This document shows, piece by piece, positions 1 to 64,000 of a stretch of DNA of 64,000 bases. The notes under the pieces were generated by a model, which saw only the letters and a program-made list of their open reading frames with translations, was not told the DNA's origin and made no database searches. Position 1 is the first letter of the stretch. Every line of letters starts with the position of its first letter. This DNA comes from Pseudomonadaceae bacterium (GTDB taxonomy: Bacteria > Pseudomonadota > Gammaproteobacteria > Pseudomonadales > Pseudomonadaceae). A program made the translations under genes and the position numbers. Where the stretch lies: positions 124,001 through 188,000 of the forward strand of contig JAUVZY010000002.1 of NCBI GenBank assembly GCA_030602315.1, read 5' to 3'.

Positions 1-1
1 C

Positions 2-763
2 CTTCCGGTGCGCCTTGCGGTGGCGCTGCTCAAGGACAGCGATGGCACCATCCGCCTGAACCTGCCGGTACAGGGCGATTTGAACAATCCCCAGTTCGAG
101 ATGATGCCGCTGGTATGGAAGACCCTTGGCAACCTGATCGCCCGGGCCGCACGGTCGCCGTTTCGCCTGATCAGCGGCCTGGTCAGCGCCGATGAACGCA
201 ACCTCAGCAGCATCGCCTTCGATCCCGGCAGTAGCGAGCTGGACGAGGCCGCACGCGAGCAACTGGCCCAGCTAGCCATGGCCCTGAGACAGCGCCCGCA
301 ACTGCGCCTGGACATCGAAGGCGCTGCGTCCCCCTGGCGCGATGGCCCCTCGGTCGCCAGCGAGCGCCTGGAGCAGGCATTGCGGGTGCTTTGGTACGAG
401 GAGCTACAACGTCAGGGCGAACGCCTGCCCAGCGATGCCGTACAACTGCAGGTGCCGGAGGCTCACCGCCCGCGACTGATCGGACGCCTCCATCAGCGCT
501 GGCTCGCGCCAACCCAAGCAACCTTTCCAACCCAGTCGACCGAACAACGCATAACGGAGCAGGAAGCTCAACTGCTGCAATACTGGTCAACGAACGAGTC
601 GCTATTGCGCACGCTGGGCCGCGCACGGGCGGCCACCATCAAGGATTACCTGGTTGATGTCCAAGGGCTGGATGACCAGCGCGTATTCCAGCTGGACACC
701 CGCGTGAGCGATCATCCCGACACCGAGCGCGTCATCAGCCAACTGCATCTGGGGAGTCGATGA
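2..763 (+). CDS. DUF748 family protein, C-terminal part (5' truncated by window)
   Basis: The reading frame is open from the first bases of the window, so the true start lies upstream and only about 253 C-terminal residues are visible. The opening stretch (LAVALLKD then LNLPVQGDLNNPQF) resembles the conserved end of DUF748 proteins, large AsmA-like envelope proteins. After it comes a segment with an OmpA-like rhythm (F.PGSSELD..A..QLAQLA..L..RP.L.L.I.G), also usual in the C-terminus of this family. The stop overlaps the next gene by 4 bases (ATGA), so the two are translationally coupled. The exact role is unknown; envelope biogenesis or lipid transport is a family-level guess. Confidence 0.8.
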   Translation, partial: LPVRLAVALLKDSDGTIRLNLPVQGDLNNPQFEMMPLVWKTLGNLIARAARSPFRLISGLVSADERNLSSIAFDPGSSELDEAAREQLAQLAMALRQRPQLRLDIEGAASPWRDGPSVASERLEQALRVLWYEELQRQGERLPSDAVQLQVPEAHRPRLIGRLHQRWLAPTQATFPTQSTEQRITEQEAQLLQYWSTNESLLRTLGRARAATIKDYLVDVQGLDDQRVFQLDTRVSDHPDTERVISQLHLGSR

Positions 764-1062
764 AACCCAAGCCGCTTCGCCCACTGACACTTCTGCTGCT
801 CGCGCTGGCGGGCACGGCGGAAAGCGCCAACAGCCTGCGCTGTGGTAGCCGCCTGGTAAGCACGGGCGACCGCATGTTTGAGGTTGAAGAGAAATGTGGG
901 CCACCGCGCCAGCGCGACCTGATCGGCTATGCGCTCGGGCCGCACTGGCGACGCGAGTTGATCATCGAGGAGTGGGTCTATGGCCCGGACAACGGCATGA
1001 TCAGCGTGCTGCGTTTTGAAGGAAACCGCCTGATCAAGATCGAAACGTTTCGGAGCCGCTGA
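760..1062 (+). CDS. DUF2845 domain protein, secreted (first of a tandem pair)
   Basis: A 100-residue protein with an N-terminal hydrophobic signal peptide (about residues 8-22) followed by a small domain with two cysteines (LRCGSRLV and EEKCGPP) and a conserved EEWVYGP..GM...LRFEGNRL core. This pattern is DUF2845, a small periplasmic family of unknown function. The two cysteines could form a disulfide. Its start overlaps the DUF748 stop and its own stop overlaps the start of a paralogue by one base, so the three genes form a coupled unit. No biochemical role can be assigned. Confidence 0.8.
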   Translation: MKPKPLRPLTLLLLALAGTAESANSLRCGSRLVSTGDRMFEVEEKCGPPRQRDLIGYALGPHWRRELIIEEWVYGPDNGMISVLRFEGNRLIKIETFRSR

Positions 1063-1367
1063 TGCGCCGCATGCTCTTTCTCTTGCTACCGCTGCTGCTT
1101 GCTCTCGCCGGCCCGGCGTCCGCCGCCTCCTACCGCTGCAACAGCAGTCTGGTCACCAAGGGCGATCACGTTCAAGAGGTCCTGAGCAAGTGTGGCGAGC
1201 CAGTCAGCCAGAGTCTGATTCGCTACAAATCGGTCATCGACGACTGGGGATTTCGCCATGAGGTACCTGTCGAGGAATGGACGTACGGGCCACGCAACGG
1301 CATGTACCATGTGCTGCGCTTTGAAGGCGGTCGCCTGATCGGCGTCGACAGCCGCCGCACGCAGTAA
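1062..1367 (+). CDS. DUF2845 domain protein, secreted (second of a tandem pair)
   Basis: A 101-residue paralogue of the preceding gene. It has a signal peptide ending near PASAA (about residue 22), the same cysteine pair (YRCNSSLV and LSKCGEPV), and the same EEWTYGPRNGM.HVLRFEGGRL core. Similarity to the upstream gene is strong enough to infer a local duplication. It is the last gene of the DUF748 unit and ends about 7 bases before a GC-rich hairpin. Function is unknown. Confidence 0.8.
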   Translation: MRRMLFLLLPLLLALAGPASAASYRCNSSLVTKGDHVQEVLSKCGEPVSQSLIRYKSVIDDWGFRHEVPVEEWTYGPRNGMYHVLRFEGGRLIGVDSRRTQ

Positions 1368-1373
1368 AGGGAA

Positions 1374-1397
1374 CGCCCGGCGGTACACCGCCGGGCG
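1374..1397. terminator. GC hairpin between convergent genes
   Basis: An 11-base inverted repeat (CGCCCGGCGGT / ACCGCCGGGCG) with a tiny loop lies between the convergent DUF2845 and BON genes. There is no clear T-run, so it may be a weak or factor-assisted terminator or an mRNA 3' stabiliser. Confidence 0.45.
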
Positions 1398-1405
1398 CCA
1401 GCCTG

Positions 1406-1771
1406 TCAGTCGGCCACGCTCAGGCCGTCGGCCATTACCGAGCGCACACCTTCGACCGAACGGGCCTTGGTCACGGCGGCTTCCTTTTCAGCCTCCGATG
1501 CCACGGTACCGCTCAGACTGACCACGCCATCCTTGGTCTCGACTTCGATATCCATGCCGGGCGTTGCATCATCGGCCAGCAGCTTCGATTTCACCTTAGT
1601 GGTAATCCAGGTATCGGAACCGGCCTTCCCGGCATCGCGAGTTTCTTTCTGCTTTTCAGCCAACAGCAGCGGCCCCTGGGCCTTCTGGTCGACTACCGCG
1701 TGAGCGGTAAACGGCAGCGCGAAAGCGCTCGCCAGCAGACCGATGCAGAGCGGGCGGATGGTCTTTTTCAT
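1406..1771 (-). CDS. BON domain periplasmic protein (OsmY-like)
   Basis: A 121-residue protein. Residues 1-25 form a signal peptide (KK, hydrophobic core, cleavage expected after AHA). Residues about 50-118 are one BON domain (DTWITTKVKSKLLAD, then VVSLSGTV, then AVTKARSVEGVRSV). BON domains bind phospholipid or other envelope components; OsmY-type members respond to osmotic or envelope stress. OsmY itself has two BON domains, so this is a shorter single-domain relative. It lies downstream of pnp behind a strong terminator, so it probably has its own promoter in 1772-1854. Confidence 0.85.
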   Translation of the reverse strand: MKKTIRPLCIGLLASAFALPFTAHAVVDQKAQGPLLLAEKQKETRDAGKAGSDTWITTKVKSKLLADDATPGMDIEVETKDGVVSLSGTVASEAEKEAAVTKARSVEGVRSVMADGLSVAD

Positions 1772-1854
1772 CGTGCGTTCTCCTGATTGGTCGTGAACTG
1801 CACAAATTCTGACCAGCGAAGCGGGCGCAAGATTCAGTCAGCGCAGCCAGAACG

Positions 1855-1884
1855 AAAAAAGGACCCCGAAGGGTCCTTTTTTTT
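1855..1884 (-). terminator. Rho-independent terminator of pnp
   Basis: GGACCC-CGAA-GGGTCC stem flanked by an A6 run on one side and a T9 run on the other. It can act in both directions. On the minus strand it lies just after the pnp stop at 1899 and separates pnp from the BON gene. Confidence 0.85.
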
Positions 1885-1898
1885 TACCGGCGCGTCAC

Positions 1899-4007
1899 TC
1901 AGACGCCCGATGCCTCTGCCGCAGCAACATCCTTGATGGAGAGCTTGATGCGACCACGGTTGTCCACGTCCAGCACCAGCACCTTCACTTCCTGACCTTC
2001 CTTCAGCACATCAGTGACCTTCTCGATGCGCTGATCGCTGATCTGGGAAATGTGCACCAGGCCGTCCTTGCCCGGCAGGATGTTGACGAAGGCGCCGAAG
2101 TCGACGATGCGCTCGACACGGCCGACATAGATCTTGCCGATCTCGGCTTCCGCGGTGATGCCCAGCACGCGCTGCTTGGCAGCCTCTGCCGCTTCCTTGG
2201 TCTCGCCGAAAATCTTGACCTGGCCGTTGTCCTCGATATCGATGGACGCCTTGGTTTCTTCGCAGATGGCACGGATGGTGGCGCCGCCCTTGCCAATCAC
2301 GTCGCGGATCTTGTCCGGATCGATCTTCATCGCCAGCATGGTCGGCGCATTGGCCGACAGCTCGGTACGCGACTGCGGGATCACCTGGTTCATCTGACCC
2401 AGAATGTTCAGGCGCGCTTCCAGCGCCTGGTTCAGGGCAATTTCCATGATCTCTTCGGTGATGCCCTGGATCTTGATGTCCATCTGCAGCGCGGTGACGC
2501 CATTGGCGGTACCGGCCACCTTGAAGTCCATGTCGCCCAGGTGGTCTTCGTCACCGAGAATGTCGGTCAGAACAGCGAACTTCTCGCCTTCCTTGACCAG
2601 ACCCATGGCGATACCGGCAACCGGCGCCTTCATCGGCACACCGGCATCCATCAGCGCCAGCGAAGCGCCGCACACCGAGGCCATGGAGCTCGAGCCGTTG
2701 GACTCGGTGATCTCGGATACCACACGGATGCTGTAGGGGAATTCATCTTCCTTCGGCAGCATCGCCTGCACGCCGCGGCGTGCCAGACGGCCATGGCCGA
2801 TTTCACGGCGACCGGTGGCGCCCATGCGACCACACTCACCGACCGAGTAGGGCGGGAAGTTGTAGTGCATCATGAAGCTGTCTTTCTTCTCGCCTTCCAG
2901 GGTATCGAGCAGCTGGGCGTCACGCGCGGTGCCGAGGGTCGCCACCACCAGCGCCTGGGTCTCACCACGGGTGAACAGCGCCGAACCGTGCACCTTCGGC
3001 AGCACGCCGACTTCGATCTTCAGCGGGCGTACGGTGCGGGTGTCGCGGCCATCGATACGCGGCTTGCCGTCGACGATGTTCTCACGCACAGTGCGGTATT
3101 CGATTTCGCCGAACGCGCTCTTAACTTCATCGACCGACCACTGCCCTTCGGCTTCGCCGGCGAGCTTGGCGACCGCCTGATCACGCAGCTCGTCCAGACG
3201 ACCATAGCGCTGCTGCTTGACGGTGATGGTGTAGGCTTGGGAGATCGCCGCACCAAACTCGCTGCGAATGGCATTGAGCAGCGCGGTGTTCTCCACCGGC
3301 GGCTGCCAGTCCCAGGCTGGCTTGCCGGCTTCGGCGGCAAACTCCTTGATGGCGTCAATGGCCGTCTGGAACTCCTCATGGGCGAACAACACCGCGCCTA
3401 GCATCTGGTCTTCGGTCAGCTCCTGCGCTTCGGATTCAACCATCAGAACGGCCGACTCGGTGCCGGCGACCACCATGTCAAGGCGCGAGGCCTTCAGCTG
3501 CTCATAGGTCGGGTTCAGCAGATAGCCGGTCTCTTCGTGGAAACCGACGCGCGCCGCACCGATCGGACCGTTGAACGGAATACCGGAGATGGCCAGCGCG
3601 GCGGAGGTACCGATCATCGAAGCGATGTCCGGATCGGTCTTCTTGCTGGTGGAAACGACGGTGCAGACGACCTGCACTTCGTTCATGAAACCTTCTGGAA
3701 ACAGCGGGCGGATCGGGCGGTCGATCAGACGCGAGGTCAGCGTCTCCTTCTCGGAGGGACGGCCCTCCCGCTTGAAGAAACCACCCGGGATACGGCCGGC
3801 GGCGTAGGTCTTTTCCTGATAGTGGACGGACAGCGGGAAGAAGCCCTTGCCCGGATCGGCCTGCTTGGCACCGACCACGGTCACCAGCACGCTGACATCA
3901 TCGTCCACCGAGACCAGCACGGCGCCGCTTGCCTGACGAGCAATGCGACCGGTTTCCAGGGTGACCGTCGATTGACCGAACTTGAATTGCTTGATTACCG
4001 GATTCAC
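1899..4007 (-). CDS. pnp: Polyribonucleotide nucleotidyltransferase (PNPase)
   Basis: A phosphorolytic 3'-5' exoribonuclease and core degradosome component. At 702 residues it has the usual family length. Two RNase PH domains occupy roughly residues 1-545, a KH domain starts near 563 ([12 protein letters not shown]), and an S1 domain starts near 625 ([17 protein letters not shown]). It lies downstream of rpsO, the classical arrangement, with a hairpin in the 160-base spacer that may be the RNase III target through which PNPase controls its own mRNA in enterobacteria. Identification is firm; the autoregulation is inferred from position. Confidence 0.97.
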
Positions 4008-4103
4008 GGTTTTTCCTTCTCTTTGTTGCCTTTGGGGAAATTGGCGGGGCTGCCGGGAGTCGGACCCGGAATCAATCCCAGAAAAGCCTGAAGCTGAAAG
4101 CCA

Positions 4104-4141
4104 AAAGCTGGAAGCAAGAGCGTCGTCTCACTTCCAGCTTT
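4104..4141 (-). repeat. Inverted repeat in the rpsO-pnp spacer
   Basis: Eleven-base arms AAAGCTGGAAG / CTTCCAGCTTT with a 16-base loop, followed by two further copies of CTTCCAGC (to about 4159). It could be the rpsO terminator, an RNase III processing stem ahead of pnp, or a copy of the short CTTCCAGCTT-type repeats scattered in Pseudomonas genomes. There is no T-run. Confidence 0.5.
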
Positions 4142-4169
4142 CAACTTCCAGCTTCCAGCTAAGCGCGTC

Positions 4170-4439
4170 TTAGCGACGCAGGCCCAGACGGCCGATCAGA
4201 GCGCTGTAGCGACTGGTGTCCTTGCCCTTGAGGTAGTCCAGCAGCTTGCGGCGCTGGTTAACCATGCGGATCAGGCCACGGCGGGAATGGTGATCCTTGC
4301 CGTTCGCCTTGAAGTGCTCTTGCAGCTTGTTGATGTTGGCGGTCAACAGGGCAACCTGCACTTCGGGCGAACCGGTATCGCCTTCAGCCTGCTTGTAGTC
4401 GTTTACGATCTGGGCTTTTTCTTCAACGCTGAGTGCCAT
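4170..4439 (-). CDS. rpsO: 30S ribosomal protein S15
   Basis: An 89-residue S15, the standard length, beginning [12 protein letters not shown] and containing the conserved [17 protein letters not shown] and HHSRRGL segments that contact 16S rRNA and help form the 30S platform. The frame stays open upstream, but the ATG at 4439 with GGAGCC a few bases ahead gives the canonical N-terminus. It lies between truB and pnp as in most proteobacteria. Confidence 0.97.
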
Positions 4440-4557
4440 GGTGGGCTCCTTCAGTGGAACAGGCCGGGAGTTATCTCCCGTGTAAGAGAAAGAGGCATGA
4501 CCGTGCCTGTCGACAGCCACCCTCGACCGCCTCCATCGGAACGGAAGCGGTCATCGG

Positions 4558-5475
4558 TCATTCCGACCGAATCAATCGACGCGGCGCCAGTCGGCCGTCG
4601 TCGCCCACCTCACCGATACCGATGAAGCGTCCATTGTGATCCTCTACGCGAAGCATGCCGAACTTAGGCGCTTCCGACGCCCACACCGGCTGCCCATGCA
4701 ACCAATAGTAGGCGCTATGCTCGGACAAGCGAACCAGCGGCCAGTGCTCCAGCCCGCTGTCCACCGGCAGCAAGAAGCGATCGAGTGCCTCGCTACCGCC
4801 TGCGGCGTGGGCGGCCTCCAGGGCTTCCAGCGTCACCACCTGCGCCAGCACGAAGGGCCCCGCCTGCGTGCGCCGCAATTCGGCGACGTGTGCTCCGCAA
4901 CCCAGCACCTTGCCGATGTCTTCGACCAGGGTGCGCACGTAAGTCCCCTTGCTACATGCCACTCGAAGCTGCATGCGGTCGCCTTCAAGGGCAAGCAGTT
5001 CGAGGCTGGCAATGTTAACAGAACGCGCCTCGCGCTCCACTACTTCTCCGGCCCGCGCCAGCTTGTAAAGCGGCTGCCCGTCGCGCTTGAGCGCCGAGTA
5101 CATTGGCGGAATCTGCTCGATTGCACCGATGAACCCAGCCAGCGCTTCGCGAACCTGCTGCTCGGTCACCGCCACGGGCTTACGCTCAACAACCTCACCC
5201 TCGGCATCGCCGGTGGTGGTCGTCACGCCCAGTTGAACGACCGTCTCATAGCCCTTGTCGGCATCGAGCAGGTACTGCGAAAACTTGGTCGCCTCGCCGA
5301 AACACAACGGCAGGACGCCAGTGGCCAGCGGATCGAGACTACCGGTATGCCCTGCCTTCTCGGCGTTCAGAAGCCAACGCACCTTCTGCAGCGCGCCGTT
5401 GGAACTCAGCCCACGGGGCTTGTCCAGGATCAGAATGCCGTCGATCTTACGGCGGATACGCTTCACCTGAGCCAC
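4558..5475 (-). CDS. truB: tRNA pseudouridine(55) synthase
   Basis: Makes pseudouridine 55 in the T loop of tRNAs. I chose the GTG at 5475 (305 residues) because it gives the family N-terminus (V/M)[12 protein letters not shown] and has GAGGGGTGA about 6 bases upstream. An ATG at 5499 would add eight residues and overlap rbfA by 20 bases. With the GTG start the catalytic aspartate in [11 protein letters not shown] falls at residue 48, matching E. coli Asp48. The C-terminal PUA-like part ends [14 protein letters not shown]. Co-transcribed with rbfA upstream and rpsO downstream. Confidence 0.95.
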
Positions 5476-5479
5476 AACG

Positions 5480-5863
5480 TCACCCCTCGCCGCCTTCATG
5501 CTTGCGATCCTCGGCCACCGCGCGCTCGATCAGCGCCGACAGTTCCGCACCGCGACGAATGCTGGCGTCGTAATGGAAGTGCAGTTGCGGGATGGTGCGA
5601 ACCTTGATCGCCTTGCCCAGCTGCATCCGCAAAAAGCCGGCAGCCTCTTGCAGGATCTCCAGGTTCTGCTGAATTTGCTCGGGCGAGTCCTTGCCCATCA
5701 CGGTGATGTACACCTTGGCGTGGGAAAGGTCGCGGCTCACGTCGACGGCCGTGATCGTGACCATGCCAAGACGCGGGTCTTTGATTTCGCGCTGGATCAG
5801 CAATGCCAGCTCACGCTGCATCTGGTCTCCAATGCGCTGGGTGCGACTGTAATCTTTGGCCAT
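5480..5863 (-). CDS. rbfA: 30S ribosome-binding factor A
   Basis: A 127-residue KH-like protein needed for late 30S maturation and cold adaptation. The ATG at 5863 gives the canonical start [14 protein letters not shown]; the frame is open further upstream but that extension is not family-like. Recognisable segments are [10 protein letters not shown] and the GxxL-type [13 protein letters not shown]. It follows infB by about 115 bases, with a strong hairpin between them, and precedes truB. Confidence 0.95.
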
Positions 5864-5915
5864 GAATCTGCCTCTAGCTGCAAGCTCGGATAAAACGTTA
5901 CGCCGCAAAGCCAAA

Positions 5916-5957
5916 CGGCAAGCAACAGGTGCCGTAGCGCACACCTGAGGCTTGCCG
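5916..5957 (-). terminator. Long imperfect hairpin between infB and rbfA
   Basis: Arms CGGCAAGC..CAGGTG and CACCTG..GCTTGCCG form two stacked stems (8 and 6 bp, symmetric 2-base internal loop, 10-base apical loop). No T-run follows. It may attenuate or process the nusA-infB-rbfA transcript, or be a dispersed repeat of the same type as that near rpsO. Confidence 0.4.
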
Positions 5958-5977
5958 CTTGAGACTTGCCGCCTGGA

Positions 5978-8485
5978 TTACAGCGAACGCGCCACCTGGA
6001 CCTTCTCGAATACCTCGATCTTGTCGCCGACTTTTACGTCGTTGTAGCTCTTAACGCCGATACCGCACTCCATGCCATTACGCACTTCGGCGACGTCATC
6101 CTTAAAGCGGCGCAGCGATTCCAGCTCACCCTCGAAGATCACCACATCGTCGCGCAGTACACGGATCGGACGGTTCCGGTAGACGTTACCCTCCACCACC
6201 ATGCAGCCGGCGATAGCACCGAACTTCGGCGAACGGAACACGTCACGGACCTCGGCGACGCCGAGAATATTCTCGCGAACGTCACTGCCGAGCATACCGG
6301 TGAGCGCCTTCTTGACGTCCTCGATGATGTCGTAGATGACGTTGTAGTAACGCAGGTCCAGACCTTCCTGCTCGACGATCTTGCGCGCGCCGGCATCGGC
6401 ACGCACGTTGAAGCCGAAGATCACCGCACTGGAAGCCAGAGCCAGGTTGGCATCGCTCTCAGTGATACCACCGACACCGCCACCGACCACACGTACCTGG
6501 ACTTCCTCGTTGCCGAGGCCTTCCAGCGAGCCCTGCAGGGCTTCCAGAGAACCGCGCACGTCGGTCTTGAGAACCACATTGAGGGTCTTCTTCTCTTCCT
6601 GACCCATGGTCTCGAAGATGTTTTCCAGCTTGCCGGCGTGGGCACGGGCCAGCTTGACCTCGCGGAACTTGCCCTGACGGAACAGCGCAACCTCGCGGGC
6701 CTTCTTCTCGTCGGCGACCACGGTCAGCTCGTCGCCGGCATCCGGGGTGCCATCGAGGCCGAGGATCTCGACCGGGATGGACGGGCCGGCTTCCTTGATC
6801 GGCTTGCCGTTCTCGTCGAGCATGGCGCGCACGCGGCCATAGTTGACGCCGACCAGCACCATGTCGCCCTGACGCAGGGTACCGTCCTGGACCAGCACGG
6901 TGGCCACCGGGCCGCGCCCCTTGTCCAGACGCGATTCGACCACCACGCCACGGCCAGGCGCCGACGGCGTGGCCTTCAGCTCGAGTACCTCGGCCTGCAG
7001 CAGCACGGCTTCCAGCAGCTCGTCGATACCGGTACCGACCTTGGCCGATACATGCACGAAGGGCGCGTCGCCGCCCCACTCCTCGGGGATAACATCCAGC
7101 GCGGCCAGGCCGTTCTTGATGTTGTCCGGGTTGGCGTCCGGCTTGTCGATCTTGTTGACCGCGACCACGATCGGCACGCCAGCGGCTTTTGCATGCTGGA
7201 CCGCTTCCTGGGTCTGCGGCATCACGCCGTCGTCGGCCGCCACCACCAGAATCACCACGTCGGTGGCCTGGGCACCACGTGCACGCATCTGCGTGAACGC
7301 GGCGTGGCCGGGCGTGTCGAGGAAGGTGATCATGCCGCGGTCGGTTTCCACATGGTACGCGCCGATGTGCTGCGTAATGCCGCCCGCCTCACCGGTCGCC
7401 ACCTTGGTACGACGGATATAGTCGAGCAGCGACGTCTTGCCATGGTCGACGTGACCCATGACCGTGACCACCGGAGCACGTGATTCGGCCTCGCCTTCGA
7501 ACTTGAGGGACTCGGCCAGCTGTTCTTCCAGGGCGTTCTCGCTGACCAGCTTCACCTTGTGGCCCATTTCCTCGGCCACCAACTGTGCGGTTTCGCGGTC
7601 AAGAACCTGGTTGATGGTGACTGGCGAGCCCATCTTGAACATGAACTTGATGACTTCCGCCGCCTTTACCGACATCTGCTGAGCCAGCTCGGCGACGGTA
7701 ATGGTTTCACTGAGCGTCACCTCACGAACCACCGGCCCGGTCGGGCTTTGGAAGCCGTGCTGGTTGCGCTTCTTCGGCTTGCCCTTGCCCCGACCGCCGC
7801 CACGGCGGCCAAACGCCTCGGCGTCGTCGTCATCGGCACGAACAGTCCGAGCTACCGGCGCTTTCGCCTTCAGCGAAGGCCGGTGCTGCGCATGCTTGCG
7901 GTCACGACGTTCGTCATCATCGGTGCGCTTCTCGGTCTTCTCCACGCGACGCGGCTCTTCGCGCTTGCGCTCGTCAGCCGACGGAGCGGCAGCGGGCGCA
8001 GCAGCAACAGCTGGCTGGCCAGGAGCCTGAGTCGCAAGCGCAGCTTCAGCAGCTGCGCGCGCCTGCTCCTCTGCCTGACGGCGAGCCTCGGCCTCCGCAC
8101 GCTGACGAGACTCTTCCTCGGCCTGAGCCTTGGCAGCCTCCTCGGCCGCACGCTGTGCCTCGAGCTCGCGCTGCTTGTCGGCCTCGAGTTCGTCGGGGCT
8201 GCGCTTGACGTAGGTCTTCTTCTTGCGCACTTCGACGCTGATGGTCTTGCTTCCCGCCACCTTCAGCTTGGTGGTGGTCTTGCGCTGCAAAGTAATCTTG
8301 CGCGGCTCTTCAAGGCGGTCACCATGACTGCTCTTGAGATGCGCCAGCAGCGCTTGTTTTTCGCTATCGGTCACCACTTGATCAGCGCTGCTATGAGGCA
8401 GTCCGGCCTCGCGCATCTGCTGCAACAGGCGCTCGACCGGTGTATCGACCACTTGGGCCAGTTCTTTCACCGTGACTTGCGTCAT
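5978..8485 (-). CDS. infB: Translation initiation factor IF-2
   Basis: An 835-residue GTPase that delivers fMet-tRNA to the 30S subunit. The N-terminal part has the IF2 N-domain ([19 protein letters not shown]) and a long charged, alanine-rich linker (about 95-240). The G domain carries G1 GHVDHGKT, G3 DTPGH and G4 NKID. The C-terminal domains end [17 protein letters not shown]. It sits in the nusA-infB-rbfA operon; the gap from nusA is 23 bases. The initiator tRNA gene lies in the same cluster. Confidence 0.97.
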
Positions 8486-8508
8486 GCATTCATCTCCTCA
8501 GGCCGCAA

Positions 8509-9990
8509 TCACTCGAACCAATGGGCTCGAGCGGCCATGATCAACTTGCCGGCACGCTCTTGGTCGATGCCGTCTATCTCAAGCAGGTCGTCGATCGACT
8601 GCTCGGCCAGGTCTTCACGGGTTACCACGCCCCGCAGCGCCAACTCGACCGCCAACTCCTTGGTCATCCCCTCCAGTTCCAGCAGGTCTTCTGCCGGCTG
8701 GGCATCGGCGAGCTTTTCCTCGGTGGCGATCGCACGAGTCAGCAGGCAATCCTTGGCACGCGCGCGTAGCTCATTGACGATTTCCTCATCGAACCCCTCG
8801 ATGGCAAGCATTTCCTCCATGGGGACATAGGCGATTTCCTCGAGCGTGGTGAAACCTTCGTCCACCAACGCCTGAGCAAGCTCCTCGTCGACCTCGAGTT
8901 CTTCGACGAACCGACGCATGATGTCGCCGGTTTCCTTTTCCTGCTTAGCCTGAATGTCCGCCTCGGTCATGACATTGAGCGTCCACCCGGTCAGCTGACT
9001 GGCCAGGCGAACGTTCTGACCGCCGCGGCCGATTGCCTGAGCGAGGTTATCTTCACCAACGGCGATATCCATCGCGTGAGCATCTTCATCAACGATGATC
9101 GCCACGACCTCAGCTGGCGCCATGGCATTGATGACGAACTGCGCCGGATTTTCATCCCACAGCACGATATCAACGCGCTCACCGCCAATTTCACCGGATA
9201 CGGCCTGAACGCGAGAGCCGCGCATACCGATACAGGCGCCCTGCGGGTCAATACGCTTGTCTTTCGAACGTACCGCGATCTTGGCTCGGGAGCCGGGGTC
9301 ACGAGAGGCACCCATCACTTCGATCAGTCCTTCGGCGATCTCGGGCACTTCGATGCGGAACAGCTCGATAAGCATCTGCGGCGCAGTGCGCGACAGGATC
9401 AATTGCGGGCCGCGGTTTTCGCTACGAATTTCCTTTAGCAGCGCTCGCACACGCGTACCGACTCGGAAAGTCTCGCGCGGAATAATGTCCTCGCGGGCCA
9501 GCAGGGCTTCTGCATTGTTGCCGAGGTCGACAATCACGTTGTCACGCGTAACTTTTTTAACCGTGCCGGAGATGATTTCGCCGACCCGATCGCGATAGGC
9601 ATCAACCACCTGGGCGCGTTCCGCTTCGCGAACCTTCTGAACGATGACCTGCTTGGCGGTCTGCGCGGCAATTCGGCCGAACTCGATCGACTCAATCTTC
9701 TCCTCGATCACCTCGCCAACCGCCGCACCAGCCTTGTGCGCCTGTGCCTGTTCCACGGTCAGCTCTGCTGCCGGGTTTTCCAGACCATCGTCAGCGACGA
9801 CGGTCCACCGCCGGAAGGTTTCGTAGCTGCCGTTATGACGATTGATCGCCACCCGCAGATCGACTTCTTCGTCATAACGTTTCTTGGTGGCAGTAGCCAG
9901 AGCCAGTTCCAGCGCCTCGAAAATAACGCCGGCCGGCACTCCTTTCTCATTGGATACCGACTCAACAACCAGCAGTACTTCTTTGCTCAT
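8509..9990 (-). CDS. nusA: Transcription termination/antitermination factor NusA
   Basis: A 493-residue RNA-polymerase elongation factor. The N-terminal RNAP-binding domain is followed by an S1 domain near 135-200, tandem KH domains ([11 protein letters not shown] and [11 protein letters not shown]), and two acidic helix-hairpin-helix repeats at the C-terminus, as in long proteobacterial NusA. The ATG at 9990 gives the canonical [16 protein letters not shown]; the open frame upstream to 10041 is not used. Transcribed after rimP. Confidence 0.97.
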
Positions 9991-10037
9991 CGCACGCCTC
10001 GCCTCTTGCAGTCCTTTGGGGTCCGCGGATCCGCAAA

Positions 10038-10496
10038 TCAATCAAACCGGGGAATGATGTTGGCCTTATCGATCGAATCGATTGGCAGGAGGAACTCATG
10101 GTCATCGACCAGAACGACGACATCCTGCTCCTCCACCCCACGGAGAAGGCCCTGAAAATTGCGCCGCCCTTCGAAAGGGCTACGCAGCTTGATCTTCACT
10201 TGCTCACCCACATGTGCTGCAAACTGCTCAAGGGTGAACAGCGGCCGATCCATACCGGGCGAGGAAACCTCCAGCGTGTACTCGGCACTGATGGGATCCT
10301 CGACATCCAGCACGCCGCTCAATTGGCGGCTGACCTTTTCGCAATCTTCGACAAGAATGCCGTTGGGATGGTCGATATACACCCGCAGCAGCGAGTGGCG
10401 ACCCTGGGAGAAGAACTCGATCCCCCAGCACTGATAGCCGAGGGCCTCGACCACCGGGGCAAGCAATGCCTGCAACTGTTCTAGCTTGCTGGACAA
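10038..10496 (-). CDS. rimP: Ribosome maturation factor RimP
   Basis: A 152-residue protein needed for 30S assembly (P15A/YhbC family), with [34 protein letters not shown] and the C-terminal SH3-like [18 protein letters not shown] prefer a TTG start at 10496 (LSSKLEQLQ) because AGAGGA lies 7 bases upstream and the family starts MSSKLEQL. A GTG at 10511 would add five residues but place the Shine-Dalgarno sequence inside the gene. First gene of the nusA operon, 127 bases after the fMet tRNA. Confidence 0.93.
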
Positions 10497-10589
10497 CGAA
10501 GTTCCTCTCACGTTCTAGAAACGAAAAATGGGCGAAACGCCCATCCCTAGAAGCCGCCTGTAAATGCCGGCGACCTGGCCTCAGCCAAC

Positions 10590-10616
10590 AAAAAGCCCCT
10601 TGAAAGGGGCCTTTTG
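10590..10616 (-). terminator. Terminator after tRNA-fMet
   Basis: GGCCCC-TTTCAA-GGGGCTTTTTG read on the minus strand: a stable GC stem with a T-run just downstream of the tRNA-fMet gene and upstream of rimP. Read-through would place rimP-nusA-infB behind the tRNA promoter, as in the enterobacterial metY-nusA arrangement. Confidence 0.75.
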
Positions 10617-10622
10617 AAAAAC

Positions 10623-10699
<77 letters not shown>

Positions 10700-10763
10700 T
10701 CAAAGCTGGGCAAAAATTATAGTGAACCGACCAGCGATCGGTCAACCAAAACCCAAGAAACAG

Positions 10764-10784
10764 AAAAGCCCGCTTTCGCGGGCC
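10764..10784 (-). terminator. Terminator after tRNA-Leu
   Basis: Stem GCCCGC-GAAA-GCGGGC followed by TTTTCTG on the minus strand, between the tRNA-Leu and tRNA-fMet genes. Short but well formed with a GNRA-type loop. Confidence 0.7.
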
Positions 10785-10792
10785 TATCTGTA

Positions 10793-10878
10793 TGGTACCG
10801 AGGAGGGGACTCGAACCCCTACAGCCTATGGCCACTACCACCTCAAGGTAGCGTGTCTACCAATTCCACCACCTCGGC
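10793..10878 (-). tRNA. tRNA-Leu (anticodon GAG)
   Basis: An 86-nt class II tRNA on the minus strand with acceptor arms GCCGAGG / CCTCGGT, anticodon stem CTACC / GGTAG around the loop TTGAGGT (anticodon GAG), a long variable arm, T loop GTTCGAGTC and encoded CCA. It lies 7 bases downstream of secG and is probably transcribed with it, as in other pseudomonads. Confidence 0.97.
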
Positions 10879-10885
10879 AAAACCC

Positions 10886-11275
10886 TCAGGGCCGCCCCGG
10901 AACAACCGGAACATCATCCCCTTGACTCGAACCCGACCTCGAACCCTGGACCGCAGGAACATCCTGCACCGCAGGCTCTCTTGCAGCCGGCACACTCAGC
11001 ACGGCCGGATCCGGCAGACCAACCTGGGACATAACACTCGCCTGCTGCTTGGCGAAGTATGCGAGCCCAAGACTGGTCGCAAAGAAAACGGCGGTAAGTA
11101 TAGCAGTAATTCGACTAAAAAAGGTAGCAGAACCTTGGCTACCAAAAACGGTTGCCGAAGCACCCGCACCAAACGACGCACCCGCGTCGGCACCCTTACC
11201 CTGCTGCAGCAACACCAGCACAACCACCCCAAGAGCAGCCAGCAAGTGAAACACAATGACAACGGTCTGCAACAT
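10886..11275 (-). CDS. secG: Preprotein translocase subunit SecG
   Basis: A 129-residue inner-membrane protein with two hydrophobic helices (about 4-22 and 52-73) and the conserved intervening [15 protein letters not shown]...[11 protein letters not shown] segment of SecG, which stimulates SecYEG translocation. The C-terminal tail after residue 80 is variable and proline-rich. It follows tpiA by 3 bases and precedes tRNA-Leu. Confidence 0.95.
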
Positions 11276-11278
11276 GAA

Positions 11279-12034
11279 TCAAATCCTAGCGGCGCGACAG
11301 ATCGCCCCGAATTCTTCAGCATTCAAGGAGGCCCCACCAACAAGCCCCCCATCAATATCCGGCTTAGCGAACAATTCCGCCGCATTCGATGCCTTGACAC
11401 TACCGCCGTAGACGATGCGCAAGCCTGCAGCCACGGACTCGCTTCTCTCGGCGATCCATCCGCGAATTGCCGCGTGAACCGCCTGCGCCTCGTCCGGACT
11501 CGCCGTCTTGCCAGTACCTATCGCCCAGACAGGCTCATAAGCCACCACCGCGCCAGCAAAGGCCGGAACACCCGCCAGCTCTACCACCGCCTCAACCTGG
11601 CCGCGAATTATCGACCAGAAATCACCAGCCTCGCGCTGCGCGAGAGTCTCTCCGACACAGAGTATCGGAATCAACCCCTTTGACTGCGCCGCAAGAAACT
11701 TGCGCGCAACCAGTTCATTTCCCTCTCCCAGCATCAAGCGACGCTCAGAGTGACCAACCAAAACCCACACACAACCGATATCAGCCAACTGAGCGGCGCA
11801 AACCTCTCCGGTGCGCGCATAAAAATCTGGCTCCACCGAGCAGTCTTGCGCACCAAGCGAAATTGAAGAACCCTTCAACCCCTCTCGAGCCTGACCAATG
11901 TGCAAAGCACCAGGGAGCACCGCGACATCCACCTCACCACCAAGCTTCATCTCGTGAAGCTGCTGGCTCAGCGCTGCGACACTAGAGCAGGTACCGTTCA
12001 TCTTCCAGTTACCAGCCACCAGCGGTCGACGCAT
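11279..12034 (-). CDS. tpiA: Triosephosphate isomerase
   Basis: Interconverts dihydroxyacetone phosphate and glyceraldehyde 3-phosphate. At 251 residues it is the usual length. Catalytic residues are visible: Lys11 in GNWKMNG, His95 in VGHSERR and Glu167 in AYEPVWAIGTG; the phosphate-binding GGSV is near the C-terminus. The ATG at 12034 gives the canonical MRRPLVAGNWKMN; a start 18 bases upstream is possible but less likely. Gap to glmM is 64 bases. Confidence 0.97.
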   Translation of the reverse strand: MRRPLVAGNWKMNGTCSSVAALSQQLHEMKLGGEVDVAVLPGALHIGQAREGLKGSSISLGAQDCSVEPDFYARTGEVCAAQLADIGCVWVLVGHSERRLMLGEGNELVARKFLAAQSKGLIPILCVGETLAQREAGDFWSIIRGQVEAVVELAGVPAFAGAVVAYEPVWAIGTGKTASPDEAQAVHAAIRGWIAERSESVAAGLRIVYGGSVKASNAAELFAKPDIDGGLVGGASLNAEEFGAICRAARI

Positions 12035-12098
12035 GCTAACCTCGTCCATCAAAGTGGGCGCAGATGTTACTCAAAGACTTTCTGCGTTGCAAGCAAAT

Positions 12099-13439
12099 TC
12101 AAGCACATACATCAGAAACCACCTTGGCGATCTCCTCGGCATACTCTCGGACCCGCGCCGCATCATCACCCTCGACCATCACGCGAACCACAGGTTCAGT
12201 GCCAGATTTGCGAAGCAACACACGCCCTCGGCCAGCCATACGCTCGGTGACCGCATCGCACGCCGCCATTACCGCCGGATCAGCCACGGGATCGTGCCCA
12301 CCGGAAAAGCGCACATTAATCAGAACCTGCGGGCATTTTTGCAGCGTCTGGCATTCTTCCGCCAACGACCGCCCAGTACGGCGCAGCGCCCTGATCACCT
12401 GCAGTGCGGCGATGATCGCATCACCTGTGGTCGCGTGCTGCGCACAAACGATGTGACCGGAGTTCTCCCCCCCCAGCACCCAGTTGCGCTCCAGCATTTC
12501 AGCCATCACATAACGGTCGCCGACCTTGGCCCGCACAAACGGAATCTGCCGCGCCTTTAACGCAAGCTCCAACGCCAGGTTGCTCATCAGGGTGCCAACA
12601 ACACCGCCAGACAACAGCCCGCGCTCCTGGAGGTCGGTCGCTATGACAAACATCAATTCGTCACCATCGACCACATTACCAAGGTGGTCGACCATCAACA
12701 CGCGATCTCCATCGCCATCGAAGGCGATGCCCATATCCGCACGGTGCTCGAGCACCGCACGCTGGATTTCGCCCATATGGGTAGAACCCACCCCCGAGTT
12801 GATATTGAGGCCATCCGGCTGATTGCCAATCGCGATGACCTCCGCCCCCAGCTCGCGAAACACACTGGGCGCAATTTTGTACGTCGCGCCGTGAGCGCAA
12901 TCCACCACCAATTTCAAACCACTAAGATTCGTACTGGTCGGAACGCTGCTCTTGCAGAACTCGATGTACCGACCCGCAGCATCATTGATGCGCGAGGCCT
13001 TGCCCAACTCATGCGAGGCCACTACCGACATCGGCGCATCGAGCAGCTCCTCGATCTTTAGCTCGATCTCGTCAGGTAGCTTGGTGCCTCGTCCCGAGAA
13101 AAACTTGATGCCATTGTCTTCGTGCGGGTTGTGCGAAGCGCTGATGACGATACCGGCGTCCGCGTGAAAGGTACGGGTCAGATAGGCAACCGCAGGTGTC
13201 GGCATGGGGCCGAGCAGCAACACGTCAGCCCCGGCTGCCGACAAGCCGGCCTGGAGCGCAGATTCGAACATGTAGCCGGAAATTCGCGTGTCCTTACCAA
13301 TCAGAATGCGGCACTTGCCCTCATGGCGGGCAAACGCCTTGCCGGCAGCCCAGCCGAGTTTCAGCACGAACTCAGGGGTTATAGGGAACTGACCGACCGG
13401 TCCGCGAATGCCATCGGTACCAAAATACTTTCTGCCCAT
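12099..13439 (-). CDS. glmM: Phosphoglucosamine mutase
   Basis: Converts glucosamine-6-phosphate to glucosamine-1-phosphate for peptidoglycan and LPS precursors. It has 446 residues, with the active-site phosphoserine loop [11 protein letters not shown] placing the serine at position 102, the metal-binding DGDGDR and the phosphate-binding [12 protein letters not shown] near the end. I chose the ATG at 13439 ([13 protein letters not shown]) over one 6 bases upstream because AGGA is correctly spaced only from the former. It follows folP almost directly. Confidence 0.96.
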
Positions 13440-13446
13440 GCTCATC

Positions 13447-14298
13447 CTATTGCGCGTTACATACGGCGTGAATCATCCGCACAGCATCAACGGTTTCGGC
13501 GACGTCATGCACCCGCAAAATCGCTGCACCCTTGGCAACTGCCAAGGCAGCCAGCGCGAGACTGCCATACAGCCTATCTGACACCGGTTTGCCGAGGACA
13601 CCACCGATCATGCTTTTGCGAGACACACCCACCAAAAGCGGCCGCCCAAGCACCTGCAATTCATCCATGCGCTTGAACAGGCTCAGATTATGCTCGAGTT
13701 CCTTGGCAAAACCGAAGCCCGGATCGAGAACGATGCGCTCGCGCTCGACACCAGCCGCCACGCACTGAGCCATGCGCTCTTCGAGGAAGCTGCGCACCTC
13801 AGCAAGAACGTCGACGTAGCGAGCACTGCTCTGCATGTCCCCGGGCTCGCCACGCATGTGCATCAAGCACACTGCAAGCCCGGAATCGACGGCCGCCTGC
13901 AAAGCCCCTTCGCGACGAAAGGAGCGAACATCGTTGAGCATTCCAGCGCCAACCCGCGCGGACTCGCGCATCACGTCGGCGCTGGAGCTATCTATCGAAA
14001 TAACGACATCGAGCCGCTGGGCGATCGCCTCAACCACCGGAACAACACGATCCAGCTCTTGCGCGGACGAGACAATGGCTGCTCCCGGCCGAGTCGACTC
14101 TCCTCCCACATCGATCAGTGTGGCTCCGGCGCGCACCATGGACTCGGCATGCAAAAGCGCAGCATCCAGCCGGTTGTAACGGCCACCATCGGAAAAGGAG
14201 TCAGGGGTGACGTTGAGAATCCCCATGACATGGGGACGCGAAAAATCAAGAACCCGACTGCCACAGGGCAGACGGGTTGGTGGGATGATGTTTGTCAT
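13447..14298 (-). CDS. folP: Dihydropteroate synthase
   Basis: Condenses p-aminobenzoate with dihydropterin pyrophosphate in folate synthesis; it is the sulfonamide target. It has 283 residues, with the signatures [14 protein letters not shown] and [13 protein letters not shown] near the N-terminus, DPGFGFAK in the middle and GVSRKSMIG further on. The ATG at 14298 gives the family N-terminus; the frame stays open upstream into ftsH without homology. Placed between ftsH (10-base gap) and glmM as in other gammaproteobacteria. Confidence 0.95.
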
Positions 14299-14308
14299 TT
14301 CGCCGAAG

Positions 14309-16216
14309 TTAATGCTCGCCTGCGGGCCCGCCAATGGGAGACTGCGGACGACCCTCAGAGACCACAACCGAATCGCTCGGGCCCGAACCGCCCTGCCAAT
14401 CCCTAGGCTCACGCGGAGGACGGCCAGCCATGATGTCGTCTATCTGCTCGGAGTCGATAGTTTCATACTTGATCAACGCCTGCGCCATCAGGTCGAGCTT
14501 GTCGCGGTTTTCAGTCAGGATCTGCTTAGCCGTGCCGTAGCACTGGTCAATGATGCTGCGCACTTCCTGATCGATTAGCTTCGCGGTGTCTGCCGAAACG
14601 TTGGTGTGCTGGGTACCCGCGCTGCGGCCCAGGAACACCTCGCCCTCTTCCTCCGCATACATCAGAGGCCCGAGCTTTTCCGACAAGCCCCACTTGGTGA
14701 CCATGTTCCGTGCGATTTGGGTCGCACGCATGATGTCATTGGATGCACCGGTGGTGACCCCCTCGAAACCAAGGGTCATTTCCTCGGCGATTCGCCCCCC
14801 GAACAGGGAGCAAATCTGACTGACCAGCGCCCGCTTTGACAGACTGTAACGATCCTCCTCCGGCAGAAACATGGTCACACCAAGAGCCCGGCCGCGCGGA
14901 ATGATCGAAACCTTGTAGACCGGATCGTGCTCGGGAACCATCCGCCCGACGATCGCATGCCCGGCCTCATGGTAAGCGGTATTCAGTTTCTCCTTTTCGG
15001 ACATGACCATCGACTTGCGCTCAGCGCCCATCATGATCTTGTCTTTGGCGAGCTCAAATTCCCGCATCTCTACCACGCGCTTGTTTGACCGAGCCGAGAA
15101 AAGGGACGCCTCGTTGACCAGATTGGCAAGGTCGGCACCCGAGAAACCAGGGGTACCACGCGCAATCAGCGCAGGGTCCACGTTATCGCCCAGAGGAACC
15201 TTGCGCATGTGCACCTTGAGGATCTGTTCGCGCCCGCGGATGTCCGGCAGGCCGACCACCACCTGGCGATCGAAACGCCCCGGGCGCAGCAGCGCAGGGT
15301 CCAGCACGTCCGGCCGGTTGGTGGCAGCGATGACGATGACGCCATCGTTCATCTCGAAGCCGTCCATCTCCACCAAAAGCTGGTTGAGGGTTTGCTCGCG
15401 CTCGTCGTGGCCGCCGCCCAGGCCCGCGCCACGATGACGGCCAACCGCGTCGATCTCGTCGATGAAGATGATGCAGGGCGCGTGCTTCTTGGCTTGCTCG
15501 AACATGTCGCGCACCCGCGATGCGCCGACACCGACGAACATCTCGACGAAGTCAGAACCAGAAATCGTGAAGAACGGCACCTTCGCCTCGCCGGCAATTG
15601 CCTTGGCGAGCAAGGTCTTGCCGGTACCGGGCGGGCCAACCATCAGCACACCGCGTGGAATTCGGCCGCCCAAGCGCTGGAACTTCCCGGGATCCCGAAG
15701 AAACTCCACCAATTCGGTCACTTCTTCTTTGGCCTCGTCGCAGCCGGCGACGTCCGCGAAGGTAGTCTTCACCTGGTCTTCGGACAGCAATCTCGCCTTG
15801 CTCTTGCCGAAGCTCATCGGGCCGCCCTTGCCGCCCGCACCACCTTGCATTTGCCGCATGAAGAACATGAACACGGCGATGATCACCAGGATCGGGAAAC
15901 TGGCCACCAGCAATTGCGTCCAGATGCTCTGCTGCTCAGGCTGCTTACCGACAATCTCGACGTTGTTGTCGATCAGGTCGCCAATCAGGCCACCGTCCTG
16001 GATCGCCGGACGGACCGTCTTGAAGGACTCCCCATCGTTACGCCGACCGGTGATCACGAAGCCATCGACGGTCACGCTCTGCACGCGCCCATCCTTGACC
16101 TGCTCGAGGAAGTCGGAATAGTTCAGCGTTTGCGGCTCCGACGGGCTGGAGAAATTGTTCATCACCGTTACCAGCACCGCGGCGATGATCAGCCACAAGA
16201 TCAGATTCTTTGCCAT
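14309..16216 (-). CDS. ftsH: ATP-dependent zinc metalloprotease FtsH
   Basis: A 635-residue inner-membrane AAA+ protease that degrades misassembled membrane proteins and short-lived regulators. TM1 is at about 4-22 and TM2 at about 100-120. Then come Walker A GPPGTGKT, Walker [11 protein letters not shown], the second region of homology ([20 protein letters not shown]), and the zinc site HEAGH near 415. I use the ATG at 16216 ([10 protein letters not shown]); a TTG nine bases upstream is possible. The rlmE gene that commonly precedes ftsH is absent here. Confidence 0.96.
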
Positions 16217-16633
16217 ATCGTTCAATTAACTACCCTCTCGAGCAGACCCACCTCGCAGCGAGCCTGCATGACGGCCGGTTCTGTTACGGCCTAAATTACT
16301 ACACCTGTCGGCGGCTGGCTCATATATCGTCTGTAACGCTTTATTAGACGACTTTAATGATAGCGATACAGTTCCAACCACTCATTCGACGAGCCTTTGT
16401 CAGCCCCGCCTGCCCTGGACCCGCCACGTGCCGGGAGCCTGAGCCGGCCACCATCACGCCCCGATGAAACAGCCCCTACGCGGAAGATGGCGCCCAGGGC
16501 TTAACGCACCAGCCGGCAGAATGCCGTACATCGACTTGTGCGGGAAGCGAGCCAACGCATCGCCTCGCCTGTCCGACCGCGGGGCTCTCGGTTAAACTAC
16601 CGGACTTTTTCGCAAGCGACTAAGGGTCGAATT
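16217..16633. other. Intergenic region where rlmE/ftsJ would be expected
   Basis: 417 bases between divergent ftsH and yhbY with no coding frame of note on either strand. It holds an AT-rich stretch around 16320-16372 that could carry the ftsH promoter, and a region ahead of yhbY with GTTAAACTACC. In P. aeruginosa the RlmE methyltransferase gene (about 620 bases) lies here; no remnant of its conserved motifs could be recognised. Confidence 0.7.
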
Positions 16634-16948
16634 ATGCCGCTCTCAACCGAGCAGAAAAAACAGTATCGCGCGATCGGTCACCACCTTAAGCCCGTGGTCA
16701 CCGTGGCTGAAAACGGATTGAGCGAAGGTGTCCTTGCCGAACTGGATCGCGCACTCAATGATCACGAACTGATCAAGGTGCAGTTTCGCCTACCAGAGCG
16801 CGACGATCGGCGTGCCCTGATCGAAGAGTTGTGCTCCCAGGCCCGCTGCGAACTGGTGCAGGTCATCGGCAAAATCGCACTGATCTACCGCAAGAACCCC
16901 AAGCCGAACAAGAACCTGTCGAATATCCGCCGTTACACGGCCGACTAA
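16634..16948 (+). CDS. yhbY: YhbY/CRM-domain RNA-binding protein
   Basis: A 104-residue single CRM domain protein, a KH-like fold that associates with 50S ribosomal precursors. Typical segments are LKPVVTVAENGLSEGV, HELIKVQF and VQVIGKIALIYRKNP. The ATG at 16634 gives the standard N-terminus MPLSTEQKKQYRAIGHHL; the upstream open frame is not family-like. It is the only plus-strand gene in this stretch and its stop overlaps the convergent DUF4149 gene by 4 bases. Confidence 0.93.
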   Translation: MPLSTEQKKQYRAIGHHLKPVVTVAENGLSEGVLAELDRALNDHELIKVQFRLPERDDRRALIEELCSQARCELVQVIGKIALIYRKNPKPNKNLSNIRRYTAD

Positions 16949-17385
16949 AGCGCCGGGCGCGCCTGCGGGGGCGGCTGCAACACCAGCATCAGGCCCAGGC
17001 AGGCGATGGCCAGGTAACTGAACATCACCCAGTATCCGGCCTCGACTGCCATGGTGGTCAGTGCGAGGTGCAAGCCGCCAAGCAGCGCAACGCTGCAAAG
17101 GAGCTGCCCTCTTAGGTCTCGCCACAAACCTGAGACCCCAAGCGCTCGCGTGAGTACCAGGCATTGCACCACAACGCAGGCAAGGCTCAGACCGACGATC
17201 AGCGGACGCAGCTCCCGAGCGACATCCTCAACCAGCAGCGGAGCCAGGCGCGTGCGGTGCAGCATTGCAGGCAGCACCACAAACTGCAGCAACCACACGG
17301 CACCAACCCAGAAGGTTTGTGCGAGCTGCCACGCGATTGGCCCGGCGCCCGCACCGACCTCGCTAGATGTGGCGGACTTCGACAA
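16945..17385 (-). CDS. DUF4149 family small membrane protein
   Basis: A predicted inner-membrane protein of about 146 residues with four hydrophobic helices (about 18-42, 62-80, 91-110, 114-135). The first one, [21 protein letters not shown], fits DUF4149. Only a TTG start at 17385 fits the full frame; it lies inside the greA 3' end (23-base overlap), so the start is uncertain and the true one may be slightly downstream. The 3' end overlaps yhbY on the other strand. Function unknown. Confidence 0.7.
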
Positions 17386-17835
17386 TCTCGTACTCGACCG
17401 TGCCGCTGGGAGTTTTCACCACGACCACATCACCTTCTTCCTTGCCCACAAGCGCTCGGGCAATGGGTGAGCTGACCGACAGCTTGCCCTGCTTGATGTC
17501 CGACTCGTCGTCACCAACGATCTGATAGGTCACGGTTTCATCCGTTTCCACGTTGGCGATCTCCACCGTCACCCCAAAAATCACCTTACCGGTATGCGGG
17601 ATGGTGGAGATATCGATGACCTGGGCGTTCTGCAGGCGTCCCTCGATATCGCGGATACGCGCCTCGACCATACCCTGCTGTTCGCGGGCGGCATGGTACT
17701 CGGCGTTTTCCTTGAGATCACCCAGTTCTCGTGCTTCGGCGATCGCCTGGGTGATCTGCGGGCGCATTACCGACTTCAGATGCTTGAGTTCGTCTTCCAG
17801 GGCGCGAGCGCCCTGGACGGTCATCGGGAACTTGT

Positions 17836-17839
<4 letters not shown>
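17363..17839 (-). CDS. greA: Transcription elongation factor GreA
   Basis: A 158-residue factor that rescues backtracked RNA polymerase by stimulating transcript cleavage. The N-terminal coiled coil carries the acidic tip ([18 protein letters not shown]) and the C-terminal domain is FKBP-like ([21 protein letters not shown]). Its start overlaps the carB stop by 4 bases (ATGA), so translation is coupled to carAB, an arrangement shared with other pseudomonads. Confidence 0.97.
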
Positions 17840-21057
<3,218 letters not shown>

Positions 21058-21087
21058 GGTCTCTCTCGAATTCTGGGCTCGGCGGGC

Positions 21088-22224
21088 TTAGCGGCGCTTG
21101 GCCATGGCGTCGATGAAGCGGTCGAACAACGGCGCCACATCATGCGGGCCGGGACTCGCCTCAGGGTGTCCCTGGAAGCTGAACGCCACCTTGTCGGTGC
21201 GCTCGATGCCCTGCAAGGAACCATCGAACAGGGACTTGTGCGTCGCGCGCAGATTCGCCGGCAGCGTGGCCTCGTCAACCGCGAAGCCGTGGTTCTGGCT
21301 GGTGATCATCACCACACCACTGTCGAGGTCCTGCACCGGGTGGTTGGCACCGTGGTGACCGTGACCCATCTTCACCGTCTTGGCGCCACAGGCCAGGGCG
21401 AGCAGCTGGTGACCCAGGCAGATGCCAAATACCGGAATTTCGGTTTCCATCAGCTGCTGGGTTGCCTTGATCGCGTAGTCGCACGGCTCCGGATCGCCAG
21501 GGCCGTTTGAGAGCATCACGCCATCGGGATTCAATGCCAGCACATCGCTTGCCGGCGTCTGCGCCGGGACCACGGTGAGACGGCAGCCGCGGGCCACCAG
21601 CATGCGCAGGATGTTGTACTTCACCCCGAAGTCGTACACGACCACGTGATACGGCAGCTCGCTGGCGGGAATCTCCGCATGCGCGTTGCTTTCCAGGCAC
21701 CAGACGCCCGAGCGCCATTCGTAAGCTTCCTTGACCGACACTTCCTTGGCCAGATCCATGCCCTTGAGGCCCGGGAAGCTGCGCGCCAGCTCCAGCGCCT
21801 TCTCCTCGGTAGCGTCGTCGCCGACCAGGATGCAGCCGTTTTGCGAGCCCTTTTCGCGCAGGATGCGGGTCAGGCGCCGAGTGTCGATGTCGGCGATGGC
21901 AACGGTGCCATTTTCCTTGAGATAGTCAGGCAGCGACTGCTGGTTACGCCAGTTGCTGGCCAGAAGCGGCAGATCACGAATGATCAGGCCGGCGGCCCAG
22001 ACCTGGAACGACTCGGCGTCATCCGGGTTGGTCCCGGTGTTGCCGATGTGTGGGTAGGTCAGGGTAACGATTTGCTGGGCATACGACGGATCAGTGAGGA
22101 TTTCCTGATAGCCGGTCATGGCGGTGTTGAACACCACCTCACCGATGGTATGGCCATCGGCGCCGATGGATTCGCCGCGAAAGATACTGCCATCGGCAAG
22201 GGCGAGAATGGCTGGCTTAGTCAA
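21088..22224 (-). CDS. carA: Carbamoyl-phosphate synthase small subunit
   Basis: A 378-residue glutaminase subunit feeding ammonia to CarB. The N-terminal CPSase small domain is followed by a class I glutamine amidotransferase domain with the nucleophile motif GICLGHQ near 270 and the later GHHGANHPV and [13 protein letters not shown] with the catalytic His-Glu pair. The start is a TTG at 22224, preceded by GGGAGGT; no other start fits the family N-terminus [14 protein letters not shown] perfect hairpin terminator lies 42 bases upstream in the leader. Confidence 0.96.
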
Positions 22225-22265
22225 GAGACCTCCCGTAGATCAAGGCTGTTGCAAACGCAGAGTGT

Positions 22266-22305
22266 AAAAAAGCGGGATGACGTATGAAGGTCATCCCGCT
22301 TTTTT
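22266..22305 (-). terminator. Perfect-stem terminator in the carA leader (possible attenuator)
   Basis: A perfect 16-base inverted repeat (AAAAAAGCGGGATGAC and its complement) around an 8-base loop. On the minus strand it ends in T6, only 42 bases before the carA TTG. It lies downstream of a candidate promoter and could either end dapB transcription or work as a regulated attenuator of carAB. The structure is certain; the regulatory role is inferred. Confidence 0.75.
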
Positions 22306-22317
22306 GATTCGAGCCAT
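22291..22317 (-). promoter_or_regulatory. Possible carA leader-peptide frame
   Basis: ATG followed by seven codons and TGA (MARIKKAG), reading directly into the first arm of the leader terminator, the geometry expected of a translation-coupled attenuator. The upstream Shine-Dalgarno match is weak, so this is only a candidate. Confidence 0.3.
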
Positions 22318-22329
22318 TCTGCGTAAACT

Positions 22330-22359
22330 TTTAGTGGACACACTAAAGCGGGCAATATA
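22330..22359 (-). promoter_or_regulatory. Candidate carA promoter and dyad operator
   Basis: On the minus strand a TATATT (-10-like, 22354-22359) is followed immediately by an 18-base dyad TTTAGTG-N4-CACTAAA (22330-22347) at the expected transcription start. The site could bind a pyrimidine- or arginine-responsive regulator. The -35 region is poor. Confidence 0.35.
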
Positions 22360-22460
22360 CAGAAAAGGTCCCTAAATCGCCAGCGCGACCGGACCACCTG
22401 CAGCCAGCCAGGCGGCACGCCAGCGCAGCGCACCCCAGGCGGGCCAGCCGCAAGCATGGC

Positions 22461-24469
<2,009 letters not shown>

Positions 24470-24612
24470 AATTTCCTGAATCCTTGAGCGTCGCCCACGT
24501 TGGCTGATCGGGCGGCTGGCTCATTCATTCGTTGGCATTGCCACCACCAGCTTCGCGGGGCTGCGGGTCTGAAAGCCGCGCATCCTAACAGAATTGACTG
24601 CCCAGACACGCC

Positions 24613-24667
24613 GACGCGGGAGCAAGCCCCCGCGTCAGGTGAGGCCCGGCCGAGATCTCGGCCGGGC
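24613..24667 (-). repeat. Two consecutive hairpins between dnaK and dnaJ
   Basis: 24613-24636 is a stem GACGCGGG / CCCGCGTC with an 8-base loop. 24644-24667 is a perfect 24-base palindrome with half-site GCCCGGCCGAGA. Neither has a T-run. Placed between dnaK and dnaJ, they could partly terminate transcription, protect the dnaK mRNA 3' end or serve as processing sites, lowering DnaJ output relative to DnaK. Confidence 0.6.
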
Positions 24668-24698
24668 AACAGGCGTAAGCCCCGCGGGCTCTGGCAAC

Positions 24699-26615
<1,917 letters not shown>

Positions 26616-26687
26616 GTATGTTTCTCTCCAATCTGTTCAAGCCGCACTGCCAGCGGCAGTGGCGGTAAATTCAAACGCTTGACACCC

Positions 26688-26715
26688 AGATGGGGGTCGT
26701 TGGGACGATTTCAAG
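26688..26715 (-). promoter_or_regulatory. Sigma-32 heat-shock promoter of dnaK
   Basis: On the minus strand CTTGAA (26710-26715), a 14-base spacer and CCCCATCT (26688-26695) match the RpoH consensus exactly. The -35 hexamer contains the grpE stop codon. The -10 lies about 70 bases upstream of the dnaK ATG. Confidence 0.85.
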
Positions 26716-27280
26716 CCTTCTCGTCGATCGAAGGCTGGGCCTGTGCGGGAGCCTTGCTGACCACCACCATCGCCGGACGCAGCAGGCGACCATTGAGCAG
26801 ATAGCCCTTCTGGAACACCTTGAGCACGCTGTTTGGCTCGGCCTGGTGACTCTCTTGCATGGCCATTGCCTGGTGATGCTCGGGATTGAATGGTTCGCCG
26901 AGCGGATCAACGGCCTGCAACTGGTGCCGCGCCAGCGTGTCGAGGAACAGCTTGACGGTCAGCTCCACCCCTTCACGCATCGGCTTGATGGCCTCATCGT
27001 CGGGGTTAGAAAGCTCAAGGGCACGCTCGAGGCTGTCCACCACTGCCAGCAGGTCTCCGGCGAACTTCTCCAGCGCAAACTTGTGCGCTTTCTCCACGTC
27101 CTGCTCAGCACGCCGGCGGATGTTTTGCAGCTCTGCCGCGATACGCAGCGACTGATCCTGGGCAGCTGCCAGCTGCTCCTCCAGCGATTCCACGCGCGCG
27201 GCGAGATCCTCACCGGCACCAGCCTGCTGCTGTTCGGCGGATTCGAAGTTTTCGGTTTCCTGCTTCTGCTCGTCGGCCAT
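26711..27280 (-). CDS. grpE: Nucleotide exchange factor GrpE
   Basis: A 189-residue GrpE that releases ADP from DnaK. The acidic, glutamine-rich N-terminus is followed by a long coiled coil (about 30-90) and the conserved DNLER-type segment, here VVDSLERAL, then the beta domain with FNPEHHQAM and [22 protein letters not shown]. The ATG at 27280 with GGAGGAAGG upstream is the start; the frame is open a further 33 bases without homology. Order grpE-dnaK-dnaJ is standard. Confidence 0.96.
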
Positions 27281-27330
27281 GCCTTCCTCCTGTCGAGACG
27301 TTGGCGGGCGCATGCCCGCAGTTGCCGGCT

Positions 27331-27358
27331 ATATGGGGACTGGATTCGGCGCTTCAAG
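27331..27358 (-). promoter_or_regulatory. Sigma-32 heat-shock promoter of grpE
   Basis: On the minus strand CTTGAA (27353-27358), a 14-base spacer and CCCCATAT (27331-27338) match the RpoH consensus in every defined position. It lies about 50 bases upstream of the grpE start and is back-to-back with the recN SOS promoter. Confidence 0.88.
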
Positions 27359-27407
27359 GGCACCGCCGCTGGGCTTGCCATCCCCGTTGAACCGGAGCGC
27401 ACAAACA

Positions 27408-27423
27408 CTGTATAAATAAACAG
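27408..27423 (+). promoter_or_regulatory. LexA (SOS) box of recN
   Basis: CTGTATAAATAAACAG fits the CTG-N10-CAG LexA consensus with an AT-only core. It ends 20 bases before the recN ATG, so bound LexA would overlap the promoter or transcription start. Expected outcome: repression lifted by DNA damage. Confidence 0.88.
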
Positions 27424-27443
27424 CCATCCAGCGGAGAGATGTC

Positions 27444-29114
27444 ATGCTCATCCACCTCTCGATCCAGAATTACGCCATCGTCGACCACCTCGACCTCGAG
27501 CTTCGCTCGGGAATGAGCGTGATCACCGGTGAGACCGGGGCGGGCAAGTCGATCATGCTTGACGCCCTGGGCCTGGCTCTCGGTGACCGTGCCGAGAGCT
27601 CCGTGGTGCGGCCCGGTGCGGACCGCGCCGATATCCTGGCAAGCTTCGATGTGCAGGAGCTGCCCGAAGCCCGCCATTGGCTCGCCCAGCGTGATCTGGA
27701 CGTTGACGGCCCGTGCATCCTGCGCCGGGTAATCACTGCCGAGGGTCGCTCGCGCGCCTACATCAATGGCAGCCCCTGCCCACAAGCCGACCTCAAGGCA
27801 TTGGGCGGACTGCTAATCGACATCCATAGCCAGCACGAACACCAATCGCTGCTAAAGACCGATACGCACCGCCGCCTGCTCGACGAGTTCAGCGGCGCCC
27901 AGGAGCTGGCGCGTCAGGTGCAACTGGCAGCCCAGCGCTGGCGGCAGACTCACCAGGCCCTGGAGCGTATCAGCGCCAGCGGCGATGACCAGCGCGCACG
28001 CCATCAGTTGCTGAGTTACCAACTCGAAGAGCTGGAAAACCTTTCCCTGGCCGAAAACGAGCTTGAGCAGCTGGAGCAGGAGCAGCGCACCCTTGCCAGC
28101 GCAGGCCAATTGATCGCCGCCTGCGCCCAGGTGGTTGAGCTGTGCAGCGAAAGCGATGCCGGCAATGTGCTCTCTGCGCTCACTGCCAGCCTGCAACGGC
28201 TGACGGCCTTCCAGAGTCAGCCTTCGGCGCTGCAGGAGGCGGTTTCTCTGCTGTCGAGCGCGCAAATCCAGGTCGAGGAAGCGATCGGCGAACTCAACCG
28301 TTTCATTGATCACTTCGACGCAGATCCCGAACGACTGCAACAACTGGAGTCTCGCCTCGACGCCATCTACTCCCTGGCCCGCAAGCATCGGGTACTGCCC
28401 GACCAGCTTCCCGCGCTGCAGCAACGCCTGCTCGAGGAACTGGAGGGTCTGGCGGCGGACGACGAGGCCGTGGAGCAACTGAGCGAAGAGCTGGCTGCCT
28501 ATGCCCGGCATTTCGAGAACAAGGCAGCCGAACTCAGCCGCATCCGCCAGGCGGCGGCAGGACCACTGGCAGAGCAGGTCCAAGCACAAATACAGCGTCT
28601 GGGCATGCCGGGTGGTCGCTTCGAGGTACGCCTGAGTCCCATGACCCATGACGAGCCCCAACCCTTTGGCCTGGAACAGGTCGAGTTCCTGGTCAGCGCC
28701 AATCCTGGCCAGCCATTGCGGCCGCTAGCCAAGGTCGCCTCGGGCGGCGAACTGTCGCGCATCAGCCTGGCGATCCAGGTGATCACCGCTCAAACCTCGC
28801 GCATTCCGACCCTGGTATTCGACGAAGTCGACGTAGGCATAGGTGGACCGACCGCCGAGATTGTCGGTCAACTGCTGCGCCGCCTGGGCGCACGCGGCCA
28901 AGTACTGACCGTCACTCACCTGCCGCAGGTCGCGGCACAGGGCCACCATCATCTATATGTGCACAAGGTGCGCGAGGCCGAGCAGACCCGCACTGCGGTG
29001 AGCTTTCTAGAAGGCGACGCTCGAGTTGAGGAAGTCGCGCGCATGCTGGGGGGCGTCGACATCACCGAGCAATCCCTGGCTCATGCGCAGCAGATGGTCA
29101 CGGCGGCAGGCTGA
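27444..29114 (+). CDS. recN: DNA repair protein RecN
   Basis: A 556-residue SMC-like ATPase acting early in double-strand-break repair. Walker A GETGAGKS lies at residues 29-36, long coiled-coil arms occupy about 160-370 (QLEELENLSLAENELEQLEQ), and the ABC signature ASGGELSRI and Walker B TLVFDEVDVGIGG are in the C-terminal half. An SOS box immediately upstream fits its strong LexA control in other bacteria. Monocistronic, ending in a good terminator. Confidence 0.97.
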   Translation: MLIHLSIQNYAIVDHLDLELRSGMSVITGETGAGKSIMLDALGLALGDRAESSVVRPGADRADILASFDVQELPEARHWLAQRDLDVDGPCILRRVITAEGRSRAYINGSPCPQADLKALGGLLIDIHSQHEHQSLLKTDTHRRLLDEFSGAQELARQVQLAAQRWRQTHQALERISASGDDQRARHQLLSYQLEELENLSLAENELEQLEQEQRTLASAGQLIAACAQVVELCSESDAGNVLSALTASLQRLTAFQSQPSALQEAVSLLSSAQIQVEEAIGELNRFIDHFDADPERLQQLESRLDAIYSLARKHRVLPDQLPALQQRLLEELEGLAADDEAVEQLSEELAAYARHFENKAAELSRIRQAAAGPLAEQVQAQIQRLGMPGGRFEVRLSPMTHDEPQPFGLEQVEFLVSANPGQPLRPLAKVASGGELSRISLAIQVITAQTSRIPTLVFDEVDVGIGGPTAEIVGQLLRRLGARGQVLTVTHLPQVAAQGHHHLYVHKVREAEQTRTAVSFLEGDARVEEVARMLGGVDITEQSLAHAQQMVTAAG

Positions 29115-29125
29115 TTGCAGAACGA

Positions 29126-29153
29126 GAAAGGGCGACCCTGCGGTCGCCCTTTC
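29126..29153. terminator. Bidirectional terminator between recN and fur
   Basis: GAAAGGGCGACC-CTGC-GGTCGCCCTTTC followed by TTTG: a 12-bp stem between the convergent recN and fur genes. Confidence 0.85.
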
Positions 29154-29170
29154 TTTGCCACAGTGCCGCT

Positions 29171-29581
29171 TTAATTGCCCTGCGGCTTGCGCACGTAAAG
29201 CACCAGATTGTGCTCGACCAGTTCGAAACCATGGCGCCGCACGATTTCCTTTTGCAGTTTCTCGATCTCAGGGTCGAAGAACTCGATAACCTCGCCGCTA
29301 TCCACGCAAACCATGTGATCGTGATGGCCGGAGTCTGCCAATTCGAACACGGCGTGACCGCTGTCAAAGTTATGCCGGACCACCAGACCCGCCGCCTCGA
29401 ATTGAGTCAGCACACGATAGACGGTTGCCAGCCCAACGTCCTCGCCAGCCTCCATCAGGGCCTTGTAGACATCTTCGGCACTCATGTGGCGATTATCCGC
29501 CGTATCAAGCATCTGCAGGATCTTGATCCGTGGCAGCGTCACCTTCAGGCCGGCCTTGCGAAGTTCGTTATTTTCAACCAT
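29171..29581 (-). CDS. fur: Ferric uptake regulator Fur
   Basis: A 136-residue Fe(II)-dependent repressor of iron acquisition. The N-terminal winged helix includes LKVTLPRIKILQML and ATVYRVLTQFEAAGLV. The metal and dimerisation domain carries HHDHMVCVDSGEVIEF. The usual extra C-terminal zinc cysteines are missing, as in P. aeruginosa Fur. The ATG at 29581 gives the family N-terminus MVENNELRKAGLK. Divergent from bamE/omlA, a conserved Pseudomonas arrangement. Confidence 0.97.
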   Translation of the reverse strand: MVENNELRKAGLKVTLPRIKILQMLDTADNRHMSAEDVYKALMEAGEDVGLATVYRVLTQFEAAGLVVRHNFDSGHAVFELADSGHHDHMVCVDSGEVIEFFDPEIEKLQKEIVRRHGFELVEHNLVLYVRKPQGN

Positions 29582-29673
29582 GCGGGATACTCGTAGCTGC
29601 TGTTTCGCAGCCTCCTTCATGCGGTATTATCCGGGCTTAAACGCCCAGCCAAGATAGTGGAAGTCACCTACTG

Positions 29674-30186
29674 ATGCAAAACACCAAGCTACTGCTCGCC
29701 AGCGTGGGTTTCACAGCGCTGACGGCACTCGCCGGATGTTCTTTTCCAGGCGTCTACAAGGTAGACATCCAGCAAGGCAACGTCGTGACTCAGGACATGA
29801 TAGACCAGCTGCGCCCTGGAATGACCCATCGGCAAGTGCGGTTTATCATGGGCAGCCCGATGATTACCGACACCTTCCACCCCAACCGCTGGGATTATCT
29901 CTACAGCTATCAGGCTGGTGGGAGCCAGCGCCTGCAGGAGCGCGTCAGTCTGGTGTTCGACGCCAACGATCGCCTGGCTGGTCTTGCCGGTGACTTCATG
30001 CCCGGAGTCAGCAAGGAGCAGGCAATCATGGGCGCCGAGCGCGAGCAAGCCCCCGCAACGCCAGCCCAGCCGGCTCCCCAGGCAGCCCCGCCGGCCCCCG
30101 GCTCGCTGCTCGAAGAGCTGCAGCGCGAAGTCGATGCAGCCGAGCCGGTCCCAGTGCCGAGGCCGCGCCCGCTGGAAACGCGCTGA
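29674..30186 (+). CDS. bamE: Outer membrane assembly lipoprotein BamE/OmlA
   Basis: A 170-residue SmpA/OmlA-family lipoprotein of the BAM complex. The signal peptide ends in the lipobox LAGC, giving a lipidated Cys22. The conserved domain has [30 protein letters not shown] and [12 protein letters not shown] proline/alanine-rich tail after about residue 115 is longer than in E. coli BamE but usual for the pseudomonad OmlA form. Divergent from fur over a 92-base gap containing TATTAT (29625-29630) as a possible -10. Confidence 0.93.
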
Positions 30187-30190
30187 TAAT

Positions 30191-30227
30191 AAACACCAAG
30201 GCCGCCCACGGGCGGCCTTGGTGTTTT
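30191..30227. terminator. Bidirectional terminator after bamE
   Basis: A 17-base inverted repeat with arms AAACACCAAGGCCGCCC and its complement and almost no loop, ending in TTTT. It serves bamE and the convergent NIF3-like gene. Confidence 0.85.
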
Positions 30228-30240
30228 CAAGCCTGTACCT

Positions 30241-30558
30241 TCAAAACACCATATCGGTCAGACGCCATACGTCGAATGCTGGCGTCTCGTAGGGATGGGC
30301 CTGCTTGAGCGCCTTGACGGCCTGATGAATCAACTCATCTGCGACCACCAGCTCGACCTTCCACTCGGCGACCCGTTCCAGCTCGCCGGTGCTTCCCAGG
30401 TGCGGCCGACTCCCCTCGAGCGGCCGGAACTGCCCTTGGCCCAGCGTCTGCCAGCAGCACTGCTCGTAGAGACCGATTCGACCGGCGCCCGTGGCGAAGA
30501 CCGCAGCCTTGACCGTCTCGAGATGCGTTTCGGGCACATAGAAACAGAGCTTGTACAT
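30241..30558 (-). CDS. NIF3/YqfO C-terminal-like domain protein
   Basis: A 105-residue cytoplasmic protein beginning MYKLCFYVPETHLETVKAAVFATGAG and ending HPYETPAFDVWRL. This matches the small ferredoxin-like domain inserted in Bacillus YqfO/NIF3 proteins, occurring here as a free-standing protein. The HPYE(T)P motif and GAGRIGLYEQC are the family landmarks. The ATG at 30558 is preceded by GAGAATGGG. Function unknown; metal binding has been suggested for the family. Confidence 0.8.
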   Translation of the reverse strand: MYKLCFYVPETHLETVKAAVFATGAGRIGLYEQCCWQTLGQGQFRPLEGSRPHLGSTGELERVAEWKVELVVADELIHQAVKALKQAHPYETPAFDVWRLTDMVF

Positions 30559-30586
30559 CCCATTCTCCCAGAGGTTGCCGGGCCAG

Positions 30587-30609
30587 CCTGATGCCAATAT
30601 GGCATCAGG
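30587..30609. repeat. Inverted repeat between purL and the NIF3-like gene
   Basis: Perfect ten-base arms CCTGATGCCA / TGGCATCAGG around ATA. There is no T-run. It could be a weak terminator of purL or an operator for the 30241-30558 gene, whose start lies 29 bases away. Confidence 0.45.
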
Positions 30610-30666
30610 TCAAGAGGCCCGACTCCAAGGCTGGACTGGTGCCAGCCGGGGAGAGTTCCAGCGCAA

Positions 30667-33600
30667 TCAACCTACCCAGACGCGCGCGTTACGGAACATG
30701 CGCATCCACGCCCCGTCTTCCTGCCAGTCATCCGGCCGCCAGGAATTTTGCACGCCGCGGAAGACCCGCTCCGGGTGCGGCATCATGATGGTGACGCGAC
30801 CGTCGCGGGTGGTCAGACCGGTGATGCCGCGCGGCGAACCGCTCGGGTTGAACGGATAGCGCTCGGTCACCTTGCCGTAGTTGTCCACCAGACGCAGGGC
30901 CACGCAGCCCGAAAGATCGGCTTCGAGCAGCGCTTCCTCGCTCTCGAATTCGGCATGTCCTTCACCATGGGCGATGGCGATCGGCATGCGCGAACCGGCC
31001 ATGCCCTGCAGGAAGATCGATGGCGACTCGGGCACCTGCACCATCACCACACGGGCCTCGAACTGCTCGGAGCGGTTGCGCACGAAGTGCGGCCACATTT
31101 CGCTACCCGGAATCAGCTCATGCAGGTTCGAAAGCATCTGGCAGCCGTTGCAGATGCCGAGGGCAAAGCTATCGCTGCGCTCGAAGAAGCCAGTGAAGGC
31201 GTCGCGCGCGCGCGCATTGAACAGGATCGACTTGGCCCAGCCTTCACCGGCACCGAGCACGTCGCCATAGGAGAAACCACCACAGGCGACCAGCCCCTTG
31301 AACTGCGCGAGATCGATGCGACCGGCAAGGATGTCGCTCATGTGCACGTCGATGGCGGAGAAACCGGCGCGATCGAACGCCGCCGCCATTTCCACCTGAC
31401 CGTTGACGCCCTGCTCGCGCAGGATGGCGACCTTCGGCCGCACCCCGCTCGCGATGAACGGCGCCGCAACGTCCTGATTCACCTCGAACGACAGCTGCAC
31501 GTTGAGGCCCGGGTTGGCCTCGTCGAGCAGATTGTCGAATTCCTGATCGGCGCAGTCGGCGTTGTCCCGCAGACGCTGGATGCGGTAGCTGGTTTCGCTC
31601 CAACGGCGCTGCAGCTGACCGCGACGCGCCGAAAACACCACCTCGTCAGCGTGCCGCAACTCGATAAGATCGCCGGCTACCGGCTGGCCGATCACGGCGA
31701 CGCAGTCAGCAAGGCCTGCACCACTGAACTGGGCCAGAACCGCTTCGGTGTCTTCACGACGCACCTGCAGCACCGCACCCAGCTCCTCGTTGAACAGCAC
31801 CGCCGCCAGCTCGTCGCGGCTATCGGCCAGCCCATCGAGGGTCAGCGTCAGCCCGCAGTGTCCGGCGAAGGCCATCTCGGCGGCCGCAGCCGCCAGACCG
31901 CCGTCGGAGCGGTCATGGTAGGCCAGCAGCAGGCCGTCGGCGTTCAGGCCCTGAATCACCGCGAAGAACGCGGCCAGGTCTTCGGCATCGTCGACATCCG
32001 GCACCTGGCGACCGATCTGGCCGTAGACCTGCGCCAGAATGGAAGCGCCGAGACGATTCTGGCCGCGCCCGAGGTCAACCAGCACCAGGTCGGTCTCCCC
32101 CTTGTCCAGGCGCAGCTGCGGGGTCAGCGTGCTACGGATGTCCTGCACCGGCGCGAAACCGGAAACCACCAGCGACAACGGCGCCGTGACGCTCTTGTCG
32201 ACGCCGTTGTCCTGCCAGCGGGTTTTCATGGACATGGAGTCCTTGCCCACCGGAATGGTGATGCCGAGCGCCGGGCACAGTTCCATACCCACGGCCTTCA
32301 CCGTCTCGTACAGACGCGCGTCCTCGCCCGGGTGACCGGCGGCGGCCATCCAGTTGGCAGAGAGCTTGATGTCGGAAATCTTTTCGATGCGCGCAGCCGC
32401 CAGGTTGGTCAGCGTCTCGCCGATCGCCATGCGCCCGGAGGCGGCCGCGTCGAGCAGCGCCATCGGGGTGCGCTCACCCATGGCCATGGCTTCGCCGGTG
32501 TAAACGTCGAAGCTGGTGGCGGTGACTGCGCAATCGGCCACCGGCACCTGCCACGGACCGACCATCTGGTCGCGGGCCACCAGGCCGGTGATGGAGCGGT
32601 CACCGATGGTAATCAGGAAGTTCTTGCTGGCCACCGCCGGATGGGTCAGCACCCGGTCCAGGGCCTCGGACAGCTCCACGCCGGCCGCATCGAAGGCATC
32701 GCCCACGGCAGCTTCGCTGACCACCGAGCGGTGCATGCGCGGCGGCTTGCCGAGGAGCACGTCCAGCGGCATGTCCACGGCGTTGTTGCCGAAGTGGCGG
32801 TCGGCGACGGTCAGCTGGCGCTCTTCGGTGGCCTCACCGACAACCGCAAACGGGCAGCGCTCGCGCTCGCAGATTTCCTTGAAGCGCTCGAAGTCGGCGG
32901 CATCCACCGACAGCACGTAGCGTTCCTGGGACTCGTTGCACCAGATCTCCAGCGGGCTCATGCCCGGCTCGTCGTTCGGCACGTTGCGCAGCTCGAAGCG
33001 GCCACCGCGACCGGCATCGTTGACCAGCTCGGGGAAGGCGTTGGACAGGCCGCCGGCGCCGATGTCGTGAATGAACTTGATCGGGTTCTGCTCGCCCAGC
33101 TGCCAGCAGCGGTCGATGACCTCCTGGCAACGGCGCTCCATTTCCGGGTTGTCGCGCTGCACCGAGGCAAAATCCAGGTCCGCCGAGCTGGCGCCGGTAG
33201 CCATCGACGAGGCCGCGCCGCCGCCCAGACCGATCAGCATGGCCGGACCACCAAGCACGATCAGCTTGCCGCCGACCGAAATCTCGCCCTTCTGCACATG
33301 CTCGCCACGGATGTTGCCCATGCCGCCGGCCAGCATGATCGGCTTGTGGTAGCCACGCACTTCCGGACCGCGCGGCGTGTCGATCGCCTGCTCGAAGGTG
33401 CGGAAGTAGCCGGTCAGCGCCGGGCGACCGAACTCGTTGTTGAACGCGGCGCCGCCCAGCGGCCCTTCGATCATGATGTCCAGCGCGGTGACGATGCGCT
33501 CAGGCTTGCCGTAGGGCTTTTCCCAGGGCCGCTCGAAACCGGGGATATTGAGGTTGGAGACGGTAAAACCGGTCAGGCCCGCCTTGGGCTTGGCGCCGCG

Positions 33601-34563
33601 ACCGGTGGCGCCTTCATCACGGATCTCGCCGCCCGAGCCAGTGGAGGCGCCGGGGAACGGCGCGATGGCTGTCGGGTGGTTATGGGTTTCCACCTTCATC
33701 AGAATATGCACCGGCTCGACGCTGGCGGCGTACTCACCGCTGCCCGGCTGCGGGTAGAAACGTCCGGCAGTGAAGCCCTCGATCACCGCGGCGTTGTCCT
33801 TGTAGGCGGACAGCACGCCGGCACGGTGCATTTCGTAGGTGTTCTTGATCATCCCGAACAGGGACTTGTCCTGCGCCTGGCCATCGATGTCCCAGCTGGC
33901 GTTGAAGATCTTGTGGCGGCAGTGCTCGGAGTTCGCCTGGGCGAACATCATCAGCTCGACGTCGTGCGGGTTGCGCCCCAACGCGGTGAAGCTCTGTACC
34001 AGGTAATCGATCTCGTCGTCCGCCAGGGCCAGACCCAGTTCGACGTTGGCGCTTTCCAGCGCGGCGCGGCCACCGCCGAGCACGTCGACCACCTTGAGCG
34101 GCTTGGGCTGGGCATGGCTGAACAGATGCTCGGCCTCTTCGAATCGCTCCAGCACCAGCTGGGTCATGCGGTCATGCAGCAACGCCGAGACCTGCGCCCG
34201 CTCTGCATCGCTCAGCTCGCCGCTGACATAGTAGGCAATGCCCCGCTCCAGGCGCTGGATCTTGGCCAGCCCACAGTTATGCGCGATATCGCTGGCCTTG
34301 CTCGACCACGGCGAGATGGTGCCAAAACGCGGCACCACCAGCAGCAGGTGGCCCGAAGGCTCCTGTACCGGCACGCTCGGACCGTACTTGAGCAGGCGGG
34401 CGAGAATCTGCAGCTCCTCTTCCCCGAGCGCCTCCGTGACTTCGGCGAAATGGGCGAATTCGGCGTACAGGCCGGTGACGGCAGGCACCTTGTGGGTCAG
34501 TTGGGCCAGCAGCTTGCCGTGACGGAAGGCGGAAAGGGCGGGAGCGCCGCGCAGAATCAACAT
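30667..34563 (-). CDS. purL: Phosphoribosylformylglycinamidine synthase
   Basis: A 1298-residue large-type PurL (FGAM synthase), fourth step of purine synthesis. The N-terminal PurS-like domain is followed by duplicated AIRS-type ATP-binding halves ([37 protein letters not shown]) and a C-terminal glutamine amidotransferase with nucleophile Cys near 1138 ([12 protein letters not shown]) and the HGEGH and [14 protein letters not shown] region. It stands alone, flanked by the NIF3-like gene and a divergent esterase. Confidence 0.98.
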
Positions 34564-34641
34564 CGTCGGAACAGCCTCGGGGAGGGGAGCTTTGGGGGCG
34601 GCATTCTAGCGTATGACGGGCGACGAGGCTAAGACCGATGA

Positions 34642-35367
<726 letters not shown>

Positions 35368-35376
35368 AGCGGCACC

Positions 35377-35399
35377 GGCTGGCCGCCCTTCGGCCAGCC
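35377..35399 (+). terminator. GC hairpin after the esterase gene
   Basis: GGCTGGCCG-CCCTT-CGGCCAGCC, a 9-bp stem starting 10 bases after the esterase stop. It lacks a T-run, so termination is plausible but not certain. Confidence 0.5.
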
Positions 35400-35499
35400 C
35401 ACCCCTGAGCCACGGCCAAGCGTCACACCAGAGCTATTCGCCCGCTCGGCAAAGTGGATTACACTGCGCGCGATTCCACTTGACGAAAACGAGAAGACC

Positions 35500-36915
35500 G
35501 TGCTCAAGGCACTCAAGAAAATTTTTGGCAAAGACCCGGCCGAACAGCCCACCCCCACCTCCTCCCAGGCTCCGGCCACTTCGCAAGAATCCCGCCCCGC
35601 TCCTGCGCCCCGGCAACCCAAGGCGCCCCAGGCCGAGCGCACAACCAAGCCGCGCAGTGAACGCCCCCGCAAGCCCAAGCCGGCCAAGCCAGTCGCACCG
35701 GCCTGGCAGCCCGAGGACTTCGTCGTCGAGCCGATGGAAGGCAAGACCCGCTTCCATGACTTCAAGCTCGCCCCCGAGCTGATGCATGCCATCCACGACC
35801 TGGGTTTTACCTACTGCACGCCGATTCAGGCGCAGGTGCTCGGCCACACCCTCAAAGGCCAGGACGCCATCGGCCGCGCCCAGACCGGCACCGGCAAGAC
35901 CGCCGCCTTTCTCGTATCGACCATCACCCAGCTCTTGGAAACGCCGCCACCGAAAGAGCGCTACATGGGCGAACCACGCGCGCTGATCATCGCGCCGACC
36001 CGCGAGCTGGTGGTGCAGATCGCCAAGGACGCCGAGGCGCTCACCAAGTACTGCAAGCTGAACGTGATGAGCTTCGTCGGCGGCATGGACTTCGACAAAC
36101 AGCTCAAGCAGCTGGAATCGAGGTTCTGCGACATCCTGGTCGCCACCCCCGGCCGCCTGCTGGACTTCAATCAGCGCGGTGAAGTGCATCTGGACATGGT
36201 CGAGGTGATGGTGCTCGACGAAGCCGACCGCATGCTCGACATGGGCTTCATTCCGCAGGTTCGTCAGATCATTCGCCAGACCCCCTACAAGGGTGAGCGC
36301 CAGACCCTGCTGTTCTCCGCCACCTTCACCGATGACGTGATGAACCTCGCCCGCCAGTGGACGGTCGATCCGGCCATCGTCGAAATCGAGTCGGAAAACG
36401 TGGCCAGCGAAACGGTCGAGCAGCACGTCTATGCCGTGTCCGAAGCCGACAAGTACAAGCTGCTCTACAACCTGGTCAGCCAGAACAACTGGGAGCGGGT
36501 GATGGTGTTTGCCAACCGCAAGGACCAGGTGCGGCGCATCGAGGAGAAACTCACCAAGGACGGCATCAGCGCCGCGCAAATGTCCGGCGACGTGCCGCAG
36601 CAAAAGCGCATCAAAGTGCTCGAGGGTTTCCGCGAAGGCAAGATCAAGGTGCTGGTGGCGACCGACGTGGCCGGCCGCGGCATCCATGTAGACGGCGTCA
36701 GCCATGTGGTGAACTACACCCTGCCTGAAGATCCGGATGACTACGTGCACCGCATCGGCCGAACCGGCCGCGCCGGCACCAGCGGCACCTCCGTCAGCTT
36801 CGCCGGCGAGGACGACGCCTTCGCCCTGCCGCCGATCGAGGAGCTGCTCGGGCGCAAGATCGGTTGCGAGATGCCTCCGGCCGAACTGCTCAAGCCGGTC
36901 CCGCGCCGCCACTGA
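35500..36915 (+). CDS. rhlB: ATP-dependent RNA helicase RhlB
   Basis: A 471-residue DEAD-box helicase, partner of RNase E in the degradosome. A basic, proline-rich N-terminal extension (about 1-75) precedes the core. Motifs in order are AQTGTGKT (Walker A), [23 protein letters not shown], the SAT motif, [10 protein letters not shown] and HRIGRTGR. The start is a GTG at 35500. Pseudomonad RhlB carries this N-terminal extension where E. coli RhlB is extended at the C-terminus. Stands alone, ending at a short hairpin. Confidence 0.92.
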
Positions 36916-36923
36916 TCGACTAC

Positions 36924-36949
36924 AGGTGGATGGCTTCGGGCATCCACCT
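36924..36949. terminator. Bidirectional hairpin between rhlB and moaE
   Basis: AGGTGGATG-N8-CATCCACCT between convergent rhlB and moaE. No long T-run on either side, but the position at the end of two converging genes supports a terminator role. Confidence 0.6.
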
Positions 36950-36954
36950 CCCCC

Positions 36955-37401
36955 TTACCAGCGCTGCGCGGCCTGCAGGTCGCTGGCCCGCCCCTCTACC
37001 CAGCGCGGACCTTCCGCAGTGTCTTCCTTCTTCCAGAAGGGTGCGCGGGTCTTGAGGTAATCCATCACGAAGCGGCAGGCATCGAAGGCGGCTTCACGGT
37101 GGGCGCTGGCCGCACCGACAAAGACGATCGGCTCGCCCGGCTCCAGGCGGCCGATGCGGTGCAGGATGTCGAGATTGAGCAAAGGCCAGCGCTGCTTCGC
37201 CTCCTCGGCGATCCGCGACAGGGCCTTTTCGGTCATGCCGGGTGCATGCTCGAGCAGCATCCCCGCCACTTCCCGACCTTCATTGAAATCGCGTACATAG
37301 CCGACGAACCCCACCACCGCACCGATGCCGAGATTGGCCGCATGCAGTGCGTTGAGCTCAGAACCCGGATCGAACGCGGCAACCTGCACGCGGATGGCCA
37401 T
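36955..37401 (-). CDS. moaE: Molybdopterin synthase catalytic subunit MoaE
   Basis: A 148-residue subunit that inserts dithiolene sulfur into precursor Z to make molybdopterin. Recognisable are GAVVGFVGYVRDFNEG, LEHAPGMTEKAL, the RIGRLEPGE segment and the catalytic region HREAAFDACRFVMDYLKTRAPFWKKE with the essential lysines. It follows moaD with a one-base gap, giving the order moaC-moaD-moaE. Confidence 0.96.
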   Translation of the reverse strand: MAIRVQVAAFDPGSELNALHAANLGIGAVVGFVGYVRDFNEGREVAGMLLEHAPGMTEKALSRIAEEAKQRWPLLNLDILHRIGRLEPGEPIVFVGAASAHREAAFDACRFVMDYLKTRAPFWKKEDTAEGPRWVEGRASDLQAAQRW

Positions 37402-37402
37402 C

Positions 37403-37651
37403 TCAGCCTCCGGTCACGGGCGGGAAAAACGCCACCCGATCGTCATCAGCCAGCGGCTCGTCGAGCCGACACAGCTCGTCATTGCGCGCGCACATCAGGC
37501 TGGCCTCGCCAAGCACGGCCCAGCGCTCACCGCGCCCCAGCAGGTGACGACGAAGGTCGTCCAGGCATTGCCAGTGCGCCTGCCAGTCGACGCTTTCCTC
37601 GGTGACGCCCAGCGCCTCGCGGTAACGGGCAAAATACTGCACGCAGATCAT
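37403..37651 (-). CDS. moaD: Molybdopterin synthase sulfur carrier subunit MoaD
   Basis: An 82-residue ubiquitin-fold protein whose C-terminal Gly-Gly (FFPPVTGG) is adenylated and thiocarboxylated before sulfur transfer in complex with MoaE. The ATG at 37651 overlaps the moaC stop (ATGA), so translation is coupled; the longer frame upstream is only read-through of the moaC region in another phase. Length is normal for the family. Confidence 0.93.
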
Positions 37652-38118
37652 GCGTCCGCCTCCCAATAACCGCTCTTGCCGCCACTCTTTTCCAGAAGGC
37701 GCAGCGCCTCGATGACCATGCCCCGATCCACCGCCTTGCACATGTCGTACAAGGTCAGCGCGGCGACGCTCGCCGCGGTCAGCGCTTCCATCTCCACGCC
37801 AGTCTGTCCGGCCAGCTTGCAGCGCGCGACGATGCGTACCCGCTCCTCGCCCCGCGCGCACAAGTCGACCTTGATGCTGGTAAGCAGCAACGGATGACAG
37901 AGCGGGATCAACTCATGGGTTTTCTTCGCCGCCTGGATGCCGGCGATGCGGGCCACGGCAAACACGTCACCCTTGGGATGCTCACCGTCGACGATCATCC
38001 GCAAAGTTTCCGGGCGCATGCGCACCCAGGCCTCGGCGGCGGCCTCCCGGGCGGTGATCGCCTTGTCGGTCACATCGACCATGTTGGCGCGCCCCTGGGC
38101 GTCGAGGTGGGTGAGCAT
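37648..38118 (-). CDS. moaC: Cyclic pyranopterin monophosphate synthase MoaC
   Basis: A 156-residue enzyme of the first stage of molybdenum cofactor synthesis, acting after MoaA. Signatures are [68 protein letters not shown] and the terminal [11 protein letters not shown] chose the ATG at 38118 because GGAGG is 7 bases upstream; an ATG 6 bases earlier is too close to it. moaA is not in this window, so the pathway is split elsewhere on the chromosome. Confidence 0.95.
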
Positions 38119-38173
38119 GGACATGCCTCCGAGAAGTTTCCCCGTATTGTGGACGCAATTCGCGGCAGGCTAA

Positions 38174-38215
38174 AGGCTGGATAACGGACGCCAAGCGCTG
38201 CGCTCCATCCAGCCT
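38174..38215. repeat. REP-like palindrome between moaC and phoH-like gene
   Basis: Arms AGGCTGGAT / ATCCAGCCT enclosing AACGGACGCCAAGC..GCTCC with an internal GCG/CGC pair. It resembles the class of short palindromes with a GGNTGGATAACG core that occur between genes in pseudomonads, and may also end transcription of the phoH-like gene. Confidence 0.45.
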
Positions 38216-38239
38216 GCCGCCCCGGCGTTTCCCCGGCCT

Positions 38240-39625
38240 TTACATGTTTGCCTCGGCGTACTCTGCCAGCACCGAGCGCGGCACCCCTTGCAGGGTGATA
38301 TGCACCCCATGGGGGAAGTCTTTGAAGCGTTCGGTGAGGTAAGTCAGCCCCGAACTGGTGGCCGATAGATACGGCGTGTCGATCTGCGCCAGGTTGCCCA
38401 GGCAGATCACCTTGGAGCCGTTGCCGGCGCGGGTGATGATGGTCTTCATCTGATGCGGCGTAAGGTTCTGGCACTCGTCGATGAGGATCAGGCTCTGCTG
38501 GAAGCTGCGCCCGCGGATGTAATTGAGCGATTTGAACTGCAGCGGCACCTTCTGCAGGATGTAGTCCACGCTGCCGTGGGTGTTTTCGTCATCCATGTGC
38601 AGCGCTTCGAGGTTATCGGTGATCGCGCCCAGCCAGGGCTCCATCTTCTCCGCTTCGGTGCCGGGCAAAAAGCCGATGTCCTCGTCCAGCCCCTGCACGC
38701 TGCGGGTGGCGATGATGCGCCGGTAACGCTTGCTGACCATGGTCTGCTCGATGGCCGCAGCCAGCGCCAGGATGGTCTTGCCCGAACCTGCCGCACCGGA
38801 CAGGTTGACCAGATGGATGTCCGGCTCCAACAGGGCGAACAGCGCCAGGGCCTGATAGATGTCGCGCGGCGTCAGCCCCCAGGCTTCCTGATGCAGGAGC
38901 GGCTCCTGATGCATGTCCAGCACCAGCAGCTCGCTGTCCTTGATGCCCTTGACCCAGCCGACGAAGCCCTGCTCGTCGAGGATGAACTCGTTGACGTGCA
39001 GCGCCGGCAGGTTGTCGATCAGCTGCACGCGGTGCCAGGTGCGCCCATGACCCTGGCGGGTGTCCACCTTGCTCACCCGATCCCAGAACGAGCCTTCCAG
39101 GCTGTGGTAGCCGCGCGACAGCAGGCCTACGTCGTCCACCAGCTGGTCGGTCTGATAGTCCTCGGTGGCGATGCCGCAGGCGCGCGCCTTCAGGCGCATG
39201 TTGATGTCCTTGGTCACCAGCACGACATTCCCTCCCCGCGCGCTCTTGAGCTCGGCCACCTGATTGATGATCCGGTTGTCGTTGTGATCCTCCGGCAGAC
39301 AGGTCGCAGGCTCGATATGCCGCGTCATCAGGATCGAGAGCAGCCCGCACGGTCCGCTCTTGCCACGCTGGATCGGCACGCCCTGGGCGATCTCCTCGGG
39401 CGACGCTTCGCCGAGCACCTTGTCGATCAGACGGATCGCCTGGCGACATTCGGCGGCCACGGTGTGCTTGCCGCTCTTGAGCTTGTCGAGCTCTTCGAGC
39501 ACGGTCATCGGGAGGGCGACATGGTGCTCCTGAAAGTTGAGGATGGCGTTGGGATCGTGGATCAGGACGTTGGTATCGAGGACATACAGGGTGGGCTGGG
39601 TGCTGTGGCTGCCGAAGTCATCCAT
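38240..39625 (-). CDS. PIN-PhoH fusion ATPase (YlaK family)
   Basis: A 461-residue protein. Residues about 10-150 are a PIN nuclease-like domain (YVLDTNVLIHDP with the metal-binding Asp, VLEELDKLKSG). Residues about 255-455 form a PhoH P-loop ATPase with Walker A SGAAGSGKT and Walker B LILIDECQNLTPHQMK. This PIN-PhoH architecture is linked to RNA metabolism as an RNase/helicase-like toxin relative; the cellular role is unsettled. Upstream of moaC on the same strand, 121 bases away; co-transcription is unlikely because of the hairpin between. Confidence 0.92.
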   Translation of the reverse strand: MDDFGSHSTQPTLYVLDTNVLIHDPNAILNFQEHHVALPMTVLEELDKLKSGKHTVAAECRQAIRLIDKVLGEASPEEIAQGVPIQRGKSGPCGLLSILMTRHIEPATCLPEDHNDNRIINQVAELKSARGGNVVLVTKDINMRLKARACGIATEDYQTDQLVDDVGLLSRGYHSLEGSFWDRVSKVDTRQGHGRTWHRVQLIDNLPALHVNEFILDEQGFVGWVKGIKDSELLVLDMHQEPLLHQEAWGLTPRDIYQALALFALLEPDIHLVNLSGAAGSGKTILALAAAIEQTMVSKRYRRIIATRSVQGLDEDIGFLPGTEAEKMEPWLGAITDNLEALHMDDENTHGSVDYILQKVPLQFKSLNYIRGRSFQQSLILIDECQNLTPHQMKTIITRAGNGSKVICLGNLAQIDTPYLSATSSGLTYLTERFKDFPHGVHITLQGVPRSVLAEYAEANM

Positions 39626-40028
39626 TCGCGATCACCTTCTACTGGGGCCGGGCGACGGCTGCGTCGAACACAGCCGCCAACGGGGACCACCGGGCAACAC
39701 GCGTGGAGGACAGGGCCGCTGGTGGGCTCGGAGCGACCCTAGGCCGCCACCTGTGTCGCAGGGTTCGGCGGTCTTTCACTGGCGTCATACAGCAAATTAC
39801 ATGACAGTTGGACCATCGGGGACCAAAGGCGCTCCACCACCCGGTTTTTTTGCCACGATAACCTGCTGATACGCACCCAAACCCGGCACCACGCTCCGCC
39901 GGCGGCCGCCTCGCGCACCAACGCAGAGCGCGCAAGGCGCTGGTGACCGCCAGGCAGACGCGGCCGATCACTGGAGCCTGGCAGACCAGGCGCACTAGAA
40001 TCGCCGCTTCGCCCTGGAGACCCTGACG
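39626..40028. other. Intergenic region between phoH-like gene and yaaA
   Basis: 403 bases between divergent genes. Both promoters must lie here. The part around 39780-39860 is the most AT-rich, with a CTGTCATGTAATT tract on the minus strand and a T7 run at 39844-39850. I see no convincing coding frame, repeat or complete operator. Confidence 0.5.
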
Positions 40029-40802
40029 ATGCTGATGGTGATATCGCCTGCCAAGACGCTCGATTACGAGACGCCTGCGACCACGTCGCGCCACACCCTG
40101 CCCGAGCACCTGGACGACGCCCAGCAGCTGATCGATCAGCTGCGCGACTACAGCCCCGCCCAGGTCGCCGAACTGATGCACCTGTCCGACAAGCTCGCCG
40201 CGCTCAACGTCGCCCGCTTCGGCAGCTGGAGCCGCGAGTTCACCCCCGACAATGCCAAGCAGGCTCTGCTGGCCTTCAAGGGCGACGTCTATACCGGGCT
40301 CCAGGCCGACGATTTCAGCGAAGCGGACTTCGACTTCGCCCAGCAGCATCTGCGCATGCTCTCAGGCCTGTACGGCGTTTTGCGGCCGCTCGACCTGATG
40401 CAGCCGTATCGCCTGGAAATGGGCACCAAGCTCGAAAACCCCCGCGGCAAGGATCTCTACGCCTTCTGGGGCGAGCGCATCAGCCAATGGCTCAACCAGG
40501 CGCTCGAACAGCAGGGCGACGACATCCTGCTCAATCTCGCCTCCAACGAATATTTCGGTGCGGTCAAACGCAAGGCGCTAAAGGCCAGGGTCATCGAAAC
40601 CGAATTTCGCGACCAGAAGAACGGTGACTACAAGATCATCAGTTTCTACGCCAAGAAGGCCCGCGGCCTGATGGCCCGCTACGTCATTCGCCATCGCCTG
40701 CGCGATCCGGCGGCACTCACCGCCTTCGATAGCGAGGGCTACTACTTCAGCCCCGCCCATTCGAGCGACGACAAGCTGGTGTTCCTGCGCGACCACGCCT
40801 GA
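40029..40802 (+). CDS. yaaA: Peroxide stress protein YaaA (DUF328)
   Basis: A 257-residue UPF0246/YaaA protein, in E. coli induced by OxyR and limiting free iron and DNA damage during peroxide stress. Diagnostic segments are [14 protein letters not shown] at the N-terminus, [34 protein letters not shown] and [12 protein letters not shown]. The protein has a DNA-binding helix-hairpin-helix-like fold in the family. It stands alone; I see no OxyR site that I could defend. Confidence 0.93.
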
Positions 40803-41169
40803 CACCCCCTGCCAGGACCGGCGGCCGGCCCGGGCCGCTGGCCGGAACTATCTGCAAAACCCCGCAATCATAAGCGCGTAACCACTGATTCCGGTCCGGA
40901 AAGGGATAGCGCACATGAACGTGCTGGGACTTTCTCGCAAGCCCGCCGAGAGCTCGCAACGCGGCGCCGAAGCTCGTTCGACCCTTCCCTGGCGCTGTCC
41001 ACTGGCGTTACGCACCTGCCGCCAGCCGAGCACGGCGCCGTTTGCCTCGCCGACGCCGGACAGCGGCTGATCCGCTCGCGCCACCCCCGCGGCGACCCCG
41101 TTCCGACTCTCGCCCGCCCACTGGGGCAGGCCCTTCCCCTCATCGCAACGCGCATCAGGAGGACTCCCG
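40803..41169. other. Leader/intergenic region upstream of the GDP-mannose enzyme gene
   Basis: 367 bases between yaaA and the downstream gene. It holds a GC palindrome just after yaaA (CCGGCGGCCGGCCCGGG region), a possible 51-codon frame at 40915-41070 and a good AGGAGG Shine-Dalgarno at 41158-41163. No promoter elements stand out. Confidence 0.45.
40915..41070 (+). CDS. Possible 51-residue protein, unrecognised
   Basis: ATG with AGGGA nine bases upstream, then 51 codons to TGA, starting MNVLGLSRKPAESS and rich in Arg, Ser and Pro with two cysteines. No family is recognised and composition looks partly like translated GC-rich leader. It may be an upstream frame of the GDP-mannose enzyme transcript or not a gene at all. 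Confidence 0.2.
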   Translation: MNVLGLSRKPAESSQRGAEARSTLPWRCPLALRTCRQPSTAPFASPTPDSG

Positions 41170-42618
41170 ATGATCCCGGTCATTCTTTCCGGCGGCAGCG
41201 GTTCCCGGCTCTGGCCCCTTTCCCGCAAGCTGTTTCCCAAGCAGTTCCTCGCACTGACCGGCGAGCAGACCCTGTTTCAGCAAACCGTCGAGCGCCTGGC
41301 CTTCGACGGCATGCAACCACCCCTACTGGTCTGCAACAAGGAACACCGCTTCATCGTCAAGGAGCAATTGTCTGCCTGCAAACGTTCGATCCAGGGCCTG
41401 TTGCTCGAACCGTTCGGGCGTAATACCGCACCAGCGGTGGCGATGGCGGCCATGAAACTGATCGAGGAAGGCCGCGACGAACTGCTGCTGGTGTTGCCGG
41501 CCGACCATGTGATCGAGGATCACAAAAGCTTTCAGCGCTCGCTGGCGCTGGCCACCACGGCCGCCGAACGCGGCGAGATGGTGCTGTTCGGCGTTCCCGC
41601 CACGCGCCCGGAAACCGGTTACGGCTACATCAAGTGCGACATGAGCGAGCGCCACGGACTGCCCGACGGCGTGAATCGCGTGGTGCAGTTCGTCGAGAAG
41701 CCCGACGAAGCGCGTGCCCAGCAATTCGTCGAGTCCGGCGAATACTTCTGGAACAGCGGCATGTTCCTGTTCCGTGCCAGCGTGTTCCTCGACGAGCTGC
41801 GCAAGCACGATCCGGACATCTTCGACAATTGCCTGGTCGCCCTGGAACGCAGCCATCGCAACGGCGAAGAAGTCCTGATCGACCCCGAAACCTTCGCCTG
41901 CTGCCCCGATAACTCCATCGACTACGCGGTAATGGAAAAGACCAGCCTGGCCTGCGTCGTGCCGCTGTCGGCCGGCTGGAGCGATGTCGGCTCCTGGTCC
42001 TCGATCTGGGATGTGCACCCCAAAGACAGCGACGGCAATGTCATCAAGGGCGACGTCATCGCTCAGGACACCCATAACAGCCTGATTCAGGGCAACGGCA
42101 AGCTGGTCACCGTACTCGGCATGGACGATGTGGTGGTGGTGGAGACCAAGGACGCCATCATGGTCGCGCACAAGGACAAGGTGCAGGACGTCAAGAAGCT
42201 GGTGGCCCTGCTGGACGCCAAGGAGCGCCGGGAAACCCAGAACCATTGCGCCGTGTACCGGCCATGGGGCTGGTACGACTCGGTGGACATGGGCAGCCGC
42301 TTCCAGGTCAAGCGCATTTGCGTGAACCCCGGCGCCAGCCTGTCGCTGCAGATGCATCATCACCGCGCCGAACACTGGATCGTCGTTTCAGGAACCGCCC
42401 AGGTGACCTGTGGCGAAAAGACCTTCCTGCTGACCGAAAACCAGTCGACCTATATTCCGGTCACCTCGGTTCATCGTCTGGCCAACCCGGGAAAGATTCC
42501 GCTCGAACTGATCGAAGTTCAGTCCGGCAGTTATCTGGGCGAGGACGATATCGAGCGTTTCGATGACGTGTATGGCCGCGCCGAGCACACTGCCCCGGCG
42601 CAAAGTCGCGCGCACTGA
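41170..42618 (+). CDS. Mannose-1-phosphate guanylyltransferase / mannose-6-phosphate isomerase (bifunctional)
   Basis: A 482-residue type II PMI-GMP enzyme (AlgA/ManC/PslB/WbpW family) producing GDP-mannose. The N-terminal nucleotidyltransferase has the signature LSGGSGSRLWPLSRKLFPKQFL-type loop, and FVEKPDEARA with the substrate lysine. The C-terminal cupin isomerase has RPWGWYDS, LSLQMHHHRAEHWIVVSGTAQV with the metal-binding histidines and HRLANPGK. GDP-mannose feeds LPS, alginate-like or Psl-like polymers. No glycan genes flank it, so which polymer it serves cannot be told. The start has AGGAGG seven bases upstream. Confidence 0.93.
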   Translation: MIPVILSGGSGSRLWPLSRKLFPKQFLALTGEQTLFQQTVERLAFDGMQPPLLVCNKEHRFIVKEQLSACKRSIQGLLLEPFGRNTAPAVAMAAMKLIEEGRDELLLVLPADHVIEDHKSFQRSLALATTAAERGEMVLFGVPATRPETGYGYIKCDMSERHGLPDGVNRVVQFVEKPDEARAQQFVESGEYFWNSGMFLFRASVFLDELRKHDPDIFDNCLVALERSHRNGEEVLIDPETFACCPDNSIDYAVMEKTSLACVVPLSAGWSDVGSWSSIWDVHPKDSDGNVIKGDVIAQDTHNSLIQGNGKLVTVLGMDDVVVVETKDAIMVAHKDKVQDVKKLVALLDAKERRETQNHCAVYRPWGWYDSVDMGSRFQVKRICVNPGASLSLQMHHHRAEHWIVVSGTAQVTCGEKTFLLTENQSTYIPVTSVHRLANPGKIPLELIEVQSGSYLGEDDIERFDDVYGRAEHTAPAQSRAH

Positions 42619-42680
42619 ACTGACGGCGGCCTGTCCGAATACTTCACTTGAAATTCGCACGGGCGCCGTATCACTATCGC

Positions 42681-42710
42681 GCCCGCACCGAACTCGGTGC
42701 GGGCTTCTCT
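42681..42710 (+). terminator. Terminator after the GDP-mannose enzyme gene
   Basis: GCCCGCACCG-AACT-CGGTGCGGGC followed by TTCTCTT, 62 bases after the stop and just before a small gene. Stable stem with a modest T-rich tail. Confidence 0.75.
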
Positions 42711-42742
42711 TGCATCAACAGCTAACGGCAACAGGTTCTGCA

Positions 42743-42949
42743 GTGACGAAAGACGAAATGCGCCGTGAACTCGAGCGCCAGACCCAGCGGTTTCAAAATA
42801 TTTACGGCGGCGAAGTAACCACCTACGCCGCGCAGCCTGATCCGGAACGCAAGCCGTGGCGCAAGAAAGCCAGTCTGCTTGATCAGGCCTTTCAGAAAGA
42901 GTTGCAAAAGATCGAAAGCGACAAGAGCAAGCAGACCGACGACGACTGA
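42743..42949 (+). CDS. Small charged conserved-type protein (68 residues)
   Basis: A GTG-initiated frame of 68 residues, starting (V/M)[24 protein letters not shown] and ending [20 protein letters not shown] plus an acidic tail. It is highly charged, helical and without membrane segments. The frame is flanked by a terminator on each side, which supports an independent gene. The Shine-Dalgarno sequence (AGG at about 42733) is weak; an ATG at 42758 is an alternative start. I recognise no family; similar small proteins occur near purU in pseudomonads. Confidence 0.65.
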
Positions 42950-42988
42950 GCGAAGGTATTCCGCACCGTTCGTAAGGATAAGCGCAAC

Positions 42989-43027
42989 AAAAAAGACCCG
43001 GCACTCTTGCGAGGCCGGGTCTTTTTT
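42989..43027. terminator. Bidirectional terminator between the small gene and purU
   Basis: Arms AAAAAAGACCCGGC / GCCGGGTCTTTTTT, a perfect 14-base inverted repeat with an 11-base loop. It ends in T6 in both directions and serves both convergent genes. Confidence 0.9.
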
Positions 43028-43040
43028 ACGGCTGTAAGAA

Positions 43041-43892
43041 TCAGTCGAACACAACTGTCTTGTTGTTGTGAACCAACACGCGGTCTTCCAGGTGATATCG
43101 CAGCCCGCGGGACAGGGCCATTTTCTCCACGTCCTTGCCGCGCCTGACCATTTCTTCGACGCTATCGCGATGACTGACGCGAACCACGTCCTGCTCGATG
43201 ATCGGACCGGCGTCGAGTTCTTCGGTGACGTAATGACAGGTCGCACCGATCAACTTCACCCCGCGCAACGAAGCCTGGTGATACGGCTTCGCCCCGACAA
43301 AGGACGGCAGGAAACTGTGGTGAATATTGATCACCCGCTGCGCATATTCTTCACACAAGGCCGACGGAAGAATCTGCATGTAGCGCGCAAGCACAATTAC
43401 GTCGGCCGCCTGCTCGCGCACCAGTCGGGTGACTTCGGCAAACGCCTCTTCCTTTTTCCCCGGCAGAACCGGCACGTGGAAATACGGAATACCGTGCCAC
43501 TCCACCATGCTGCGCAGATCTTCATGGTTGGAAATGACGCAGGGAATATCGCAGTCCAGTTCCCCGCTGTGCCAGCGATGCAGCAGATCGGCCAGGCAAT
43601 GCGATTCCCGGCTGGCCATCAGTACGACGCGCTTGCGCTCCCTCGAGTCGCTCACCCGCCACTGCATGGAGAATTCCCGGGCGATCGGCGCAAAGGCCTG
43701 ACGCAGCCCTTCGACGCTGAATGGCAGTGAGTCGGCGCGGATTTCATGGCGCATGAAGAACCAGCCACTTTCGCTATCGGAGTGGTGGCTGGCTTCGGTG
43801 ATCCAGCCGTTGTAGGTAGCCAGAAAATTACCGACCTTGGCGACAATACCGACTCGGTCCGGGCAGGCGATGACCAGCCTGTAAGTATGCAT
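43041..43892 (-). CDS. purU: Formyltetrahydrofolate deformylase
   Basis: Hydrolyses 10-formyl-THF to formate and THF, balancing one-carbon pools and supplying formate for PurT. It has 283 residues: an N-terminal ACT domain ([21 protein letters not shown]) and a C-terminal formyltransferase fold with [20 protein letters not shown] and [19 protein letters not shown]. The ATG at 43892 gives the family start [15 protein letters not shown]; the long upstream frame is not used. Divergent from mvaT across 270 bases. Confidence 0.95.
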
Positions 43893-44162
43893 TGCTAAGC
43901 TCCGTATACGGCGGGAGCGGCATTCTATCCCAGAGCCGCGACGCTTTGGCATGCCCGCCTCTCGTTCTTTTGGACGACCGTTTCCGCGGCCGCAGGCGCC
44001 TCGAAAAACAAGTCGGCCAGTCAACTGGCAAAGTTTCCGGAAATAAATTGAACAAGATCACGAGCAACCGCCTTACATGGTTTTGTTGGTCTTGTTTACT
44101 TATGAACAACGCGTGACTATGATTGCCAGCACTCACCCCAAACACCTTGCGAGTATCCTGAC
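43893..44162. promoter_or_regulatory. Divergent purU-mvaT control region, AT-rich mvaT promoter
   Basis: The half next to mvaT (about 44040-44125) is much more AT-rich than the surrounding genome. It holds a plausible sigma-70 promoter with TTTACT (44095-44100), 17 bases, TATGAT (44118-44123), 39 bases upstream of the ATG. AT-rich flexible DNA is what MvaT proteins bind, so autorepression is likely. Confidence 0.5.
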
Positions 44163-44540
44163 ATGTCCCTGATCAGCGAGTACCGCGCTACCGAAGAAGC
44201 CATAAAGGAACTTCAGGAGCGCCTCAAAGCACTGTCCGAAGACGCTAAGCTGCAAAAAGAACTGGAATTCGAAGGCAAACTGCGCGCGCTGATGGGCGAA
44301 TATCAGAAGTCCCTGCGCGACATCATCGCCGTGCTCGACCCCGAATCGCGCAACAGCAAGCCGGGGCGTGCGCCGAAAGCCGCCGCGCCGAGCAAGCGTG
44401 CCCGCCGCGTGAAGCAATACAAGAATCCGCACACTGGCGAAGTGATTGAAACCAAGGGTGGCAATCACAAGACGCTGAAAGAGTGGAAAGCCAAGTGGGG
44501 CGCCGATAGCGTAGAAAGCTGGGCCTCGCTGCTGGATTGA
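44163..44540 (+). CDS. mvaT: MvaT/H-NS-type nucleoid silencer
   Basis: A 125-residue xenogeneic silencer of Pseudomonas. The N-terminal half (about 1-62) is a coiled coil for dimer and higher-order assembly (EAIKELQERLKALSED). A basic, alanine-rich linker follows, then the DNA-binding domain YKNPHTGEVIETKGGNHKTLKEWKAKWG with the TKGGNHKT loop that enters the minor groove of AT-rich DNA. Neighbours purU and sbcB are the same as for mvaT in P. aeruginosa. Monocistronic with its own terminator. Confidence 0.96.
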   Translation: MSLISEYRATEEAIKELQERLKALSEDAKLQKELEFEGKLRALMGEYQKSLRDIIAVLDPESRNSKPGRAPKAAAPSKRARRVKQYKNPHTGEVIETKGGNHKTLKEWKAKWGADSVESWASLLD

Positions 44541-44556
44541 TCGACCCGCCGCATTG

Positions 44557-44583
44557 AAAAACGCCGACGCCAGTCGGCGTTTT
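44557..44583. terminator. Bidirectional terminator between mvaT and sbcB
   Basis: AAAAACGCCGAC-GCCA-GTCGGCGTTTT: an 8-bp GC stem plus A/T flanks, 17 bases after the mvaT stop and beyond the end of convergent sbcB. Confidence 0.85.
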
Positions 44584-44607
44584 CATTTGTTCCGGCGTTC
44601 GCCCGGC

Positions 44608-46071
44608 TCAGACAAATTCGCCGGCAACCACTCCCGCCGACACTTCATATTTCTGCGCCAGGCGCATTCCATACTCTTCCCAGGCCGCCAGCAACTGCAG
44701 TTGCGCAGCGTCAGCATTCCGTCGCAAGCCAGCCAATACCGTCATAAAATCGGTCACCGTATTGGGTGCCCCCATATTCCGATCACTCAAGCGTAATTGG
44801 CAGAAGTTTCGCCAGCGCTGTTGTTCGGCGGCAGAAAGTGTTTCGGGGAAGTTGCGTGCCCGATAACGAAACAACAGTTCGACCAGGCGCTCGTCATCGA
44901 ATGCCAGACCGTGACTGCCGATTGCATCGGCCTCGGCATTTCTCACCCGCTCGCACAAAAGCCGATCGCGGTCACCGAGAAAACCGGCGTACAGCAACTG
45001 CTCGGGATCGGCGCAGGCCACTCGTTCGGTCTCCTGGGCGTACATGGCGGCCAGCGGCGCCTGCCAGAGGCTCTGGCGCTCCTCGAGCTGGCGGGCGCGC
45101 GAAAGGAGCATGGGTAGGTCAAGACCGAGACGGCGCTGGTCTTCATCGCGCAGCACGCTCAACGGCGCCAGGACCGGGCAGCGATTGACGTGCACGAGTT
45201 TCAACGGTACCGGCAGCTCATGCGCCTGCAGACTGGCGCGCGGGGTGTACAGGCGCTGGCGCAGCGTCGCGGCGTCTTCCTGCCAGAGCACCGCCGGGTC
45301 CAGCGCCAGGTCGCAGACCACCAGGGCGTTGCGGTTTTGCGGATGCCACATCAGCGGCAGCACCACCGAGAGAAAATGCCGCTCGGCGCCAAACCGTCCG
45401 GAGACATGCACCAGGGGTGTGAGCAGGCGCACCTGCTCCTGCACGCGCGACTTGCGGCGCAGCGCAAAGAGATAGTCATAGAGCTTGGGCTGCCGCTGAC
45501 GCAGCAGGCGTGCCAGCGCAATGGTCGCCCGCACGTCGGAGAGCGCATCGTGGGCCTGCAGATGGTCGAGACCGTTGGCCACCGACAGCCGCTCGAGCTT
45601 GAGCGTGACCCGCCCCTCGTCCTCCGGCCAGACAAAACCTTCCGGGCGCAGCGCATAGGCCGTGCGCACCACATCGATCAGGTCCCAGCGACTGTTGCCG
45701 TTCTGCCACTCGCGCGCGTAAGGGTCGTAGAAGTTGCGATACAGGCTGTAGCGCATCACCTCATCATCGAAACGCAGGCTGTTGTAACCGGCCGTGCAGG
45801 TCTGCGGAGCACGCAACTCGTCGTGCAGCCGGCTGATGAACTGCGCCTCGGCGAGCCCCTCGGCTTCTAGCCGTTGCGGCGGGATACCGGTGACCAGGCA
45901 GGCGCCCGGATGCGGCAGGATGTCATCGGCCAGCCGGCAATAGAGATTCAACGGCTCGCCGATCTCTTCCAGCGCCTCGCTGGTGCGGATGCCGGCGACC
46001 TGCATCGGCCGATCGCGGGCCGGCGCGGTGCCGGTGGTTTCGAAGTCGTACCAGAAGATGCTTGCGGCCAC
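44608..46071 (-). CDS. sbcB: Exodeoxyribonuclease I
   Basis: A 487-residue 3'-5' single-strand DNA exonuclease of the DEDDh class, active in mismatch repair and recombination. ExoI motif WYDFETTG is at residues 7-14, followed by GYNSLRFDDEVMRYSLYRNFYDPY and AHDALSDVRATIALA. The C-terminal half contains the SH3-like and helical domains (RYRARNFPETL, W..F). The start is a GTG at 46071 with AAGGAAGG eight bases upstream. Confidence 0.95.
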   Translation of the reverse strand: MAASIFWYDFETTGTAPARDRPMQVAGIRTSEALEEIGEPLNLYCRLADDILPHPGACLVTGIPPQRLEAEGLAEAQFISRLHDELRAPQTCTAGYNSLRFDDEVMRYSLYRNFYDPYAREWQNGNSRWDLIDVVRTAYALRPEGFVWPEDEGRVTLKLERLSVANGLDHLQAHDALSDVRATIALARLLRQRQPKLYDYLFALRRKSRVQEQVRLLTPLVHVSGRFGAERHFLSVVLPLMWHPQNRNALVVCDLALDPAVLWQEDAATLRQRLYTPRASLQAHELPVPLKLVHVNRCPVLAPLSVLRDEDQRRLGLDLPMLLSRARQLEERQSLWQAPLAAMYAQETERVACADPEQLLYAGFLGDRDRLLCERVRNAEADAIGSHGLAFDDERLVELLFRYRARNFPETLSAAEQQRWRNFCQLRLSDRNMGAPNTVTDFMTVLAGLRRNADAAQLQLLAAWEEYGMRLAQKYEVSAGVVAGEFV

Positions 46072-46210
46072 GGTAAGCCTTCCTTGTCGAAGAAGCCGCC
46101 GAGTCTACCGCGCGACAGCGCACCACGCCCCCTGCCACACGTGCCGGTTGATTGAGCCATGCGCCGCGCATAGGATCGCCGACTTGCAGGATGCAATCAT
46201 GGGCTAAGCA

Positions 46211-46918
46211 GTGCCAACCTCCCTCGCGCCGAGTGCGCCGCTGGACAACCGCTATCTGGTGGAAACCCCCGAAGGCATCGAACTGGTGCTGCGTCCGGCC
46301 GGTCTGCTGCCTCGCGCCATCGCCTTCGCCATCGACCTCTTGCTGCGCGGGCTGATCCTCATCGCCCTGCTGCTGAGCCTCAGCGCGCTCGGCATGTTTG
46401 GCTTCGGACTCGGTGCCATCGTGCTGTTTCTCGTGCAGTGGTGGTACATGGTGCTGTTCGAGGTGCTTAACCAGGGGCGCACCCCCGGCAAGCAGTGGAT
46501 GGGCCTGCGCGTGGTGCATGACGATGGCACACCGGTAGGCTGGGCCGCCTCGCTTACCCGCAACCTGCTGCGCGCGGTCGACCTGCTGCCGTTTGGCTAC
46601 ATGCTCGGTGCGCTCAGCTGCCTCTGGCATCCCTCGTTCAAGCGCCTGGGTGACCTGGCCGCCGGCACCCTGGTGGTGTACCGCGAAAAGCCACGGGCGC
46701 GCCCGGAGCTGCCGTCGGCCGCCCCTGCCGCCGCGCCATTCGCCCTGCACACCGATGAACGCCAGGCGCTGATCGCCTTTGCCGAGCGCCATGACAGCCT
46801 GTCCCAGGCGCGCCGCCAGGAGCTGGCGCAGCTGTTGGCCGAGCCACTGCAGACGCCGCCTGCGCTTGCCGAGCAACGCATCCTGGCTATCGCCAGCCAC
46901 CTGTTGGGACGCACATGA
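46211..46918 (+). CDS. RDD family membrane protein (MoxR operon gene 1)
   Basis: A 235-residue inner-membrane protein. The RDD domain covers about 20-160: the hallmark Arg-Asp pattern (LPRAIAFAIDLLLRG), two long hydrophobic helices (35-58 and 60-82), NQGRTPGKQWMGLRVVHDDG and a further DLLPFGYMLGALSCL segment. A soluble, Glu/Ala-rich tail of about 70 residues follows. The start is a GTG at 46211 with a weak Shine-Dalgarno. It opens the six-gene operon and overlaps the next gene by 4 bases. RDD proteins are of unclear function; some act in ion transport. Confidence 0.9.
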   Translation: MPTSLAPSAPLDNRYLVETPEGIELVLRPAGLLPRAIAFAIDLLLRGLILIALLLSLSALGMFGFGLGAIVLFLVQWWYMVLFEVLNQGRTPGKQWMGLRVVHDDGTPVGWAASLTRNLLRAVDLLPFGYMLGALSCLWHPSFKRLGDLAAGTLVVYREKPRARPELPSAAPAAAPFALHTDERQALIAFAERHDSLSQARRQELAQLLAEPLQTPPALAEQRILAIASHLLGRT

Positions 46919-47895
46919 CCCAGGACCGTTTCGAAGCCCGCCATCGTCAGGACTGGGCCGCGTTCGCCAGCCAGCTGCAGATGCTGGAACGACGCGGTGG
47001 CCGGCACGCTGACAGCCGCGGTTTTCCCGCCGCCTATCGGCGCCTCTGCCAGCAGCTGGCGCTCGCCGAGGCGCGCGGTTACAGCCAGACGCTGCTCGAC
47101 CAGTTGCGTCAACTCGCCCTGCGCGGCCACCAGCAGCTGTACCGTCATCGCAGCCCGCTGTTCGGCCAGGCCATCGGCTTTCTGCTGCAGGGCCTGCCGC
47201 GACTGGTGCGCGGCGAATGGCGCTTTGTGCTGACCGCCAGCCTGCTGTTCTACGGCCCGCTGCTGGGCATGGCCCTGCTGGTGTACCTGGTCCCGGATCT
47301 GGTCTACAGCGTGCTACCCGCCGATCAGGTGGCGCAGATGGAGAGCATGTACGACCCAGAGAGCCGGCGCCTCGGGCGTTTCGCCGAGCGCACCTCGATG
47401 GACGACTGGATGATGTTCGGCTTCTACATCATGAACAACGTCGGTATCGCCTTTCAGACGTTCGCCGGCGGCATGCTGCTCGGCCTCGGCGCGGTGTTCT
47501 TCCTGACCTTCAACGGGCTCACCATCGGCGCGGTGGCCGGGCATCTGACCGGCATCGGCTATCACCAGCCGTTCTGGTCGTTCGTCATCGGTCACGGCGC
47601 CTTCGAACTGACCGCCATCACCCTGGCCGGCGCCGCCGGATTGCGCCTGGGCTGGGCGCTGGTGGCGCCGGGCCGGCTGCGGCGCCTGGAAGCACTGCGC
47701 GTGGCCGGAGCCATCGGCGTGAGGCTGGTCACCGGCGCGTTTCTGATGCTGCTGCTCGCCGCGTTCATCGAGGCGTACTGGTCGTCGATGACGTTCGCCA
47801 CGCCGACCGTCAAATACGCTGTCGGCGGTCTGCTCTGGCTAATGGTCGGCAGCTACCTGCTGCGCGCCGGACGGAGCCACCATGCAACTGCCTGA
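46915..47895 (+). CDS. SpoIIM-like (DUF95) membrane protein (MoxR operon gene 2)
   Basis: A 326-residue protein with a soluble N-terminal segment (about 1-90, with RHRQDWAAFASQLQMLE) and several membrane helices beginning near residue 103. It carries the family features FYIMNNVGIAFQTFAGGMLLGLGAVFFLTFNGLTIGAVAGHL and GHGAFELTAITLAGAAGLRLG. Bacillus SpoIIM is part of the engulfment complex, but this organism does not sporulate, so the domain has another use. The FAGG...FNG and HGAFE motifs suggest a conserved membrane core, perhaps a channel or permease. Overlaps neighbours by 4 and 14 bases. Confidence 0.9.
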   Translation: MTQDRFEARHRQDWAAFASQLQMLERRGGRHADSRGFPAAYRRLCQQLALAEARGYSQTLLDQLRQLALRGHQQLYRHRSPLFGQAIGFLLQGLPRLVRGEWRFVLTASLLFYGPLLGMALLVYLVPDLVYSVLPADQVAQMESMYDPESRRLGRFAERTSMDDWMMFGFYIMNNVGIAFQTFAGGMLLGLGAVFFLTFNGLTIGAVAGHLTGIGYHQPFWSFVIGHGAFELTAITLAGAAGLRLGWALVAPGRLRRLEALRVAGAIGVRLVTGAFLMLLLAAFIEAYWSSMTFATPTVKYAVGGLLWLMVGSYLLRAGRSHHATA

Positions 47896-49402
47896 CCTGG
47901 AAATTCGCCCGCGCAGCAACTGGGAAGCGCTGGACCTTGGCACCCGCCTCGCGCAGCGCCACCTGACGAGTCTGATGCTCGCCTGGGCCGCGCTGACCCT
48001 GCCGATCTTCGCCCTGCTCACCCTGGTACTGTGGCGCTATCCCAGCGCGGCGCTGCTGCTGTTCTGGTGGCTCAAGCCGCTCTACGAGCGCCTGCCACTG
48101 TACTTTCTGTCCCGCGCGGTGTTCGGCGAAACGCCCGGCATCGGCCAGTGCCTGCGCGCGCTGCCCGGCCAACTACGTGCGCAATGGTTCGCCAGCCTGA
48201 CCTGGCGCCGCCTGAGCCCCACCCGCAGCTTCGACCTGCCCGTCGTCCAGCTCGAGGGGCTGCACGGCAAGGCCCGCCAGCAACGCCTGGCCATTCTTGG
48301 CCAGCGCACCAGCGGCGCGGCCTCCTGGCTCACCATCGCCGGCTACCACCTCGAGGTGGCCCTGCTGCTGGGGCTGATGGCGCTGCTCTACCTGCTGCTG
48401 CCCGAGCCGGTGCTGGCCGACTGGCAGTGGCAGGACCTGCTGGCGCAGGACGGCCAATGGCTATGGCTGGAACACCTGACCAACCTGTTCTACGCCCTGG
48501 TACTGGTCGTTTGGGAGCCGATCTATGTCGCCTGTGGCTTCAGCCTGTACCTCAATCGCCGCACAGAATTGGAAGGCTGGGACATCGAACTGGGTTTTCG
48601 CCGCCTGCGCCAGCGCGCCCCACGCGCCGCCGCGCTGGGCCTCGTGCTGCTCGGCTGCCTGCTGCTGGTGCCGCCCGAGCCGGCCTGGGCAGAGCGCGCG
48701 CCGAAGCCGCAGGACGAGCGCCTGCTGAACCAGGCGCTGACCAGCGCCGAAGCGCAGAAACGCATCACGGCCCTGCTGAGCGAGCCGCCCTTCGAGCACC
48801 GCGAGCAGGTCAGCGCCTGGCGCCTGGCCTCGACCGATGAACCTGAAGAAACCGACGACGCCGACGGCACGGACCTGTTCGAGCGCCTGCGCACGCTGCG
48901 CGAGTTTTTCGAAAGTCTCGCACCGATGACCGAGGGCCTGCTGTGGATCGCCCTCTTCGCCGGCGTGCTCCTGCTGCTCTGGCGTTATCGCCAGTGGCTT
49001 GCGCTGTTTGTCGCTCGCGTGCCGCTGCGCCTGCCCAGGCGCCCGCCGCCGGCGGTTCTGTTCGGCCTGGCGGTCAGCCCGGAGAGCCTGCCGGCCGACG
49101 TCGCCGGCGAAGCCGAGCGCCTGTGGGAGAAATCCCCGCGCCAGGCGCTCGGCTTGCTTTACCGCGCCACCCTGAGCCACCTCCTGCACCAGCGGCAACT
49201 GCCGGTGAAGGACTCGCACACCGAAGCCGAAGTGCTCGCCCTGCTGGCAGCGCAGGACGCAGGCGCCGTCTATGCATACACCGCCAGCCTGACCGAACAG
49301 TGGCAGAACCTTGCCTACGGCCATCTGCCGCTGCCCCCGGATACCCGGCAGCGCCTGTGCCAGGGCTATCGCGCGCTGTTCAGCCAGGGGGTGCCGGCAT
49401 GA
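47882..49402 (+). CDS. DUF4129 domain membrane protein (MoxR operon gene 3)
   Basis: A 506-residue polytopic protein. The first two thirds contain about five hydrophobic helices (32-50, 56-72, 155-176, 198-222, 253-270). After PAWAE lies a charged periplasmic-type region (about 275-340), then a single helix (about 355-372) and a C-terminal soluble DUF4129 domain with AERLWEKSPRQALGLLYRATLSHLL and VKDSHTEAEVL. DUF4129 is often found with transglutaminase-like or MoxR modules. Its start lies inside the SpoIIM-like gene. Function unknown. Confidence 0.88.
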   Translation: MQLPDLEIRPRSNWEALDLGTRLAQRHLTSLMLAWAALTLPIFALLTLVLWRYPSAALLLFWWLKPLYERLPLYFLSRAVFGETPGIGQCLRALPGQLRAQWFASLTWRRLSPTRSFDLPVVQLEGLHGKARQQRLAILGQRTSGAASWLTIAGYHLEVALLLGLMALLYLLLPEPVLADWQWQDLLAQDGQWLWLEHLTNLFYALVLVVWEPIYVACGFSLYLNRRTELEGWDIELGFRRLRQRAPRAAALGLVLLGCLLLVPPEPAWAERAPKPQDERLLNQALTSAEAQKRITALLSEPPFEHREQVSAWRLASTDEPEETDDADGTDLFERLRTLREFFESLAPMTEGLLWIALFAGVLLLLWRYRQWLALFVARVPLRLPRRPPPAVLFGLAVSPESLPADVAGEAERLWEKSPRQALGLLYRATLSHLLHQRQLPVKDSHTEAEVLALLAAQDAGAVYAYTASLTEQWQNLAYGHLPLPPDTRQRLCQGYRALFSQGVPA

Positions 49403-50559
49403 CCCGCCAGCGCAAGTTCCTGATCGGTGCGCTGGCGGTCCTGCTGCTGGGCCTGGCCGCCATCTACCTTGGCGGGCGCCTGGAGCGCTACGAGCGCACC
49501 GTAAAACATGGCCCTTCCCCCGAGGCGCGTGCCGACGCCTACCTGGCAGCGGTGCGCTTCCTGCAGCAGCAGGACATCGCCGCCCGGCGCCTGGAAGAGC
49601 TCGAAGACCTGGATGACCTGCCGACCAGCGAGCACAGCCTGCTGCTGCTCGGCAACCGCCAGTGGATGTCCGCCCGCCAGGCCGAGCGCCTGCTGGACTG
49701 GGCCGCGCGCGGCGGGCATCTGCTGTTCGTCGCCGAGGCGCTGTGGGACGAGCCGCGCCAGGCCAGTGGCGACCTGCTGCTCGACCGCCTGCAACTGCAG
49801 CAGCATGAAACCGAGCAGGCGCACGTGCCGCCCAGGCCCACGCACAAGTCTTCCAGCGAGGGGCTGAGTACCCTCGAGGTGCCTGGCGAAACCGCGCCGG
49901 CCTTCGTCCGCTTCGATCCGGCCTATCACCTGCACGACCCGGCCGAGCGCGCGACGCTGCGGGCCGACAGCGAGCAGGCCACCCACCTGCTGCAGTTCGC
50001 CCATGGTCTGGGGCGCGTCACCGTGCTCACCGACAGCGAGCTGTGGACCAACCGTCGGATCGCTGCCTTCGATCACGCCTGGCTGCTCTGGTACCTGGCC
50101 CGGGACACCCAGGTGACGCTGATCGGCCGCAGCGATCACCCGTCCCTGCTCGCGCTGCTCAAGCGCCACTTCCCCGAAGCCCTGACGGCCCTGACCCTGC
50201 TGCTGGCCCTGGCGCTCTGGCATGCCGCGCGGCGCGAAGGGCCGCTGCTGCCGGCCACGCCGGTCGGCACGCGGCGACTGCAAACCCACGTGCGCGGCCT
50301 GGCCGACTTCCACCTGCGCCACGGCGGCCACGCGGGGCTGATCGCCCAGCTGCAGGAGGAGATCGGCCAGCGCGCCCGGCGGCGCCACCCCGGCTTCGCC
50401 CAGCTCGATATACCCAGCCAACGTCATCTGCTGACCCAGTTGAGCCTGCTGCCGCGCGACGTGGTGGACCAGGCCCTGCAGCCCCCCGCTCCACGGCCCT
50501 CCACCGTCGAGTTCACCCGCCAGGTCGCCCACCTGCAAACCCTCAGGAATGCCCTATGA
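49399..50559 (+). CDS. DUF4350 domain protein (MoxR operon gene 4)
   Basis: A 386-residue protein anchored by an N-terminal helix (about 7-24). It has an external domain resembling DUF4350, a GATase-like fold (RRLEELEDLDDLPTSEHSLLLLGNRQWMS, then AARGGHLLFVAEALWDEP and LGRVTVLTDSELWTN), a second helix (about 262-278), and a cytoplasmic tail with HVRGLADFHLRHGG. The gene overlaps both neighbours by 4 bases. No catalytic residues are evident; a sensor or ligand-binding role is a guess. Confidence 0.85.
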   Translation: MTRQRKFLIGALAVLLLGLAAIYLGGRLERYERTVKHGPSPEARADAYLAAVRFLQQQDIAARRLEELEDLDDLPTSEHSLLLLGNRQWMSARQAERLLDWAARGGHLLFVAEALWDEPRQASGDLLLDRLQLQQHETEQAHVPPRPTHKSSSEGLSTLEVPGETAPAFVRFDPAYHLHDPAERATLRADSEQATHLLQFAHGLGRVTVLTDSELWTNRRIAAFDHAWLLWYLARDTQVTLIGRSDHPSLLALLKRHFPEALTALTLLLALALWHAARREGPLLPATPVGTRRLQTHVRGLADFHLRHGGHAGLIAQLQEEIGQRARRRHPGFAQLDIPSQRHLLTQLSLLPRDVVDQALQPPAPRPSTVEFTRQVAHLQTLRNAL

Positions 50560-51548
50560 GCGAACAAACCCTCGACCTTCCCGCCGCCCAGCACCGCCAA
50601 CGCGCCTGCCAGCTGGCCGCCGCGCTGCAGCAGGAGCTGCGCAAGGCCCTGATCGGCCAGACCGCGGTCATCGACGATGTGCTCACCGCCCTGATCGCCG
50701 GCGGCCACGTGTTGATCGAAGGCGTGCCGGGGCTCGGCAAGACTCTGCTGGTGCGGGCGCTGGCGCGCTGCTTTGGCGGCGACTTTGCGCGTATCCAGTT
50801 CACCCCCGACCTGATGCCCAGCGACGTCACCGGCCACGCCATCTGGGATCTGGCCAGCGAGCAGTTCAAACTGCGCAAGGGGCCGGTGTTCACCCACCTG
50901 CTGCTCGCCGACGAAATCAACCGCGCGCCGGCCAAGACCCAGGCGGCGCTGCTGGAGGTCATGCAGGAGCGCCAGGTGACCCTCGAGGGCCGACCGCTGC
51001 CGGTCCCGCAGCCGTTTCTGGTGCTCGCCACGCAGAACCCCATCGAACAAGAAGGCACCTATCCGCTGCCCGAGGCCGAGCTGGACCGCTTCATGCTGAT
51101 GCTGCGGATGGACTACCCCAGCGCCGACGAAGAGCTGAACATGGTTCGCCAGGTGACCCGCTCGGCGCAGGCCGACATGCTCGAAGTCACCCCGCTGCGC
51201 CAGTTGTTGCGCGCGCAGGACGTGCTGGCCCTGCAGAAGATCGCCAGCGAACTGCCGGTCGACGAGCAGGTACTCGACTACGCCGTACGGCTGGCCCGCG
51301 CCACCCGTCAATGGCCAGGCCTGGCGTTGGGCGCCGGCCCGCGCGCCTCGATCGCCCTGATTCGCGGCGCACGCGCCCGGGCACTGCTGCGCGGCGGCGA
51401 ATTCGTGGTGCCCGATGACGTGAAGCGCTGCGCCCCGGCCGTGCTGCGCCACCGCGTGCGGCTCTCGGCCGAGCTGGAAATCGAAGGTCTGGACACCGAG
51501 CAGCTGCTGCGCCAGCTGATCGAGCAGACCCCGGCGCCGCGCCTGTGA
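50556..51548 (+). CDS. MoxR-family AAA+ ATPase (MoxR operon gene 5)
   Basis: A 330-residue AAA+ ATPase, the only energy-using protein of the operon. Walker A is EGVPGLGKT (about 54-62), Walker B LLLADEINRAPAKTQAALLE, sensor 1 ATQNPIEQEGTYPLPEAELDRF and the sensor 2 region GAGPRASIALIRGARA. MoxR proteins act as chaperones that mature or activate complexes, commonly with a von Willebrand-type partner; here that is the DUF58 protein encoded next. Cytoplasmic. Overlaps neighbours by 4 bases on each side. Confidence 0.95.
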   Translation: MSEQTLDLPAAQHRQRACQLAAALQQELRKALIGQTAVIDDVLTALIAGGHVLIEGVPGLGKTLLVRALARCFGGDFARIQFTPDLMPSDVTGHAIWDLASEQFKLRKGPVFTHLLLADEINRAPAKTQAALLEVMQERQVTLEGRPLPVPQPFLVLATQNPIEQEGTYPLPEAELDRFMLMLRMDYPSADEELNMVRQVTRSAQADMLEVTPLRQLLRAQDVLALQKIASELPVDEQVLDYAVRLARATRQWPGLALGAGPRASIALIRGARARALLRGGEFVVPDDVKRCAPAVLRHRVRLSAELEIEGLDTEQLLRQLIEQTPAPRL

Positions 51549-52903
51549 GCGAGCGAGCGGCCCGCGCGCGGATAACGCCGTCCCGCCGACTGTTGCTGGC
51601 CGTCGGCGGTCTCGCCGGGCTGGCCATTGCCTTGGGCACCCTTTCCGCGCTGGCAGCCGTGCCGCCGGCGTGGCTCGGCTCGCTCTGGTGGGCCCTGCTG
51701 CTGGCCGGCCTGCTGCTCGCGCTGAACGATGCCTGGCGGGCCCGGCGCCTGCCGGCACCGCGCGTGGCGCGGCAGCTGCCGGGCAAGCTGCCGGTCGGGC
51801 GCTGGAGCGAAATCGGCCTGAGTGTCCGTCATGCAGCGGCCGTCCCCGTGACCGTCCGGGTGTTCGACCACCTGCCCGCCCAGATGCAGAGCGAGCAACT
51901 GCCGTTCAGCCTGCCGTTGCAGCCGGGTACCACCAGCCATTTCAGCTACCGCGTATTGCCCGAACGCCGCGGCCAGTACAGCTTCGCCCACTGCGAAGTG
52001 CTGCTGCCCAGCCCGCTCGGTCTGTGGTGGAGCCGGCGGCTGCTGGCGCTGCCCGGCGAGACCCGCGTCTATCCCGACTTCACCCGCCTGCATGGCTCGC
52101 GCCTGCTGGCGGTGGACAACTGGCTGAGCCGCCTGGGCGTGCGCCAGCGTCCGCGCCGGGGCCTCGGCCAGGACTTTCGCCAGCTGCGCGATTTCCGCGA
52201 GGGCGACACCCTGCGCCAGATCGACTGGAAGGCCACGGCGCGCAAACGCAGCCCGATCGTCCGCGAGTATCAGGACGAGCGCGACCAGCACATCCTGTTT
52301 CTGCTCGACTGCGGCCGGCGTATGCGCAGCCGTGACGGCGAGCTGTCGCATTTTGACCACGCCCTGGAAGCCTGCCTGCTGCTGAGCTACGTCGCCCTGC
52401 GCCAGGGCGATGCGGTAGGCATCGCCACCTTCGCCGGCGAGGACGCACGCTTTCTCGCCCCGGCCAAGGGCGCGGGCCAGCTCAATGCCCTGCTCAACAC
52501 CCTGTACGACCTGGAAAGCAGCCGCCAGCCAGCGGATTACGCCAGCGCGGTGCGCGATCTGTTGGCGCGCCAGCCGCGCCGGGCGCTGGTGATCCTGCTG
52601 ACCAACCTGCGCGACGAGGACGACGAGGAACTGCCGGCCGCCGCCGCCCAGCTGATGCGCCGGCATCGCCTGCTGTTGGTCAGCCTGCGCGAGGAGCTGC
52701 TCGACCGCCTGGCCGGCCAGACGGTGGAAACCTTCGACCAGGCGCTCGATTACTGCGGTGCGGTGGAATACCTGGCAGCGCGCGACCGCCTGCAGCAGCG
52801 CCTCAGCGCCCAGGGCGTGCCGCTACTGGATGCGCGCCCCGGCGAGCTGGGCCCGCGACTGATCGAGCAATACCTCGAGATGAAGCGCTCCGGCGCGCTT
52901 TGA
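51545..52903 (+). CDS. DUF58 domain membrane protein (MoxR operon gene 6)
   Basis: A 452-residue protein with two N-terminal helices (about 14-34 and 38-58), then a beta-rich domain and the DUF58 signature RQLRDFREGDTLRQIDWKATARKRSPIVREYQDERDQH (given here in part; about 210-245). A von Willebrand A-like fold follows, beginning LFLLDCGRRM. The usual metal-site DxSxS is replaced by DCGRR, so the MIDAS may be degenerate. It is the likely client or adaptor of the MoxR ATPase. The GTG start overlaps the moxR stop; only 4 bases separate its end from the convergent PilZ gene. Confidence 0.92.
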   Translation: MSERAARARITPSRRLLLAVGGLAGLAIALGTLSALAAVPPAWLGSLWWALLLAGLLLALNDAWRARRLPAPRVARQLPGKLPVGRWSEIGLSVRHAAAVPVTVRVFDHLPAQMQSEQLPFSLPLQPGTTSHFSYRVLPERRGQYSFAHCEVLLPSPLGLWWSRRLLALPGETRVYPDFTRLHGSRLLAVDNWLSRLGVRQRPRRGLGQDFRQLRDFREGDTLRQIDWKATARKRSPIVREYQDERDQHILFLLDCGRRMRSRDGELSHFDHALEACLLLSYVALRQGDAVGIATFAGEDARFLAPAKGAGQLNALLNTLYDLESSRQPADYASAVRDLLARQPRRALVILLTNLRDEDDEELPAAAAQLMRRHRLLLVSLREELLDRLAGQTVETFDQALDYCGAVEYLAARDRLQQRLSAQGVPLLDARPGELGPRLIEQYLEMKRSGAL

Positions 52904-52907
52904 GCGA

Positions 52908-53315
52908 CTAACAGGACGGGCCGGCCAGCGGCTCGCTGGCACCGTTCTCGCTGGCGCGCAGCTCGCTGACATGCGGCTGGAAGCTGAAATACTGACGCAG
53001 CGCATCGACCATCTCGAGGATCTCGGCCGGCGGGTCGATCAGCTGGAAGCCCGAATCATAGCTGCCGGGGGTCACATCCTCCTGCGACCACTGGCAGGTG
53101 GCGCTGAGGTCGATGTGGCGCACCTGTCCGTCCTGGGTCGGCACCTTGAGGCGCATCTCGAAACGGGCATTGCGCAGCATCGGATACGGACTGATCAGCA
53201 TCAGGCCGTCTTCGGAGAGGTTGCCGATGTAGCCGAGCGGCTTGTCGGTGTAGCGATTGAACACCTTCAGGTAGTACGGCAGCTGGTGCCGTTCGATTTT
53301 GCGCTGGTTGGACAT
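52908..53315 (-). CDS. PilZ domain protein (c-di-GMP binding)
   Basis: A 135-residue PilZ protein. Both c-di-GMP motifs are present near the N-terminus: RKIER (RxxxR) and NLSEDG (N/DxSxxG, 24 residues later), followed by the beta-barrel with MLRNARFEMRLKVP and ATCQWSQED. It is a single-domain adaptor without an effector domain, so its target must be another protein. The ATG at 53315 has AGGA eight bases upstream; a longer frame is possible. Convergent with the MoxR operon. Confidence 0.88.
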   Translation of the reverse strand: MSNQRKIERHQLPYYLKVFNRYTDKPLGYIGNLSEDGLMLISPYPMLRNARFEMRLKVPTQDGQVRHIDLSATCQWSQEDVTPGSYDSGFQLIDPPAEILEMVDALRQYFSFQPHVSELRASENGASEPLAGPSC

Positions 53316-53358
53316 GGGCAAGGTCCTGACCTGGCTGCGTTCGATGGTCATCTAGACG

Positions 53359-53805
53359 CTATTCCTCACAGCTCTGCTCAATCTGGCTGCGCAGCCGCTG
53401 CCGGGCGGCAGCCATTTGTGCATCACTGTAGTACGAACGCTCGCCGGCTGCGTCGGTCGTGTAGAAGCTGCCCGGCTGCTCGATATGCGCCAGCTCGCGG
53501 CGCAGCGCGGCGCAATGGGCCAGACGCTGCTCGCGGCGCTCGCGGTTCTGCCCCGCGGCCACCGCGCGCTCCTCGCGGCGCGCCTCGAAAAACCGCTCGG
53601 CGGCCTGCTCGCGCGCACGGGTCGCGTCATCACGCTCGATCACCTGCGGCCTGACTTCGACCCGCTCGGCGCCCGAGCCCGGACGCTGGCCGAAATGCAC
53701 CTGGCCATTGGCGTCCACCCAGCGGTAGATTTCCGCCGCCGCGCCCGCCGTCCAGCCCAGCATCGCGACCGCCAGCAGCGCAGCGCCGTGCCTAGCCCGG
53801 CTCAT
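53359..53805 (-). CDS. DUF4124 domain secreted protein
   Basis: A 148-residue protein with a signal peptide (about 1-24, cleavage after AAA) and the DUF4124 signature EIYRWVDANGQVHFGQRP. The rest is charged, helical and contains YYSDAQMAAARQRLRSQIEQSCEE. Periplasmic or envelope-associated, function unknown. Its start overlaps the rnfH gene end by 14 bases, so the two are coupled. Confidence 0.85.
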   Translation of the reverse strand: MSRARHGAALLAVAMLGWTAGAAAEIYRWVDANGQVHFGQRPGSGAERVEVRPQVIERDDATRAREQAAERFFEARREERAVAAGQNRERREQRLAHCAALRRELAHIEQPGSFYTTDAAGERSYYSDAQMAAARQRLRSQIEQSCEE

Positions 53806-54112
53806 CGTCAGCCTTGGCCTTGGCCGCCTTGGCCGCGCGCTGCTTGCGCACTTCCTTGGGATCGGCGATCAGCGGACGGTAGATCTCGACCCGCTCGCCC
53901 TCCTCCAGGGTGCGCTCCTCGGGCTTGGCCACCGCCTTGCCGAAGATGCCAAGCGGCGCGCCGGCAAGATCGAGCCCGGGGAAATGCCGGTCCATCCCCG
54001 AGCGCAGCGCGGCCTCGCGCACGCTGCTGCCCGCCGGCAATTCGAGGGTCAGAAGTTTCTGCTTGTCGGGCAGCGCATAGACCACCTCGACGCGGATCGT
54101 CGGCTTATCCAT
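53792..54112 (-). CDS. rnfH: RnfH family protein (RatB-like)
   Basis: A 106-residue ubiquitin/ThiS-like fold protein of the UPF0125 family, found beside ratA in proteobacteria. Key segments are IRVEVVYALPDKQ, LELPAGSSVREAALRSGM and the C-terminal VEIYRPLIADPKEVRKQRAAKAAK. The role is undefined; some members are encoded in rnf operons. The start overlaps the ratA end by 8 bases. Confidence 0.9.
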   Translation of the reverse strand: MDKPTIRVEVVYALPDKQKLLTLELPAGSSVREAALRSGMDRHFPGLDLAGAPLGIFGKAVAKPEERTLEEGERVEIYRPLIADPKEVRKQRAAKAAKAKADDEPG

Positions 54113-54539
54113 AGAGTTTCTTCGCCCGTTCGCAGAAGGCGTCGACCAGGGTGTTGGCCGCGTGGTTGAACAGCGGCCCGAGGGTGATTTTCACCAGCGG
54201 CCCGGCGTAGTCGAAGGTCAGGTCCAGGCTGATCTTCGCCGCCTTGTCGTTGAGCGGCGTGAATTCCCAGATGCCGTGCAGGTGGCGGAACGGCCCCTCC
54301 TCGAGATTCATCTCGATGCGCTTGCCGGGCACCAGCTCGTTGCGCGTGAGAAACCGCTGGCTCAGCCCGCCCTTGGAGACGGTCATGCTGGCGCGCATCT
54401 GCGTCTCGCTGGCCGCCAGCACCTGACTGGCCGAGCACCATGGCAGAAACTGCGGATAGCTCGCCACGTCGTTGACCATGTCGAACAGGGCCTCGGCCGG
54501 ATACGGCAGCAGCGCCGAGCGGTGAATGTGCGTCGTCAT
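54105..54539 (-). CDS. ratA: RatA/COQ10-type START-domain protein
   Basis: A 144-residue polyketide cyclase/START-like protein (YfjG). The E. coli homologue RatA was reported to interfere with 70S assembly, while relatives bind ubiquinone. Conserved segments are YPAEALFDMVNDVASYPQFLPWC and PLNDKAAKISLDLTFDYAGPLVKITLGPLFNHAANTLVDAF (given in part). The ATG at 54539 is family-like; the frame stays open upstream. Divergent from smpB, conserved synteny. Confidence 0.9.
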   Translation of the reverse strand: MTTHIHRSALLPYPAEALFDMVNDVASYPQFLPWCSASQVLAASETQMRASMTVSKGGLSQRFLTRNELVPGKRIEMNLEEGPFRHLHGIWEFTPLNDKAAKISLDLTFDYAGPLVKITLGPLFNHAANTLVDAFCERAKKLYG

Positions 54540-54673
54540 CGATACATCGCTTGTGCAAACCGCCGCGGCGGTGAGGAAAGTGATTGCCTTCACGGGCCAG
54601 GCATTGTCGGGGATTCGTCCGCCCCCCTCAAGTTTCCGCGGGCCGCCCCGTATCGTCCTTGCCGGCGAGCGCC

Positions 54674-54679
54674 TATAAT
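54674..54679 (+). promoter_or_regulatory. TATAAT -10 element abutting the smpB start
   Basis: A perfect TATAAT ends only 9 bases before the smpB ATG at 54689. If it is used, transcription starts within about three bases of the ATG and the mRNA would be leaderless or nearly so. No Shine-Dalgarno sequence is present and the -35 match is poor. Confidence 0.45.
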
Positions 54680-54688
54680 GTGCGCCCT

Positions 54689-55171
54689 ATGGCCAAACAG
54701 AAAAAACACCCCTCCGGAACCATCGCCCTCAACAAGAAGGCGCTGCACGATTACTTCATCGAACAGAAGTTCGAGGCCGGCGTTGCCCTTGCCGGCTGGG
54801 AAGTCAAAAGCCTGCGCGCCGGCAAGGCGCAGCTGGTCGACAGCTACGTCCTGCTCAAGGATGGCGAAGCCTGGCTGCTCGGCTCGCACATCACCCCGCT
54901 GCAGACCGCCAGCACCCACGTCATCGCCGACCCGACCCGCACCCGCAAGCTGCTGTTGCACAAGCGCGAGCTGGGCAAGCTGTTCGGCGCGGTGCAGCAG
55001 AAGGGCTATGCCTGCGTGGCGCTGTCGCTGTACTGGAAGAAGCACCTGGTCAAATGCGAGATTGCCCTGGCCAAGGGCAAGAAGGAGTTCGACAAGCGCG
55101 ACACCGAACGCGCCAAGGACTCCCAGCGCGAGATCCAGCGCGCCATGCGCAGCAAGGGCCGCGATGAGTAA
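54689..55171 (+). CDS. smpB: SsrA-binding protein SmpB
   Basis: A 160-residue tmRNA partner for ribosome rescue. It begins [23 protein letters not shown], with [17 protein letters not shown] and GSHITPL in the beta-barrel, and a basic C-terminal tail ([26 protein letters not shown]) that occupies the mRNA channel. The ATG at 54689 is the family start despite the missing Shine-Dalgarno. Divergent from ratA. Confidence 0.96.
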
Positions 55172-55322
55172 GGCGGGCAACGCCGATCGAGGGCGCTGAG
55201 GGCTGGACGCCAGCGTCCGGCTCGCCGCCAGCCTGTTTCGCTTCGGTTCTGCTTTCGCTGTTCACCCTTTCAGGCTCAGCCAACCCTGCCGCTCCACACC
55301 GCCCGCCCCGCCTCCAGCGCGT

Positions 55323-56102
55323 TTACTCGGCTTTCGCGCCCTGCGTGCGCCGCTGCGCGCGGGCCAGACGCTCGGCCTCGCGGCGACCATCCTCCAGCAC
55401 TTCCTGCACGTAATGAATGTGCCGCTCGGAGATCGCCCGGGCATCTTCCGCACGGCGCTCGATGATCGCGTCGTACAGTGCCTGGTGTTGCTGCATCAGC
55501 ATCTGCCGGGTTTCCCCGCGCAGCGCGTACATGCCGCCGATGTTGGTCACCACGTTGCGTTTCAACAGATCGAACAGCCCACGCACGGTGTGCAGCAGCA
55601 CGGCATTGTGACTGGCCTCGGCGATCGCCAGGTGAAAGCGCGCATCCGCCGCCCCCTCCTCGGCCCGGTTGGACTCGTCGCCGCGCGCATAACAGGCCTG
55701 CAGGGCAGAAAAGGCCTCGCCCAGCCGCTGGCGATCGACCTCGGTGGCCCGGCTCGCGGCATAGAAGGCGCAGGCGCCCTCCAGCGTATGGCGAAACTCG
55801 AGCAGGTCGCGCTGGGCGTCACTGTTGTTTTCCAGAAGGCGCAGCAACGGATCGCTGAAGGTCGACCCCACCGACTCGACGACGAAGTTGCCGCCGCCAT
55901 GCCGACTTTCCACCAGCCCGCGTGCCGCCAGCTTCTGGATCGCCTCGCGCAGCGACGGCCGCGACACGCCGAAGCGCTCGGCCAGCACCCGCTCGGCCGG
56001 CAAACGCTCACCCGGCTTCAGCGTGCCTTCGAGAATCATCGCCTCCAACTGCGAGACGATTTCATCGGCCAACCGCCGATGCCGCACCACCCCCACTTCC
56101 AT
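55323..56102 (-). CDS. lldR: Lactate-responsive regulator LldR (FadR/GntR family)
   Basis: A 259-residue repressor. The N-terminal winged helix (about 1-75) has ILEGTLKPGERLPAERVLAERFGVSRPSLREAIQKLAARGLV (given in part) and the C-terminal all-helical FCD domain includes EFRHTLEGACAFYAA, ARFHLAIAEASHN with the metal/ligand histidine and RHIHYVQEVL. The ATG at 56102 is used; the frame continues through the divergent gene but without homology. Divergent from lldP. A TGGTATGACCA operator 12 bases upstream suggests autorepression. Confidence 0.92.
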   Translation of the reverse strand: MEVGVVRHRRLADEIVSQLEAMILEGTLKPGERLPAERVLAERFGVSRPSLREAIQKLAARGLVESRHGGGNFVVESVGSTFSDPLLRLLENNSDAQRDLLEFRHTLEGACAFYAASRATEVDRQRLGEAFSALQACYARGDESNRAEEGAADARFHLAIAEASHNAVLLHTVRGLFDLLKRNVVTNIGGMYALRGETRQMLMQQHQALYDAIIERRAEDARAISERHIHYVQEVLEDGRREAERLARAQRRTQGAKAE

Positions 56103-56114
56103 GCCGCCCTCAAC

Positions 56115-56125
56115 TGGTATGACCA
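56115..56125. promoter_or_regulatory. LldR operator proximal to lldR
   Basis: TGGTATGACCA fits the FadR-type consensus TNGTNNNACNA. It lies 13 bases upstream of the lldR ATG and shares 10 of 11 bases with the second site at 56246. Confidence 0.65.
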
Positions 56126-56196
56126 CTGATGATGAGTCGTAGATTAGCGATCCACGCGCCGAGCGACAATATGTCGGCTTTCTACTTTGGTACTTA

Positions 56197-56224
56197 TTGA
56201 CCCGCCGGCGAATGCTTTTATAGG
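56197..56224 (+). promoter_or_regulatory. Candidate lldP promoter
   Basis: TTGACC (56197-56202), 16 bases, TATAGG (56219-56224). The expected start near 56231 would leave the operator at 56246-56256 just downstream, a good position for repression. Confidence 0.4.
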
Positions 56225-56245
56225 CTGTGCGCACCGATGGGCATC

Positions 56246-56256
56246 TGGTATTACCA
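56246..56256. promoter_or_regulatory. LldR operator proximal to lldP
   Basis: TGGTATTACCA, a perfect palindrome around a central T matching TNGTNNNACNA. It lies about 114 bases upstream of the lldP ATG, 131 bases from the matching lldR-side site (start to start), which would allow looping. Confidence 0.7.
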
Positions 56257-56369
56257 CTTACCCGCCCATCCGGACCAGAACAATCACAAGAGGTCGCCAT
56301 GCCAGTCAGTTCAGCTCGCGCCCAAGGCGCCGCGATTCGCCCGCTCAACGCTTCGGAGGAGGTCTGACC

Positions 56370-58064
56370 ATGTCCAACGGCCTTCTCGCCCTGCTGGCGT
56401 TCTCGCCGATTCTGCTCGCCGCCATCCTGCTGATCGGCCTGCGCTGGCCAGCCCGCAGCGCCATGCCCGTGGTCTACCTGCTGACGGTGCTGGTCGCGCT
56501 GTTCGCCTGGGACATGAGCTTCAATCGGGTACTGGCCTCCACCGTACAGGGGCTGGTCATCACCGTGGGCCTCTTGTGGATCATCTTCGGCGCGATCCTG
56601 CTGCTGAACACCCTCAAGCATTCCGGCGGCATCGCCGCGATCCGCGCCGGCTTCACCACCATCAGCCCTGACCGGCGCATCCAGGCGATCATCATCGCCT
56701 GGCTGTTCGGCTGCTTCATCGAGGGCGCCTCGGGCTTCGGCACGCCGGCGGCCATCGCCGCGCCGCTGCTGGTGGCGATCGGCTTCCCGGCGATGGCCGC
56801 GGTGCTGATGGGCATGCTGGTGCAAAGCACGCCGGTATCCTTCGGTGCGGTGGGCACGCCGATCATTGTCGGCATCAACAGCGGCCTGGACACCGCCGCC
56901 CTGGGCGCCGAACTGGCCGAGCGCGGCTCCAGCTGGGAGCTGTTCCTGCAGCAGATCACCAGCGGTGTGGCGATCACCCATGCCCTCGTCGGCGTGGTGA
57001 TGCCGCTGATCATGGCGATGATGCTGACCCGCTTCTTCGGCAAGGAGAAAAGCTGGAAGGCCGGCCTCGAGGTACTGCCATTCGCCCTGTTCGCCGGTCT
57101 CGCCTTCGTCGTGCCCTATGTCGCCACCGGCGTGTTCCTCGGCCCCGAGTTTCCCTCGCTGCTCGGCGGGCTGATCGGCCTGGCCATCGTCACCAGTGCC
57201 GCGCGCCTGAATTTTCTGGTACCCAAGCGCAGCTGGGACTTCGCCCCGCGCGACCAATGGCCAGCCGCCTGGCTCGGCAGCATCGAGATGAAACTCGAAG
57301 ACCTCGCCGCACGGCCGATGAGCGCGCTGCGTGCCTGGTTGCCCTATGTGATCGTCGGCCTGTTGCTGGTGATCAGCCGGGTGTTCCCGCAGGTCGCCGC
57401 AACGCTCAAGTCCGTCTCGATCGCCTTCGCCAATATTCTCGGCGAAACCGGCATCAACGCCGGCATCGAACCGCTCTACCTGCCCGGCGGCCTGCTGGTG
57501 GTCGTGGTGCTGATCACCTTCTTCCTGCACGGCATGAAACCGCGCGATCTGGGCGCGGCGGTGAAGGAGTCGGGTGGCGTGCTGCTGAGCGCCGGCTTCG
57601 TACTGCTGTTCACCGTGCCGATGGTGCGCATCCTGATCAATTCGGGCGTGAATGCGTCTGATCTGGCGAGCATGCCGATCACCATGGCGCGCTTCGTCGC
57701 CGACAGCGTCGGTGACGTCTACCCGCTGCTGGCACCGAGCATCGGCGCACTGGGCGCGTTCCTCGCCGGCTCGAATACCGTGAGCAACATGATGTTCGCC
57801 AAATTCCAGTTTGGCGTGGCCAGCAACCTCGGCATCTCCGGCGCCATGATCGTCGCCCTGCAGGCGGTCGGCGCGGCGGCCGGCAACATGGTCGCCATCC
57901 ACAACGTGGTGGCCGCCTCCGCCACCGTGGGCCTGCTCGGACGGGAAGGCAGCATCCTGCGCAAGACCATCTGGCCTACGCTCTACTATGTGCTGGCCAC
58001 CGGTGTGATCGGCCTGATTGCGATCTACCTGCTAGGCGTGACCGACCCGCTGGTCGGCGCCTGA
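56370..58064 (+). CDS. lldP: L-lactate permease
   Basis: A 564-residue LctP/GlcA family lactate/glycolate:proton symporter with about 12-14 membrane helices. Family landmarks include [59 protein letters not shown] and [19 protein letters not shown]. The ATG at 56370 has GGAGGAGGT seven bases upstream; the longer frame begins too early. First gene of the lactate operon, under the LldR operator. Confidence 0.96.
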
Positions 58065-58082
58065 CCGCACGCCGAACGCCCT

Positions 58083-58100
58083 GCCCCGCATATGCGGGGC
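58083..58100. repeat. Perfect palindrome between lldP and lldE
   Basis: An 18-base perfect palindrome with half-site GCCCCGCAT, 18 bases after the lldP stop. No T-run follows; partial termination or mRNA processing between permease and dehydrogenase genes is possible. Confidence 0.5.
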
Positions 58101-58143
58101 TTGTGCGCAGCGCCCCGTGGACCGGCCTTCTGGAATCCAAGCC

Positions 58144-58965
58144 ATGAGCGAACTGTTCTATAACGCCGCACCCAATGCCACCCGCGTGGCACCGCCATTG
58201 CCGAAGCCGCGCCAGTACCCGGCCAAGCCGACCGACGCTTACCTGTTCGGCACCTGCGTGGTGGACCTGTTCTTCCCCGAGGCGGGCCTGGACGCGATCC
58301 GCCTGCTTGAGCGCGAAGGCATTCGCGTGCACTTTCCCCAGGGGCAGAGCTGCTGCGGTCAGCCGGCCTACACCTCCGGCTACACCGACGAGGCCCGTAC
58401 CGTGGCGCGCGCCCAGCTGGCGCTGTTCCCGGAAGACTGGCCGCTGGTGGTGCCGTCCGGTTCCTGCGCCGGGATGATCCGTCATCACTACCTGGACCTG
58501 TTCAAGGACGAGCCGGCCACCCTGCGCCAGGTCGAATCGCTGGCCGAGCGCACCTTCGAGCTGACCGAGTTCCTGCTGCACGTGTGCAAGGTCGAGCTGA
58601 AGGACCAGGGCCCGCCGACGCAGATCGCCCTGCACACCTCCTGCTCGGCGCGGCGCGAGATGAACACCCACCTGCACGCCCGTGAGCTGCTGGCGCAGCT
58701 GGATCAGGTCGAGCGCCTGGACCATGACCACGAGAGCGAATGCTGCGGCTTTGGCGGCACCTTCTCCGTGCGCATGCCGGACATCTCCGGCGCCATGGTC
58801 GCCGACAAGACCCGCGCCCTGCGCGAATCCGGCGCGACGCAGATGGTCACCGCCGATGGCGGTTGCCTCCTGAACATCAACGGCGCGCTGGACAAGCAGG
58901 GCCACGCCTTCCGCGGCCAGCACCTGGCCTCGTTCCTCTGGCAGCGCACGGGAGGCTCGCAATGA
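58144..58965 (+). CDS. lldE: L-lactate oxidation subunit LldE (LutA-like, CCG domains)
   Basis: A 273-residue iron-sulfur-associated protein with two cysteine-rich CCG domains. The first contains FGTCVVDLFFPEAG and SCCGQPAYTSGY. The second contains LHTSCSARREM and SECCGFGGTFSVRMPDIS. It is one of three subunits (LldE, LldF, LldG) that together oxidise L-lactate to pyruvate with a quinone-linked acceptor. ATG at 58144. Its stop overlaps lldF by 4 bases. Confidence 0.94.
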   Translation: MSELFYNAAPNATRVAPPLPKPRQYPAKPTDAYLFGTCVVDLFFPEAGLDAIRLLEREGIRVHFPQGQSCCGQPAYTSGYTDEARTVARAQLALFPEDWPLVVPSGSCAGMIRHHYLDLFKDEPATLRQVESLAERTFELTEFLLHVCKVELKDQGPPTQIALHTSCSARREMNTHLHARELLAQLDQVERLDHDHESECCGFGGTFSVRMPDISGAMVADKTRALRESGATQMVTADGGCLLNINGALDKQGHAFRGQHLASFLWQRTGGSQ

Positions 58966-60422
58966 ACACCGCCGAACGCATCCCCGCCACGCAGATCGAG
59001 AACGCCGGCGACCCGGACTTTCGCGCCCGCGCGCGCGGCGCGCTGAAGGACGACCAGCTGCGGCGCAATTTCCGCCAGGCGATGGACTCGCTGATGGCCA
59101 AGCGCGCCAACGCCTTCAGCGATGCCGACGAGCGTGAGCGCCTGCGCGAGATGGGCAACCACATCCGCGCCCGCGCCCTGTCCAAGCTGCCCGAGCTGCT
59201 CGAGCGCCTGGAAACCAACCTGACCCGCAACGGCGTGAAGGTGCACTGGGCCGAGACGGTCGAAGAGGCCAACGCCATCGTCCTGGAGATCGCCCGCGCC
59301 CACCAGGCCAAGCAGGTGATCAAGGGCAAGTCGATGGTCAGCGAGGAAATGGAGATGAACCATTTCCTCGCCGAGCGCGGCATCGAGTGCCTGGAGTCGG
59401 ACATGGGCGAGTACATCGTCCAGCTCGACCACGAGAAGCCCTCGCACATCATCATGCCGGCGATCCACAAGAACGCCCGCCAGGTCGCTGCGCTGTTCAA
59501 CGACAAGCTCGGCGTCGAGTACACCGAGGATGTCGACCAGCTGATCCAGATCGGCCGACGCACCCTGCGCCAGAAGTTCTTCGACGCCGACATCGGCGTC
59601 TCCGGGGTCAACTTCGCCGTGGCCGAGACCGGCACGCTGCTGCTGGTGGAAAACGAGGGCAACGGGCGCATGAGTACCGGCGTGCCACCGGTGCATATCG
59701 CCGTCACCGGTATCGAGAAGGTGGTGGAGAATCTGCGCGACGTGGTGCCGCTGCTCTCCTTGCTGACCCGCTCGGCGCTGGGCCAGCCGATCACCACCTA
59801 CGTCAACATGATCTCCGGCCCGCGCCAGGCTGGCGAACTGGACGGCCCGCAGGAAGTACACCTGGTGCTGCTGGACAACGGCCGCAGCCAGGCCTTTGCC
59901 GACAGCGAACTGCGCCAGACGCTGAACTGCATCCGCTGCGGCGCCTGCATGAACCATTGCCCGGTGTACACCCGCGTCGGCGGGCACACCTACGGCGAGG
60001 TCTACCCCGGCCCGATCGGCGCCATCGTCACTCCGCACATGGTCGGCCTGCACCGGGTGCCGGATCACCCCAGCGCCTCGTCACTCTGCGGCGCCTGCGG
60101 CGAGGTCTGCCCGGTGAAGATCCCGATTCCTTCGCTGCTGCGCCGCCTGCGCGAGGAGAACGTCAAGGCGCCGGATACGCCCAGGCAGGTCATGCGCGGC
60201 CAGGGCAGCAAGTACTCGGCGAGCGAAAAGTGGATCTGGAAAGGCTGGAGCCTACTGTTCTCCACCCCGACGCTGTACGCCACCTTCCGCTTCTTCGCCA
60301 CGCGCCTGCGCGGCCTGACGCCAAAAAAGGTCGGCCCCTGGACGCAGCACCACACGGCGCCCAAGCCGGCGGCCCGCTCGCTGCACGAGCTGGCCAAGGA
60401 GCATCTGGAGGGCCGGCGATGA
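58962..60422 (+). CDS. lldF: L-lactate oxidation iron-sulfur subunit LldF (LutB-like)
   Basis: A 486-residue protein with an N-terminal LUD-type domain (about 65-290, with KGKSMVSEEMEMNHFLAERG and GVNFAVAETGTLLL) and a C-terminal ferredoxin region carrying two [4Fe-4S] sites, CIRCGACMNHCPV near 325 and CGACGEVCPVKIP near 375. It relays electrons from lactate within LldEFG. The ATG overlaps the lldE stop. A 123-base gap with REP-like palindromes separates it from lldG. Confidence 0.95.
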   Translation: MNTAERIPATQIENAGDPDFRARARGALKDDQLRRNFRQAMDSLMAKRANAFSDADERERLREMGNHIRARALSKLPELLERLETNLTRNGVKVHWAETVEEANAIVLEIARAHQAKQVIKGKSMVSEEMEMNHFLAERGIECLESDMGEYIVQLDHEKPSHIIMPAIHKNARQVAALFNDKLGVEYTEDVDQLIQIGRRTLRQKFFDADIGVSGVNFAVAETGTLLLVENEGNGRMSTGVPPVHIAVTGIEKVVENLRDVVPLLSLLTRSALGQPITTYVNMISGPRQAGELDGPQEVHLVLLDNGRSQAFADSELRQTLNCIRCGACMNHCPVYTRVGGHTYGEVYPGPIGAIVTPHMVGLHRVPDHPSASSLCGACGEVCPVKIPIPSLLRRLREENVKAPDTPRQVMRGQGSKYSASEKWIWKGWSLLFSTPTLYATFRFFATRLRGLTPKKVGPWTQHHTAPKPAARSLHELAKEHLEGRR

Positions 60423-60444
60423 GCTGTTTCCGACAGCCGCCAAC

Positions 60445-60521
60445 GGCGGACAAGGCTGAGCCGTTGTCCGCCCTACCTCGCCGCCTCGTAGGGTGGAAAA
60501 CACGCCCAGCGTTTTTCCACC
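60445..60521. repeat. Pair of REP-like palindromes in opposite orientation
   Basis: 60445-60472 has arms GGCGGACAA / TTGTCCGCC followed by CTAC. 60492-60521 has arms GGTGGAAAA / TTTTCCACC preceded by GTAG. The GTAGGG signature lies on the inner side of both, so the two elements are inverted relative to each other, as in a REPIN. The only such doublet in this window; it sits inside the lactate operon. Confidence 0.6.
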
Positions 60522-60545
60522 ACAGCGCCATCTTCGGAGCCTGAT

Positions 60546-61213
60546 ATGAGCGCCAAAGCCAACATCCTCGCCAAGCTGAAAAAGAGCCTGGAAGGCACCC
60601 AACCGGTGGTCGACGACTACGACGTGGGCCTGGTGACCCAACCCTGGACCTACGCCCCGGCCGAGCGCATCGCCCGCCTGCGCCAGCTGATGGAAGCGGT
60701 GCACACCGAGATCCATCAAACCACCGAGGCCGAGTGGCCCGCCCTGCTCGAGCGCCTGCTCGCCGAGCGCGGCCTGCCGAGCCTGTTGATCGCCCCGAGC
60801 ACGCCCCACGGCCAGCGCCTGACCGCGCATGTTGCCGGGCGGGCGGACGCCCCCGTGCTCAAGGCCTACGACCGCCCGGTCGAGGACTGGAAGGACGAAC
60901 TGTTCAACGACACCCCGGCCAGCCTCACCGGCACCCTCGGCGCCATCGCCGCCACCGGCAGCCTGATCGTCTGGCCGACGCCCGAAGAGCCGCGGCTGAT
61001 GAGTCTGGTGCCGCCGGTGCACTTCGCCCTGCTCAAGGCCAGCCAGATCCGCGACAACCTGCATCAGGCGATGACCGAGATGAACTGGGCCGGCGGCATG
61101 CCGACCAACGCCCTGCTGATCTCCGGCCCCTCGAAGACCGCCGACATCGAGCAGGTGCTCGCCTACGGCGCCCACGGACCGAAGGATCTGGTCGTGCTGA
61201 TCCTGGAGGACGC

Positions 61214-61217
<4 letters not shown>
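60546..61217 (+). CDS. lldG: L-lactate oxidation subunit LldG (LutC-like, LUD domain)
   Basis: A 223-residue LUD-domain protein, third subunit of LldEFG. Conserved segments include LTGTLGAIAATGSLIVWPTPEEPRLMSLVPPVHFALL (in part) and the C-terminal LISGPSKTADIEQVLAYGAHGPKDLVVLIL (in part). Without Fe-S motifs. Its stop overlaps the dld start by 4 bases, so the two are coupled. Confidence 0.93.

Positions 61218-64000
<2,783 letters not shown>

Follow-up and report, generated by a model that had tools for sequence, protein, structure and literature searches.

A predicted two-promoter switch between lldR and lldP in a Pseudomonadaceae bacterium and a third element conserved in its relatives

The divergent genes lldR and lldP of this Pseudomonadaceae bacterium are separated by 267 nt, between the lldR ATG (56100-56102, minus strand) and the lldP ATG (56370-56372), and two almost identical palindromes lie in this gap. 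One would wonder whether these palindromes are the two feet of a single repression loop or whether each of them serves the promoter at its side. We analyzed the gap in the window, that is, the whole stretch of 64,000 nt of DNA, and in related loci. From the arrangement of the sites, we find it quite probable that the gap is a two-promoter switch, in which LldR would block each promoter locally from its own operator, the two units being separate and the linker between them variable in length.

The lactate locus and its operators

On the minus strand, the gap is bordered by a gene coding for a 259-aa regulator of the FadR/GntR family, lldR-type according to NCBIfam profile scores (55325..56102). 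On the plus strand come lldP, which codes for a 564-aa lactate permease of the LctP family (56370..58064; TIGR00795, 353.6 bits for a cut-off of 341), and then lutABC-type lactate oxidase genes (58144..61217, made of 58144-58965, 58968-60422 and 60546-61217), assigned by NCBIfam profiles and gene order. The lutB product scored above the cut-off of TIGR00273 (LutB/LldF), that of lutA gave a partial match to LdhH below the cut-off, and no NCBIfam match was found for lutC, whose name rests on gene order. In P. aeruginosa PA7, the lactate locus contains an open frame with 81% identity to the next gene, which we take to code for a D-lactate dehydrogenase. The neighbours of the gap on both strands thus fit a lactate locus. 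The naming of the regulator as LldR or PdhR is uncertain. It scored 228 bits with the NCBIfam model PRK10421 (LldR), below the curated cut-off of 311 that marks equivalogs, and 261 bits with PRK09464 (PdhR), also below the cut-off (330) yet higher than with the LldR model. In the available part of PMC8827060, a Pseudomonas regulator acting on an lldP promoter is named PdhR. We kept the name lldR because of the genomic place of the gene.

The original prediction placed two FadR-type operators at 56115 and 56246, one beside each divergent start and differing at one base. Our pattern search recovered exactly these positions and sequences: the palindromic O1 (TGGTATGACCA, plus strand, 56115..56125) is the operator nearest to the lldR ATG, O2 (TGGTATTACCA, plus strand, 56246..56256) is the one nearest to the lldP ATG, and their starts are 131 nt apart. 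The fit to the FadR-type consensus was also borne out, both sites agreeing with the palindrome T-K-G-T N3 A-C-M-A; the available text of PMC4494728 is the source of the FadR-subfamily consensus and gives the GT-N3-AC spacing as its rule for LldR. Throughout the 2.79 Mb assembly (78% complete), TGGTATNACCA matches exactly two sites, O1 and O2, for 1 match of the reversed pattern used as a control. When the 267-nt gap was shuffled 20,000 times with its dinucleotides kept, the strict palindrome TGGTNNNACCA appeared once in 36 cases and twice in none. The loose consensus TNGTNNNACNA was discarded as evidence, since its 4 matches in the window are no enrichment over the 4.54 expected.

Relatives of the locus came from two sources: 80 named records, including a few non-Pseudomonadaceae, of which 60 (L033-L091 and L111) were counted, and the 107 of 119 Pseudomonadaceae genomes having an lldR match, one per genome at E <= 1e-50. 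Once 43 near-duplicates had been removed from the 167 lldR loci collected, 124 non-redundant loci were left. In 121 of them, O2 follows a TTGA -35 at a distance of 48-51 nt, the three exceptions under this search rule being L088, G104, which retains the central element described below, and L091, which retains a second operator. O1, searched for within 30 nt of the lldR ATG, is present in 41 of these 121 loci, 12-24 nt from the ATG, and was not found in this zone in the other 80, so that autoregulation via O1 is not general. Its presence differs with the permease: 37/53 loci of the LctP type, 3/22 of the other type and 1/46 unclassed loci. A tie between O1 and the oxidase cassette was ruled out, O1 being found with both LutABC and LldD-type loci. 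Among the counted named loci (L033-L091, L111), the unit formed by lldR, the promoter and O2 heads LutABC or LldD-type oxidase cassettes and two distant permease types; the operons look as if they had been swapped behind one and the same switch.

Each operator of the window adjoins a predicted promoter. The pattern TTGTCG-17-TAATCT (minus strand, 56141..56169), which adjoins O1, is the predicted lldR promoter, and O1 would cover about +9 to +19 of its transcript. The loose pattern TTGnnn-16..18-TAnnnT is found right of O1 in 32 of the 41 O1 loci, for 1.9 expected by shuffling, and a stricter one beside O1 in 26. The predicted lldP promoter (plus strand, 56197..56226) was delimited from the TTGA-O2 distance and an alignment of 25 loci. 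It has TTGACC as -35 (56197-56202) and two alternative -10 elements, TAGGCT (56221-56226, spacer 18) and TATAGG (56219-56224, spacer 16), and O2 would lie at about +14 to +24 from the predicted start. The TTGACC-16-TATAGG promoter of the original prediction does exist as a sequence and TATAGG is a possible -10, but TAGGCT aligns better by eye with the relatives among the 25 loci. A simple sigma-70 scan called no promoter anywhere in the gap.

Local repression or a loop

Taken together, the sequences support the view that O1 and O2 are conserved operators of the FadR subfamily and that each of the divergent promoters has one. Since each operator is found immediately past its own predicted promoter, the earlier proposal that lldR and the lactate operon are repressed simultaneously appears well supported. 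We infer that an LldR-type repressor dimer would bind O1 and O2, which reach no further than about base 25 of the predicted transcripts of lldR and of lldP-lutABC, respectively. In the absence of lactate, each promoter would be blocked locally, while lactate would release LldR and allow both promoters to be read. The two promoter-operator units would have been built separately, and because they are separate and their linker variable in length, a fixed loop would be unnecessary.

A parallel can be drawn with the lldPRD operon of E. coli, reportedly described by Aguilera in 2008, where the lldP promoter is said to be surrounded by the LldR operators O1 and O2, the latter shortly after the start. 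Common to both systems would be a single FadR-type lactate regulator with two operators about this promoter; here, unlike in E. coli, lldR is divergent, O1 lies by the lldR start and the oxidase is LutABC-type, not LldD. Another parallel is the Pseudomonas lldR-lldPDE system, said to have been described by Gao in 2012. The regulator of P. aeruginosa PA7 (L075) is 76% identical to that of the window, and the lldP promoter-O2 unit is common to both; in contrast, 19 of the 22 loci with the distant permease are without O1, and PA7 has that permease together with a gene in the LldD position. In the FadR-subfamily divergons with double sites, as far as the available text of PMC4494728 goes, the regulator gene and its divergent target are likewise separated by a gap that holds two GT-N3-AC palindromes, whose spacing grows with the gap; the relatives studied here have in addition a third element, at a rigid position between the two sites. 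We regard the operator pair as a sound and ordinary two-operator lactate divergon of a known kind, and as expected biology.

The 131-nt spacing had also been considered suitable for looping. LldR bound to O1 and O2 would then close a repression loop over both promoters, as proposed for E. coli lldPRD, and the two near-identical sites do flank both predicted promoters. The available part of PMC7804116 cites E. coli LldR as possibly able to loop; in the reporter library described there, distal LldR sites did not enhance repression and showed no synergy with proximal ones. The helical phase of the window depends on the period chosen, 131 nt being 11.91 turns at 11.0 bp/turn and 12.48 turns, about half a turn off phase, at 10.5 bp/turn. 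Among the 41 two-site loci, the spacing is 131-159 nt in 39, and 180 and 252 nt in two. Phasing gave p values of 0.006-0.046 at periods 10.0-10.5 when all 41 loci were used with kinship uncorrected, but the spacings cluster at 140-141 and 156-159, and these clusters are taken to be relatives and the source of the low values. The 18 distinct spacings showed no phasing at six periods from 10.0 to 11.3 (p 0.31-0.78), so that the conserved helical phase by which a loop pair would be recognized is lacking, although a flexible loop may tolerate phase. The 80 loci without O1 also speak against a loop. Moreover, the spacing follows gap length (Pearson 0.60, Spearman 0.71, n = 40, related loci being counted as independent and G006 being dropped from the 41 as it had no gap value), while the -35-to-O2 and element-to-minus-35 distances are nearly fixed. 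In 3 of these 40 loci the lldP start was drawn from a distant alignment and may be about 30 nt off; a repeat on the 37 LctP-type loci, which excludes them, gave 0.56 (Pearson) and 0.67 (Spearman). According to the available text of PMC4494728, a spacing growing with gap length denotes separate sites, each for its own operon; however, its 'constant spacing' FadR group also correlates moderately (0.64), so the correlation alone is not decisive. With a spacing that varies and tracks gap length, unclear phasing and the lack of synergy in E. coli, the suggestion that 131 nt suits looping did not hold up, and we regard such a loop as unlikely.

One could also assume that only O2 works as an LldR operator and that O1, close to the start of lldR, is weak or restricted to certain lineages. 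The much wider retention of O2 would agree with this, but O1, where present, carries all 8 palindrome bases, as the search rule demands, at a near-fixed place in divergent loci. In addition, the loci without O1 do not look like decayed copies: a site with one mismatch was seen in 7 of the 80, and a control stretch gave a site with no more than one mismatch in 5 of 80. We consider a role of O2 alone quite unlikely and retain local repression from both operators as the preferred reading.

The leader of lldP

Downstream of O2, the sequence and the 25-locus alignment reveal a short upstream ORF of 22 codons (plus strand, 56299..56367), with a stop 2 nt before the lldP ATG. It has its own Shine-Dalgarno sequence, AAGAGG (56288-56293), and the Shine-Dalgarno sequence of lldP falls inside it. 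This ORF, like the predicted lldR promoter and the conserved central element, had been missed in the original prediction. An upstream ORF of 11-29 codons with its own Shine-Dalgarno sequence is present in 38 of the 46 LctP-type loci whose leader reaches at least 90 nt, a raw count, and its stop lies between 16 nt upstream and 11 nt downstream of the lldP start. As for the remaining long leaders, the ORF of L041 runs in frame into lldP and 7 loci are without ORF; 7 further LctP-type loci have leaders shorter than 50 nt. Since the 25 aligned loci keep the start column (ATG in 24, GTG in one) but differ in the coding part, the ORF suggests translational coupling to lldP, not a conserved peptide.

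The same leader contains AACAATCA (plus strand, 56279..56286), which by motif comparison departs at one base from AAnAAnAA, the Crc/Hfq CA motif. Of the 121 loci, 69 have a perfect motif no more than 90 nt downstream of O2, the window counting as a miss, for 4.7 expected by mononucleotide shuffling. A search for RNA elements in 55900-56500 gave a single weak match, with an E of 0.59 and far below the gathering score.

The central element and its possible activator

In relatives, a third element is observed between the operators. In 109 of the 121 loci, the 10-mer GACCAAAGTC is found, with two changes or fewer, 13-14 nt upstream of the -35 of lldP (13 nt in 97, 14 nt in 12), for 0.27 loci expected at this fixed place when the same 40 nt are shuffled. 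Matches at other distances in 4 more loci, one of them the window, are no more than chance, because shuffling gives 3.8 matches at any distance. The other 8 loci exceed two changes, and 4 of them keep a three-change copy at 13 nt. When the 119 genomes were searched for the element followed by 13 nt and TTGAC, one mismatch being allowed, matches were found in 75 genomes; the reversed pattern gave 56 matches, so that one-mismatch matches carry real background. Among the matches listed, all 26 exact ones adjoin the lldR match by coordinate comparison, and lldR is present in 22 of the 30 loci retrieved from this search. The marine loci L092-L110 and L112 were left out of the counts; each has one to three TGGTNNNACCA and none showed the central element at the fixed place. 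Seven of them (L104-L110, from Oceanospirillaceae, Pontibacterium and Marinobacterium) have three TGGTNNNACCA upstream of lldR, not one or two.

What could bind such an element? In the available part of PMC5715377, the ACTU motif is needed for activation of acs by CrbR in P. fluorescens SBW25, where it occupies -52 to -36, and is reported for actP in most species. We built an ACTU matrix from six published SBW25 sites. Among the acs loci of other genomes, 8 of 25 scored 17.6-20.2 and the remaining 17 at most 10.3; upstream of actP-type matches, 0 of 20 exceeded 9.2, so acs alone served as a check of the matrix. Applied to the lldR-to-O2 stretch, it scored such that at most 5 of 100 shuffles were as good in 106 of the 121 loci, with 9 clear failures (more than 20 of 100). 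The sequence TACGACCAAAGTCTAAT of L036 and L037 reached 21.7, above all eight acs sites. The near-invariant core positions of ACTU (AC...GTC) are also near-invariant in the central element, and both share the core (G/T)AC-N5-GTC within a 17-mer just upstream of a predicted sigma-70 promoter. They differ in that the element belongs to a lactate promoter, has AAA as its centre and flanks unlike those of the acs sites, and in relatives stands about 9 nt further from the -35.

The window itself is peculiar in this respect, as no canonical copy of GACCAAAGTC was found 13-14 nt before its -35. Beside its -35 lies an inverted 8/10 match to GACCAAAGTC, namely TACTTTGGTA (minus strand, 56183..56192), a degenerate candidate for a relocated ACTU-like site. 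It ends 4 nt upstream of TTGACC, which comes close to the geometry at acs. The ACTU matrix score has a shuffling p of 0.012 in the lldR-to-O2 stretch and 0.009 in the whole gap. The state of the window may reflect loss of the element, its re-making in inverted orientation, or chance. Within the genus, G039 (70% complete) is also without the element, while G010 and G027 have it, the locus of G010 having a permease of the other type.

We read the central element most readily as a site for activation by a LuxR-type response regulator; CrbR/ErdR is the leading candidate, and its link to lldP is a prediction. The element may well serve another regulator instead, either a paralogous LuxR-type protein or a different activator, for which we see slightly less than an even chance. 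Its distinct flanks and centre, its greater distance from the -35 and the lack of any lactate gene among the targets in the available part of the SBW25 genome scan (PMC5715377, Table 4) would agree with this, as would a further LuxR regulator encoded in the genome of the window, whose DNA-reading part is similar by eye. Against it stand the shared near-invariant core and the score of the L036 and L037 copies beyond the range of the acs sites.

The genome of the window codes for a CrbS-like protein (G000:C7:39307-42780) with PAS, kinase and receiver domains and a symporter match just below cut-off, and for a CrbR-like candidate (G000:C5:81546-82193), chosen because its relatives lie 97-661 nt from CrbS in 13 of 13 genomes of genus g5. 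Another LuxR regulator, of the L308 type, is present in 71 of 119 genomes; it was passed over as CrbR, since the type of the chosen candidate is the one that adjoins CrbS in g5. The dgkA neighbourhood, considered as a possible guide to CrbR, showed no LuxR gene. CrbS and CrbR were found in 115 and 116 of the 119 genomes, and as both are near-universal, their co-occurrence with the element is uninformative. In the genus of the window, no acetyl-CoA synthetase above the TIGR02188 cut-off was found in G000, G010, G027 or G039, two of the last three being about 99% complete. CrbS- and CrbR-like proteins are nevertheless found in G000, G010 and G027.

Within the preferred two-promoter switch, the lldP unit of the family would have a third part, the GACCAAAGTC activator site upstream of the -35, which in the window would be displaced and inverted, or lost. 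A wider hypothesis, possible but which we hold only tentatively, is that the CrbS/CrbR (MxtR/ErdR) acetate switch has the lactate operon as its second arm across Pseudomonadaceae. A LuxR-type response regulator would activate lldP at the rigid ACTU-like site and LldR would gate it at O2, an AND of lactate and an acetate-type signal; the site of the window would have been lost, or re-made inverted about one helical turn closer, nearly in the geometry of acs. A tie between CrbR and lldP was not found in the available CrbR/ErdR or lldP literature, and its novelty is weakly evidenced because most subscription papers lay outside the search. What is new here is the conserved central element, and this is the part worth an experiment. 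If it is a CrbR site, pseudomonads would control lactate and acetate use jointly, a link that would matter for engineered lactate sensors and for the growth of many species on lactate.
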